Origin: Frankiales bacterium
GTDB lineage: Bacteria > Actinomycetota > Actinomycetes > Mycobacteriales > SCTD01
Reading direction: 5' to 3'
Length of the DNA: 43,593 bases
NCBI GenBank assembly: GCA_025965475.1
Contig: JAOPWV010000033.1
Location: forward strand, 1-43,593
In this document: one piece after another, positions 1 to 43,593 of the stretch
Layout of the letters: each line of letters opens with the position of its first letter
How positions within the stretch are numbered: position 1 is the first letter of the stretch
Translations under genes and position numbers: made by a program
The notes under the pieces: generated by a model
Seen by the model: only the letters and a program-made list of their open reading frames with translations
What the model was told of the DNA's origin: nothing
Databases searched by the model: none

Positions 1-1
1 G

Positions 2-475
2 CCGCGCGGCGAGGGCGCCGGGCCCGACCTGACCGCCGGGCTCTCCGCCGTCCTGAGCCCGCCGCGCCGCCGCGGCCTCGTCGTCGTCCTGTCCGACCTG
101 CTCGGGCCGCCTACCGTCGCACCCGCCGAGCCCGCCTGGGCCAGGCCGCTGCGCATGCTGGCCACCCGCCACGACGTGATCGTGGCCGAGGTGGTGGACC
201 CCCGCGAGCTGGAGCTGCCGGACGTCGGCATCCTCCGCCTCGTCGACCCCGAGAGCGGCCGCCGGCTGGAGGTGCAGACCCGGAGCAAGGGGCTGCGCGA
301 GCGGTACGCGGCCGCCGCCCTGGCCCGGCGGGCCGCCCACCTGGCCGCGGTACGCCGGTCCGGCGCCGGCCACGTGGTGCTGCGCACCGACCGCGACTGG
401 CTCGTCGACCTGGCCACCTTCCTCGCGACACGGCGCCGGCTGCGCGGTGCCGGCCGGCCGCCGGGCGCCCGCTGA
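2..475 (+). CDS. DUF58 domain-containing protein (C-terminal part, truncated by window edge)
   Basis: Open frame from position 2 to TGA at 473; LVVVLSDLLGP...LATRHDVIVAEVVDPRELELPDVG is typical of DUF58 proteins of MoxR/VWA loci; next gene is VWA. Confidence 0.75.
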   Translation, partial: PRGEGAGPDLTAGLSAVLSPPRRRGLVVVLSDLLGPPTVAPAEPAWARPLRMLATRHDVIVAEVVDPRELELPDVGILRLVDPESGRRLEVQTRSKGLRERYAAAALARRAAHLAAVRRSGAGHVVLRTDRDWLVDLATFLATRRRLRGAGRPPGAR

Positions 476-1428
476 TGCACGGGCTCGCGTTCGCCTCGCC
501 GTACCGGCTGCTGATCCTGCTGGCGATGGCCGCGCTGGTCGCGGCGTACCTGTGGCGGCTGCGCGGCCCGTCGTACGCCGTCCGCTTCACCGAGCTCGAC
601 CTGCTGGCGTCCGTGGCGCCGCGGGGTCCCGGCTGGCGACGGCACGTCCCGGCCGGGCTGCTCCTGCTCGCGCTCGTCGGGCTGACGACCGCCTTCGCGC
701 GCCCCGTTGCGGACGTGCAGGTCCCTCGGGAGCGGGCCACCATCGTGGTCGCGCTCGACACGTCGGCCTCGATGACGGCCACGGACGTGTCCCCGGACCG
801 GCTCACCGCCGCCAAGGCCTCTGCCCAGGCGTTCATCGACCGGCTGCCGAAGCAGTTCAACGTCGGCCTGGTGTCGTTCAACGCGGTCGCGTCCGTCGTG
901 GTCACGCCGACGCAGGACCACGCGGCGGTGAAGGACGCCGTCGGCGCGCTGCAGCTCGGCGGCGGGACCGCGATCGGCGACGCGGTGGGCGCGTCCCTCG
1001 ACGCGGTGCGCGCCGTGCCCGGCGGCTCGGGCACCACCCCGGCGCCGGCCCGCATCGTGCTGCTGTCCGACGGCGGCAACACCGTCGGCAGCTCCGTCGC
1101 CTCCGGCGCGCAGGCCGCGGCCGCGGCCGGCGTACCGGTCTCGACGATCGCCTACGGCACCCCCGACGGCACGGTCCTCATCCAGGGCCGGCTCATCCCG
1201 GTACCGGTCGACGGGCCGGCGCTGCAGTCGCTCGCGCAGGCCACCGGCGGCCAGAGCTACGCCGCGCAGAGCGGCGAGGAGCTCAACGGCGTGTACGCCG
1301 ACATCGGCAGCCAGGTCGGCTACACGACACAGCGCAAGGAGGTGACCGCGATCCTGACCGGAGTCGGGCTGCTCGCGGCCGCCGCGGCAGCCGGTACGTC
1401 GCTGCTCTGGGGCTCGCGCTTCCCCTGA
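475..1428 (+). CDS. VWA domain-containing membrane protein (BatA-like)
   Basis: MIDAS-like DTSASMTATD, N- and C-terminal TM segments; overlaps upstream stop (TGATG). Confidence 0.88.
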   Translation: MHGLAFASPYRLLILLAMAALVAAYLWRLRGPSYAVRFTELDLLASVAPRGPGWRRHVPAGLLLLALVGLTTAFARPVADVQVPRERATIVVALDTSASMTATDVSPDRLTAAKASAQAFIDRLPKQFNVGLVSFNAVASVVVTPTQDHAAVKDAVGALQLGGGTAIGDAVGASLDAVRAVPGGSGTTPAPARIVLLSDGGNTVGSSVASGAQAAAAAGVPVSTIAYGTPDGTVLIQGRLIPVPVDGPALQSLAQATGGQSYAAQSGEELNGVYADIGSQVGYTTQRKEVTAILTGVGLLAAAAAAGTSLLWGSRFP

Positions 1429-1443
1429 CGGCAGCGCCACCCC

Positions 1444-1489
1444 TTTGTGGAACTTCCCCAGCACCCTGGTGCTGGGGAAGTTCCACAAG
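1444..1489. repeat. 46-nt hairpin element, copy 1 (21-bp perfect stem 1445-1465/1468-1488)
   Basis: ttgtggaacttccccagcacc-ct-ggtgctggggaagttccacaa, between convergent genes; related copy at 37755..37800. Confidence 0.9.
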
Positions 1490-1494
1490 CCGGG

Positions 1495-2496
1495 TCAGAG
1501 CCGGGGCAGGACCTCCTTGGCGGTGAGCCGGGCGACCTCGTCCGCCCGATCGGCCGGGAAGAGCCAGAGCCCGACCGAGTCCGAGCCGGCGTCGAGGCGC
1601 CGGCGGAGCAGCTCCGCGCACTCCTCCGGGTCGCCCGACACGGCCAGGCCGTCCAGCCACGCGTCGGGCATGTCGCGGGCGACCGCCTCCGGGCCGCCGG
1701 CCTTCAGCATCTCGGTGAGCTCGTCCTGGATGCCGAAGACCTTGCCGAGCGCCGAGTCCGGGATGGCCGCGATGTGCGGTGCGATGGCCTCGCGCAGCGC
1801 CTGCTTGGCCACCTTCGAGTCCGACGCGACCGAGTACAGCGCGTACGTCACCAGCCGGTGCGGTTCGGTGCGCCCGGCCGCCTCGGCACCCGCGGTGATG
1901 TGATCGCGAGCCCAGCGGACGTACGCCGGGCTCGACAGCGTCGACAGGACGGTCCCGTCCGCGACCTCGCCGGACATCCGCAGGCCCCGCTCGCCGACCA
2001 CCCCGGTGTACAGCGGGACGCGGGTGGGCGCCGGATGGGTCAGCGTGATGTCGTCGAAGTGGAAGTGGCCGTCCTCGGTCACGGTCCCGCCGTCGAGCAG
2101 GCGGCGGACCGTGTCCAGCGCCTGGCGCAGGGCGGCCATCGGCTTGTCCGGGCGCAGGCCCATCTGGTCCAGCCAGTGCGGGACACCGTGGCCGATGCCG
2201 CCGTAGATGCGGCCGGGGAACATGCCGTCCAGCGTCGCGAGCTCCATCGCCGTCAGGGACGGGTGCCGGGTCGAGGCGGCGACGATGCCGAGCCCGAGCG
2301 GCAGAGTGGTCGTGGCGCTGAGCGCGGCCGCCGCGCCGGCCATGCCGCCGGAGAACCAGCAGTCCTCGGAGAACCACAGCTCGCCGAAGCCGAGCTCCTC
2401 CGCCAGCCGGGCCAGCGGGACGATGTCCCGGGGTGCCATGTGGCTGCCGAGGACCAACCCGATCGGCGAGCGGGCGTCATGCGTCGACTGGCTCAT
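1495..2496 (-). CDS. LLM class flavin-dependent oxidoreductase (luciferase-like)
   Basis: MSQSTHDARSPIGLVLGSHMAPRDIVPLARLAEELGFGELWFSED; luciferase-like barrel motifs; start at MSQ preferred over upstream in-frame start. Confidence 0.85.
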   Translation of the reverse strand: MSQSTHDARSPIGLVLGSHMAPRDIVPLARLAEELGFGELWFSEDCWFSGGMAGAAAALSATTTLPLGLGIVAASTRHPSLTAMELATLDGMFPGRIYGGIGHGVPHWLDQMGLRPDKPMAALRQALDTVRRLLDGGTVTEDGHFHFDDITLTHPAPTRVPLYTGVVGERGLRMSGEVADGTVLSTLSSPAYVRWARDHITAGAEAAGRTEPHRLVTYALYSVASDSKVAKQALREAIAPHIAAIPDSALGKVFGIQDELTEMLKAGGPEAVARDMPDAWLDGLAVSGDPEECAELLRRRLDAGSDSVGLWLFPADRADEVARLTAKEVLPRL

Positions 2497-2641
2497 GTCT
2501 CTCCTGGTGCAAGGTCCCGGGCGGGACGCCGAAGCGGTCCAGCCGGACACCTCTTCCGGAGAAAGTGTGCACACGTTGCTGGGCGGGGTGAATCTATCCG
2601 CACCGTCCTGCCGACCCGGACGGACGCGCCGCCCAGGCGGC

Positions 2642-3148
2642 TCAGGCGTCGCCTTCGACCTTCTCGATGTACTCCTCCGGGTCCTTGTCGGACTCGTCGA
2701 GGGTCGCGGCCGCCGGAGGCGTCTTGGACGCCTCGAACTGCACAGCCAGGTCGTGGCGCTCCTCGAGGCTCGCGTGGCGGCGGAAGTCCTTCAGCCCCTC
2801 GTCCTCCTCCTCCCCCATGTGGTCGGTGTTCGCGGCGCGCGCCTTCCCGACCGCGTCCCACCACGGCCTACTGCCGACGTCCTGCCCGTTCGCCTCACGG
2901 ACGGCGTCGCGGATGTCGTTGTGGTCGGCGATCGCGTCCTTGGTCTCCTCGCGGTCCGGGTCACCGACGCGCAGCAACGCGGGGTAGAACACCGCCTCCT
3001 CGGCGGCGGCGTGCACCTCCAGGAAGTCGGCCAGCTCGCCCCAGATCAGGCCGAGGCGCTCGGTGTCGCCGGGATCGACGTCGTCCAGGACGGCGAACTG
3101 CTGCCGCTGCCGGTGGTGGTCGTTGAGGATGAGATCGGTGATGTCCAC
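2642..3148 (-). CDS. Hemerythrin domain-containing protein
   Basis: MDITDLILNDHHRQRQQF, HAAAEEAVFYPAL, ADHNDIRDAV, DHMGEEEDEGL: spaced His/Glu of a hemerythrin fold. Confidence 0.85.
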   Translation of the reverse strand: MDITDLILNDHHRQRQQFAVLDDVDPGDTERLGLIWGELADFLEVHAAAEEAVFYPALLRVGDPDREETKDAIADHNDIRDAVREANGQDVGSRPWWDAVGKARAANTDHMGEEEDEGLKDFRRHASLEERHDLAVQFEASKTPPAAATLDESDKDPEEYIEKVEGDA

Positions 3149-3189
3149 GCCGGGATGCTGCCCAGGACGGACCCGATCTCACACCTCCG

Positions 3190-3717
3190 TCAGCCGAGGA
3201 CGGGTCGTACGCCGGCCGCGTGCCGGCGGGCCAGCTCCTGGTAGGCCTGCGGGTTGTTGTCGACCCACCAGCGGGCCGACCCCTCCAGCGGTCCCCGAAC
3301 CGTGGCCGGCGTACCGGTCACCACCACCTCGGCCGGGACGACGGTGCCCGGCACCACGGTGCTGCCCGCGGCGACGAGGGCGCGGGCGCCGATGCGCGCA
3401 CCGTCCTGGACGACCGCGCCGTTTCCGACCAGCGCCTGGTCCCCGACGACCGCTCCATGCACGACGCACAGATGGCCGATGGTCGCCCCCGCCCCGATCT
3501 CGGTCACCGGGTCCGTGCCGCCGTGCAGGACCGACCCGTCCTGCACGTTCGCTCCCGCGCGCACGATGATCGGCCCGAAGTCACCGCGCAGCACCGCGCC
3601 GTACCAGATCGAGGCGCCCGCCTCCACGAGGACGTCGCCAACCAGCGTGGCGGTCGGTGCTACCCACGCCTCGGGGTGGACCTGCGGGGCACGACCTTCG
3701 AAGCTGAACAGCGGCAT
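3190..3717 (-). CDS. Gamma carbonic anhydrase family / hexapeptide-repeat protein
   Basis: Left-handed beta-helix repeats; IWYGAVLRGDFGPIIVRAGANVQDGSVLHGG, IGHLCVVHGAVVGDQALVGNGAVV. Confidence 0.88.
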   Translation of the reverse strand: MPLFSFEGRAPQVHPEAWVAPTATLVGDVLVEAGASIWYGAVLRGDFGPIIVRAGANVQDGSVLHGGTDPVTEIGAGATIGHLCVVHGAVVGDQALVGNGAVVQDGARIGARALVAAGSTVVPGTVVPAEVVVTGTPATVRGPLEGSARWWVDNNPQAYQELARRHAAGVRPVLG

Positions 3718-3822
3718 GGCCCCGACCCTAGGGGCGCCAACCGTGGCGGCCCGGCAGGCTTGAGCCGCGCGGAGCGGGGATAGATCAGCGTGGCAGTCCC
3801 GACGAGTTCCACGGGAGGAACC

Positions 3823-4107
3823 ATGGTCGGCCGGGAGGACAGCCCTGCGTCCACGACCGGGGGCCGAGCTCCGTACGTGGTGGGCGCGTACATCCTCGCC
3901 GGCATCCTGCTGGTGGCGCCGTTCATCGCCCTCATGTGGGTGTCGAGCTACGCCAAGGACAGCCCGCGGCTGTGGGGCTTCCCGTTCTTCTACTGGTACC
4001 AGCTGCTCTGGGTGCTCGTCACGGCGGTGTGCACCGCCGTCGCCTACGTCCTCGTCCACCGCGTGGACCGGCCCCGCGAGCCGCTGACCGACCGGAACGC
4101 CCGATGA
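3823..4107 (+). CDS. DUF3311-like small membrane protein
   Basis: Two TM helices, PFFYWYQLLWVLVTAVCTAVAYV; immediately precedes and overlaps (ATGA) a MctP-like symporter; SD gggagga before ATG 3823. Confidence 0.75.
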   Translation: MVGREDSPASTTGGRAPYVVGAYILAGILLVAPFIALMWVSSYAKDSPRLWGFPFFYWYQLLWVLVTAVCTAVAYVLVHRVDRPREPLTDRNAR

Positions 4108-5738
4108 AGTCCGGGGTGGACACCGTCGCGCTGACGATCGTCATCGTCCTGTTCCTGGCGGTCACCGTCATCGGCTTCCTCGCGGCCCGGTGGCGCCGCG
4201 CCGAGGACCTCGGCAGCCTCGACGAGTGGGGGCTGGGCGGGCGCGGGTTCGGCATGTTCGTGACGTGGTTCCTGCTCGGGGGGGACCTCTACACCGCGTA
4301 CACGTTCGTGGCCGTGCCGGCACTGATGTACACGAGCGGCGCCATCGGGTTCTTCGCCGTCCCGTACACGATCATCATGTATCCGCTGATCTTCGTGTTC
4401 CTGCCGCGGCTCTGGTCGGTCTCGCACCGGCACGGCTACGTCACGCCGTCCGACTTCATCCGCGGCCGCTACGGCTCGCGTGCGCTCGCGACCGCCGTCG
4501 CGCTGACCGGCCTGCTCGCGACGATGCCGTACATCGCCCTGCAGCTGGTCGGCATCCAGGCCGTCCTCGAGGTCATGGGCGTGGGAGGCCACGGCAACAC
4601 GCTCGTCGCCGACATCCCGTTGCTCGTGGCCTTCGCCGCCCTGGCCGCGTACACCTACTCGTCGGGCCTGCGCGCCCCGGCGCTGATCGCGTTCGTCAAG
4701 GACAGCCTGATCTACCTGGTGATTGTCGTCGCGGTCATCTACATCCCGCACAAGCTCGGCGGCTGGGGCCAGATCTTCGACAGCGCGCAGGCATCGCTGC
4801 AGCAGCCCAACCCGGCCACCGGCAAACCGAAGGGATCGACGGTCCCGACGTCGCAGGTGTATTGGCCGTACGCCACGCTGGCGCTCGGCTCGGCGATGGC
4901 GCTGTTCATGTACCCGCACAGCATCACCGCCGTGCTCGCCACCAGGAACCGCAACGTGGTGCGGCGCAACGCCTCGCTGCTCCCGGCGTACACGCTCCTG
5001 CTCGGCCTCATCGCGCTGCTCGGCTACATGGCGCTGGCCGCGAAGATCAAGCCGGTCGGCCTGGACGGCAAACCGAATCCGCAGCTCGCCGTGCCGCAGC
5101 TGTTCGAGAACATGTTCCCGAGCTGGTTCGCCGGCATCGCCTACTCCGCGATCGCCATCGGCGCACTGGTTCCCGCCGCGATCATGTCGATCGCCGCCGC
5201 CAACCTGTTCACCCGCAACATCTACAAGGAGTTCTTCCGGCCGGACGCGACACATGCGCAGGAGGCCAAGGTCTCCAAGCTCGTGTCGCTGCTCGTGAAG
5301 GTCGGCGCGCTGGCCTTCGTACTCACCCTGGACAAGACGCTGGCCATCAACTTCCAGCTGCTCGGCGGGATCTGGATGGTGCAGACGTTCCCGGCGATCG
5401 TGTTCGGCCTGTTCACCCGGTGGTTCCACCGCTGGGCGCTGCTCGCCGGCTGGGCGGTGTCCATGATCTACGGCACGGTGGAGGCCTACCGGGTCATCAA
5501 CCCCGCAACCAAGGCGCATTTCGGCGGCTCGTCGGCCCCGATCCCCCTGCTCGACGGCCGGAACGGCTACATCGCCGTGACCGCGTTCGTGATCAACGTG
5601 GTGATCACCGTCGCACTGACGGTGGTGTTGCGCGCCCTCAAGGCGCCGGCCGGCCACGATGTCACCGAGCCGGAGGACTACACGGCCGATGCCGGGGACC
5701 CGCGGGTGACGCCGCTCCCCGAACTGACCCGGACCTGA
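4104..5738 (+). CDS. Sodium:solute symporter family, monocarboxylate permease MctP-like
   Basis: About 13 TM helices; GGRGFGMFVTWFLLGGDLYTAYTFVAVPALMYTSGAIGFFAVPYT; SSS family features. Confidence 0.85.
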   Translation: MKSGVDTVALTIVIVLFLAVTVIGFLAARWRRAEDLGSLDEWGLGGRGFGMFVTWFLLGGDLYTAYTFVAVPALMYTSGAIGFFAVPYTIIMYPLIFVFLPRLWSVSHRHGYVTPSDFIRGRYGSRALATAVALTGLLATMPYIALQLVGIQAVLEVMGVGGHGNTLVADIPLLVAFAALAAYTYSSGLRAPALIAFVKDSLIYLVIVVAVIYIPHKLGGWGQIFDSAQASLQQPNPATGKPKGSTVPTSQVYWPYATLALGSAMALFMYPHSITAVLATRNRNVVRRNASLLPAYTLLLGLIALLGYMALAAKIKPVGLDGKPNPQLAVPQLFENMFPSWFAGIAYSAIAIGALVPAAIMSIAAANLFTRNIYKEFFRPDATHAQEAKVSKLVSLLVKVGALAFVLTLDKTLAINFQLLGGIWMVQTFPAIVFGLFTRWFHRWALLAGWAVSMIYGTVEAYRVINPATKAHFGGSSAPIPLLDGRNGYIAVTAFVINVVITVALTVVLRALKAPAGHDVTEPEDYTADAGDPRVTPLPELTRT

Positions 5739-5754
5739 CCGTAGGTTCGTCGAC

Positions 5755-6513
5755 ATGACGCCCGCGTACGCCGCCCTGGTGGGTGCGTCCGGGCTGCTCG
5801 GCGGCGCGGTCAACGCCGTTGCCGGCGGCGGCACGCTGCTCACCTTCCCGGCGCTGCTGGCCACCGGGATGTCACCCGTCACGGCCAACATCACCTCGTC
5901 GGTCGGGTTGATCTCCGGCTACGCGGGCGGCTCCGTCGCCTACCGCCGGGAGCTGGCCGGGCAGGGCCCGCGGGCCCGGGCGCTCGTGGCGGTGAGCGTG
6001 GTGGGCGGCATCGTGGGCGCCCTGCTGCTGCTGTTCACGCCGGCGACGACGTTCCGCGCCGTCGTTCCCTACCTGGTCCTGCTGTCCTGCGCGCTGCTCG
6101 CCGTGCAGCCGGTCCTGGCGCGGATCCTCGTGACCCGTCGCCGCGGCGGCTCCGCCGACATCACCTGGGCGGTGCGGCTCGGCGTCGGCCTCGGCGCGGT
6201 GTACGGCTCCTACTTCGGCGCCGGACTGGGCGTGCTCCTCCTGGCCGTCCTCGGCATCCTCGTCGCCGACGACCTGCAGCGGCTCAACGCCCTCAAGGGC
6301 GTGCTGTCGCTGGTCGTCAACGTCGTCGGCGTGCTCGTCTTCGTCGCCTCCGGCCACGTCGCCTGGGGGTACGCCGGGATCCTCGCGGTGTCGGCGTACG
6401 TCGGCGCGACGCTCGGGGTCTCGGTAGCCCGGCGGCTGCCGTCCTCGGTCATGCGCGCCGCGATCGTCACGCTCGGCGCGGTCGTCGGCGTCGTGCTCCT
6501 GGTGACCGGCTGA
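5755..6513 (+). CDS. TauE/SafE family sulfite exporter-like membrane protein
   Basis: GLLGGAVNAVAGGGTLLTFPALLATGMSPVTANITSSVGL motif. Confidence 0.88.
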   Translation: MTPAYAALVGASGLLGGAVNAVAGGGTLLTFPALLATGMSPVTANITSSVGLISGYAGGSVAYRRELAGQGPRARALVAVSVVGGIVGALLLLFTPATTFRAVVPYLVLLSCALLAVQPVLARILVTRRRGGSADITWAVRLGVGLGAVYGSYFGAGLGVLLLAVLGILVADDLQRLNALKGVLSLVVNVVGVLVFVASGHVAWGYAGILAVSAYVGATLGVSVARRLPSSVMRAAIVTLGAVVGVVLLVTG

Positions 6514-7982
6514 TGAGCGACCGACCCGCCACCGACGGCACGGTCTCGCTCAGCGAGCCGCGCGGGCGCTGGGTGCTCCTGACGACCGTCCTCGGCAGCA
6601 GCGTGGCGTTGCTCGACGCGACCGTCGTCAACATCGCGTTGCCGCGACTGGGCAGCGATCTGCACGCCGGCTTCAGCGGGCTGCAGTGGACCGTGAACGG
6701 CTACACGCTGACGCTCGCCTCCTTCATCCTGCTCGGCGGCTCGCTCGGCGACCGCTACGGGCGGCGGCGGGTCTTCGTCATCGGCGCCGTGTGGTTCGCC
6801 GTGGCCAGCGCGCTGTGCGGGCTGGCGCCGAACGTCGAGCTGCTGGTGGCGGCCCGGCTGTTGCAGGGCGTCGGCGGTGCCCTCCTCACGCCGGGCAGCC
6901 TGGCGCTGATCCAGGCGTCGTTCCGGCAGGAGGACCGCGGCCGGGCGATCGGCGCCTGGTCGGGTCTCGGCGGCATCGCCGCGGCGATCGGCCCGTTCGT
7001 CGGCGGGACGCTGGTCGAGATCTCCTGGCGGCTGGTGTTCTTCATCAACCTCCCGTTGTGCCTGATCGTCGTGCTCGTGGCCACGCGCCACGTCCCTGAG
7101 TCGCGCAACACCGACATGGACCGCCGCCTCGACCTCGCCGGGGCGGCGGTCGGCGCGGTCGGCCTGGCCGGGCTCACCTTCGCCCTCGTCGGGGCCGGTG
7201 ACCAGGGCGCCTCGGCCAGGGTCCTCGCCGCCGGCCTGCTCGGCGTTCTGGGACTGGTCGGCTTCGTCGTCGTCGAGCGCCGGTCGAGCCACCCGATGCT
7301 GCCTGTCGACCTGTTCTCCTCCCGCCAGTTCACCGCGGCCAACCTCGTGACGTTCGCCGTGTACGCGGCCCTGAGCGGCGTGTTCTTCCTGCTCGTCATC
7401 GAGCTGCAGGTGGTCGCCGGCTACTCGCCGCTGGCCGCCGGAGTGTCCGTGCTACCGGTGACCGTTGCCATGCTCCTGCTGTCCTCGCGGGCCGGCGACC
7501 TCGCCGCCAAGATCGGCCCGCGGGTGCCGATGACAGTCGGTCCCGTGCTGTGCGCCTGCGGCACGTTGCTCATGCTGCGCATCAGGCCCGGCGCGTCGTA
7601 CGTCACCGATGTCCTGCCGGGGGTCCTGGTCTTCGGGCTCGGGCTGTCCGCGACGGTGGCGCCGCTGACCGTGACCGTCCTGTCCGCGGCGTCGACGCGG
7701 TACGCCGGAGTGGCATCCGGCGTGAACAACGCCGTCGCACGGACCGCCGGCCTGCTGGCCGTCGCGGTGCTGCCCGTTGCGGCCGGCCTGCACGGCAGGG
7801 ACTACCTCGACCCGGGCGCCTTCGCGCACGGCTTCCGGATCGCGATGCTCATCTCGAGCGCCCTGCTCCTGCTCGGCGGCCTCATCGCCGCGGCCACCAT
7901 CAGCGACGACGAGGTCCGCGGCAGGCAGGCGGTGCCGGTGCCGCAGACGACCTGCCAGGTGGACGGCCCCTCCATCGACTGA
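6513..7982 (+). CDS. MFS transporter, DHA2 (14-TM, EmrB/QacA-like)
   Basis: LLDATVVNIALPRLGSDL, GGSLGDRYGRRRVF, VGGALLTPGSLALI. Confidence 0.9.
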   Translation: MSDRPATDGTVSLSEPRGRWVLLTTVLGSSVALLDATVVNIALPRLGSDLHAGFSGLQWTVNGYTLTLASFILLGGSLGDRYGRRRVFVIGAVWFAVASALCGLAPNVELLVAARLLQGVGGALLTPGSLALIQASFRQEDRGRAIGAWSGLGGIAAAIGPFVGGTLVEISWRLVFFINLPLCLIVVLVATRHVPESRNTDMDRRLDLAGAAVGAVGLAGLTFALVGAGDQGASARVLAAGLLGVLGLVGFVVVERRSSHPMLPVDLFSSRQFTAANLVTFAVYAALSGVFFLLVIELQVVAGYSPLAAGVSVLPVTVAMLLLSSRAGDLAAKIGPRVPMTVGPVLCACGTLLMLRIRPGASYVTDVLPGVLVFGLGLSATVAPLTVTVLSAASTRYAGVASGVNNAVARTAGLLAVAVLPVAAGLHGRDYLDPGAFAHGFRIAMLISSALLLLGGLIAAATISDDEVRGRQAVPVPQTTCQVDGPSID

Positions 7983-8042
7983 CCTGCTCGCGCCCTCCGT
8001 GCCTCAGGAAGAGCGACCGCGGTCCGTGACGTTGCACCCTTC

Positions 8043-9068
8043 GTGAAGCAACTGTCCGACATCCCCCTGTCCGTCCTCGATCTCGCTCCCGTCGCCACCG
8101 GCTCGACGGCCCGCCAGGCCCTCGCCGACGTGGTCGACCTCGCGCAGCACGTCGAGCGGCTGGGCTACTCCCGCCTGTGGGTGGCCGAGCACCACGGCAT
8201 GCCCGGCATCGCCAGCTCGTCGCCGCCGGTACTCATCGGACGCATCGCGGACGCGACCAGCACGATCCGCGTCGGCTCGGGCGGTGTGATGCTGCCCAAC
8301 CACGCACCGCTCGTCGTGGCTGAGCAGTTCGGCATGCTCGAGGCCCTGCACCCGGGCCGGATCGACCTGGGTCTGGGCCGCGCGCCTGGTACCGACCAGG
8401 TGACGGCGCACGCCCTGCGCCGCAGTGCCGACGCGCTGTCCGCCGAGGACTTCCCCCAGCAGCTGGCCGCGCTACGCGCGTTCTTCGACGACGGCTTCCC
8501 CGCCGACCACCCGTACGCCGCGATCCGCGCCGTACCGGCCGAGGGGTACGCGCCGGACGTCTGGCTGCTCGGGTCCAGCGGCTACAGCGCCCAGCTGGCC
8601 GGGCTGCTCGGGCTGCCGTTCGCGTTCGCCCACCACTTCAGCGGCGAGAACACGCTGCCCGCCCTCGAGCTGTACCGCTCCCGGTTCCAGCCGTCGGCCA
8701 TCCTGCAGGAGCCGTACGCCATGGTCTGCGCGTCCGTGCTGGCCGCCGACACCGACGAGCAGGCGCAGTGGCTGGCCGCGCCCGGCGGCCTGTCCTGGCT
8801 GCGGCTGCGGTCCGGCAGCCCGGGGACGTTCCCGAGCCCCGAGGAGGCCGCGGCGCAGAACTACACGCCGATGGAGGCCGAGATCGTCCGCAACCGGATC
8901 GAGGCGCAGGTCATCGGCGGCCCCGAGACCGTGCGGCGTGGGCTCGAGGACCTGTTGGCCCGGACCGACGCCGACGAGCTGATGATCACGACGACCACGT
9001 TCGAGCACGCCGACCGGCTGCGCTCGTTCGAGCTGCTCGCCGGCCTGACCCGCGCCGCCGCCGCCTGA
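8043..9068 (+). CDS. LLM class flavin-dependent oxidoreductase (MsnO8-type)
   Basis: [54 protein letters not shown]. Confidence 0.88.
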
Positions 9069-9083
9069 CCCGAGGGCGCAGGA

Positions 9084-10109
9084 TCAGCTGGTGGCGACCG
9101 AGCGCCAGAGGTCGATGCCGCCCTCGACGGCGTACCGGTCGATCTCGCGGAGCTCGTCCTCGGTGAAGTCCAGCCGGTCGAGCGCTGCGACGTTGTCCTC
9201 CAACTGCGTGACGCTGCTCGCGCCGAGCAGGACGGACGTCAGCCGCGGGTCGCGCAGCGCCCAGGCGATGGCGAGTTGCGCGAGCGACTGGCCTCGCCGG
9301 CCCGCAATCTCGTTGAGAGCCCGGATGCGGATGAGGTTCTCCTCGCTGAGCTGATCCGTCGACAGCGAGGTGCCTCGCGAAGCCCGCGAACCCTCCGGGA
9401 TCCCGTTCAGGTAGTGGTCGGTCAGCAGCCCCTGCGCGAGCGGGCTGAACCCGATGCAGCCGACACCCTCACGGGCGAGCACGTCGAGCAGGTCGTCCTC
9501 GATCCAGCGGTTGAGCATCGAGTACGACGGCTGGTGGATGAGCAGCGGCGTACCCAGCTCACGAAGGATCCGGACCGCCTCGGTGGTGCGGGCGGCGGAG
9601 TACGACGAGATCCCGACGTACGTCGCCTTGCCCTGCCGCACCGCGGTGTCGAGGGCGCCCATCGTCTCCTCGAGCGGCGTGTCCGGGTCGAACCGGTGCG
9701 AGTAGAAGATGTCGACGTGGTCCAGCCCGAGCCGGGTGAGGCTCTGGTCGAGGCTGGCGAGCACGTGCTTGCGCGAGCCGTACTCGCCGTACGGGCCCGG
9801 CCACATGTCCCAGCCCGCCTTGGTCGAGATCACCAGCTCGTCGCGGAGCCCGGCGAAGTCCTCGCGCAGGATCCGTCCGGCGTTGATCTCGGCGGAGCCG
9901 TAGGGCGGCCCGTAGTTGTTGGCCAGGTCGAAGTGCGTGATCCCGAGGTCGAGGGCGCGCCGCATGATCGCCCGCTGCGTCTCGACCGGCCGGTCGTCGC
10001 CGAAGTTGTGCCAGAAGCCCAGCGAGATCGCGGGCAGCTTCAGCCCGCTGCGTCCGCAGCGGCGGTAGATCATGGACTCGTACCGGCTGGGGTCGGGCGC
10101 ATAGGTCAT
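9084..10109 (-). CDS. Aldo/keto reductase (YghZ-type)
   Basis: MIYRRCGRSGLKLPAISLGFWHNFGDD...ITHFDLANNYGPPYGSAE...FYSHRFDPDTPLEETMGALD. Confidence 0.9.
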   Translation of the reverse strand: MTYAPDPSRYESMIYRRCGRSGLKLPAISLGFWHNFGDDRPVETQRAIMRRALDLGITHFDLANNYGPPYGSAEINAGRILREDFAGLRDELVISTKAGWDMWPGPYGEYGSRKHVLASLDQSLTRLGLDHVDIFYSHRFDPDTPLEETMGALDTAVRQGKATYVGISSYSAARTTEAVRILRELGTPLLIHQPSYSMLNRWIEDDLLDVLAREGVGCIGFSPLAQGLLTDHYLNGIPEGSRASRGTSLSTDQLSEENLIRIRALNEIAGRRGQSLAQLAIAWALRDPRLTSVLLGASSVTQLEDNVAALDRLDFTEDELREIDRYAVEGGIDLWRSVATS

Positions 10110-10115
10110 GGGACA

Positions 10116-10125
10116 ACGCTAGAAG
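10116..10125. promoter_or_regulatory. Overlapping divergent -10 elements (TAGCGT minus, TAGAAG plus)
   Basis: 23-bp gap between ATG 10109 (-) and ATG 10133 (+); -10 hexamers overlap on CTAG and lie 6 and 7 nt from the start codons. Confidence 0.6.
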
Positions 10126-10132
10126 ATGTGCC

Positions 10133-10978
10133 ATGCCCTCCGCACCCCCCCGTCCGCTGCCCGGCTCGTGGCCGGTGCGGTTCGGCACCGCCGAGCTGCT
10201 CGCCGACGCGGACCGGCCCGGCGGCTGGCTGCTCGAGGTCGACGGGGTACCTCAGTCGTACGTCGACCTCGATGACCCGACCTACCTCGACTTCGAGTAC
10301 GTCCAGATCATCGCGGACCTGCTCGACCTGACCGGTACCCCCGGCGAGGCGCTGACCGTCCTGCACCTCGGTGGCGGCGGCTGCACGCTCCCGCGCTACG
10401 TCGCCGCCACCCGGCGGGGGTCGCGGCAGGTGGTGGTCGAGGCCGACGACCTGCTCGTCGAGATCGTCCGCCGCACGTTCGGGACCGACGGCTTCCGGCT
10501 GCGCGTCGGGGACGCGCGCGAGAGTCTCCCGGCGTTGCGCCAGGGCACCAGCGACATGGTCATCGCGGACGTGTTCGCCGGCGCTGCACTGCCCGTGAGC
10601 TGTACGACGGCCGAGTTCGTCGACCAGGTGCGCACCCTGCTGCGGCCGGGGGGAACGTACGTCGCCAATCTCGCCGACGGACCGCCGTTCGGGTTCGCGC
10701 GCGGGCAGGTGGCGACGCTGCGAGCGGCGTTCCCGCACGTGGTACTCCTCGGGGACCCGCAGGTGCTCCGGGGCCGGCGGTTCGGCAACCTCGTTCTCGC
10801 CGGGTCGGACGAACCCTTCGACGTCGGCGAGCTGGGACGCCGGGCGACGCGTGCGATCGGCCGGGCCCGGGTCGTGCACGGCGACCGGTTGCGGGACTTC
10901 ACCGGCGGCGCGCGGCCGGTTACCGACGCGACCGCCGCGGCTGCTCCGAGCCCGCCCCCCAGCGTGTTCCGGCCCTGA
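10133..10978 (+). CDS. Spermidine synthase-like SAM-dependent methyltransferase domain protein
   Basis: VLHLGGGGCTLPRYVAATRRGSRQVVVEADDLLVEIVRRTF; MVIADVFAGAALPV. Confidence 0.75.
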   Translation: MPSAPPRPLPGSWPVRFGTAELLADADRPGGWLLEVDGVPQSYVDLDDPTYLDFEYVQIIADLLDLTGTPGEALTVLHLGGGGCTLPRYVAATRRGSRQVVVEADDLLVEIVRRTFGTDGFRLRVGDARESLPALRQGTSDMVIADVFAGAALPVSCTTAEFVDQVRTLLRPGGTYVANLADGPPFGFARGQVATLRAAFPHVVLLGDPQVLRGRRFGNLVLAGSDEPFDVGELGRRATRAIGRARVVHGDRLRDFTGGARPVTDATAAAAPSPPPSVFRP

Positions 10979-11001
10979 GGCCACGTGTCAGGATCTGCGC
11001 C

Positions 11002-11205
11002 ATGACCGACACCACCCTCGACACCCGTCTCGCCACCGCCCGTGACCGTGAGGCCCGCGCCCACGAGGCGATCCGCGCCTACGAGGACGGCGCCCAGACC
11101 GTCGGCTCCCCCGCCGAGCGCGTGAAGCAGTACCAGCCCCTGCAGGACGAGCTCGACGCCGCGGAGGCCGAGGTCGCGAAGCTGGAAGGCGAACTGGCGG
11201 GATGA
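11002..11205 (+). CDS. Small charged, probably coiled-coil protein (67 aa)
   Basis: Short ORF with -10 CAGGAT 7 nt before ATG; ATGA overlap with the next gene. Confidence 0.6.
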   Translation: MTDTTLDTRLATARDREARAHEAIRAYEDGAQTVGSPAERVKQYQPLQDELDAAEAEVAKLEGELAG

Positions 11206-11483
11206 GCATCAAGGTGGCCCGCCAGCCCAAGACGGGTACGGCAAAGGTCACCTTCTCGCTCCCCTCCGACTTCCCCGCGGGTGCCGTATCGGTCGTCGGG
11301 ACGTTCAACGACTGGACGCCGGGCGTGCACCCACTGAAGAACCGGGCGGGCGGAGTGCGGACGACGAGCGTCACGGTGCCGGCGGGCACGACCCTCCGGT
11401 TCCGCTACCTGGGTGCCGGGGGCGCCTGGTTCGACGACGCCGACGCCACCCCCTCGGAGGACGGCGGCGTTCTCGAGGTCTGA
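11202..11483 (+). CDS. Stand-alone early-set / CBM48-like (isoamylase N-terminal/AMPK glycogen-binding type) domain protein
   Basis: AKVTFSLPSDFPAGAVSVVGTFNDWTPGVHPLKN...TLRFRYLGAGGAWFDDADA. Confidence 0.75.
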   Translation: MSIKVARQPKTGTAKVTFSLPSDFPAGAVSVVGTFNDWTPGVHPLKNRAGGVRTTSVTVPAGTTLRFRYLGAGGAWFDDADATPSEDGGVLEV

Positions 11484-11538
11484 GTCCTCGGACCGTGCCG
11501 GTGGCGACCCGCCGCCGGCGGCACGGAAAGCTGAAGCC

Positions 11539-12765
11539 ATGAGCAGTTCCACGTCCGCGACTCCGGTGACGACCGGCGCGCCGCGCGGCAGGCTTGCGCC
11601 GCCCTGGCTGCTCGTGGCCGCCGTCGTGCTCGCCGCGCTCAATCTGCGGACCGCGGTTACCAGCGTCGGCCCGCTGCTCGACGAGCTCCAGCGCGGCATC
11701 GGGCTGTCCAGCGAGGTCGCCGGTCTCCTGACCGCCCTGCCGCTCTTGTCGTTCGTGGTGTTCGGCTCGCTCACCCCCAGCCTCATGCGGCGTATGGGCG
11801 AGCAGACGACGATGCTCCTCGGGCTGGGCACGATGGCCGTCGGCCTGGTGTTGCGGGCTACCACCAACTCTGTGTGGCTGTTCCTGTTGTTCAGCGTGCT
11901 GGCCTTGGCCGGTGGCGCGATAGGCAACGTGCTGCTCCCCGCGCTGGTGAAGCGCCACTTCTCGGACCGGGTCGGCACGATGACGGCGACGTACACCACG
12001 GCCATGGCCGTGGGCACGGCCGTTCCGGCTGCGGTCGCGGTACCGCTGTCCAGCGTGTACGGCCCGGACAACTGGCGTCTGGGACTGGGCGCGTGGGCTG
12101 TTCCTGTGGCGGCCGCGATCGTCGTATGGCTCTGTCTGCCGCGGCGCAGCGGAGCGGCCAACGTCGTTACGGGCGGCGGGCGCCGCATGTTCCGCAGCCG
12201 GACGGCGTGGGCGTTGGCGACCATGTTCGGATCCCAGTCATTGCTCGCCTTCGTCGCGTTCGGCTGGTTCGCGCAGTTCTACCGGGAGCAGGCTGGCGCA
12301 TCGGCGACCGAGGCCGGGCTGCTGGTGGCCTTCCTCACTACGCTGTCCATCCCGGTCTCGATGCTGGTCCCTTGGCTCGCCGCCCGGATGTCGTCGCAAC
12401 GGCCGATGGTCGCCGCATTCGTCGCCTGCTACGTCGTCGCCTACACCGGGATGCTGATCGCGCCCAGGGCCGGTGTCTGGCTCTGGGCTTTCCTCGCGGG
12501 AGTCGGCGCGGGTGCGTTCCCCTTGGCCCTCACGATGATCGGCCTACGGTCCCGGACGGCGGATACGACGGCTGACCTGTCGGCGTTCACGCAGAGCGGT
12601 GGGTACTTGCTCGCCGGCGTCGGGCCGCTCCTGGTCGGTGTGCTGCACGGCATGACCGGCGGCTGGACCTGGCCGTTCGTGCTGCTGTTCGCCGACCTCA
12701 CGCTCCTCGCCGTCACTGGTTGGTACGCCGCGCAGCCGCGCTTCGTGGAGGACGACCTGGCCTGA
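11539..12765 (+). CDS. MFS transporter, CynX/NimT-like
   Basis: [39 protein letters not shown]; 12 TM helices. Confidence 0.85.
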
Positions 12766-12827
12766 CGTGTGCCCGGGGGCGGATCGGGGAGGCTTGGTGG
12801 ACACCCACTGACCGGAAGGCCTTCTTC

Positions 12828-13805
12828 ATGCGCACACGCACGCTCGGCAAGGACCTGGTCGTCTCGGCCCAGGGGCTCGGCTGTATGGGGATGAGCGAGT
12901 TCTACGGGACCGCCGACGAGGCCGAGGCGGTCGCGACCATCCACCGCGCCGTCGACCTCGGCGTCACCCTGCTCGACACGGCCGACATGTACGGGCCGTT
13001 CACCAACGAGCAGCTCGTCGGCCGGGCCATCGCCGCGCGCCGGGACGAGGTGGTCCTGGCCACCAAGTTCGGCAACGAGCGCCACCCCGACGGCAGCCGT
13101 GGGGTCAACGGCCGGCCGGAGTACGTGCACAGCGCCGCCGACGCCTCACTCCAGCGCCTCGGGGTCGACGTGATCGACCTGTACTACCAGCACCGGGTGG
13201 ACACCACGGTCCCCGTCGAGGAGACCTGGGGGGCGATGAGCGAGCTGGTGCAGGCCGGAAAGGTGCGCCACCTGGGGATCAGCGAGGCCGCCCCGGACAC
13301 GATCCGCAGGGCGCACGCCACGCACCCGATCACCGCCGTGCAGACCGAGTGGTCGCTGTGGACCCGCGACCCCGAGGAGAACGGCGTCCTCGACACGGTG
13401 CGCGAGCTCGGCATCGGCTTCGTGCCCTACTCCCCGCTCGGCCGCGGGTTCCTGTCCGGCAGCATCACCTCGATCGACGACCTGGAGCCGGACGACTTCC
13501 GGCGGGCGAACCCGAGGTTCCAGGGCGAGAACTTCGCCAGGAACCTCGAGCTCGTCGACAAGGTGAAGGGGATCGCGACCGCCAAGGGAGTGACGCCGTC
13601 ACAGGTCGCCCTTGCCTGGCTGCTGTCGAAGGGTGAGGACGTCGTGCCGATCCCCGGGACCAAGCGGGTCAGCTACCTCGAGGAGAACGTCGGCGCCGAC
13701 CAGGTCCGCCTCACCGACGACGAACTGCGGCAGATCGAAGAGGCGTTCCCGGTCGGCGTCACCGCTGGTGCGCGCTACCCGGACATGAGCAGCGTGCACC
13801 GGTAG
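12828..13805 (+). CDS. Aldo/keto reductase
   Basis: [61 protein letters not shown]. Confidence 0.93.
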
Positions 13806-13812
13806 AGATCGA

Positions 13813-14595
13813 CTAGGCCACCCGGCCGACGGAGTAGTCGGGGCTGTACAGCGCCTGCAGCCGGACGTGGTCGCCGGCCTTCGGGGCCGCCCACATGGCG
13901 TTGTTGCCGGCGTAGATGCCGACGTGGCTGATGCCACCGCCGCTGTACATGAAGATCAGGTCGCCCGGCTTCTTGGCGGCGTCCGCCACCGGTTGGGCGG
14001 CGGAGGCCTGGCCGGCCGCGGTACGCGGCAGCTGACGGCCGAAGCGGGAGAACACGTACCGGGTGAACCCTGAGCAGTCAAAGGCGCTGGGCCCGTTGGC
14101 GCCCCACTGGTACGGCGCGCCCTGGTGCCGCTGCGCCTCGGTGAGCACCTTCTGTGCGAGCGGGGCCGTCGCGGTGACGACCCGCTGCGGGCTGAGGGAG
14201 GCCTTGTTGTGCGCGTCGCCGCGGAAGTAGGCCCGGTAGCGGTACGTCTTGCCGATCTTGATCCGGGCCTTGCCGAGGCCGGCCTCGCGGGTGGTCATCG
14301 TGGTGATCGGGGCCCAGCCGGTCGGGTCCTGGCGCTGCAGCACGACACTGGCGCCTTCGACGAGGGCGTCGCCCTGAAGGAGGCGGACCGAGACGTCCGC
14401 GGTCGCGCCGGGGCTGACCGAGGCCGGGACCGTCAGCCGCAGGGTGGTGGCGGCCGGAGTGCCGGCCTCGGAGGAGCCGTTCGCCGGCGCCGCGTCGGCG
14501 AAGGCCGGCGACGCGAGCGCGATCGGCAGGAGGGCGGCGGACAGGGCGGCTGCCGTGATGCGGGCAGGCCGGGACAGGGACGTGCAGGAACGCAT
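13813..14595 (-). CDS. Secreted NlpC/P60 (C40) peptidoglycan hydrolase
   Basis: Signal peptide; GAPYQWGANGPSAFDCSGFTRYVF, GDLIFM...ISHVGIYAGNNAMWAAPKAGDHVRL (Cys/His active-site motifs). Confidence 0.93.
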   Translation of the reverse strand: MRSCTSLSRPARITAAALSAALLPIALASPAFADAAPANGSSEAGTPAATTLRLTVPASVSPGATADVSVRLLQGDALVEGASVVLQRQDPTGWAPITTMTTREAGLGKARIKIGKTYRYRAYFRGDAHNKASLSPQRVVTATAPLAQKVLTEAQRHQGAPYQWGANGPSAFDCSGFTRYVFSRFGRQLPRTAAGQASAAQPVADAAKKPGDLIFMYSGGGISHVGIYAGNNAMWAAPKAGDHVRLQALYSPDYSVGRVA

Positions 14596-14597
14596 GG

Positions 14598-14795
14598 AAG
14601 CTGACCTCTCGGACGCCTACGAGGTCAGCTGTCGGGTTCGGGCGCGAAGGTCGCCCGGCGCCGCCCATCGCTGGGCCAGCGCTTCACCCCTAGGACATCG
14701 CATGCACGGGGCATGCATCCGTCCGAGGAACCATGGGTTCCCCGCTCCCGCCCGGGTATGGGTGGCGCGCCTGGCAGCCGGGGGCGGGACTCGGC
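14598..14795 (-). ncRNA. Cyclic di-AMP riboswitch (ydaO/yuaA class), approximate limits
   Basis: Minus-strand sequence GGGCGGGAGCGGGGAACCCATGGTTCC...GGGGTGAAGCG...CGCCCGAACCCGACAGCTGACCTCGTAGGCGTCCGAGAGGTCAGC resembles the ydaO consensus (GGGGAACC, GGGGUGAA, CCCGAACCCGUCAGCUAACCUCGUAGGCG), directly upstream of an NlpC/P60 hydrolase, its classical actinobacterial target. Confidence 0.87.
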
Positions 14796-14950
14796 GTTCC
14801 GGCTGGCGCGGTGTGTGTAGAGGAACCACCTTGCGTCACCGGTGCCCGTTGTGCCTGCATTTCGGGCGAACTGTGGGAAAGACCACGTTTCGCCGCCCCA
14901 GCGGGTTATTCGGTGGCCAGGGAATGGTGTAGCGGCGTACGGTCTTGTGC

Positions 14951-14959
14951 TTGTAACAA
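14951..14959. promoter_or_regulatory. Possible MarR operator dyad TTGT-A-ACAA
   Basis: cttgtgcttgtaacaacc shortly upstream of the MarR start; short dyad only. Confidence 0.25.
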
Positions 14960-14977
14960 CCAACTGAGGAGGCCTGC

Positions 14978-15466
14978 GTGACAGCGACCGAGACGCTGGC
15001 CACCGAGCTGGTGTCGCTCATGCGCGGCCTGCGCGACCTGCACGGCGCCGTGACCGCGGCATCGGAGCACCCGATCGACCCGTCGGCCGCCGCCGTCATG
15101 GCCCGACTCGACGAGCTGGGCCCGTCCCGGCTCTCGACCCTGGCCGGGGCGCTCTGCCTGGACATCTCCACCGTCAGCCGGCAGGTCCCCGCACTCGAAC
15201 GGCACGGCTGGGTGGCCCGCGAGCGCGATCCGGAGGACCACCGGGCCCAGCTGCTCGACCTGACCGACGCGGGCCGCGCGGTCCTCGCCGGCGTACGCCA
15301 CGCCCGGTCCGAAGTCCTCCGCCGCCTCCTCCCCGACTGGACCGAGAGCGAACTCACCGCATTCGCCGGCCAGCTCTCCCGCTTCAACGCCGACATCACC
15401 ACCCACCGCAATGCAGCAACGCTCGCCCCCGCGGGTGCCGCTGCCGGACAGGAGAACAACGCATGA
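14978..15466 (+). CDS. MarR family transcriptional regulator
   Basis: wHTH with GPSRLSTLAGALCLDISTVSRQVPALERHGWVARERDPEDHRAQLLDLTDAGRAVL; GTG start with SD gaggagg. Confidence 0.92.
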   Translation: MTATETLATELVSLMRGLRDLHGAVTAASEHPIDPSAAAVMARLDELGPSRLSTLAGALCLDISTVSRQVPALERHGWVARERDPEDHRAQLLDLTDAGRAVLAGVRHARSEVLRRLLPDWTESELTAFAGQLSRFNADITTHRNAATLAPAGAAAGQENNA

Positions 15467-17109
15467 CGGCCTCCACCACGTCGCCTGGACAACCCGAGGC
15501 GGCAGGCCCAGGCTCGCTGACCCACCGCCAGGTGCTGGTCGTGCTCTCGGGCCTGCTGCTCGGGATGTTCCTGGCTTCGCTCGACCAGACCATCGTCTCG
15601 ACCGCGATGAAGACCATCGGCGACCGGCTCAACGGCCAGACCGCGCAGGCGTGGGTCACCACGGCGTACCTCGTGACCTCGACGGTCAGCACGCCGCTCT
15701 ACGGCAAGCTGTCCGACCAGTACGGGCGCAAGCCGTTCTTCCTGTTCGCGATCGCCATCTTCGTCGTCGGCTCCATGCTGTGTGGCACCGCCAACTCGAT
15801 GTACACGCTCGCCGGGTACCGCGCCATCCAGGGCATCGGCGCCGGTGGCCTGATGTCGCTGGCGTTCGCCATCGTCGGCGACCTCGTGCCGCCCCGCGAG
15901 CGCGGCAGGTACCAGGCGTACTTCATGTCCGTGTTCGCGGTGTCCAGCGTCGCGGGTCCGGTCCTCGGCGGTTTCTTCGCCGGGCAGCAGTCGATCCTCG
16001 GGATCGACGGCTGGCGCTGGATCTTCTACATCAACGTGCCCATCGGGGTGCTCGCGCTCTTCGTCGTGCTGCGCAACCTGAACCTGCCGCAGCGCCGCTC
16101 GGCGCACCGCATCGACTTCCTCGGCGCCGGGTTGCTCACCGCCGGCGTCGTCCCGCTGCTGCTCGTCGCCGAGAAGGGCCGCGAGTGGGGCTGGGGCTCC
16201 GGGCTCAGCCTGGGCCTCATCGCCGTCGGCGTCGTCGCGCTGGTGCTGTTCGTCCCGCGGCAGGCCCAGATGGGTGAGGAGGCGATCCTCCCGCTGCGGG
16301 TGTTCCGCAACCGGGTCTTCACCGTATCCAGTGCCGTCAGCTTCCTCGTCGGTGCGGCGATGTTCGGCGGGCTGACGTCGCTGCCGCTCTACCTCCAGAT
16401 CGTGCGCGGCGAGTCGCCGACCCGCGCCGGCCTGCAGCTGATCCCGCTGATGGTGGGCATCATCGTGACCTCCGCCGTCTCCGGCCGGATCATGATGAAG
16501 ACCGGGCGCTACAAGATCTTCCCGATCCTCGGCACGGCGGTCATGTTCGCGTCGATGCTGATGTTCTCGACGCTGTCGGTCGACACGCCGCTGTGGCAGA
16601 CGATGACCTTCATGGCGGTCATGGGCGGCGGGCTGGGCCTGTCCATGCAGACCCTCGTCATCTCCGTGCAGAACGCACTCCCTCCCCGGGACATGGGCGT
16701 CGCCACCAGCTCGGTGACGTTCTTCCGTTCGATGGGTGGCACGTTCGGCGTCGCCATCGCCCTGGCCATCCTGTTCGGCTCGCTGATCGGCAACATCCGG
16801 GACCGGGCCGTTCAGGCGAACCTGCCGGCCGCTGTGCTCGCCAAGTTCCAGAACGCGACCGCGCTCAACGACACGTCGGTCATCGGGACCCTGCCGCCGG
16901 CCGTCCGCCGGGTCGTGCTCGAGGGCTTCGCGGACTCGATGGACACGGTCTTCCTGACCGTCGCCGTGCTGCTCATCCCCGCCTTCGTGCTCACCTTCTT
17001 CATCAAGGAGGTGCCTCTGCGCGCCCAGAGCGGCATCGCGGCCGCGCACGAGGACGCCACCAGCGAGGCCAAGCTCGACACGGTCAAGACCGAAACAGCC
17101 GTCCTCTAG
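15463..17109 (+). CDS. MFS transporter, DHA2 (EmrB/QacA-like drug exporter)
   Basis: LASLDQTIVSTAMKTIGDRLNGQTAQAWVTTAYLVTSTVSTPLYGKLSDQYGRKPFF; overlaps MarR gene (ATGA). Confidence 0.92.
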   Translation: MTASTTSPGQPEAAGPGSLTHRQVLVVLSGLLLGMFLASLDQTIVSTAMKTIGDRLNGQTAQAWVTTAYLVTSTVSTPLYGKLSDQYGRKPFFLFAIAIFVVGSMLCGTANSMYTLAGYRAIQGIGAGGLMSLAFAIVGDLVPPRERGRYQAYFMSVFAVSSVAGPVLGGFFAGQQSILGIDGWRWIFYINVPIGVLALFVVLRNLNLPQRRSAHRIDFLGAGLLTAGVVPLLLVAEKGREWGWGSGLSLGLIAVGVVALVLFVPRQAQMGEEAILPLRVFRNRVFTVSSAVSFLVGAAMFGGLTSLPLYLQIVRGESPTRAGLQLIPLMVGIIVTSAVSGRIMMKTGRYKIFPILGTAVMFASMLMFSTLSVDTPLWQTMTFMAVMGGGLGLSMQTLVISVQNALPPRDMGVATSSVTFFRSMGGTFGVAIALAILFGSLIGNIRDRAVQANLPAAVLAKFQNATALNDTSVIGTLPPAVRRVVLEGFADSMDTVFLTVAVLLIPAFVLTFFIKEVPLRAQSGIAAAHEDATSEAKLDTVKTETAVL

Positions 17110-17129
17110 GACGCCCACCTGCAGGACCG

Positions 17130-17174
17130 ACGTCCGGTGCGGCCGCATGGAACACCATGCGCCGCGCCGGACGT
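17130..17174 (+). terminator. Long stem-loop, candidate terminator/attenuator after the MFS gene
   Basis: acgtccggtgcggccgcatgg-aaca-ccatgcgccgcgccggacgt: about 20 bp stem with one bulged C and one G-U; weak T run. Confidence 0.6.
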
Positions 17175-17177
17175 TGA

Positions 17178-17202
17178 CTCCTCTGACAGACCGTCAGAGG
17201 AG
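17178..17202 (+). promoter_or_regulatory. SD-sequestering hairpin in PAC2 leader
   Basis: ctcctctgac-agacc-gtcagaggag perfect 10-bp stem; its 3' arm overlaps the SD (ggagg 17199-17203) of ATG 17209. Confidence 0.55.
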
Positions 17203-17208
17203 GAACAC

Positions 17209-18123
17209 ATGCGCAGGCTCGACCCGAGCGAGCTGTTCGAGCTCGTGGCCGACCGGCCCGAGCTCGGGCAGCCGGTGCTCATCCAGGCGCTCGACGGGTT
17301 CGTCGACGCCGGCGGCGCCAAGCGGCTCGCCCGCGAGCACCTGCTCGCCACCCACGAGTCGACCGTCCTCGCGACCTTCGACGTCGACCAGCTGCTGGAC
17401 TACCGCGCCCGGCGGCCGGCGATGCTCTTCGTCGAGGACCACTGGGAGTCGTACGACGACCCGCAGCTGGCCATCCACCTGCTGCACGACGCCGCCGGTA
17501 CGCCGTTCCTCGTGCTCGCCGGTCCGGAGCCCGACGTGCAGTGGGAGCGCTTCACCGAGGCGGTGAGGATGCTCATCGACGAGCTCGGTGTACGGCTCAC
17601 CGTCGGCCTCAACGCCATCCCCATGGGCGTGCCGCACACCCGGCCGACCGGCGTGATCGCGCACGGCAGCCGCAAGGAGCTCACCGCGGCGTACGAGCCA
17701 TGGGTCAGCGCCGTCCAGGTCCCGGGCACGGCCGGCCACCTGCTCGAGTTCCGGCTCGGCCAGGCCGGCAACGACGCCATCGGCTTCGCCGTGCACGTGC
17801 CGCACTACGTGGCCCAGAGCGAGTACCCGGCAGCGTCCGCGGCCCTTCTCACCGAGGTCGCCAGCGCAACGGGCCTCGCGCTCCCCCTCGACGCGCTCGA
17901 GGAGGCGGCGGCGAGGACCCGGCTGGCCATCGACGAGCAGGTCGCCGGCTCTCCGGAGGTCGCCCAGGTGGTGCACGCGCTGGAGAACCAGTACGACGCC
18001 TTCCTCAGCGGGATGGCCTCGTCACTGCTCGTGGACGAGAGCGCGATGCCGTCCGCCGACGAACTCGGCGCCGAGCTGGAACGGTTCCTCGCGGAGCAGG
18101 CCAAGGAGCCTCCGCAGGGATAA
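17209..18123 (+). CDS. PAC2 (proteasome assembly chaperone) family protein
   Basis: PVLIQALDGFVDAGGAKRLAREHLL...YRARRPAMLFVEDHWESYDDPQLAIHLLHDAAGTPFLVLAGPEPDVQWERF. Confidence 0.88.
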   Translation: MRRLDPSELFELVADRPELGQPVLIQALDGFVDAGGAKRLAREHLLATHESTVLATFDVDQLLDYRARRPAMLFVEDHWESYDDPQLAIHLLHDAAGTPFLVLAGPEPDVQWERFTEAVRMLIDELGVRLTVGLNAIPMGVPHTRPTGVIAHGSRKELTAAYEPWVSAVQVPGTAGHLLEFRLGQAGNDAIGFAVHVPHYVAQSEYPAASAALLTEVASATGLALPLDALEEAAARTRLAIDEQVAGSPEVAQVVHALENQYDAFLSGMASSLLVDESAMPSADELGAELERFLAEQAKEPPQG

Positions 18124-18171
18124 CCTCCCGCGGGTGATCACGAAGCCCTTCAACGCCACGACGGCCGCCGC

Positions 18172-18774
18172 ATGACGACGGCCGTCGTGACGTTTCTGCT
18201 CGCCGGCGGGGTCCTCGTGATCCTGCCGGGCCCGGACTCCATGCTCATGCTGCGCGCGATCACCGTGCACGGCCGCGCCACTGCGCTCCGTACGGCGGCC
18301 GGGAGCCTCACCGGCCTGGTCGTCTGGGCCGTCAGCGCGTCGATCGGCCTGGCCGCGCTGCTCAAGGCCAGCGACGTCGGCTACACCGTCCTGCGCCTCG
18401 TCGGCGCGGCGTACCTGCTCACACTCGGGGTGCAGGCCCTGCGCCGCCGGTCCGCGGCGCCGCCCAAGGTCGGCGGCTTCCTGGGCGCGGGGTACCTCGC
18501 GGGCCTGGCCACCAACCTGTTCAACCCGAAGGTCGGGGTCTTCTTCGTGACGTTCCTGCCCGGCTTCGTCCCCGGGGGCGCGCCGGTCGGCCCGACCTCG
18601 CTGCTGTTCGGAGGGCTGTACGTGGTGGAGACCGCGCTGTACTTCGCGGTGATGCTGCTGCTCGTGGACCGGCTGGCCAGGGCCCTGCGCGACGACGTCG
18701 TCCGCCGGCGCATCGAGCGGCTCAGTGGCTGCGTGCTGATCGTGTTCGGGCTCCGACTCGCGACCGAGAGCTAG
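18172..18774 (+). CDS. LysE family translocator
   Basis: LPGPDSMLMLRAITVHGRATALRTAAGSLTGLVVW...YLAGLATNLFNPKVGVFFVTFLPGFV. Confidence 0.9.
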   Translation: MTTAVVTFLLAGGVLVILPGPDSMLMLRAITVHGRATALRTAAGSLTGLVVWAVSASIGLAALLKASDVGYTVLRLVGAAYLLTLGVQALRRRSAAPPKVGGFLGAGYLAGLATNLFNPKVGVFFVTFLPGFVPGGAPVGPTSLLFGGLYVVETALYFAVMLLLVDRLARALRDDVVRRRIERLSGCVLIVFGLRLATES

Positions 18775-18843
18775 CCGCAGCAGCTGAACGCCACTGCTCC
18801 CGCGTACGCCCGAGGGCAGATGTGTCGGGACCGGGTGTGGGAC

Positions 18844-19044
18844 TCAGCCGCAGCAGCCGCCGCCGCAGCACCCGCCACCGGCGGCAGCCGGCGCGGAAGC
18901 CCCGCCCACCGCGACCGGGGTGAAGACACGGCTGGTCTCGGGGTGCCCGGCCGGGCACAGCTCGGCGACCACCGGGTCGGCGATGCTCCGCCGGACCTCG
19001 AACTGCGCGTCGCACTCACGGCACCGGTAGTCGTAGGTAGGCAT
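18844..19044 (-). CDS. FmdB family zinc-ribbon protein
   Basis: MPTYDYRCRECDAQFEVRRSI...ELCPAGH; C-terminal GGGCCGGGCCG; -10 TACCCT 6 nt before ATG. Confidence 0.88.
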   Translation of the reverse strand: MPTYDYRCRECDAQFEVRRSIADPVVAELCPAGHPETSRVFTPVAVGGASAPAAAGGGCCGGGCCG

Positions 19045-19086
19045 GCCTGCAGGGTAGAGGCGGGTCATCGGGGCACAGTGGTGCAC

Positions 19087-20004
19087 ATGACGGTGATGCC
19101 CTCAGGCCAGCAGGTCGGGATCTCACACGGTAAGCAGCACGCCACCGTGGTGGAGGCGGGGGGCGGGCTGCGCACCTACGACATCGGGCAGCGACCGGTG
19201 CTCGACGGCTACGCGGCGCACGAGATGGTCACCGCGGCCCGGGGCCAGCCGCTGGTCCCGTGGCCGAACCGGCTGCACGGCGGGGCCTACACGTGGGACG
19301 GCCAGGCGCACCAGGTGCCGCTGGACGAGCCGGAGAAGGGCAACGCGCTGCACGGTCTGACGCGCTACCGCAACTGGGTCGCCACCGACCAGTCCGCCTC
19401 CGCGGTCACCATGAAGCTGCGGCTGCACCCCTCGCCGGCGTACCCGTTCACGCTGGACCTGGCCGTCCGCTACGCGCTCGGTGACGAGGGGCTGCTGGTC
19501 GAGACCACCGCCACGAACGTCGGACCCACGGCCGCGCCGTACGCCCAGGGCGCCCACCCGTACCTCACGGTCGGCGGGCTGGTCGACGACGCGGTGCTGA
19601 CCATCCCGGCCCAGACCTGGTTGCCGACCGACGAGAACCAGATCCCGACCGGGCGGGAGGCGGTGAAGGGGACGGCGTACGACTTCCGCGAGCCGCGCAA
19701 GATCGGCGAACTGCCGATCGACTACGCGTTCACGGACCTGCTGCGCGGCCCGGACGGGCTGGCCCGGGTCCGGCTGGAGTCCGCCCAGTCGCCCGACCAG
19801 GCGGTCGAGGTGTGGCTCGACGAGGGCTATCCCTACCTCGAGATCTTCACGGGGGACACCGTGCCGGACGTGGACCGTCGACGGCACGGCCTCGGCGTCG
19901 AGCCGATGACCGCCCCGCCGAACGCCTTCGTGACGGCTCAGGACCTGATCCGGCTCGAGCCGCACGAGACGGTCACCCGTCGCTGGGGCATCCAGGCCGG
20001 TTGA
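19087..20004 (+). CDS. Aldose 1-epimerase family protein
   Basis: LVPWPNRLHGGAYTWDGQAHQVPLDEPEKGNALHGLTRYRNW; GAHPYLTVG. Confidence 0.9.
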   Translation: MTVMPSGQQVGISHGKQHATVVEAGGGLRTYDIGQRPVLDGYAAHEMVTAARGQPLVPWPNRLHGGAYTWDGQAHQVPLDEPEKGNALHGLTRYRNWVATDQSASAVTMKLRLHPSPAYPFTLDLAVRYALGDEGLLVETTATNVGPTAAPYAQGAHPYLTVGGLVDDAVLTIPAQTWLPTDENQIPTGREAVKGTAYDFREPRKIGELPIDYAFTDLLRGPDGLARVRLESAQSPDQAVEVWLDEGYPYLEIFTGDTVPDVDRRRHGLGVEPMTAPPNAFVTAQDLIRLEPHETVTRRWGIQAG

Positions 20005-20051
20005 TCCGTGTCGTTCCGTCCGATCTGCAGCGGTTGGGCGGCTTCCTGCAT

Positions 20052-20057
20052 TAGCGT
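20052..20057 (+). promoter_or_regulatory. -10 element (TAGCGT) of a leaderless transcript for the mau-like operon
   Basis: Exactly 7 nt upstream of ATG 20065; no SD present; same hexamer as on the minus strand before ATG 10109. Confidence 0.5.
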
Positions 20058-20064
20058 CCCCTAC

Positions 20065-20595
20065 ATGCCAGCTGTCGCCGCGCCGTACCTCGCGGCGGCG
20101 CTGCTGCTCGTCGTCGCGGGCCTCGCCAAGACCCGCGACCCGCTCTCACTCGTGCGCGCCCTGCGGGCCGCCGGGCTGCGCGTGCGGGCCCCGCTCCTGT
20201 CCCGGTTCGTGCGGGTGGCCGCCGCAGCCGAAGCGCTCCTCGGATTCGTGGCGATCTGCCGGCCGGGCGGTCTGGTGGCGCTGGCCGTGGCCGCGTCGTA
20301 CGCCGGGTTCACCGCGTTCGTGATCCGCGCGATGCGCACCGGCAGCCCGCTCGCCTCGTGCGGCTGCTTCGGCAAGGCGGACACCCCGCCGACCGGCACC
20401 CACGCGGTCGTCACGGCCGTCCTCGCGGTGATCGCCCTCCTCGCCGCAACCCAGCCCGCCGGCCTGCTGCCCGAGCTCCTGGTGCATCAGCCGTGGGCCG
20501 GGCTGCCTCTGCTTGTCGTGACCGCCGTCCTCGGCTACCTCACCTACCTGTCCCTCGCCCTGCTCCCCCTGCTTTCCCGGCGGGCCGCTCGATGA
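20065..20595 (+). CDS. MauE/DoxX-family redox-associated membrane protein
   Basis: Four or more TM helices and SCGCFGKAD motif, characteristic of MauE-type proteins. Confidence 0.8.
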   Translation: MPAVAAPYLAAALLLVVAGLAKTRDPLSLVRALRAAGLRVRAPLLSRFVRVAAAAEALLGFVAICRPGGLVALAVAASYAGFTAFVIRAMRTGSPLASCGCFGKADTPPTGTHAVVTAVLAVIALLAATQPAGLLPELLVHQPWAGLPLLVVTAVLGYLTYLSLALLPLLSRRAAR

Positions 20596-21224
20596 CCGCC
20601 CTCGTGGTGGGCCTGGCGCTGGCCGTCCTGATCCTCGGGGTTCTCGTGGCCGGGTTGCTGCGCAGCCATGCGGAGATCCTCAAGGCCCTGCACGAGCTGG
20701 GCGCCGGCCTGGAGCTGGACCGCACCGGGGATGGTCCGGGTCCGGTCCCCGTGACGATCGACGGCGTCATACCGCCCCGTCCGGCGGACGCCGCGGCCCC
20801 CGACACCCTGTCCGGGAGCACGCTGGACGGGGAGGCTGTGGCGTACTCGCTGCGCGGGGCCCCGACGCTGCTCGCCTTCCTCTCGTCGGGCTGCACCACC
20901 TGCCAGACCTTCTGGTCGGTTTTCCGCAAGGGCATCCCCGCGGTGCCGGCCGGCGCCCAGGTGCTCGTCGTCGTCCGCGACCTCGCCGAGGAGAGCGAGA
21001 GCGCGCTGCGCGAACGCGCACCGCGCGACGTACCGCTCGTCGTCTCGACCCAGGTCTGGGACACCCTCGACGTCCCCGGCTCCCCGTACTTCGTCCTGGT
21101 GCAGGACGGCCGGGTCGTCGGCGAGGGCTCCGGCGCCAGCTGGCCGCAGGTCGTCGACCTGCTCGGGCAGGCGCACGCGGACGACCGGCTGCGCTCGGCC
21201 CGGGCGCTGACCGAGAGCTCATGA
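20592..21224 (+). CDS. MauD/TlpA-like membrane-anchored thioredoxin-fold protein
   Basis: N-terminal TM, LLAFLSSGCTTCQTFW (CxxC), VPGSPYFVLVQDGRVVGEG (cis-Pro); ATGA overlap with MauE gene. Confidence 0.85.
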   Translation: MTALVVGLALAVLILGVLVAGLLRSHAEILKALHELGAGLELDRTGDGPGPVPVTIDGVIPPRPADAAAPDTLSGSTLDGEAVAYSLRGAPTLLAFLSSGCTTCQTFWSVFRKGIPAVPAGAQVLVVVRDLAEESESALRERAPRDVPLVVSTQVWDTLDVPGSPYFVLVQDGRVVGEGSGASWPQVVDLLGQAHADDRLRSARALTESS

Positions 21225-21289
21225 TTCTGCTCCTGACCGGCCTCGCCGTAGCGGCGACGGCTGCCCTGCGCGCGACCTGGTCCCCTTGA
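21221..21289 (+). CDS. Putative 22-aa single-TM micropeptide MILLLTGLAVAATAALRATWSP
   Basis: ATGA overlap with MauD-like stop; fills the gap exactly before the next gene; not in the supplied ORF list. Confidence 0.5.
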   Translation: MILLLTGLAVAATAALRATWSP

Positions 21290-21298
21290 GGTGAATCG

Positions 21299-21877
21299 AT
21301 GCTGACGAGCATCAGCCCGCTAGGTGAGCGGGCCCGAGGCAACCGCTGGACGATCACGGCGACGGCGTACGTCGTCGGCTCCGTCCTGGGCGGGGCGACG
21401 GTCGGCGGGCTGCTCGGCCTGCTCGGGGACGTGCTGCTCCCCCGGGATGCGCCCGTCCTGCTGCTGGCCGCGGTGGTCTGCCTGCTCGCCGCCCTCGCCG
21501 ACCTGGCCGGGCTCCTGCCCCACGGCCGGCGGCAGGTCGACGAGGCCTGGCTGGACCGGTACCGCGGCTGGGTCTACGGCGTCGGCTACGGCTACCAGCT
21601 GGGCCTGGGCGTCGTGACGATCGTGACCAGCGCCGCGACGTACGCCGTCGTCGCCCTGTGTGCGCTGACCGGCAGCCTGGCAGGCGGGCTGGCGGTGGGC
21701 GCCACCTTCGGGCTGGTCCGCGCCCTCCCGCTGCTCGGGCTGCGCACGGCGACGAGTCCCGGCGCGCTGCACGTACTGGCCGCCCGGCTCGAGCGGTTCG
21801 GCGCCGCCGCCACGCGTACGACGGCCGGCCTCCTCGCCATGGCCTCGGCCGTCCTGCTGCTCGGGGCGACGACATGA
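21299..21877 (+). CDS. Polytopic membrane protein, possibly MauF/DsbD-like
   Basis: Five to six predicted TM helices, GYGYQLGLGVVTIVTSAATYAVVALCALTGSLAGGLAVGATFGLVRALPLL; operon position; SD gaggtga. Confidence 0.65.
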   Translation: MLTSISPLGERARGNRWTITATAYVVGSVLGGATVGGLLGLLGDVLLPRDAPVLLLAAVVCLLAALADLAGLLPHGRRQVDEAWLDRYRGWVYGVGYGYQLGLGVVTIVTSAATYAVVALCALTGSLAGGLAVGATFGLVRALPLLGLRTATSPGALHVLAARLERFGAAATRTTAGLLAMASAVLLLGATT

Positions 21878-22329
21878 CGCTCGTCGCCGGGGGCCTGAGC
21901 CTGGAGCTGCCGCCCGGGTGGCAGGCCAGGATCCGCCGGCAGCCGCCGTCGCAGCCCGGGCACAAGGGCAACGTGCTGCTGCACGCGGCCTCCGTCGCGC
22001 TGCCCGCGAGCCGAGGCGACTTCGGCAGCGGCGTCGTCGAGACCCTGGGCCCGGACGACGCCTTCGTGGCGATGTTCGAGTACGACCCGCGGGACGACGA
22101 CAAGGTGCTGTTCGTCGCCCAGCGGCTGCCCGTCCCGCGGCCCTCGGACTTCTCCCCCGCCGTCCTGCAGCGCACGATCCGTGGCGGCACCGGAGCCCAG
22201 TGGTTCTTCTCCCTCGCCGGCCGGCCGTTCTCGCTCTACGCCGTGCTCGGCAGTCACGGCCGGCGGGCACCGGGCGCGACGAAGGTGGCCGCCCTCCTGC
22301 GCGGCCTGCAGATCGGGAGGGACGCATGA
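21874..22329 (+). CDS. Hypothetical protein of the mau-like operon (151 aa)
   Basis: ATGA overlap on both sides; MTLVAGGLSLELPPGWQARIRR...; start chosen inside the longer ORF 21658..22329. Confidence 0.75.
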   Translation: MTLVAGGLSLELPPGWQARIRRQPPSQPGHKGNVLLHAASVALPASRGDFGSGVVETLGPDDAFVAMFEYDPRDDDKVLFVAQRLPVPRPSDFSPAVLQRTIRGGTGAQWFFSLAGRPFSLYAVLGSHGRRAPGATKVAALLRGLQIGRDA

Positions 22330-23813
22330 CGACGACCACCGAGGCACTCGCCGCCCTGGGCACCCGCTACACCCCCAAGGCATCGATGGCCCAGCGGCTG
22401 TCCGACGCCGCGACCGGGTGGCTCGAGCGCCGGACCTCGCGGCGCGGGTTCCTGGTGCGCGCCGGGGTCGTCGGCAGCGCGCTCGCCGTCGACTCGGTGG
22501 GCTTCGTGCTCAAGCCCGGCACGGCGTACGCCGCGGTCTGCGGCCCGGGATCGAGCTGCTCGTCGGGATGGACGGTCTTCTGCGCCACCATCAACAACGG
22601 GGTGAACGCCTGCCCGCCCGGGTCCATCGCGGCCGGCTGGTGGAAGGCCGACGGTGCCTCGTCGTGCGGCGGCAAGGCGCGCTACATCATCGACTGCAAC
22701 GCGACCTGCTCACGCTGCGGCGGAGGCGGCGGCTCGGGCATCTGCTCGCCGTCCTGCTGGTCCTGCAACTGCGGGTGCGGGCCGAGCTCGTCCTGCGACC
22801 AGCGCAAGAGCTGCTGCAACGCCTTCCGGTACGGCCAGTGCCACCAGGACGTCGCGCAGGTCGGCGGCGTGCACTGCCGCGTCGTGTCGTGCACCCCGCC
22901 GTGGAAGTGGGAGAAGTGCTCCACGGCCCCGGCCACGGACAACAACACCCGCGACCACTCGTCCGCCCAGCTGCCCGCCGGATTCACGGCGATCTCCGCC
23001 CGCTACATCGCGCTGGGCGAGAACGGCTCACCGCTCGGCGCCACCGTGTACGGCGAGGTCGCCGTGGCCGGCGGGCGCGCGCAGCGCTACCAGTTCGGCC
23101 GGATCTCGAGGAGCACCGCCAGCGGCGTCTTCGAGACGCTCGGCGAGGTGAGCAAGCGGTACGTCGCCACCGGGGCCGAAGGCGGGCCGCTCGGCTTCCC
23201 GGTCACCGGCACGCGGATCACCAAGGACGGCCAGGGTCGCGTCAACGGCTTCCAGCGCGGCCGGATCAGCTGGCACCCCGGGCTCGGCGCCCATGTGCTG
23301 ACCGGGGCGATCGCCCAGCGGTACGGCGCCCTCGGCGGTGAGGACGGGCCGCTCGGGTTCCCGGTGACGGACTCGCTCGCGGTACCCGGCGGGCAGACCG
23401 CCCGGTTCCAGCGCGCACGGATCTCGCAGCGGACCGGCGGGGCGGCATACACCACGCTCACGGTCCTGGCCGACGCCTACGACCGCTCCGGCGCCGAGAA
23501 GGGCCCGATGGGCTTCCCGGTGTCCGACGAGGAGCACGTGCTCACCGACGGGCGGGTCAGCCGCTTCGAGCACGGGCGGGTGTCGTTCAGCCCGTCGACC
23601 GGCGCCTTCTGGATGTCGCGCGAGATCGCCGCCAAGTACATCGAGGTGGGCGCCGAGAGCTCCTCACTCGGCTTCCCGGTCACCGACGAGACGCTGACGC
23701 GCATGTGGCCGTGGCACTCCGCGGCCAACCCGACGGTCCGGATGGTGCGGTTCCAGCACGGGTCGATCACCTACGACCCGCGCACCAGGTCGGCCACGGT
23801 CCAGCAGGGTTAG
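22326..23813 (+). CDS. Tat-exported methylamine dehydrogenase light-chain-like domain fused to LGFP repeats
   Basis: SRRGFLVRAG Tat motif; Cys-rich domain FCATINNGVNACPPGSIAAGWWKADGASSCGGKARYIIDCNATC...RYGQCHQ...VHCRVVSC like MADH beta subunit; five repeats such as YVATGAEGGPLGFPVTGTR, YGALGGEDGPLGFPVTDSL. Confidence 0.8.
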   Translation: MTTTTEALAALGTRYTPKASMAQRLSDAATGWLERRTSRRGFLVRAGVVGSALAVDSVGFVLKPGTAYAAVCGPGSSCSSGWTVFCATINNGVNACPPGSIAAGWWKADGASSCGGKARYIIDCNATCSRCGGGGGSGICSPSCWSCNCGCGPSSSCDQRKSCCNAFRYGQCHQDVAQVGGVHCRVVSCTPPWKWEKCSTAPATDNNTRDHSSAQLPAGFTAISARYIALGENGSPLGATVYGEVAVAGGRAQRYQFGRISRSTASGVFETLGEVSKRYVATGAEGGPLGFPVTGTRITKDGQGRVNGFQRGRISWHPGLGAHVLTGAIAQRYGALGGEDGPLGFPVTDSLAVPGGQTARFQRARISQRTGGAAYTTLTVLADAYDRSGAEKGPMGFPVSDEEHVLTDGRVSRFEHGRVSFSPSTGAFWMSREIAAKYIEVGAESSSLGFPVTDETLTRMWPWHSAANPTVRMVRFQHGSITYDPRTRSATVQQG

Positions 23814-23842
23814 ACCAGCAGGGCTAGACCAGCAGGGCTAGA
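23801..23842. repeat. Three tandem copies of a 14-bp unit CCAGCAGGGYTAGA across the 3' ends of two convergent genes
   Basis: ccagcagggttaga / ccagcagggctaga / ccagcagggctaga. Confidence 0.95.
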
Positions 23843-24302
23843 CGAACAGCAGCGACAGCGTCTCGGCCACGCACACCGGCTTGGCCAGGCCCTCGCCTTC
23901 GACCTCCACCTTCTGCGTGATCATCACGCCGAGCGGGTGCTCGGCCACGTCGGTCAGGGTGCTGAACGCCCGCACCCGGGTCGCGACCGGCAGCGGCGTC
24001 GGGAACCTGACCTTGTTGCTGCCGTAGTTGATCCCGCCCTGGAAGCCCTCCAGCGGCGGCATGAGCGCCCCGGCCAGGTGCGGCAGCAGCGACACGCTGA
24101 GGTACCCGTGGGCGATGGTCTGCCCGAACGGGCCGGTCCTGGCGCGCTCCTCGTCCACATGGATCCACTGGTGATCCTCGGTGGCATCCGCGAAGGCGTC
24201 CACCCTCGCCTGGTCCACGAGCAGCCAGTCCCCCGGACCACGCCGCTCACCGACCAGCGCCTGCAGCCTGTCGCCCGCCTTCGACAACCCCGACACGTCC
24301 AC
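23838..24302 (-). CDS. MaoC family dehydratase (hotdog fold); start uncertain (GTG 24302 or ATG 24362)
   Basis: VDAFADATEDHQWIHVDEERARTGPFGQTIAHGYLSVSLLPHL: MaoC hydratase signature. Confidence 0.88.
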   Translation of the reverse strand: MDVSGLSKAGDRLQALVGERRGPGDWLLVDQARVDAFADATEDHQWIHVDEERARTGPFGQTIAHGYLSVSLLPHLAGALMPPLEGFQGGINYGSNKVRFPTPLPVATRVRAFSTLTDVAEHPLGVMITQKVEVEGEGLAKPVCVAETLSLLFV

Positions 24303-24493
24303 TCCCGTCGCTCGACATCTCAGCTCACCGCCATCCTTGCCGATCACGTGTAAGCTCCTCATCAGCAGCCCGCCCAGCGGCTGCCCGGTGATTCCCCCCG
24401 GATCCCTTCGCCCGGCGCACGACGCGCCGCAGGCTTCGAAAATGCCACGCCAGGGAAGCAGTAGTACGGCGTTCGGCACCAGAGAGGAACATC

Positions 24494-24523
24494 ATGAACG
24501 ACTTCGGTCCCTGGGACGACTGA
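24494..24523 (+). CDS. Candidate 9-aa leader peptide MNDFGPWDD
   Basis: ATG preceded by GAGAGG at 6-nt spacing; TGA stop followed 18 nt later by a strong stem-loop; upstream of an RNA methyltransferase. Confidence 0.45.
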   Translation: MNDFGPWDD

Positions 24524-24541
24524 CCCCAGCACTCGCTCGAC

Positions 24542-24584
24542 ACGGCGGGCCGCACAGCAGGCAGAACCTGCGGCGGCCCGCCGT
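24542..24584 (+). terminator. Strong two-segment stem-loop between the 9-aa ORF and the RNA methyltransferase gene
   Basis: acggcgggccgc-aca-gcagg-cagaa-cctgc-g-gcggcccgccgt: 12 bp + 5 bp stems; no long T tract. Confidence 0.6.
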
Positions 24585-24609
24585 CGGCGTTCTCGGGCAC
24601 TCTGTACGC

Positions 24610-25269
24610 GTGACCGTGCTGCTCGAGGGCTTCCATGCGGTGAAGCACGCCCTGCGCTTCGCCCCTGATCTCGTCGAGGCCGTCCTCGTGCGCGACCTCG
24701 ACGAGGCCAGAGGGCTGGCCGGACGGCTCGCGCCGGACATCACCGAGCAGCTGCTCGGCCGGGCCGTGGTCGGCACCGTCGACCACCCCACCGGGGTGCG
24801 GGGTACGGCCCGGCGGCCGGTCGAGGACCGGTCCGTGCTTGCCCGGCGCGACACCCCGCTCGTGCTGCTCGACGACCCGCGACATCCCGGCAACGCCGGA
24901 GCGGTCGTCCGCGTCGCGGCGGCCGCCGGCGCCAGCGGGGTGGCCGTGACCGGCCGGCTCGACCCGTGGCACCCGGCGGTCCTGCGTGGCAGCGCAGGTC
25001 TGCACTACGCGCTGCCCGTCCTCGCCGTCGACGCCTCCGAGGTCAGCGGCCCCCTGCTCGTGCTCGATGCGGACGGGGACGACCTGACCACGGTCGGCGA
25101 CGACGCCGTGCTGGTGGTCGGCAGCGAGCGCGCCGGCGTCGGGCCGGAGTTGCGGGCCCGCGCTGACGGGGTGGTCCGACTGCCGATGCGCGACGGGGTC
25201 AGCAGCCTCAACCTGGCGACGGCCACCGCCGCCGTCCTCTACGCCTGGCGGCTCGGTCGTCCGGCGTGA
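24610..25269 (+). CDS. SpoU/TrmH family RNA 2'-O-methyltransferase
   Basis: LLDDPRHPGNAGAVVRVAAAAGASGVAVTG, LVVGSERAGVGPELRARADGVVRLPMRDGVSSLNLATATAAVLY (SPOUT motifs); GTG start. Confidence 0.92.
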   Translation: MTVLLEGFHAVKHALRFAPDLVEAVLVRDLDEARGLAGRLAPDITEQLLGRAVVGTVDHPTGVRGTARRPVEDRSVLARRDTPLVLLDDPRHPGNAGAVVRVAAAAGASGVAVTGRLDPWHPAVLRGSAGLHYALPVLAVDASEVSGPLLVLDADGDDLTTVGDDAVLVVGSERAGVGPELRARADGVVRLPMRDGVSSLNLATATAAVLYAWRLGRPA

Positions 25270-25278
25270 CGCAGGATG

Positions 25279-25321
25279 TGACCCAGGTCATGCCGAGAAC
25301 GGGAACTGTTCAACATTCAAC
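25279..25321. promoter_or_regulatory. Candidate operator region: TGACC-CA-GGTCA, GAAC-T-GTTC and GTTCAAC/ATTCAAC repeat
   Basis: Clustered dyads and a direct repeat in the DoxX gene upstream region. Confidence 0.35.
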
Positions 25322-25364
25322 CTCCTTGTAGCAGGCAGTCACCACGCGCCTACAGGGAGTCTTC

Positions 25365-25910
25365 ATGAACACCGGTCTGCTCATCCTCCGCCTCGTCTTC
25401 GGCCTGCTCCTCGTCGGCCACGGCAGTCAGAAGCTCTTCGGAAAGTTCGGCGGGTACGGCCTGACCGGCACCGGCGGCTGGTTCGCGTCGGTCGGCTTCC
25501 GCCCCGGCAAGCAGATGGCCTTCGTGGCCGGCGCAGCCGAGCTCGGCGGCGGCCTGCTGCTCGCGCTCGGGCTGCTCACCCCGCTTGCCGCGGCCATCAT
25601 CGTCGGCACGCTCGTCGTCGCCGCGTCCACGCACCTGCCGAAGGGCCTGTGGGCGTCCAACGGCGGCTACGAGATCCCGCTGCTGTTCGTGACGGCCGCG
25701 GCCGTGCTCGGCTTCACCGGCCCCGGCGCGTGGTCGCTCGACAACGCGCTCGGCATCCAGGACTGGTCCGGCACGACCGCCGGCATCATCGCCGTGGTCG
25801 TCGGCGTCCTCGGCGCACTGATCGTCGTGGGCCGGGCCCACGCCGCGCTGCGCAACGACGCCCCGGTCTACCCGACCGAGGCCGAGACCCGCGACGGCGC
25901 CACCGTCTGA
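25365..25910 (+). CDS. DoxX family membrane protein
   Basis: LLILRLVFGLLLVGHGSQKLFGKFGGYGLTGTGGWFASVGFRPGKQMAFVAGAAELGGGLLLALGLLTPLAA. Confidence 0.93.
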   Translation: MNTGLLILRLVFGLLLVGHGSQKLFGKFGGYGLTGTGGWFASVGFRPGKQMAFVAGAAELGGGLLLALGLLTPLAAAIIVGTLVVAASTHLPKGLWASNGGYEIPLLFVTAAAVLGFTGPGAWSLDNALGIQDWSGTTAGIIAVVVGVLGALIVVGRAHAALRNDAPVYPTEAETRDGATV

Positions 25911-25995
25911 CGCTCGGCGCCGCTCGACCCTCGGCGCCCTTCGACCCCGAGCCGCCCGTGGCCCGTTCCCGCACAGGGGACGGGCCACCGGCATG

Positions 25996-26391
25996 TCAGG
26001 GACGGCCGGCGGCGACCCGGTCGAGGATCTGCCGCTGGGCCTGGGCCGATCGGGCTGTCTCGGCGGCGAGCTGGGTGCGCAGCGCGGTGATCTGCGCCTG
26101 CGCGTCGGCCGCCCGGCGTGCCGCGAGAGCAGCCTCCCCCTCGACCCGGCTCCGGAGGGCGGTCAGGTCGGACTGCGCCGCCTCGGCCCGCCGCGTCTGC
26201 TCGGCGACCTGCGTCGTCATCTGCGTCGACACGGCGTCGAGGCGGTCGCCCAGGACGGCCTGCGTGGCGGCCACCGAACCGCCCACCACGACGGCCACCG
26301 CGAAGGCGCCGACGAGCGCGTAGGCCCAGGGCGCCGGCCGGCTGAACCGGACGCGCCCCGCCACACCCTGGGGAACTGCCATCGTGGACAT
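25996..26391 (-). CDS. Hypothetical protein with one TM helix and a long coiled coil
   Basis: AYALVGAFAVAVVVGGSVAATQAVLG followed by heptad-like Ala/Gln/Arg-rich segment; SD ggaggg. Confidence 0.65.
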   Translation of the reverse strand: MSTMAVPQGVAGRVRFSRPAPWAYALVGAFAVAVVVGGSVAATQAVLGDRLDAVSTQMTTQVAEQTRRAEAAQSDLTALRSRVEGEAALAARRAADAQAQITALRTQLAAETARSAQAQRQILDRVAAGRP

Positions 26392-26470
26392 GCGACCCTC
26401 CGCTGCTCGCCGATTCTCGTCGACCCAGACGGTAGGCGGTGCGCCCGCCCGCTCGGCGCAGCGACACCCG

Positions 26471-27274
26471 TCAGCCGGCCAGGCGCTGCACCAGGGCCCG
26501 TTGCTCGGGGCCGAACCACGGCTCCCGCCCGGCCTCGGCGTTGTCCCGGGCACGCTCCGGTCTGCTGGTCGCCGGCAGCGCGACGGTGCACCGGCGGTCG
26601 CTGAGGCCCCACTTCAGCAGGGCCTGCGCCCAGGTCCGTACACCGAACTCCGCCAACGGGGCCAGCGCCTCGGGTGACGGTGACCGGCGCAGCAGGGCCC
26701 CCTCCCCGAACGGCCGCATGAGCAGGACGCCGAGCCCGAGTTCCTCGGCCAGCGGCAGGATCCGCCGCTCGACCTCGCGCTCAGCCGGGTTGTACGGCAC
26801 CTGGATGGCATCGATGCGCCCGGTCCGCATGACGTCCGCGAGGTCGCCGAAGGCAGCCGGCGAGTAGTGCGTGGCCCCGATCGCGCGGACCCGGCCCGCC
26901 TCCCGCTCGCGCTCGAGCTGCTCCAGCCGCCGGGGCCAGGCGACCAGGTTGTGCACCTGGTAGAGGTCGATCCGGCCGCCGTACCAGCGCAGCCCGTCCT
27001 CGATCTGCCGGGCGGCGTGCCGGTCGTCGCTCGTCCAGACCTTGTCGGCCACGAGGACGTCCGCCCGCCGCGGCGCCACGATCCGGGCGAGCGCCTCCTC
27101 GGCGCGGCCGTACATCGGCGAGGTGTCGACGAGCCGGACGCCCGCGGCGTACGCCGCCTCGAACACCTCCCGCCGCGCGGGTTCCTCGGTGGGATCCACG
27201 TCGAAGGTCTTCCACGTACCCATCCCGACGACGGGCACATCGAGTCCGGTGGAACCGAGGGGTCGGGTCTCCAT
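26471..27274 (-). CDS. Aldo/keto reductase
   Basis: METRPLGSTGLDVPVVGMGTWKTF...GVRLVDTSPMYGRAEEAL. Confidence 0.88.
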   Translation of the reverse strand: METRPLGSTGLDVPVVGMGTWKTFDVDPTEEPARREVFEAAYAAGVRLVDTSPMYGRAEEALARIVAPRRADVLVADKVWTSDDRHAARQIEDGLRWYGGRIDLYQVHNLVAWPRRLEQLEREREAGRVRAIGATHYSPAAFGDLADVMRTGRIDAIQVPYNPAEREVERRILPLAEELGLGVLLMRPFGEGALLRRSPSPEALAPLAEFGVRTWAQALLKWGLSDRRCTVALPATSRPERARDNAEAGREPWFGPEQRALVQRLAG

Positions 27275-27439
27275 CACCGATCTCTACCGCACCGCCCCCC
27301 ACAAGAACCCGCCGCGGCACGGTCTGAACCGCGGGAGCCCGGGCACGCGACGGCCGAGGAGGAAGGCGAGGTGGGCAGATGCTCGAGCCGCACAAGGTGC
27401 CCGCGGGCAGGTCGTACCGCCACGACGGGGAGCGCTGAC

Positions 27440-28051
27440 GTGCACGCCCGCGTCAGCGTGGTCACGGCCGACCCGGCGAACCTCGGCGCCGTCGTCGACT
27501 ACGTGAACGAGGTACGGCCGTCGATCGAGGACGAGGTCGGCTGCACCGGCATGTCGCTGCAGGCCGACGCGGACGTCGGCCTGGCTGTCGTCATGTCGTT
27601 CTGGGTGTCCGGCGACGCGATGCACGAGAGCGAGCCGCGCGTCGCACCGCGCCGGGAGGAGGTGCTCGAGCGCGGAGCGGCGACGATGTCCGTCGAGCGC
27701 TACCGGCTCGCCGACTTCGTGCGGTCGCACCCGGCGACCGGCGGTGCGGGCGTGCGACTGACCCGGCTGGAGACCGAGCCGGCGAACCTGGAGGCGGCGG
27801 TGACCGCCTATGAGGACCTGGTTCTGCCCTGGCTCACCGAGGCCGACGGATTCTGCAGCGCGATGCTGCTCGTCGACCGGCGTACCGGGCGCGGCCTCGA
27901 GCAGAACGTCTGGCGCGACGCGGCGGCGCTGGCCGACAGCCGGGGGCCGGCGGCGGTCGCCCGTGCGGACGCGGTGGCGGCCGCGGACGTCGCGGTGCGC
28001 AGCCTCGAGGAACACCGGCTGTACTTCAGCACCGTGGTCCCCGAGGACTGA
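27440..28051 (+). CDS. Dimeric alpha/beta-barrel-like protein with two related halves (ABM-like)
   Basis: VSVVTADPANLGAVVDYVNEVRPSIEDEVGCTGMSLQAD and LTRLETEPANLEAAVTAYEDLVLPWLTEADGFCSAMLLVD are internally similar. Confidence 0.65.
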   Translation: MHARVSVVTADPANLGAVVDYVNEVRPSIEDEVGCTGMSLQADADVGLAVVMSFWVSGDAMHESEPRVAPRREEVLERGAATMSVERYRLADFVRSHPATGGAGVRLTRLETEPANLEAAVTAYEDLVLPWLTEADGFCSAMLLVDRRTGRGLEQNVWRDAAALADSRGPAAVARADAVAAADVAVRSLEEHRLYFSTVVPED

Positions 28052-28057
28052 CGGGCG

Positions 28058-31000
28058 CTACCCCAGCAGCGCGTCGATCGCCTTGTAGATCCGCTTCTCC
28101 GAGACCGGGTACTTCGTCCGCATCCCTTGCGCGAACAGGCTGACCCTGAGTTCCTCGACCATCCAGCGGATCTCCGCGCCGGCGCCGTTGAGACGGGGAC
28201 CCAGCGTCGACAGCTCCTCCTCGACCGCGGCCACGGTCTGCATCTTGACCCGGTCACGGTCGGCGTCGGCGGGCAGCCGGGACAGCCTCATCTCGATCGC
28301 CGTGAGGTAGCGCACGAGGTCGGGCAGCCGGTCCGCGCCGACCTGCGTCGCGAACCCCGGGAACACCAGCCTCCCGAGCTGCGCCCGCATGTCCACCTGC
28401 GCCGCACTGATCCCGGCAACCTGCGGCTGCAGGGCCTGCCAGAGCACGAGCACCTTCTCGACCTGGCGGATGACCTCGCGGGTGCGGTCGACCACCTCGG
28501 CGCGCACGTGCTCGCGCAGCTGCGCGAACGCCTCGGCGTCCCAGGGCAGGTCAGGACCCATCAGGCTGTCCACGGCGGCGGTCACCGCGTCGTCGAGCAT
28601 CGCGGCGACGCTGCCGTGCGGGTTGGCGCTCAGCGCCAGCTTCTGCGCGTTGGTCAGCAGTCCCGCGACGGCCTTGGCCGGTGACGGGATGCCGAGCAAC
28701 AACAGCCGGCGTACCCCGGCCCGCATCGCCGTCGCCTGCTCCTGCGGGTTCGGCAGGACCCGCAGCCCGACCGTCGCGCCCTCGTCCACGAGCGCCGGGT
28801 ACCCGGTCACACCCGGGCCCGCGGGCACCGAGCGCGGCACGTCGGCCCAGGCCGTGAGGCCGCTGCGCTCGACGTCCCCGGCAGCCGTGGACAGCACCCG
28901 CTGCATGGTGGGAGCGAGCTGCGTACGCAGCGCGGCCAGGTCCTTGCTCTCGGCGAGCGTGCGGCCGTCCGTGCCCTCGACCCGGTAGGTCATCCGCAGG
29001 TGGTCCGGTACGCGGTCCAGCTGCCAGTCGTCCCGGCGTACGTCGACCCCGCGCAGCCGGAGCAGCTCGCGTTCGAGCGCGTCGAGCAGCGGCTCCTCGC
29101 GCGCCTCCAGCCGGGACAGCACCTCCCGGGCCGTGTCGGGTGCCGGCACCAGCCGGACCCGCAGGGGCTTGGGCAGCGACTTGATGAGCGCGACGAACAG
29201 GTCCTGCCGAAGACCCGGTACCTGCCAGTCGAACCCGTACGACGAGACGCTGCCGAGCAGCTCGACCGGGATGTGCACTGTCACGCCGTCGGCGTCCGCA
29301 CCCGGCTCGAACTGGTAGGTCAGCGGCAGGCGCAACTCGCCCTGCCGCCAGACGTCCGGGTAGTCCCCGGGGTCGATCGCGGCGGTGTCCTGCACGAGCA
29401 TCGCCATCGAGAAGGTCAGCAGGTCCGGCGTCTCGTGCCGCGCCTTCTTCCACCAGGCGTCGAAGTGCGCGCCGGATACGACATCGGCCGGGATCCGCGC
29501 GTCGTAGAAGTCGTACAGCGTCTGGTCGTCGACGACGATGTCGCGCCGGCGAGCCCGGTGCTCGAGCTCCTCCACGTCGTCGAGCAGCTGGCGGTTGTCG
29601 AAGAAGAACCCGTGTTGGGTCTCCCAGTCGCCCTCGACCAGGGCGTGCCGCAGGAACAGGTCGCGCGAGAGCTCGGGGTCGATGCGCGCGTAGTTGACCT
29701 TGCGCCGCGAGACGAGCGGCACGCCGTACAGCGTGACCCGTTCGTACGCCATGACGGCGCCCTGCTTCTTCTCCCAGTGCGGCTCGCTGTAGCTGCGCAG
29801 TACCAGGTGGCCGGCGAGCTTCTCGGCCCACTCCGGCGAGATGCGCGCGACGACGCGCCCCCACATCCGGTTGGTCTCCACCAACTCGCCGGCGACCACC
29901 CACTGCGGCTGCTTCTTGTAGAGCGCGCTGCTGGGTACGACGGCGAAGCGGGCGCCACGGGCACCGAGGTACTGCCGCTTCTCGGGCTCCCGCAGCCCGA
30001 TGTGCGACAGCAGTCCGGCCAGCAGCGACTGGTGCACCAGGTCGGGCGCGGCGGCCGCGCTGTTCAGCGTCAGGTCGAGGCCGCGGGCCACCCGGCGCAG
30101 CTGGCTGTGCAGGTCCTGCCACTCGCGGATCCGCAGCCAGTTGAGGTACTCGGACCTGCACAACCGCCGGAAGGCGCTGCTGGACAAGGCCTTCTGCTGC
30201 TCCTGCACGTAGTGCCACAGGTTCAGGTATGTCAGGAAGTCCGAGGTCGGATCGGTGAACCGGGCGTGCATCTCATCCGCGGCCTGCTGTTTGTCGGTCG
30301 GCCGCTCGCGGGGATCCTGGATGGACATCGCGGCCGCGATCACCAGCACCTCGCGCAGGGAGCCCTGTCGGTCGGCCTCCACGACCATCCGCGCCAGGCG
30401 CGGGTCGATCGGCAGGGTGGCGAGTTTGCGGCCGAGCGGCGTCATGTGGCGGGCGTCGTCGAGGGCGCCGAGCTCGTGGAGGAGGTCGAGCCCGTCCTTG
30501 ACGTTGCGCCGGTCCGGCGGGTCGAGGAAGGGGAAAGCGGCGACGTCACCGAGCCCGATCGCGGTCATCTGCAGGATGACCGACGCGAGGTTCGTCCGCA
30601 GGATCTCCGGATCGGTGTACTCGGGCCGGTTCTCGAAGTCCTCCTCGGCGTAGAGCCGGATGCAGATGCCGTCCGCGACGCGGCCGCACCGGCCGGCCCG
30701 CTGCCGCGCGGACGCCTGACTGATCGGCTCGATCGGGAGGCGCTGGACCTTCGTGCGGCTGCTGTAGCGGGAGATGCGCGCGGTGCCGGGGTCGACGACG
30801 TACCGGATGCCCGGCACCGTCAGCGATGTCTCCGCGACATTGGTGGCGAGCACGACGCGGCGGCCCTGGTGCGGCGTGAACACCTTGTGCTGCTCGGCGA
30901 TCGAGAGCCGGCCGTAGAGCGGCAGCACCTCGGTCCGTTCCCCGACCCGGCCCTTGAGGACCTCGGCGGTGTCCCGGATCTCGCGCTCCCCGGACAGGAA

Positions 31001-31858
31001 CACCAGCACGTCGCCGGGCGCCTCGTGCTCGAGCTCGTCGACCGCGTCGGCGATCGACTGCACCATGTCGTCGTCCGGTGCCGGCGGCCGGTAGCGCACC
31101 TCGACCGGGTACGTGCGGCCCGACACCTCGACGATCGGGGCGCCGGCGAAGTGCCGGGCGAACCGCTCGGGGTCGATGGTGGCGCTGGTGATGATGACCT
31201 TGAGGTCGGGCCGGCGCGGCAGCAGCTGCTTGAGGTAACCGAGCAGGAAGTCGACGTTGAGGCTCCGCTCGTGCGCCTCGTCGATGATCAGGGTGTCGTA
31301 CTGGGTGAGGTTGCGGTCCTGCTGGATCTCGGCGAGCAGGATGCCGTCGGTCATGAGCTTGACGAGCGTGCCGTCCCCCACCTGATCGTGGAAGCGCACC
31401 TTGTAGCCGACCGTGGTGCCGAGTTCGGTGCCGAGCTCCTCAGCGATCCGCTCGGCGACCGTGCGAGCCGCGATCCGGCGGGGCTGGGTGTGCCCGATGA
31501 GCCCGGTGATTCCGCGCCCGAGCTCCAGCAGCATCTTGGGCAGCTGGGTGGTCTTGCCCGACCCCGTCTCACCGGCGACGACGACGACCTGGTTGTCGCG
31601 CATCGCCGCGATCAGGGTGTCCTTCGCCTCGCTGACCGGCAGCTGCGGCGGGTACTCCAGCTTGGGCACCGCTGCCCGGCGCGCGGCGACCCGCGCCTCG
31701 GCGGCGTCGATCTCGGACGTGAGCCGCGCGAGCTGGTCGTCGGCGGGCTGCCGTGCGCCCTCGTGGCCACGGCGCAGCGACGCCAGACGACGTTCGATGC
31801 GCTTGCGGTCCCGCAGCATCACGCCGTCGAGGCGCTCGGTCAGCTGCTGCGTCTCCAT
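28058..31858 (-). CDS. hrpA: ATP-dependent RNA helicase HrpA
   Basis: GETGSGKTTQLPKMLLELGRG, DEAH box, SATIDPERFARHF, QRAGRCGR; length and C-terminal DUF3418-like region. Confidence 0.95.
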   Translation of the reverse strand: METQQLTERLDGVMLRDRKRIERRLASLRRGHEGARQPADDQLARLTSEIDAAEARVAARRAAVPKLEYPPQLPVSEAKDTLIAAMRDNQVVVVAGETGSGKTTQLPKMLLELGRGITGLIGHTQPRRIAARTVAERIAEELGTELGTTVGYKVRFHDQVGDGTLVKLMTDGILLAEIQQDRNLTQYDTLIIDEAHERSLNVDFLLGYLKQLLPRRPDLKVIITSATIDPERFARHFAGAPIVEVSGRTYPVEVRYRPPAPDDDMVQSIADAVDELEHEAPGDVLVFLSGEREIRDTAEVLKGRVGERTEVLPLYGRLSIAEQHKVFTPHQGRRVVLATNVAETSLTVPGIRYVVDPGTARISRYSSRTKVQRLPIEPISQASARQRAGRCGRVADGICIRLYAEEDFENRPEYTDPEILRTNLASVILQMTAIGLGDVAAFPFLDPPDRRNVKDGLDLLHELGALDDARHMTPLGRKLATLPIDPRLARMVVEADRQGSLREVLVIAAAMSIQDPRERPTDKQQAADEMHARFTDPTSDFLTYLNLWHYVQEQQKALSSSAFRRLCRSEYLNWLRIREWQDLHSQLRRVARGLDLTLNSAAAAPDLVHQSLLAGLLSHIGLREPEKRQYLGARGARFAVVPSSALYKKQPQWVVAGELVETNRMWGRVVARISPEWAEKLAGHLVLRSYSEPHWEKKQGAVMAYERVTLYGVPLVSRRKVNYARIDPELSRDLFLRHALVEGDWETQHGFFFDNRQLLDDVEELEHRARRRDIVVDDQTLYDFYDARIPADVVSGAHFDAWWKKARHETPDLLTFSMAMLVQDTAAIDPGDYPDVWRQGELRLPLTYQFEPGADADGVTVHIPVELLGSVSSYGFDWQVPGLRQDLFVALIKSLPKPLRVRLVPAPDTAREVLSRLEAREEPLLDALERELLRLRGVDVRRDDWQLDRVPDHLRMTYRVEGTDGRTLAESKDLAALRTQLAPTMQRVLSTAAGDVERSGLTAWADVPRSVPAGPGVTGYPALVDEGATVGLRVLPNPQEQATAMRAGVRRLLLLGIPSPAKAVAGLLTNAQKLALSANPHGSVAAMLDDAVTAAVDSLMGPDLPWDAEAFAQLREHVRAEVVDRTREVIRQVEKVLVLWQALQPQVAGISAAQVDMRAQLGRLVFPGFATQVGADRLPDLVRYLTAIEMRLSRLPADADRDRVKMQTVAAVEEELSTLGPRLNGAGAEIRWMVEELRVSLFAQGMRTKYPVSEKRIYKAIDALLG

Positions 31859-32003
31859 GTGACCTCCAGTTTAGGCGCCGCGCGACGCCGTACACGCCGC
31901 ATCGCCGGGCGTCCGACCGTGCCGCGCGTGTGGGTCGGCGGCCGCCGGACAGACCCGACGCACCGCCGGGCAGGCGTACTGCCGGGCCACCGGGGAGGTT
32001 CCG

Positions 32004-34148
32004 ATGGGCGAGGGCTGGACGTTCGCCGGGGAGCCGGTCGCCACGCCGGCCGAAGGCGTGACCCTCATCGAGGGCTCGAGTTTCCTCCTGAGCACGCAGA
32101 CCGGCGACGTCCTGCCGTCCCTGCCGCAGGGGCTGTTCGTCCGGGACACCCGCCTCCTGTCGACGTGGCAGCTCCGGCTCGACGGCCGGCCGCTCGAGCC
32201 GCTCGGGGTCCTGCCGGACACCGCGTTCCGGGACACCGTGCTCAGCCGCGTCCCGGCACTCACCGGTCCCGGCGACCCGGGTGTCCTCGTCGAGCGCGTC
32301 CGGCAGGTCAGCGGCGGGTTGCGTGAGGAGCTCCGCCTCCACAACCCCGGGCCGCGGAGCCGTCGGCTGACGCTGGAGCTGTTCGTGGACGCCGACCTGG
32401 CGGACATCTTCGAGGTCAAGGAGTCGCGGGTCCGGCCCCGGCCGCCGCGGGCGGTCCGGACGGTGGGGAACGGGCTCATCCTCGGCGGCGACGAGCGCGG
32501 TGTGCACATCGTGGTCGAGGGCGCCGAGCTGGTCAGCGAGGCGCGGGGCGGTGCCCCGATCAGTGCCGATTCCGCCCCGGCGCGGCTGCGCTGGTCGATC
32601 GACCTCGCAGCCCGTGCGGACTGGTCCGCGGTCCTCGGCGTGTTCCCCAGCGACGGGGGGCTGCCGGCCGCGATCCCGGAGCCGGATGTGGCGCACGGCC
32701 GCCTGCGGGACTGGGAGGCCGCGGTCCCCGTCCTGGACACCATGGACGAGCGGCTGCGCGAGGTGCTGGAGAGCACCCGGCGGGATCTCGGGGCACTCCG
32801 CATCCACGACCCGGAGCACCCCGACGAGGTCGCCGTCGCGGCCGGGGCGCCGTGGTTCATGGCGCTGTTCGGCCGCGACAGCCTCCTGTCGTCGTACATG
32901 GCACTGGCCGTCGACCCACGACTCGCGTCCGGCACGCTGCGGACTCTGGCCCGCCGACAGGGCCGCAAGGAGGACCCGCGCACCGAGGAACAACCCGGCC
33001 GGATCCTGCACGAGACCCGGTTCGGCAGCGACGCGGATCTGGTCCTCGGTGGCGGCGGCGTCTACTACGGCAGCGTCGACGCGACCCCGCTGTTCGTCAT
33101 GGTGCTGGGCGAACTGCGCCGCTGGGGCCTCGGCGACCAGGCCCTGCGCGATCTGCTGCCGCACGCCGACCGGGCCCTCGAGTGGTGCGGGCGCTACGCG
33201 CGACGCGACGGGTTCCTGACCTATGACCGGCTCTCCCCCAGCGGGCTCCTGCACCAGGGCTGGAAGGACTCGGTCGACGGCATCACGTTCGCCTCGGGCG
33301 GCGTCGCCATGCCGCCGATCGCGCTCGCCGAGGTGCAGGGCTACTGGTACGCCGCGCTGCAGGCCCGCGCGCAGCTGTCCTGGTCGCTGGGCGAGGACGG
33401 CAGCGCGTGGAGCAGCCAGGCCGCCGCGCTCCGCGACCGCTTCGACGAGCAGTTCTGGCTCCCCGACCGTGGCTGGTACGCGACGGCGCTGCAGGGGGGC
33501 CGGGAGCCCGTGGACGCCCTCGCCTCGAATCCGGGGCACTGCCTGTGGACCGGGATCGCCCGTCCGGACCGGGCCGAGGAGTACGCCAGGCACCTGCTGT
33601 CGCCGCAGATGTTCACCGGCTGGGGGGTGCGCACCCTGTCCTCGCAGATGGGTGCGTACGACCCGATGAGCTACCACAACGGCGCGGTCTGGCCGCACGA
33701 CTCGGCACTGTGCGCAGCCGGCCTCATGCGCTACGGCTTTGTGGAGGAGTCCCGCGCGGTGTGCATGGCGCTGCTCGAGGCGGCCGTCGACTTCGGCGGC
33801 CGGCTTCCCGAGCTGTACTGCGGTTTCGACCGCATGCAGTACGGAAGACCCGTGTCGTATCCGACCTCGTGTTCCCCTCAGGCATGGGCGTCGGCGGCAC
33901 CGGCCCTGGTGCTGCGGACGCTTCTGCGCTTCGACCCGGACATCCCCGCCGGCCGCTGCTGGATCGCACCCGTGCTCCCGGAGCAGTGGCAGTCGCTCGT
34001 CCTCACGCAGGTTCCCGTGGGCGGGTGCCGCGTCACCCTCCGCGTCACCGGTGAGGACGTGTCCATCGAAGGGCTGCCGGACGACATCCGGATCGAGCAC
34101 GAACCGCGACCCCTGGACCTGACACCGGTGGCGCGGCCGGGGACCTGA
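32004..34148 (+). CDS. Amylo-alpha-1,6-glucosidase / glycogen debranching enzyme-like protein
   Basis: N-terminal GDE-type domain FVRDTRLLSTWQLRLDG; APWFMALFGRDSLLSSYMAL; SYHNGAVWPHDSALCAAGLMRYG. Confidence 0.9.
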   Translation: MGEGWTFAGEPVATPAEGVTLIEGSSFLLSTQTGDVLPSLPQGLFVRDTRLLSTWQLRLDGRPLEPLGVLPDTAFRDTVLSRVPALTGPGDPGVLVERVRQVSGGLREELRLHNPGPRSRRLTLELFVDADLADIFEVKESRVRPRPPRAVRTVGNGLILGGDERGVHIVVEGAELVSEARGGAPISADSAPARLRWSIDLAARADWSAVLGVFPSDGGLPAAIPEPDVAHGRLRDWEAAVPVLDTMDERLREVLESTRRDLGALRIHDPEHPDEVAVAAGAPWFMALFGRDSLLSSYMALAVDPRLASGTLRTLARRQGRKEDPRTEEQPGRILHETRFGSDADLVLGGGGVYYGSVDATPLFVMVLGELRRWGLGDQALRDLLPHADRALEWCGRYARRDGFLTYDRLSPSGLLHQGWKDSVDGITFASGGVAMPPIALAEVQGYWYAALQARAQLSWSLGEDGSAWSSQAAALRDRFDEQFWLPDRGWYATALQGGREPVDALASNPGHCLWTGIARPDRAEEYARHLLSPQMFTGWGVRTLSSQMGAYDPMSYHNGAVWPHDSALCAAGLMRYGFVEESRAVCMALLEAAVDFGGRLPELYCGFDRMQYGRPVSYPTSCSPQAWASAAPALVLRTLLRFDPDIPAGRCWIAPVLPEQWQSLVLTQVPVGGCRVTLRVTGEDVSIEGLPDDIRIEHEPRPLDLTPVARPGT

Positions 34149-35167
34149 TGCGCATCGCGATGGTGGCCACTCCGTGGTACGCCATCCCCCCGCGGGCCTA
34201 TGGCGGCATCGAGCTGGTCGTCGCGCTGCTCGTCGACGGCCTCGTCTCGCGCGGGCACGACGTCGTGCTGGTGGCCACCGGGCCGCCCGGCACGACAGCG
34301 CTGACCCATCTTGCGTCGTACGACGCACCCCAGAGCAGCCGGGTCGGGCAGGCCCTGCCCGAACTGCTGCACGCTGCGTTCGCGGCCCGGATCCTCGGCG
34401 AGCTCGACGTGGACCTGGTGCACGACCACTCCCTGGCCGGCCCGCTGGCGGCGGCCGGCCGGCGGGTGCCGACCGTCGTGACCGTGCACAACGACGTGAC
34501 CGGCGAACCGGGCGCGATCCTGCGCAACCTCGGTCCGGCCGTGCACGTCGTGGCGATCAGCGCGGCCCAGCAGCGGCTGGCCCCGGAGCTGGCATGGGTC
34601 GCCACGGTGCCGAACGCGCTGGACGCCGCGAGCTACCCGTTCGAGGAGATGAAGGAGGAATGGGTCCTGTTCCTCGGGCGGATGAGCCCGGGCAAGGCGC
34701 CGCACGTCGCCATCGACGTGGCGCGGGCGGCCGGCCGGGCGATCGTGGTCGCCGGCAAGTGCGTGGAGAGCGACGAGCTCGCGTACTTCGAGGCCGAGGT
34801 GCGGCCGCGGCTGGGTCCCGACGTCGAGTGGGTGGGCGAGGTCGACAGCGTGCGCAAGCGCCAGCTCCTGGCGAGCGCCTCCTGCCTGGTCTTCCCGGCC
34901 GCCTGGGAGGAACCGTTCGGCATGGTGCTGCTGGAGGCGATGGCCTGCGGCACACCGGTCGTCGGCCTGCGCAGGGGCGCGGTGCCGGAGATCGTCCTGG
35001 ACGGCATCACCGGCTACGTGCGCGACGAGATCGCCGAGCTGCCGGCGGCTGTGGCGGCGGTGGGTCAGCTGGACCCGAAGGCGTGCCGGCGCCGCGTGGA
35101 GGTGCGGTACTGCCCCGCCGTGATGGTGGAGGGCTACGAGCAGGTCTACCGGACGGTCCTGTCCTGA
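34148..35167 (+). CDS. Glycosyltransferase family 4 protein
   Basis: MRIAMVATPWYAIPPRAYGGIELVVALLVDGLVSRGHDV...FPAAWEEPFGMVLLEAMACGTPVVGLRRGAVPEIV. Confidence 0.92.
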   Translation: MRIAMVATPWYAIPPRAYGGIELVVALLVDGLVSRGHDVVLVATGPPGTTALTHLASYDAPQSSRVGQALPELLHAAFAARILGELDVDLVHDHSLAGPLAAAGRRVPTVVTVHNDVTGEPGAILRNLGPAVHVVAISAAQQRLAPELAWVATVPNALDAASYPFEEMKEEWVLFLGRMSPGKAPHVAIDVARAAGRAIVVAGKCVESDELAYFEAEVRPRLGPDVEWVGEVDSVRKRQLLASASCLVFPAAWEEPFGMVLLEAMACGTPVVGLRRGAVPEIVLDGITGYVRDEIAELPAAVAAVGQLDPKACRRRVEVRYCPAVMVEGYEQVYRTVLS

Positions 35168-35188
35168 AAGGTCATCGGGCCTGACGGC

Positions 35189-36124
35189 TCATCGGGTCCA
35201 GGGTGGTGCGGGCGCCGGCACCCGCGCGAGGCCGGTCGCCACCGCGCCGAACCGCGAGCGGTCGTCCGCCGCCCACTGGCGCTGCGCCTCGGCGACCTCC
35301 TCGCGGGAGCGCCCGACGAAGTTCCACCACATCAGCAGCGGCTCCTCGAACGGCGTCCCGCCGAGCAGCAGGACCCGGGTCGTCGGCTCGGCCGTGGCCA
35401 GCACAACCTCGTCACGGCCGATGCCCAGGTACACCGTCTGACCGGGCACGGCCAGCCGGTCGTCGAGCACCAGGACGCCGTCCAGGACCACCAGTGCGTG
35501 CTCCTGCGAGGGCTCCAGCGGCAGCACCGTCGTACCCGCCCGGAGCAGGACCTCCGCCCCGACATGGTCGGTGTCCCGGCGCGCCGGCGAGAGGGTGCCC
35601 GCCACCTCCCCCACCAGGACGGTGACCAGCGCGGCCGGCAGCTCCAGCTGCGGGAGTTCGGCGTGGTGCTCGAACGCGGCCGCGCCCGCGCGGGTCGCAT
35701 CGGGCTGGGCGACCCACAGCTGCACGCCGTGCAGCAGCCCGCGGTAGTGCCCGGTCGGCTCCTCCGCGTGCACGACGCCGTTCCCCGCCGTCATCAGGTT
35801 GAGCTGACCGGGCCGGATCACCTGCTCGGAGCCCAGGCTGTCGCGGTGCAGCACCTGCCCGTCCGTCAGGTAGGTCACCGTCTGCAGCCCGGTGTGCGGG
35901 TGCGGCCCGATGTCGATCCCGCCGTCCACGTCGACCGTCGCCGGTCCGAACTGGTCCACGAAGCACCAGGCCCCAACGGTGCGCCGACGGCGGCGCGGGA
36001 GCGCCCGCTGCACGAGCATCGAGCCCACGCTCGCCTCACGGGCGTCCAGCACCTCCACCACCGGCGGCTCCGGGGCGGCCGCGCCGGGACCAGGTGCGTC
36101 GACAGGACTGACCGGGCCACTCAT
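35189..36124 (-). CDS. Pirin family protein
   Basis: RTVGAWCFVDQFGP...GPHPHTGLQTVTYLTDGQVLHRDSLGSEQVIRPGQLNLMTAGNGVVHAEEP. Confidence 0.93.
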   Translation of the reverse strand: MSGPVSPVDAPGPGAAAPEPPVVEVLDAREASVGSMLVQRALPRRRRRTVGAWCFVDQFGPATVDVDGGIDIGPHPHTGLQTVTYLTDGQVLHRDSLGSEQVIRPGQLNLMTAGNGVVHAEEPTGHYRGLLHGVQLWVAQPDATRAGAAAFEHHAELPQLELPAALVTVLVGEVAGTLSPARRDTDHVGAEVLLRAGTTVLPLEPSQEHALVVLDGVLVLDDRLAVPGQTVYLGIGRDEVVLATAEPTTRVLLLGGTPFEEPLLMWWNFVGRSREEVAEAQRQWAADDRSRFGAVATGLARVPAPAPPWTR

Positions 36125-36135
36125 GGACCCATTCT

Positions 36136-36183
36136 GGGCCACCTGGCGCTGCCCGCTTCTGGGGCCACCTGGCGCTGCCCGCT
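36136..36183. repeat. 22-bp perfect direct repeat (period 26) in the pirin/NUDIX divergent intergenic region
   Basis: gggccacctggcgctgcccgct at 36136-36157 and 36162-36183. Confidence 0.95.
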
Positions 36184-36276
36184 CCAGGAGCTCCGGCATC
36201 CAGTTCCCCGGCTGCTTCGGCCACGGCTCGCCGAGCACCCGGAGGTGGATGCGTCTGATCGGCGGATACTGGCCGG

Positions 36277-36726
36277 GTGCCCCCTCAGAGCGCAGGACTC
36301 CTGGTGTGGCGGCGCTCCCCCGACCTGCAGGTGCTGCTGGCCCATCCCGGCGGGCCGTTCTACGCGCGCAAGGACGACGGCGTGTGGACGCTGCCCAAGG
36401 GCGAGGTCGACGAGGGCGAGGACCTGTTGACCGCCGCCTACCGGGAGTTCCAGGAGGAGCTGGGTCTCCCGGCGCCGGCGGGCGAGCCGGTTCCACTCGG
36501 CCAGGTCCGACAGAGGAGCGGCAAGATCGTCACGGCCTGGGCCATGGAGGGCGACGTCGACGTCGACGCGGTGGTGCCCGGGCTGTTCGAGATGCCCTGG
36601 CGCGGGCGGCTGCAGAGCTTCCCGGAGATCGACCGGGCGGCGTGGTTCGGCCTGCCGGCCGCGCGGGAGAAGCTGCTCACGGCGCAGCACCCGTTCCTCG
36701 ACCGGCTCAGCGAGCTGCCGGGCTGA
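36277..36726 (+). CDS. NUDIX hydrolase
   Basis: GVWTLPKGEVDEGEDLLTAAYREFQEELG Nudix box; GTG start with GATACT 6 nt upstream. Confidence 0.93.
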   Translation: MPPQSAGLLVWRRSPDLQVLLAHPGGPFYARKDDGVWTLPKGEVDEGEDLLTAAYREFQEELGLPAPAGEPVPLGQVRQRSGKIVTAWAMEGDVDVDAVVPGLFEMPWRGRLQSFPEIDRAAWFGLPAAREKLLTAQHPFLDRLSELPG

Positions 36727-37330
36727 ACACCCGCACCCGCTTGACCTGCACGCCCTCCAACGACCGGGTCGTCGGGATCTCGTACGACGCGAGCGTGACC
36801 AGCCCGCCCTGCGGCAGGTACGACCGGCCGGGATCCCCGAGCAGCACCCGCGCCTCGGTGCGGGCCAGCCAGCTCAGCATCCGCCGCGCCATCTCCTGCT
36901 CGTAGCAGACATCCCCGACCAGGACGACGTCGACGGCGGGCGGCTCAGCCATTAGCAGGTCGTCGGCCACGAACCGCACGGTGGCCCCGTTCAGGCGCGC
37001 GTTCAGCGCGACCGCCGCCGCGCTGTACGGGTCGATGTCGGCGGCGGTCACCTCGGCCGCGCCGGCCGCCACCGCGGCCAGGGCCACCAGCCCGGAGCCG
37101 GTCGCCAGGTCCAGGACGCGCAGCCCGGCGACCTGCTCCGGATGGTCCAGGACGTACCGGGCCACAGCCTGCCCGCCGAGCCAGGCGAAGCCCCAGTACG
37201 GCGGGGGCGTGTCGATGCCGACCGTGCGCCAGAGCACGTCGATGTCATCGGCCAGATGCAGCTGGACCTCGGGCACGAACGCGGGACGCCGTACCTGCGT
37301 GTGCGCCACCACGAACTCCTCGCGGCTCAT
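36707..37330 (-). CDS. Class I SAM-dependent methyltransferase (ETFB lysine methyltransferase-like)
   Basis: GLRVLDLATGSGLVALAAVAAGAAEVTAADIDPYSAAAVALNARLNGATVRF; DVVLVGDVCYEQEMARRML. Confidence 0.85.
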   Translation of the reverse strand: MSREEFVVAHTQVRRPAFVPEVQLHLADDIDVLWRTVGIDTPPPYWGFAWLGGQAVARYVLDHPEQVAGLRVLDLATGSGLVALAAVAAGAAEVTAADIDPYSAAAVALNARLNGATVRFVADDLLMAEPPAVDVVLVGDVCYEQEMARRMLSWLARTEARVLLGDPGRSYLPQGGLVTLASYEIPTTRSLEGVQVKRVRVFSPAAR

Positions 37331-37367
37331 GGGGGTCACCGTAGGCGGGTCGGGCATCATCACGGAC

Positions 37368-37727
37368 ATGATCACGAAGCTGCTCGTCCGCTGGGCCGTC
37401 CTGGCGGTCGCCGTCGCCGTCGCGGCGGCCATCGTGCCGGGGGTGACCGTCCACGGCGGCGTACTGGCGACGCTCTGGGTCGCCGCGCTCGTCGGCCTGG
37501 TCAACGCGGTCCTGGGCCCGATCCTGCGCCTGCTCTCGCTGCCGTTCACGCTGCTGACCCTGGGGCTGTTCGCCCTGGTCGTGAACGGGCTGCTCGTCGC
37601 GATCACCGCCGGCCTGTCCGACAAGCTCGACGTGGGCGGGTTCCTCAGCGCGATCCTCGCCGCGCTCGTCATCTCGCTCGTGTCCGCCGTGCTCAACCGG
37701 GTGCTCGGCAAGAAGCGCACCGGCTGA
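37368..37727 (+). CDS. Phage-holin-family (Mycobact_holin-like) four-TM membrane protein
   Basis: VHGGVLATLWVAALVGLVNAVLGPILRLLSLPFTLLTLGLFALVVNGLLVAITAGL. Confidence 0.85.
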   Translation: MITKLLVRWAVLAVAVAVAAAIVPGVTVHGGVLATLWVAALVGLVNAVLGPILRLLSLPFTLLTLGLFALVVNGLLVAITAGLSDKLDVGGFLSAILAALVISLVSAVLNRVLGKKRTG

Positions 37728-37754
37728 CCGCCGGCGAGCCGCCCGCCGCCGGGG

Positions 37755-37800
37755 CTTGCGGAACTTCCACAGCACCCTGATGCTGTGGAAGTTCCGAAAG
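37755..37800. repeat. 46-nt hairpin element, copy 2 (16-bp perfect core stem 37759-37774/37781-37796)
   Basis: cttgcggaacttccacagca-ccctga-tgctgtggaagttccgaaag, between convergent genes; 39/46 identical to copy 1. Confidence 0.9.
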
Positions 37801-37848
37801 GGAAGCGCCCGGCGGGGCGGGGCGGGCCGGGCGGCGGGCCGGTCAGTG

Positions 37849-38916
37849 TCAGCCCTCCTCGGTGCGGCCGGGGCGGTAGGTGTAGGCGGCCTCGCGTACG
37901 GCGTCGTCGCTCTCCAGGCCCGCCCCGAGGGCACCGCCGACCAGCGCGAGCGAGCCGGCCAGCCAGGCGACCTGCGCGAAGTCGGCCAACCCCACCGGGT
38001 GCTGCAACGCGGCCGCCAGCAGGCCCGGTACGACCAGGCCGCCCGCGGACACCGCGGCCAGGACGAGCAGGACGCCGTACAGCGACAGGACCCCGAGCAG
38101 GACCGTCGTGGTCGTGGCGACGTTGAACAGCACCACCTGCTGGCGGGCCGCCCGGCCGTGCGCGCGTTCCCACAGCCCGCCGCCGATGACCAGGGTGGCC
38201 GTCGTCACGGCCACGCCGACCAGTCCCACGACGACGAGCCGCACCCAGCCGAGGCGATCGGCGGTCCGCCAGATGTCGCTGTTGAGCAGGGCGAAGACAC
38301 CGACGGCCGCGGCCCCGACCAGCGCCCGGGACAACCGCAGCGCCAGGCGCCACGGCTGATTCGTCCGCACCATGCCGGCGAGCAGCCGGAGGTTGGCGCC
38401 GAGGACCCGACGGGTGAAGCGCACCGTGCCCAGCTCGTGCGCGGCGTCCGTGTCCAGACCCAGAGCCCGCACCCGGCGGTGCAGCCCTCGACGGTCTGGC
38501 GCGGCATCGTCGGGCTCGCCGTCCGCGACCAGCGTCTGGATCAGCTGCAGCACCGCGTCGCGGACCCGCCGGCGTACGCCCACGGCACCGAGCGCAGGGA
38601 CCGACAGGACGGCGACACCGTGCAGAGGGCTCGCGTGCGCCACCACCGGCCGGCCGCGTACGGCGAGCGGCAGGTCGGTGAGCAGCACGCTCAGGTCCCA
38701 GTTCTCGTTCAGCAGCCGGCGGCGCAGCGCGTCGACCAGCTCGCCGTCGTCGGCCGGCGGCACGACCAGCTCCTCGATGAGGACGTCGATGTGCCAGTCC
38801 GCGCCGGGCAGCCGCTCTTCGAGCAGCGCGGTGAGGTCCGCCGCCAGCTCGGCGGTGACCTCCGCGAGCGGACCGGGCGCGACCACGAGGCCGAGCACGA
38901 TCCGCGACTCGCTCAT
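37849..38916 (-). CDS. Hypothetical multi-TM membrane protein with soluble N-terminal domain
   Basis: MSESRIVLGLVVAPGPLAEVTAELAADLTALLEERLPGADWHIDVLIEELV then several TM helices; overlaps upstream ACAD gene stop. Confidence 0.75.
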   Translation of the reverse strand: MSESRIVLGLVVAPGPLAEVTAELAADLTALLEERLPGADWHIDVLIEELVVPPADDGELVDALRRRLLNENWDLSVLLTDLPLAVRGRPVVAHASPLHGVAVLSVPALGAVGVRRRVRDAVLQLIQTLVADGEPDDAAPDRRGLHRRVRALGLDTDAAHELGTVRFTRRVLGANLRLLAGMVRTNQPWRLALRLSRALVGAAAVGVFALLNSDIWRTADRLGWVRLVVVGLVGVAVTTATLVIGGGLWERAHGRAARQQVVLFNVATTTTVLLGVLSLYGVLLVLAAVSAGGLVVPGLLAAALQHPVGLADFAQVAWLAGSLALVGGALGAGLESDDAVREAAYTYRPGRTEEG

Positions 38917-40139
38917 GACACGGGAGCCCGGGCGGGGAGCATCCGGTCGCTGATGATGCGCCGCTGGATCTCGCTGGTCCCCTCGAAGATCGTCGTCAGC
39001 CGGGCGTCCCTCCAGTAGCGCTCCACCCGCCGCTCGGTCGTGTACCCGTTGCCGCCGTGCAGCTGCATGGCCTGCCCGGTGACCTGGACGGCCATCTCGG
39101 TGGCGAGCAGCTTGACCATGGCCGCCTCCCGTTCGCAGGGCACGCCCTCGTCGAGCCAGTGCGCCACCTGCCGGGTGAACGCCCGCGCCTGCTCGACCTG
39201 GGCGGCCATGTCGGCGAGGGCGAACCGCAGCGCCTGGAACTGTGCGATCGGCCGGCCGAACTGCTCGCGCTCCTGCAGGTACGCCGCGGTGTCCTCGACC
39301 GCGCCGCGGGCGACACCGACCGCACGGGCCGCGGTGTGCACGCGGGCGATGTTCAGGCCGCGCTGGACCGAGGAGAAACCGCCCTCGTCCTGGTCGCTGC
39401 CCTCGTCGCCGTACAGCCCGGTCAGCCGGTCGCTGTCCGGGACCCGGACCCCGTCCAGCTCGAGGTCCCAGGTCAGGAACCCGTGGTAGCCGATCTTGTC
39501 GATGACGTGGCCGGTCATGCCGGACGGGAAGGACCCGCGTTCCTTGACCACGAGGAAGGGCTCGAGGCCGGCCGAACGCGACTCCCCCTCGCGCGGCTCA
39601 CGGGTCCGCGCGAGCACCTCGACGAAGTCCGCCGCCAGGGCGTTGCCGGCCCAGCGCTTGTGCCCGGTCAGCACCCAGCCGTCGCCGTCGCGGACCGCGC
39701 GGGTCTGCACCCCGGCCAGGTCGGAGCCGGCGGTCGGCTCGGACAGCGCGATGGCGCCGATCCAGTCGCCCTTGGCGCTGCGCGCCAGCAGGTCCGCCCG
39801 TCGCTGGTCGTCGAGCACCTGGGTACCCAGGCCCTGTCCGCGGGCCAGGATGCTGCCGACGCTCAGCCAGGCCCGGGCCAGCTCCTCGGAGACGAGGCAG
39901 TACTCGAACACGCCCAGCCCCATCCCGCCGTATTCACGGGGGATGGTGATGCCGAACCAGCCGTACGACGCCATCTCCTCCACCAGGGAGCGCGGCATCT
40001 CGGCCTTCTGCGGGTCGAGTTCGTCCGCGACCGGCAGGACGCGGTCCCGGGCGAAGTGCCGGGCCTCCTCCTGCAGGGCCAGCCGGCGAGGCGTGGCCCA
40101 GGGCGTGCGCAGTTCGGCTGTCAGCGGCTCTTCGGTCAC
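38913..40139 (-). CDS. Acyl-CoA dehydrogenase family protein
   Basis: IPREYGGMGLG, GAIALSEPTAGSDLAGVQTRAVRDGDGWVLTGHKRWAGNA, MQLHGGNGYTTERRVERYWRDARLTTIFEGTSEIQRRII. Confidence 0.95.
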   Translation of the reverse strand: MTEEPLTAELRTPWATPRRLALQEEARHFARDRVLPVADELDPQKAEMPRSLVEEMASYGWFGITIPREYGGMGLGVFEYCLVSEELARAWLSVGSILARGQGLGTQVLDDQRRADLLARSAKGDWIGAIALSEPTAGSDLAGVQTRAVRDGDGWVLTGHKRWAGNALAADFVEVLARTREPREGESRSAGLEPFLVVKERGSFPSGMTGHVIDKIGYHGFLTWDLELDGVRVPDSDRLTGLYGDEGSDQDEGGFSSVQRGLNIARVHTAARAVGVARGAVEDTAAYLQEREQFGRPIAQFQALRFALADMAAQVEQARAFTRQVAHWLDEGVPCEREAAMVKLLATEMAVQVTGQAMQLHGGNGYTTERRVERYWRDARLTTIFEGTSEIQRRIISDRMLPARAPVS

Positions 40140-40183
40140 CGCGTCGTTGTACCAGCGCGGGCACGGGGCAGGATGAGCCGGTC

Positions 40184-42682
40184 ATGACCCTCTTCGACCT
40201 GCTGCCCGCGGACCCGACACCCGACGCGCTCTTCGACGCGTTCAACCGATGGGCCGAGGAGCAGGGTCTGACCCTGTACCCGGCGCAGGAGGACGCCCTC
40301 ATCGAGGTGTTCTCCGGATCCAACGTCATCCTGAGCACCCCCACCGGGTCCGGGAAGAGCCTGGTCGCCGTCGGCGCGCACTTCGCCGCGCTGGCCCAGG
40401 GCCGGCGCAGCTTCTACACGGCGCCGATCAAGGCGCTGGTCTCGGAGAAGTTCTTCTCGCTCATCGACACCTTCGGCGCCGACCAGGTCGGGATGATGAC
40501 CGGTGACGCGGCGGTGAACCCGGGCGCCCCGATCATCTGCTGCACCGCGGAGATCCTTGCCAACCTCGCGCTGCGCAGCGGTGCTGACACCGAGGCCGGC
40601 CTCGTCGTGATGGACGAGTTCCACTTCTACGCCGAGCCGGACCGCGGCTGGGCCTGGCAGGTGCCGCTGCTCGAACTGCCCGGCGCGCAGTTCCTGCTCA
40701 TGTCGGCCACCCTCGGCGACGTCACGCGGTTCGAGGACGAGCTGACCAAGCGCACCGGCCGGGACACGGCGGTGGTCAGCGGTGCGGAGCGGCCGGTGCC
40801 GCTGTACTACTCGTACGTCACGACGCCGCTGCACGAGACTCTCGAGGAGCTGCTCGCGACGCACGCCGCGCCCGTGTACGTCGTGCACTTCACCCAGGCC
40901 GCGGCGGTCGAGCGGGCGCAGGCCCTGATGAGCATCAACGTCTGCACCCGGCAGGAGAAGGACGCGATCGCCGAGCTGATCGGCGGGTTCCGGTTCACCG
41001 CCGGGTTCGGCCCGACCCTGTCCCGGCTGGTCCGCCACGGCATCGGCGTGCACCACGCCGGGATGCTGCCCAAGTACCGCCGCCTCGTCGAGCTGCTCGC
41101 CCAGGCCGGTCTGCTCAAGGTCATCTGCGGCACCGACACGCTCGGCGTGGGCATCAACGTGCCGATCCGCACGGTGCTGTTCACCGGCCTGACGAAGTAC
41201 GACGGGGTGCGCACCCGGCACCTGAAGGCGCGCGAGTTCCACCAGATCGCGGGGCGCGCCGGCCGCGCCGGCTACGACACCGCCGGCACGGTCGTCGTAC
41301 AGGCCCCGGAGCACGACGTCGAGAACGCCCGGCGGATCGCCAAGGCCGGCGACGACCCGAAGAAGCTCAAGCGGGTCGAACGCAAGAAGGCGCCCGAGGG
41401 GTTCGTGTCGTGGGGGCAGCCGACGCACGACCGGCTCGTCGGCGCCGAGCCGGAGACGCTGACCTCGTCGTTCGGGGTCAGCCACGCGATGGTGCTCAAC
41501 GTCCTGCAGCGGCCCGGCGACGGGCTGCAGGCCTTACGCGAGCTCATCGAGCGCACGCACGAGAGCGACGAGACGAAGGAGCGCCTGCTCGCGCAGGCCG
41601 AGGAGATCGTCGAGGGGCTGGTCACCTCGGAGATCGTCGAGCGGCTCGAGGTGCCCGACACGGCCGGCCGCACCCTGCGCCTGACCGTGGACCTGCAGCC
41701 CGACTTCGCCCTCAACCAGCCACTGTCACCGTTCGCGCTCGCCGCGCTCTCCCTGCTCGACACCGAGTCGCCGTCGTACCCCCTGGACGTCCTGTCGGTG
41801 CTGGAGGCCACGCTCGACAACCCCCGCCAGGTGCTGTCCGCGCAGCTGAACAAGGCGCGCGGCGAGGCGGTCGCGCAGATGAAGGGCGACGGGATCGAGT
41901 ACGAGGAGCGGATGGAGCTGCTCGACGAGGTCACCTACCCGAAGCCGCTCGCCGAGCTGCTCGAGGGCGCGTTCGAGACGTTCCGCGCTGGACAGCCGTG
42001 GATCGGCGACTACGAGCTGGCCCCCAAGTCGGTGGCCCGCGACATGTACGAGCGGGCCATGACCTTCGTCGAGTACGTCGGCTTCTACGGGCTGGCCCGG
42101 TCCGAGGGCCTGGTGCTGCGTTACCTCGCCGATGCCTACAAGGCCCTCGACCGGACGGTCCCCGACGCGCTGCGGACCGAGGAGCTGACCGACCTGACCG
42201 AGTGGCTCGGGGAACTGGTCCGGCAGGTCGACTCGAGCCTGCTCGACGAGTGGGAGCAGCTGCGCAACCCGGCCGACCCGGCTGTCGCAGCCGGCCCGGT
42301 GGACGACACGCCTCCCCCGGTCACCCGCAACGCCCGGGCCTTCACGGTCCTCGTCCGCAACCAGCTGTTCCGCCGGGTGGAGCTGGCCGCGATCCGGCGT
42401 TACGACCTGCTCGCCGAGCTCGACCCGGACATCGACTGGAAGACCCCGATCGAGGCGTACTTCGAGGAGTACGACCGCCTCGGCACCGGCCCCGACGCCC
42501 GCGGCCCGGCGCTGCTCCGGATCGACCGGAAGCCGGACGTGTGGACGGTGCGGCAGACCTTCGACGACCCGGAAGGCGACCACGACTGGGGCATCAGCGC
42601 GGAGGTCGACCTGCCCGCCTCCGACGAGGCCGGCACCGCCGTGCTCCGCATCACCGGGATCGGCCAGCACGCGACCGTGTGA
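40184..42682 (+). CDS. DEAD/DEAH (Ski2-like) RNA helicase with DUF3516-type C-terminus
   Basis: STPTGSGKSLVAVGAHF, VVMDEFHFYAEPDRGWAWQVPLL, HHAGMLPKYRRLVELLAQAGLLKVICGTDTLGVGINVPIRTVLFT, QIAGRAGRAGYD. Confidence 0.92.
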   Translation: MTLFDLLPADPTPDALFDAFNRWAEEQGLTLYPAQEDALIEVFSGSNVILSTPTGSGKSLVAVGAHFAALAQGRRSFYTAPIKALVSEKFFSLIDTFGADQVGMMTGDAAVNPGAPIICCTAEILANLALRSGADTEAGLVVMDEFHFYAEPDRGWAWQVPLLELPGAQFLLMSATLGDVTRFEDELTKRTGRDTAVVSGAERPVPLYYSYVTTPLHETLEELLATHAAPVYVVHFTQAAAVERAQALMSINVCTRQEKDAIAELIGGFRFTAGFGPTLSRLVRHGIGVHHAGMLPKYRRLVELLAQAGLLKVICGTDTLGVGINVPIRTVLFTGLTKYDGVRTRHLKAREFHQIAGRAGRAGYDTAGTVVVQAPEHDVENARRIAKAGDDPKKLKRVERKKAPEGFVSWGQPTHDRLVGAEPETLTSSFGVSHAMVLNVLQRPGDGLQALRELIERTHESDETKERLLAQAEEIVEGLVTSEIVERLEVPDTAGRTLRLTVDLQPDFALNQPLSPFALAALSLLDTESPSYPLDVLSVLEATLDNPRQVLSAQLNKARGEAVAQMKGDGIEYEERMELLDEVTYPKPLAELLEGAFETFRAGQPWIGDYELAPKSVARDMYERAMTFVEYVGFYGLARSEGLVLRYLADAYKALDRTVPDALRTEELTDLTEWLGELVRQVDSSLLDEWEQLRNPADPAVAAGPVDDTPPPVTRNARAFTVLVRNQLFRRVELAAIRRYDLLAELDPDIDWKTPIEAYFEEYDRLGTGPDARGPALLRIDRKPDVWTVRQTFDDPEGDHDWGISAEVDLPASDEAGTAVLRITGIGQHATV

Positions 42683-42707
42683 CCCGACCCTCTGCGACGA
42701 TCAGGGC

Positions 42708-43076
42708 ATGGCGGACCCGGGGTTGTTCACGCTCGCAGAGGCACGGGCCGTGCTGGCCGAGTTGCGGCCCTCACTCGACGAGCTGGTGCGCCTGCGCGCC
42801 GACGCCGCCGAGCTGTCCGCCGCCGTGCGCGGCGGCCTGCCCACGACGCTGGGTGGCGTGCCGGAGGGCAAGGCGGCCGAGGCGCGGCTCGACGAGCTGA
42901 TGACCGAGATCCAGTCGCACGGCGTCGAGCTGAAGGGGTTCGCGCCGTTGCTGCTCGACTTCCCGTCGACGCTCGACGGGGTGCCGGTCCTGCTCTGCTG
43001 GCTGGAGGGCGACCAGGCGCTCGAGTGGTACCACCGCACCGACCTGGGGTTCCTCGGCCGGCGCCGGCTCCCCTAG
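42708..43076 (+). CDS. DUF2203 family protein
   Basis: MADPGLFTLAEARAVLAELRPSLDELVRLRADAAEL...GVELKGFAPLLLDFPSTLDGVPVLLCWLEGDQALEWYH. Confidence 0.88.
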   Translation: MADPGLFTLAEARAVLAELRPSLDELVRLRADAAELSAAVRGGLPTTLGGVPEGKAAEARLDELMTEIQSHGVELKGFAPLLLDFPSTLDGVPVLLCWLEGDQALEWYHRTDLGFLGRRRLP

Positions 43077-43426
43077 CCGACGAGCTCCCGCCGGATCCAG
43101 GTGAGGATCACGGTCACGACGTACGTCTGCTCGTCCGCGGTCAGATCCCGGCCCTTCGGGATCTCGTGCCACCGCTCGAGACAGCTGCGACAGCAGGTCC
43201 CGGTGGCGTGCTGGGCGACGAAGACCGGGTGGCCGCGGTACGGCGTCTGCCGACCGTCCTTGGGCGGCTCCGCCGGCGCCAGCCGGACCGCGATCAGGTC
43301 CGCCGCGTGCGCGCGGATGGTGCGCGGTCCGCGCATCTCCGCCGTCGCCCGGTCCGGGCCGCGCAGGTGGAACTTGGCCCGGAACGGCTGGCGGGCCAGC
43401 CGTTCCAGCCGGGCCTCGATGTCCAC
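43073..43426 (-). CDS. DUF4186 family protein
   Basis: FRAKFHLRGPDRA...IRAHAADLIAVRLAPAEPPKDGRQTPYRGHPVFVAQHATGTCCRSCLERWHEIPKG. Confidence 0.9.
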   Translation of the reverse strand: MDIEARLERLARQPFRAKFHLRGPDRATAEMRGPRTIRAHAADLIAVRLAPAEPPKDGRQTPYRGHPVFVAQHATGTCCRSCLERWHEIPKGRDLTADEQTYVVTVILTWIRRELVG

Positions 43427-43477
43427 CGCAGTGATCTTTCCGCGCCCTGCTCAGGCAAACGAGCCCGCCGGTCAGCC

Positions 43478-43528
43478 GCCCCCTACCCCGTTGCCGGTTC
43501 GCCCGCGGCCGGCAACGGGGTAGGGGGC
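43478..43528. promoter_or_regulatory. 20-bp perfect-stem hairpin in a divergent intergenic region
   Basis: gccccctaccccgttgccgg-ttcgcccgcgg-ccggcaacggggtagggggc. Confidence 0.85.
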
Positions 43529-43555
43529 TCACGGGGAACGACGCGAGGAGCACGC

Positions 43556-43593
43556 ATGGAGTACGTCCGGCTCGGGTCCACCGGGCTCGAGGT
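43556..43593 (+). CDS. Aldo/keto reductase N-terminus (truncated by window edge)
   Basis: MEYVRLGSTGLEV, the AKR start consensus. Confidence 0.7.
   Translation, partial: MEYVRLGSTGLE

Follow-up and report, generated by a model that had tools for sequence, protein, structure and literature searches.

REP-like intergenic palindromes of actinobacteria, probably recognised and spread by an AbiEi-DUF559 nuclease

In this study, we examined two short palindromes in a 43,593-nucleotide stretch of DNA (the window), which corresponds to contig C107 in an actinobacterial assembly of 3.9 Mb and 215 contigs (G000, the source genome). Copy 1 (1444..1489; E 7.8e-18) has perfect 21-bp arms (1445-1465 and 1468-1488), and its stem may take in flanking sequence, T-rich to the left and A-rich to the right (1440-1493 under covariance model R1). 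To its left lies a gene for a VWA-domain/BatA-type protein (475..1428, plus strand; Pfam VWA_2, 1e-18), to its right one for a luciferase-like monooxygenase (1495..2496, minus strand; Pfam PF00296, 1.4e-51). Copy 2 (37755..37800; E 2.1e-16) has 20-bp arms with one mismatch (37755-37774 and 37781-37800) and is situated between the gene of a Phage_holin_4_2-type membrane protein (36981..37727, plus strand; Pfam PF04020, 2.3e-26) and an ORF without Pfam match (37849..38916, minus strand). These coordinates and sequences, re-read from the window, agree with those of an earlier sequence-only reading, as does the convergent-gene setting of both copies, which Pfam supports for three of the four neighbour genes. 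Direct comparison likewise reproduced the 39/46 identity it had given (seven differences in 46) and the paired swaps it had seen across the stem, T-A versus C-G at positions 5/42 and C-G versus A-T at 15/32; positions 4/43 form a pair in copy 1 but not in copy 2. The folding energies are -45.2 kcal/mol (z -7.7) for copy 1 and -42.0 kcal/mol (z -7.2) for copy 2, and 0 of 200 shuffles fold as well. The window also holds a c-di-AMP (ydaO/yuaA) riboswitch (14599-14774, minus strand; 54.5 bits) just 5′ of the minus-strand gene 13813-14595 and, near the contig end, a 20-bp inverted repeat without mismatch, GCCCCCTACCCCGTTGCCGG, whose loop is 11 nt long (43478-43528), unrelated to the palindromes discussed here.

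The sequence-only reading had proposed a dispersed family from these two copies and suggested a genome-wide pattern or covariance search. Using the pattern with up to 3 mismatches together with R1, which was built from 17 copies, we found this family (family 1) at 23 distinct places in G000, far beyond two copies, while a control pattern gave 0 matches. Placement is not random with respect to coding genes: all copies are intergenic, and 0 of the 23 lie inside called genes. Of the 21 copies that have neighbour genes both left and right, about 10 are convergent, 7 tandem and 4 divergent; the gene caller had tallied 9, 8 and 4, and copy 2 was assigned to the convergent class by its holin-family match. 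For three of the four divergent copies, Pfam verifies the genes to the left and to the right (guaB/DUF5319; GDT1/F420H2 quinone reductase; 5′-3′ exonuclease/acyl-CoA dehydrogenase). Compensatory change within G000 (alignment A1; 17 cells) exceeds that of all 500 shuffles. The lack of a T tract, remarked on from the window copies, extends to the family: the 42 tails of 21 copies carry 0-2 T per 8 nt, with one exception of 4, and are A-rich instead. The sequence-only reading had also suggested a processed RNA; in Rfam, no family matched at gathering score, and relaxed thresholds gave chance miRNA matches only.

Relatives carry analogous palindromes whose sequence differs genome by genome, as found with R1 and a cross-dialect model, R2, whose seeds include three gene-flanking palindromes; examples are CAAGATCTTCGGAACATCCACAGG in G008 and GGCGCAAATCCACACGGCC in G014. 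When 23 palindromes of different genomes were aligned (A2), 15 of the 18 pairs changed on both sides (96 cells; 0 of 500 shuffles as high). Structure-preserving covariation is thus upheld both within G000 and across genomes, and some force, selection or mutation bias, keeps the palindrome. Presence is patchy between close relatives: among three relatives from the same genus, palindromes are absent or scarce in G001 and G002, and about 8, in another dialect, occur in G003. The neighbourhoods of dispersed sites are rarely common to several genomes, the cysS locus excepted. Because the genes beside the window copies are not conserved, purA and DUF5319/guaB were used for site comparison. The gap 3′ of purA measures 71 bp in G000, where it contains the hairpin, 22 bp in G018 and 18 bp in G007, lengths compatible with a roughly 50-bp insertion whose exact ends are not readable from the gap; no precise empty site, target duplication or transposition intermediate was found. 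In G012 (C42:19-458; L245), five palindromes of dialect ...CCGCGTCAGAGCGCGG... follow one another at distances of 74-158 bp, forming a BIME-like array, and genome G375 of f15 has another dispersed palindrome family, GAGCGTGATGnCTnTGAG... (L287:14630, L290:11876, L292:277 and L301:14747). Carriage by phages or plasmids was considered and rejected: the exact family 1 pattern is absent from viral contigs, the palindrome alignment has no viral relatives, and both the AbiEi-DUF559 protein described below and dialect B are absent from plasmids. A search of phage records with this protein gave one unannotated, 35%-identical match.

Outside the window, two family 1 copies flank a gene beside cysS on contig C69 of G000 (L089 5238-6170; 310 aa), and the ortholog in G011 is also flanked by two copies and also beside cysS. 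The N-terminal region (residues 17-187) resembles AbiEi by sequence profile (PADLOC, 1e-9), and AbiEi matches were obtained for two f1 proteins. Members of family f1 reached no Pfam model; DUF559 is above the Pfam cutoff in three f15 homologs (L277, L269, L309), and there are invariant residues, namely E, D, ExD and H. By these sequence features, the C-terminal part of the f1 protein belongs with DUF559, a predicted nuclease (Vsr/PD-(D/E)XK-like). As a single-sequence AF2 model was uninformative (mean pLDDT 39.5), the predicted fold is drawn from the profile matches, which are over the cutoff in the f15 homologs only, and from the conserved residues; a search of solved structures returned only weak PvuRts1I matches (E 1.1).

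Orthologs are present in 14 family f1 genomes, and a palindrome borders the ortholog in 8 of them (G000, G011, G003, G004, G014, G017, G023 and, in decayed form, G002), which are not phylogenetically independent because most orthologs descend from one ancestral locus. Among control neighbour genes, purA has a palindrome in 1 of 21 genomes and guaB/DUF5319 in 1 of 8. Since the AbiEi-DUF559 gene adjoins cysS in 11 f1 genomes, it does not appear to move; it stays fixed there while its palindrome dialect changes. The correspondence of gene and palindromes has exceptions in both directions: G008 (about 24 copies), G021, G013 and G016 have palindromes and lack a close ortholog, and G001, G006 and G010 have an intact-looking ortholog and no detectable family 1 palindromes. 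The gene is broken in G018 (L184/L193) and G023 (L250) and has an internal stop in G002 (L171); palindromes are few in G002 and G023 and were not detected in G018.

A partnership between gene and palindromes would mean that the dialect of the dispersed copies can be predicted from the palindrome flanking the gene. Indeed, the flanking palindrome is closest to the dispersed copies of its own genome in 7 of 7 genomes (1 of 5040 permutations); G000, G011, G017 and G023 are free of any seeding effect, and the result is weaker for G003, G004 and G014, which are somewhat ascertained, as their dispersed copies were found with R2 seeded with the flanking palindrome. Palindrome and gene are therefore paired in these genomes.

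Further pairs provide independent replicates. A paralog in G000 (C193:5782-6558; 38% identical) has its own palindrome, TGCGTCCGGCYGATCGTGGC..., with 3 copies at gene borders, 4 elsewhere in 224 kb of G000 and 0 in 1.63 Mb of other genomes. This family 2 was counted by a longer pattern, GCGTCCGG alone being too short and unspecific (66 matches in G000, 65 in controls); its sites in G000 are at L082:1481, L084:5927, L084:8552, L085:6200 and L187. For a 34% paralog in G006, we found 5 copies of GGATGTGGCGATCAC... at the borders, 1 near purA and 0 in 576 kb elsewhere. We then compared 38 loci of other families (37 from f15, with genomes of 6-7.5 Mb, and 1 from f4) with 236 control genes from one f15 genome. 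A palindrome lies upstream of 24/38 homologs versus 19/236 controls, downstream of 27/38 versus 48/236, and on both sides of 19/38 versus 2/236 (p=7e-17), and the two palindromes of one f15 or f4 locus have similar sequences (a mean score of 29.7 versus 7.3). Protein clades each carry one dialect, B, C or D (0 of 200 label shuffles as low; L317, a row labelled C, looks by eye like a D variant), and this tie is kept even in genomes with two or three paralogs. Dialect B is dispersed in f15, two samples of 400 kb containing 3 and 2 copies, and dialects C and D occur only at the gene in samples of roughly 400 kb; spreading is thus not universal.

Taken together, we think it likely that the 46-nt hairpins are non-autonomous intergenic DNA palindromes of a REP-like family, about 50 bp with flanks, whose cognate partner is the AbiEi-DUF559 gene bordered by the same palindromes, and that the encoded nuclease probably recognises and spreads them. 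The pairing is explained most economically if the nuclease mobilises the palindromes, and binding and cutting are activities that we infer along with this. The AbiEi-like domain would read the palindrome as hairpin, cruciform or duplex, and the DUF559 domain would nick at or beside it; the extruded or copied palindrome could then be placed in new intergenic sites via a replication-fork or break-repair route. Dialect turnover would follow drift in protein specificity, and where genes converge, transcript ends may be affected secondarily.

Several other explanations deserve consideration. The palindromes might be operators of an autoregulating AbiEi-DUF559 protein and the dispersed copies its regulon sites, the nuclease domain being incidental or serving phage defence. 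The promoters of AbiEi antitoxins do contain inverted repeats to which these proteins bind (PMC7319586), upstream palindromes precede many f15 genes by about 50-130 bp, and four G000 copies lie between divergent genes; yet about half of the G000 copies sit between convergent 3′ ends, palindromes are found downstream of the partner gene as well (27/38), dispersed sites are hardly common to different genomes, and a dimeric operator would need less than hairpin stems of 20 bp whose variable positions change symmetrically, so that we regard this account as unlikely. It appears rather improbable, too, that another enzyme spread the palindromes, with AbiEi-DUF559 acting as a host counter-measure or cruciform-cleaving policing enzyme, or with the gene borders being merely a preferred site. 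Such a history would accommodate palindromes in genomes without close orthologs (G008, G021) and orthologs in genomes without palindromes (G001, G010), but a passive landing site hardly accounts for strict pairing of each paralog with its own dialect within one genome, or for palindromes flanking the gene on both sides.

The sequence-only reading had weighed a bidirectional terminator against a mobile or protein-bound REP/MITE-like element. The former, with hairpins homogenised per genome, draws on the strength of the hairpins, their enrichment at convergent gene pairs (about 10 of the 21 copies that can be classified) and their absence from genes. It has lost ground, as the left ends of family 1 are rich in T and the right ends rich in A, leaving no U-tract on either strand, which does not fit a classical terminator; three copies occupy Pfam-verified divergent, promoter-side regions, presence among close relatives is patchy, and the pairing with a nuclease gene is left unexplained, making terminators very unlikely as the explanation. 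Palindromes are also known to undergo correction by template switching, and both arms changing together is what quasi-palindrome mutation with gene conversion would likewise give, in which case the copies would be neutral relics free of structural selection. As a full explanation this is most improbable, since dispersal, the within-genome dialect and the tie to protein phylogeny are not explained by it; arm-to-arm correction may nevertheless act in addition and contribute to the compensatory changes. The mobile-element suggestion holds in its broad sense, by the many copies, intergenic placement, structure-preserving changes and lineage-specific dialect, and fails in the strict sense of REP: flanks and alignment A1 of the G000 copies show no conserved tetranucleotide at the ends corresponding to a GTAG/CGTC head, and no RAYT occurs in 24 family genomes.

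More broadly, and with slightly less assurance, we lean towards a second, independent kind of REP in Actinobacteria: AbiEi-DUF559 nucleases, in place of HUH transposases, would recognise, cut and propagate the dispersed palindromes, and one genome would hold several orthogonal pairs. The origin and persistence of REP-type palindromes is a long-standing question hitherto tied to one transposase family. If our reading is true, an unrelated enzyme class shares the same genomic arrangement, implying that the REP lifestyle evolved more than once, and the uncharacterised AbiEi-DUF559 fusion genes of actinobacteria would gain a cellular role. The presence of several pairs within one genome makes specificity directly testable. 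Within the open-access literature, we found no link of DUF559 or AbiEi proteins to dispersed palindromes; as the search covered open-access papers only, novelty is provisional.

Among known systems, the closest likeness is to REP/RAYT (REPtrons; TnpA_REP), for which features were taken from published descriptions (PMC2817692; PMC3733652; PMC8266576). Shared are short intergenic palindromes with compensatory mutation and copy numbers in the tens, a helper gene that keeps its position and is bordered by cognate palindromes that match the dispersed family, a dialect that tracks protein phylogeny, and the possible coexistence of several pairs in one genome. In contrast, the partner here is AbiEi-DUF559 and not a Y1 HUH tyrosine transposase, no GTAG/CGTC head is seen, and the hosts are actinobacteria, whose names are absent from PMC3733652 and PMC2817692. 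A search for the Y1 HUH transposase (RAYT; Y1_Tnp, PF01797) gave 0 of 24 family genomes, with positive controls detected. With a different helper and RAYT absent, the system works like REP without being a member of REP/RAYT.

MITE and TIR families, including TIRtrons, resemble the palindromes in being small, non-coding, palindromic and apparently non-autonomous, but here two full palindromes and not two half-TIRs flank the helper gene, which stays at one locus, and no target duplication is seen. The N-terminal region matches PADLOC models of AbiEi from the AbiE type IV toxin-antitoxin system, whose AbiEi proteins bind inverted repeats (PMC7319586); it differs in that the C-terminal part here is a DUF559 nuclease-like domain, as predicted from its sequence, and that palindromes are found downstream and genome-wide as well. 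Finally, the Vsr-like EDxHD homing endonucleases, such as I-Bth0305I, also couple selfish DNA to a nuclease domain of Vsr kinship. PMC6083498 lists the EDxHD family. What those enzymes propagate is the gene that encodes them, which enters an allele; in the present system, short palindromes are dispersed and the gene keeps its place.
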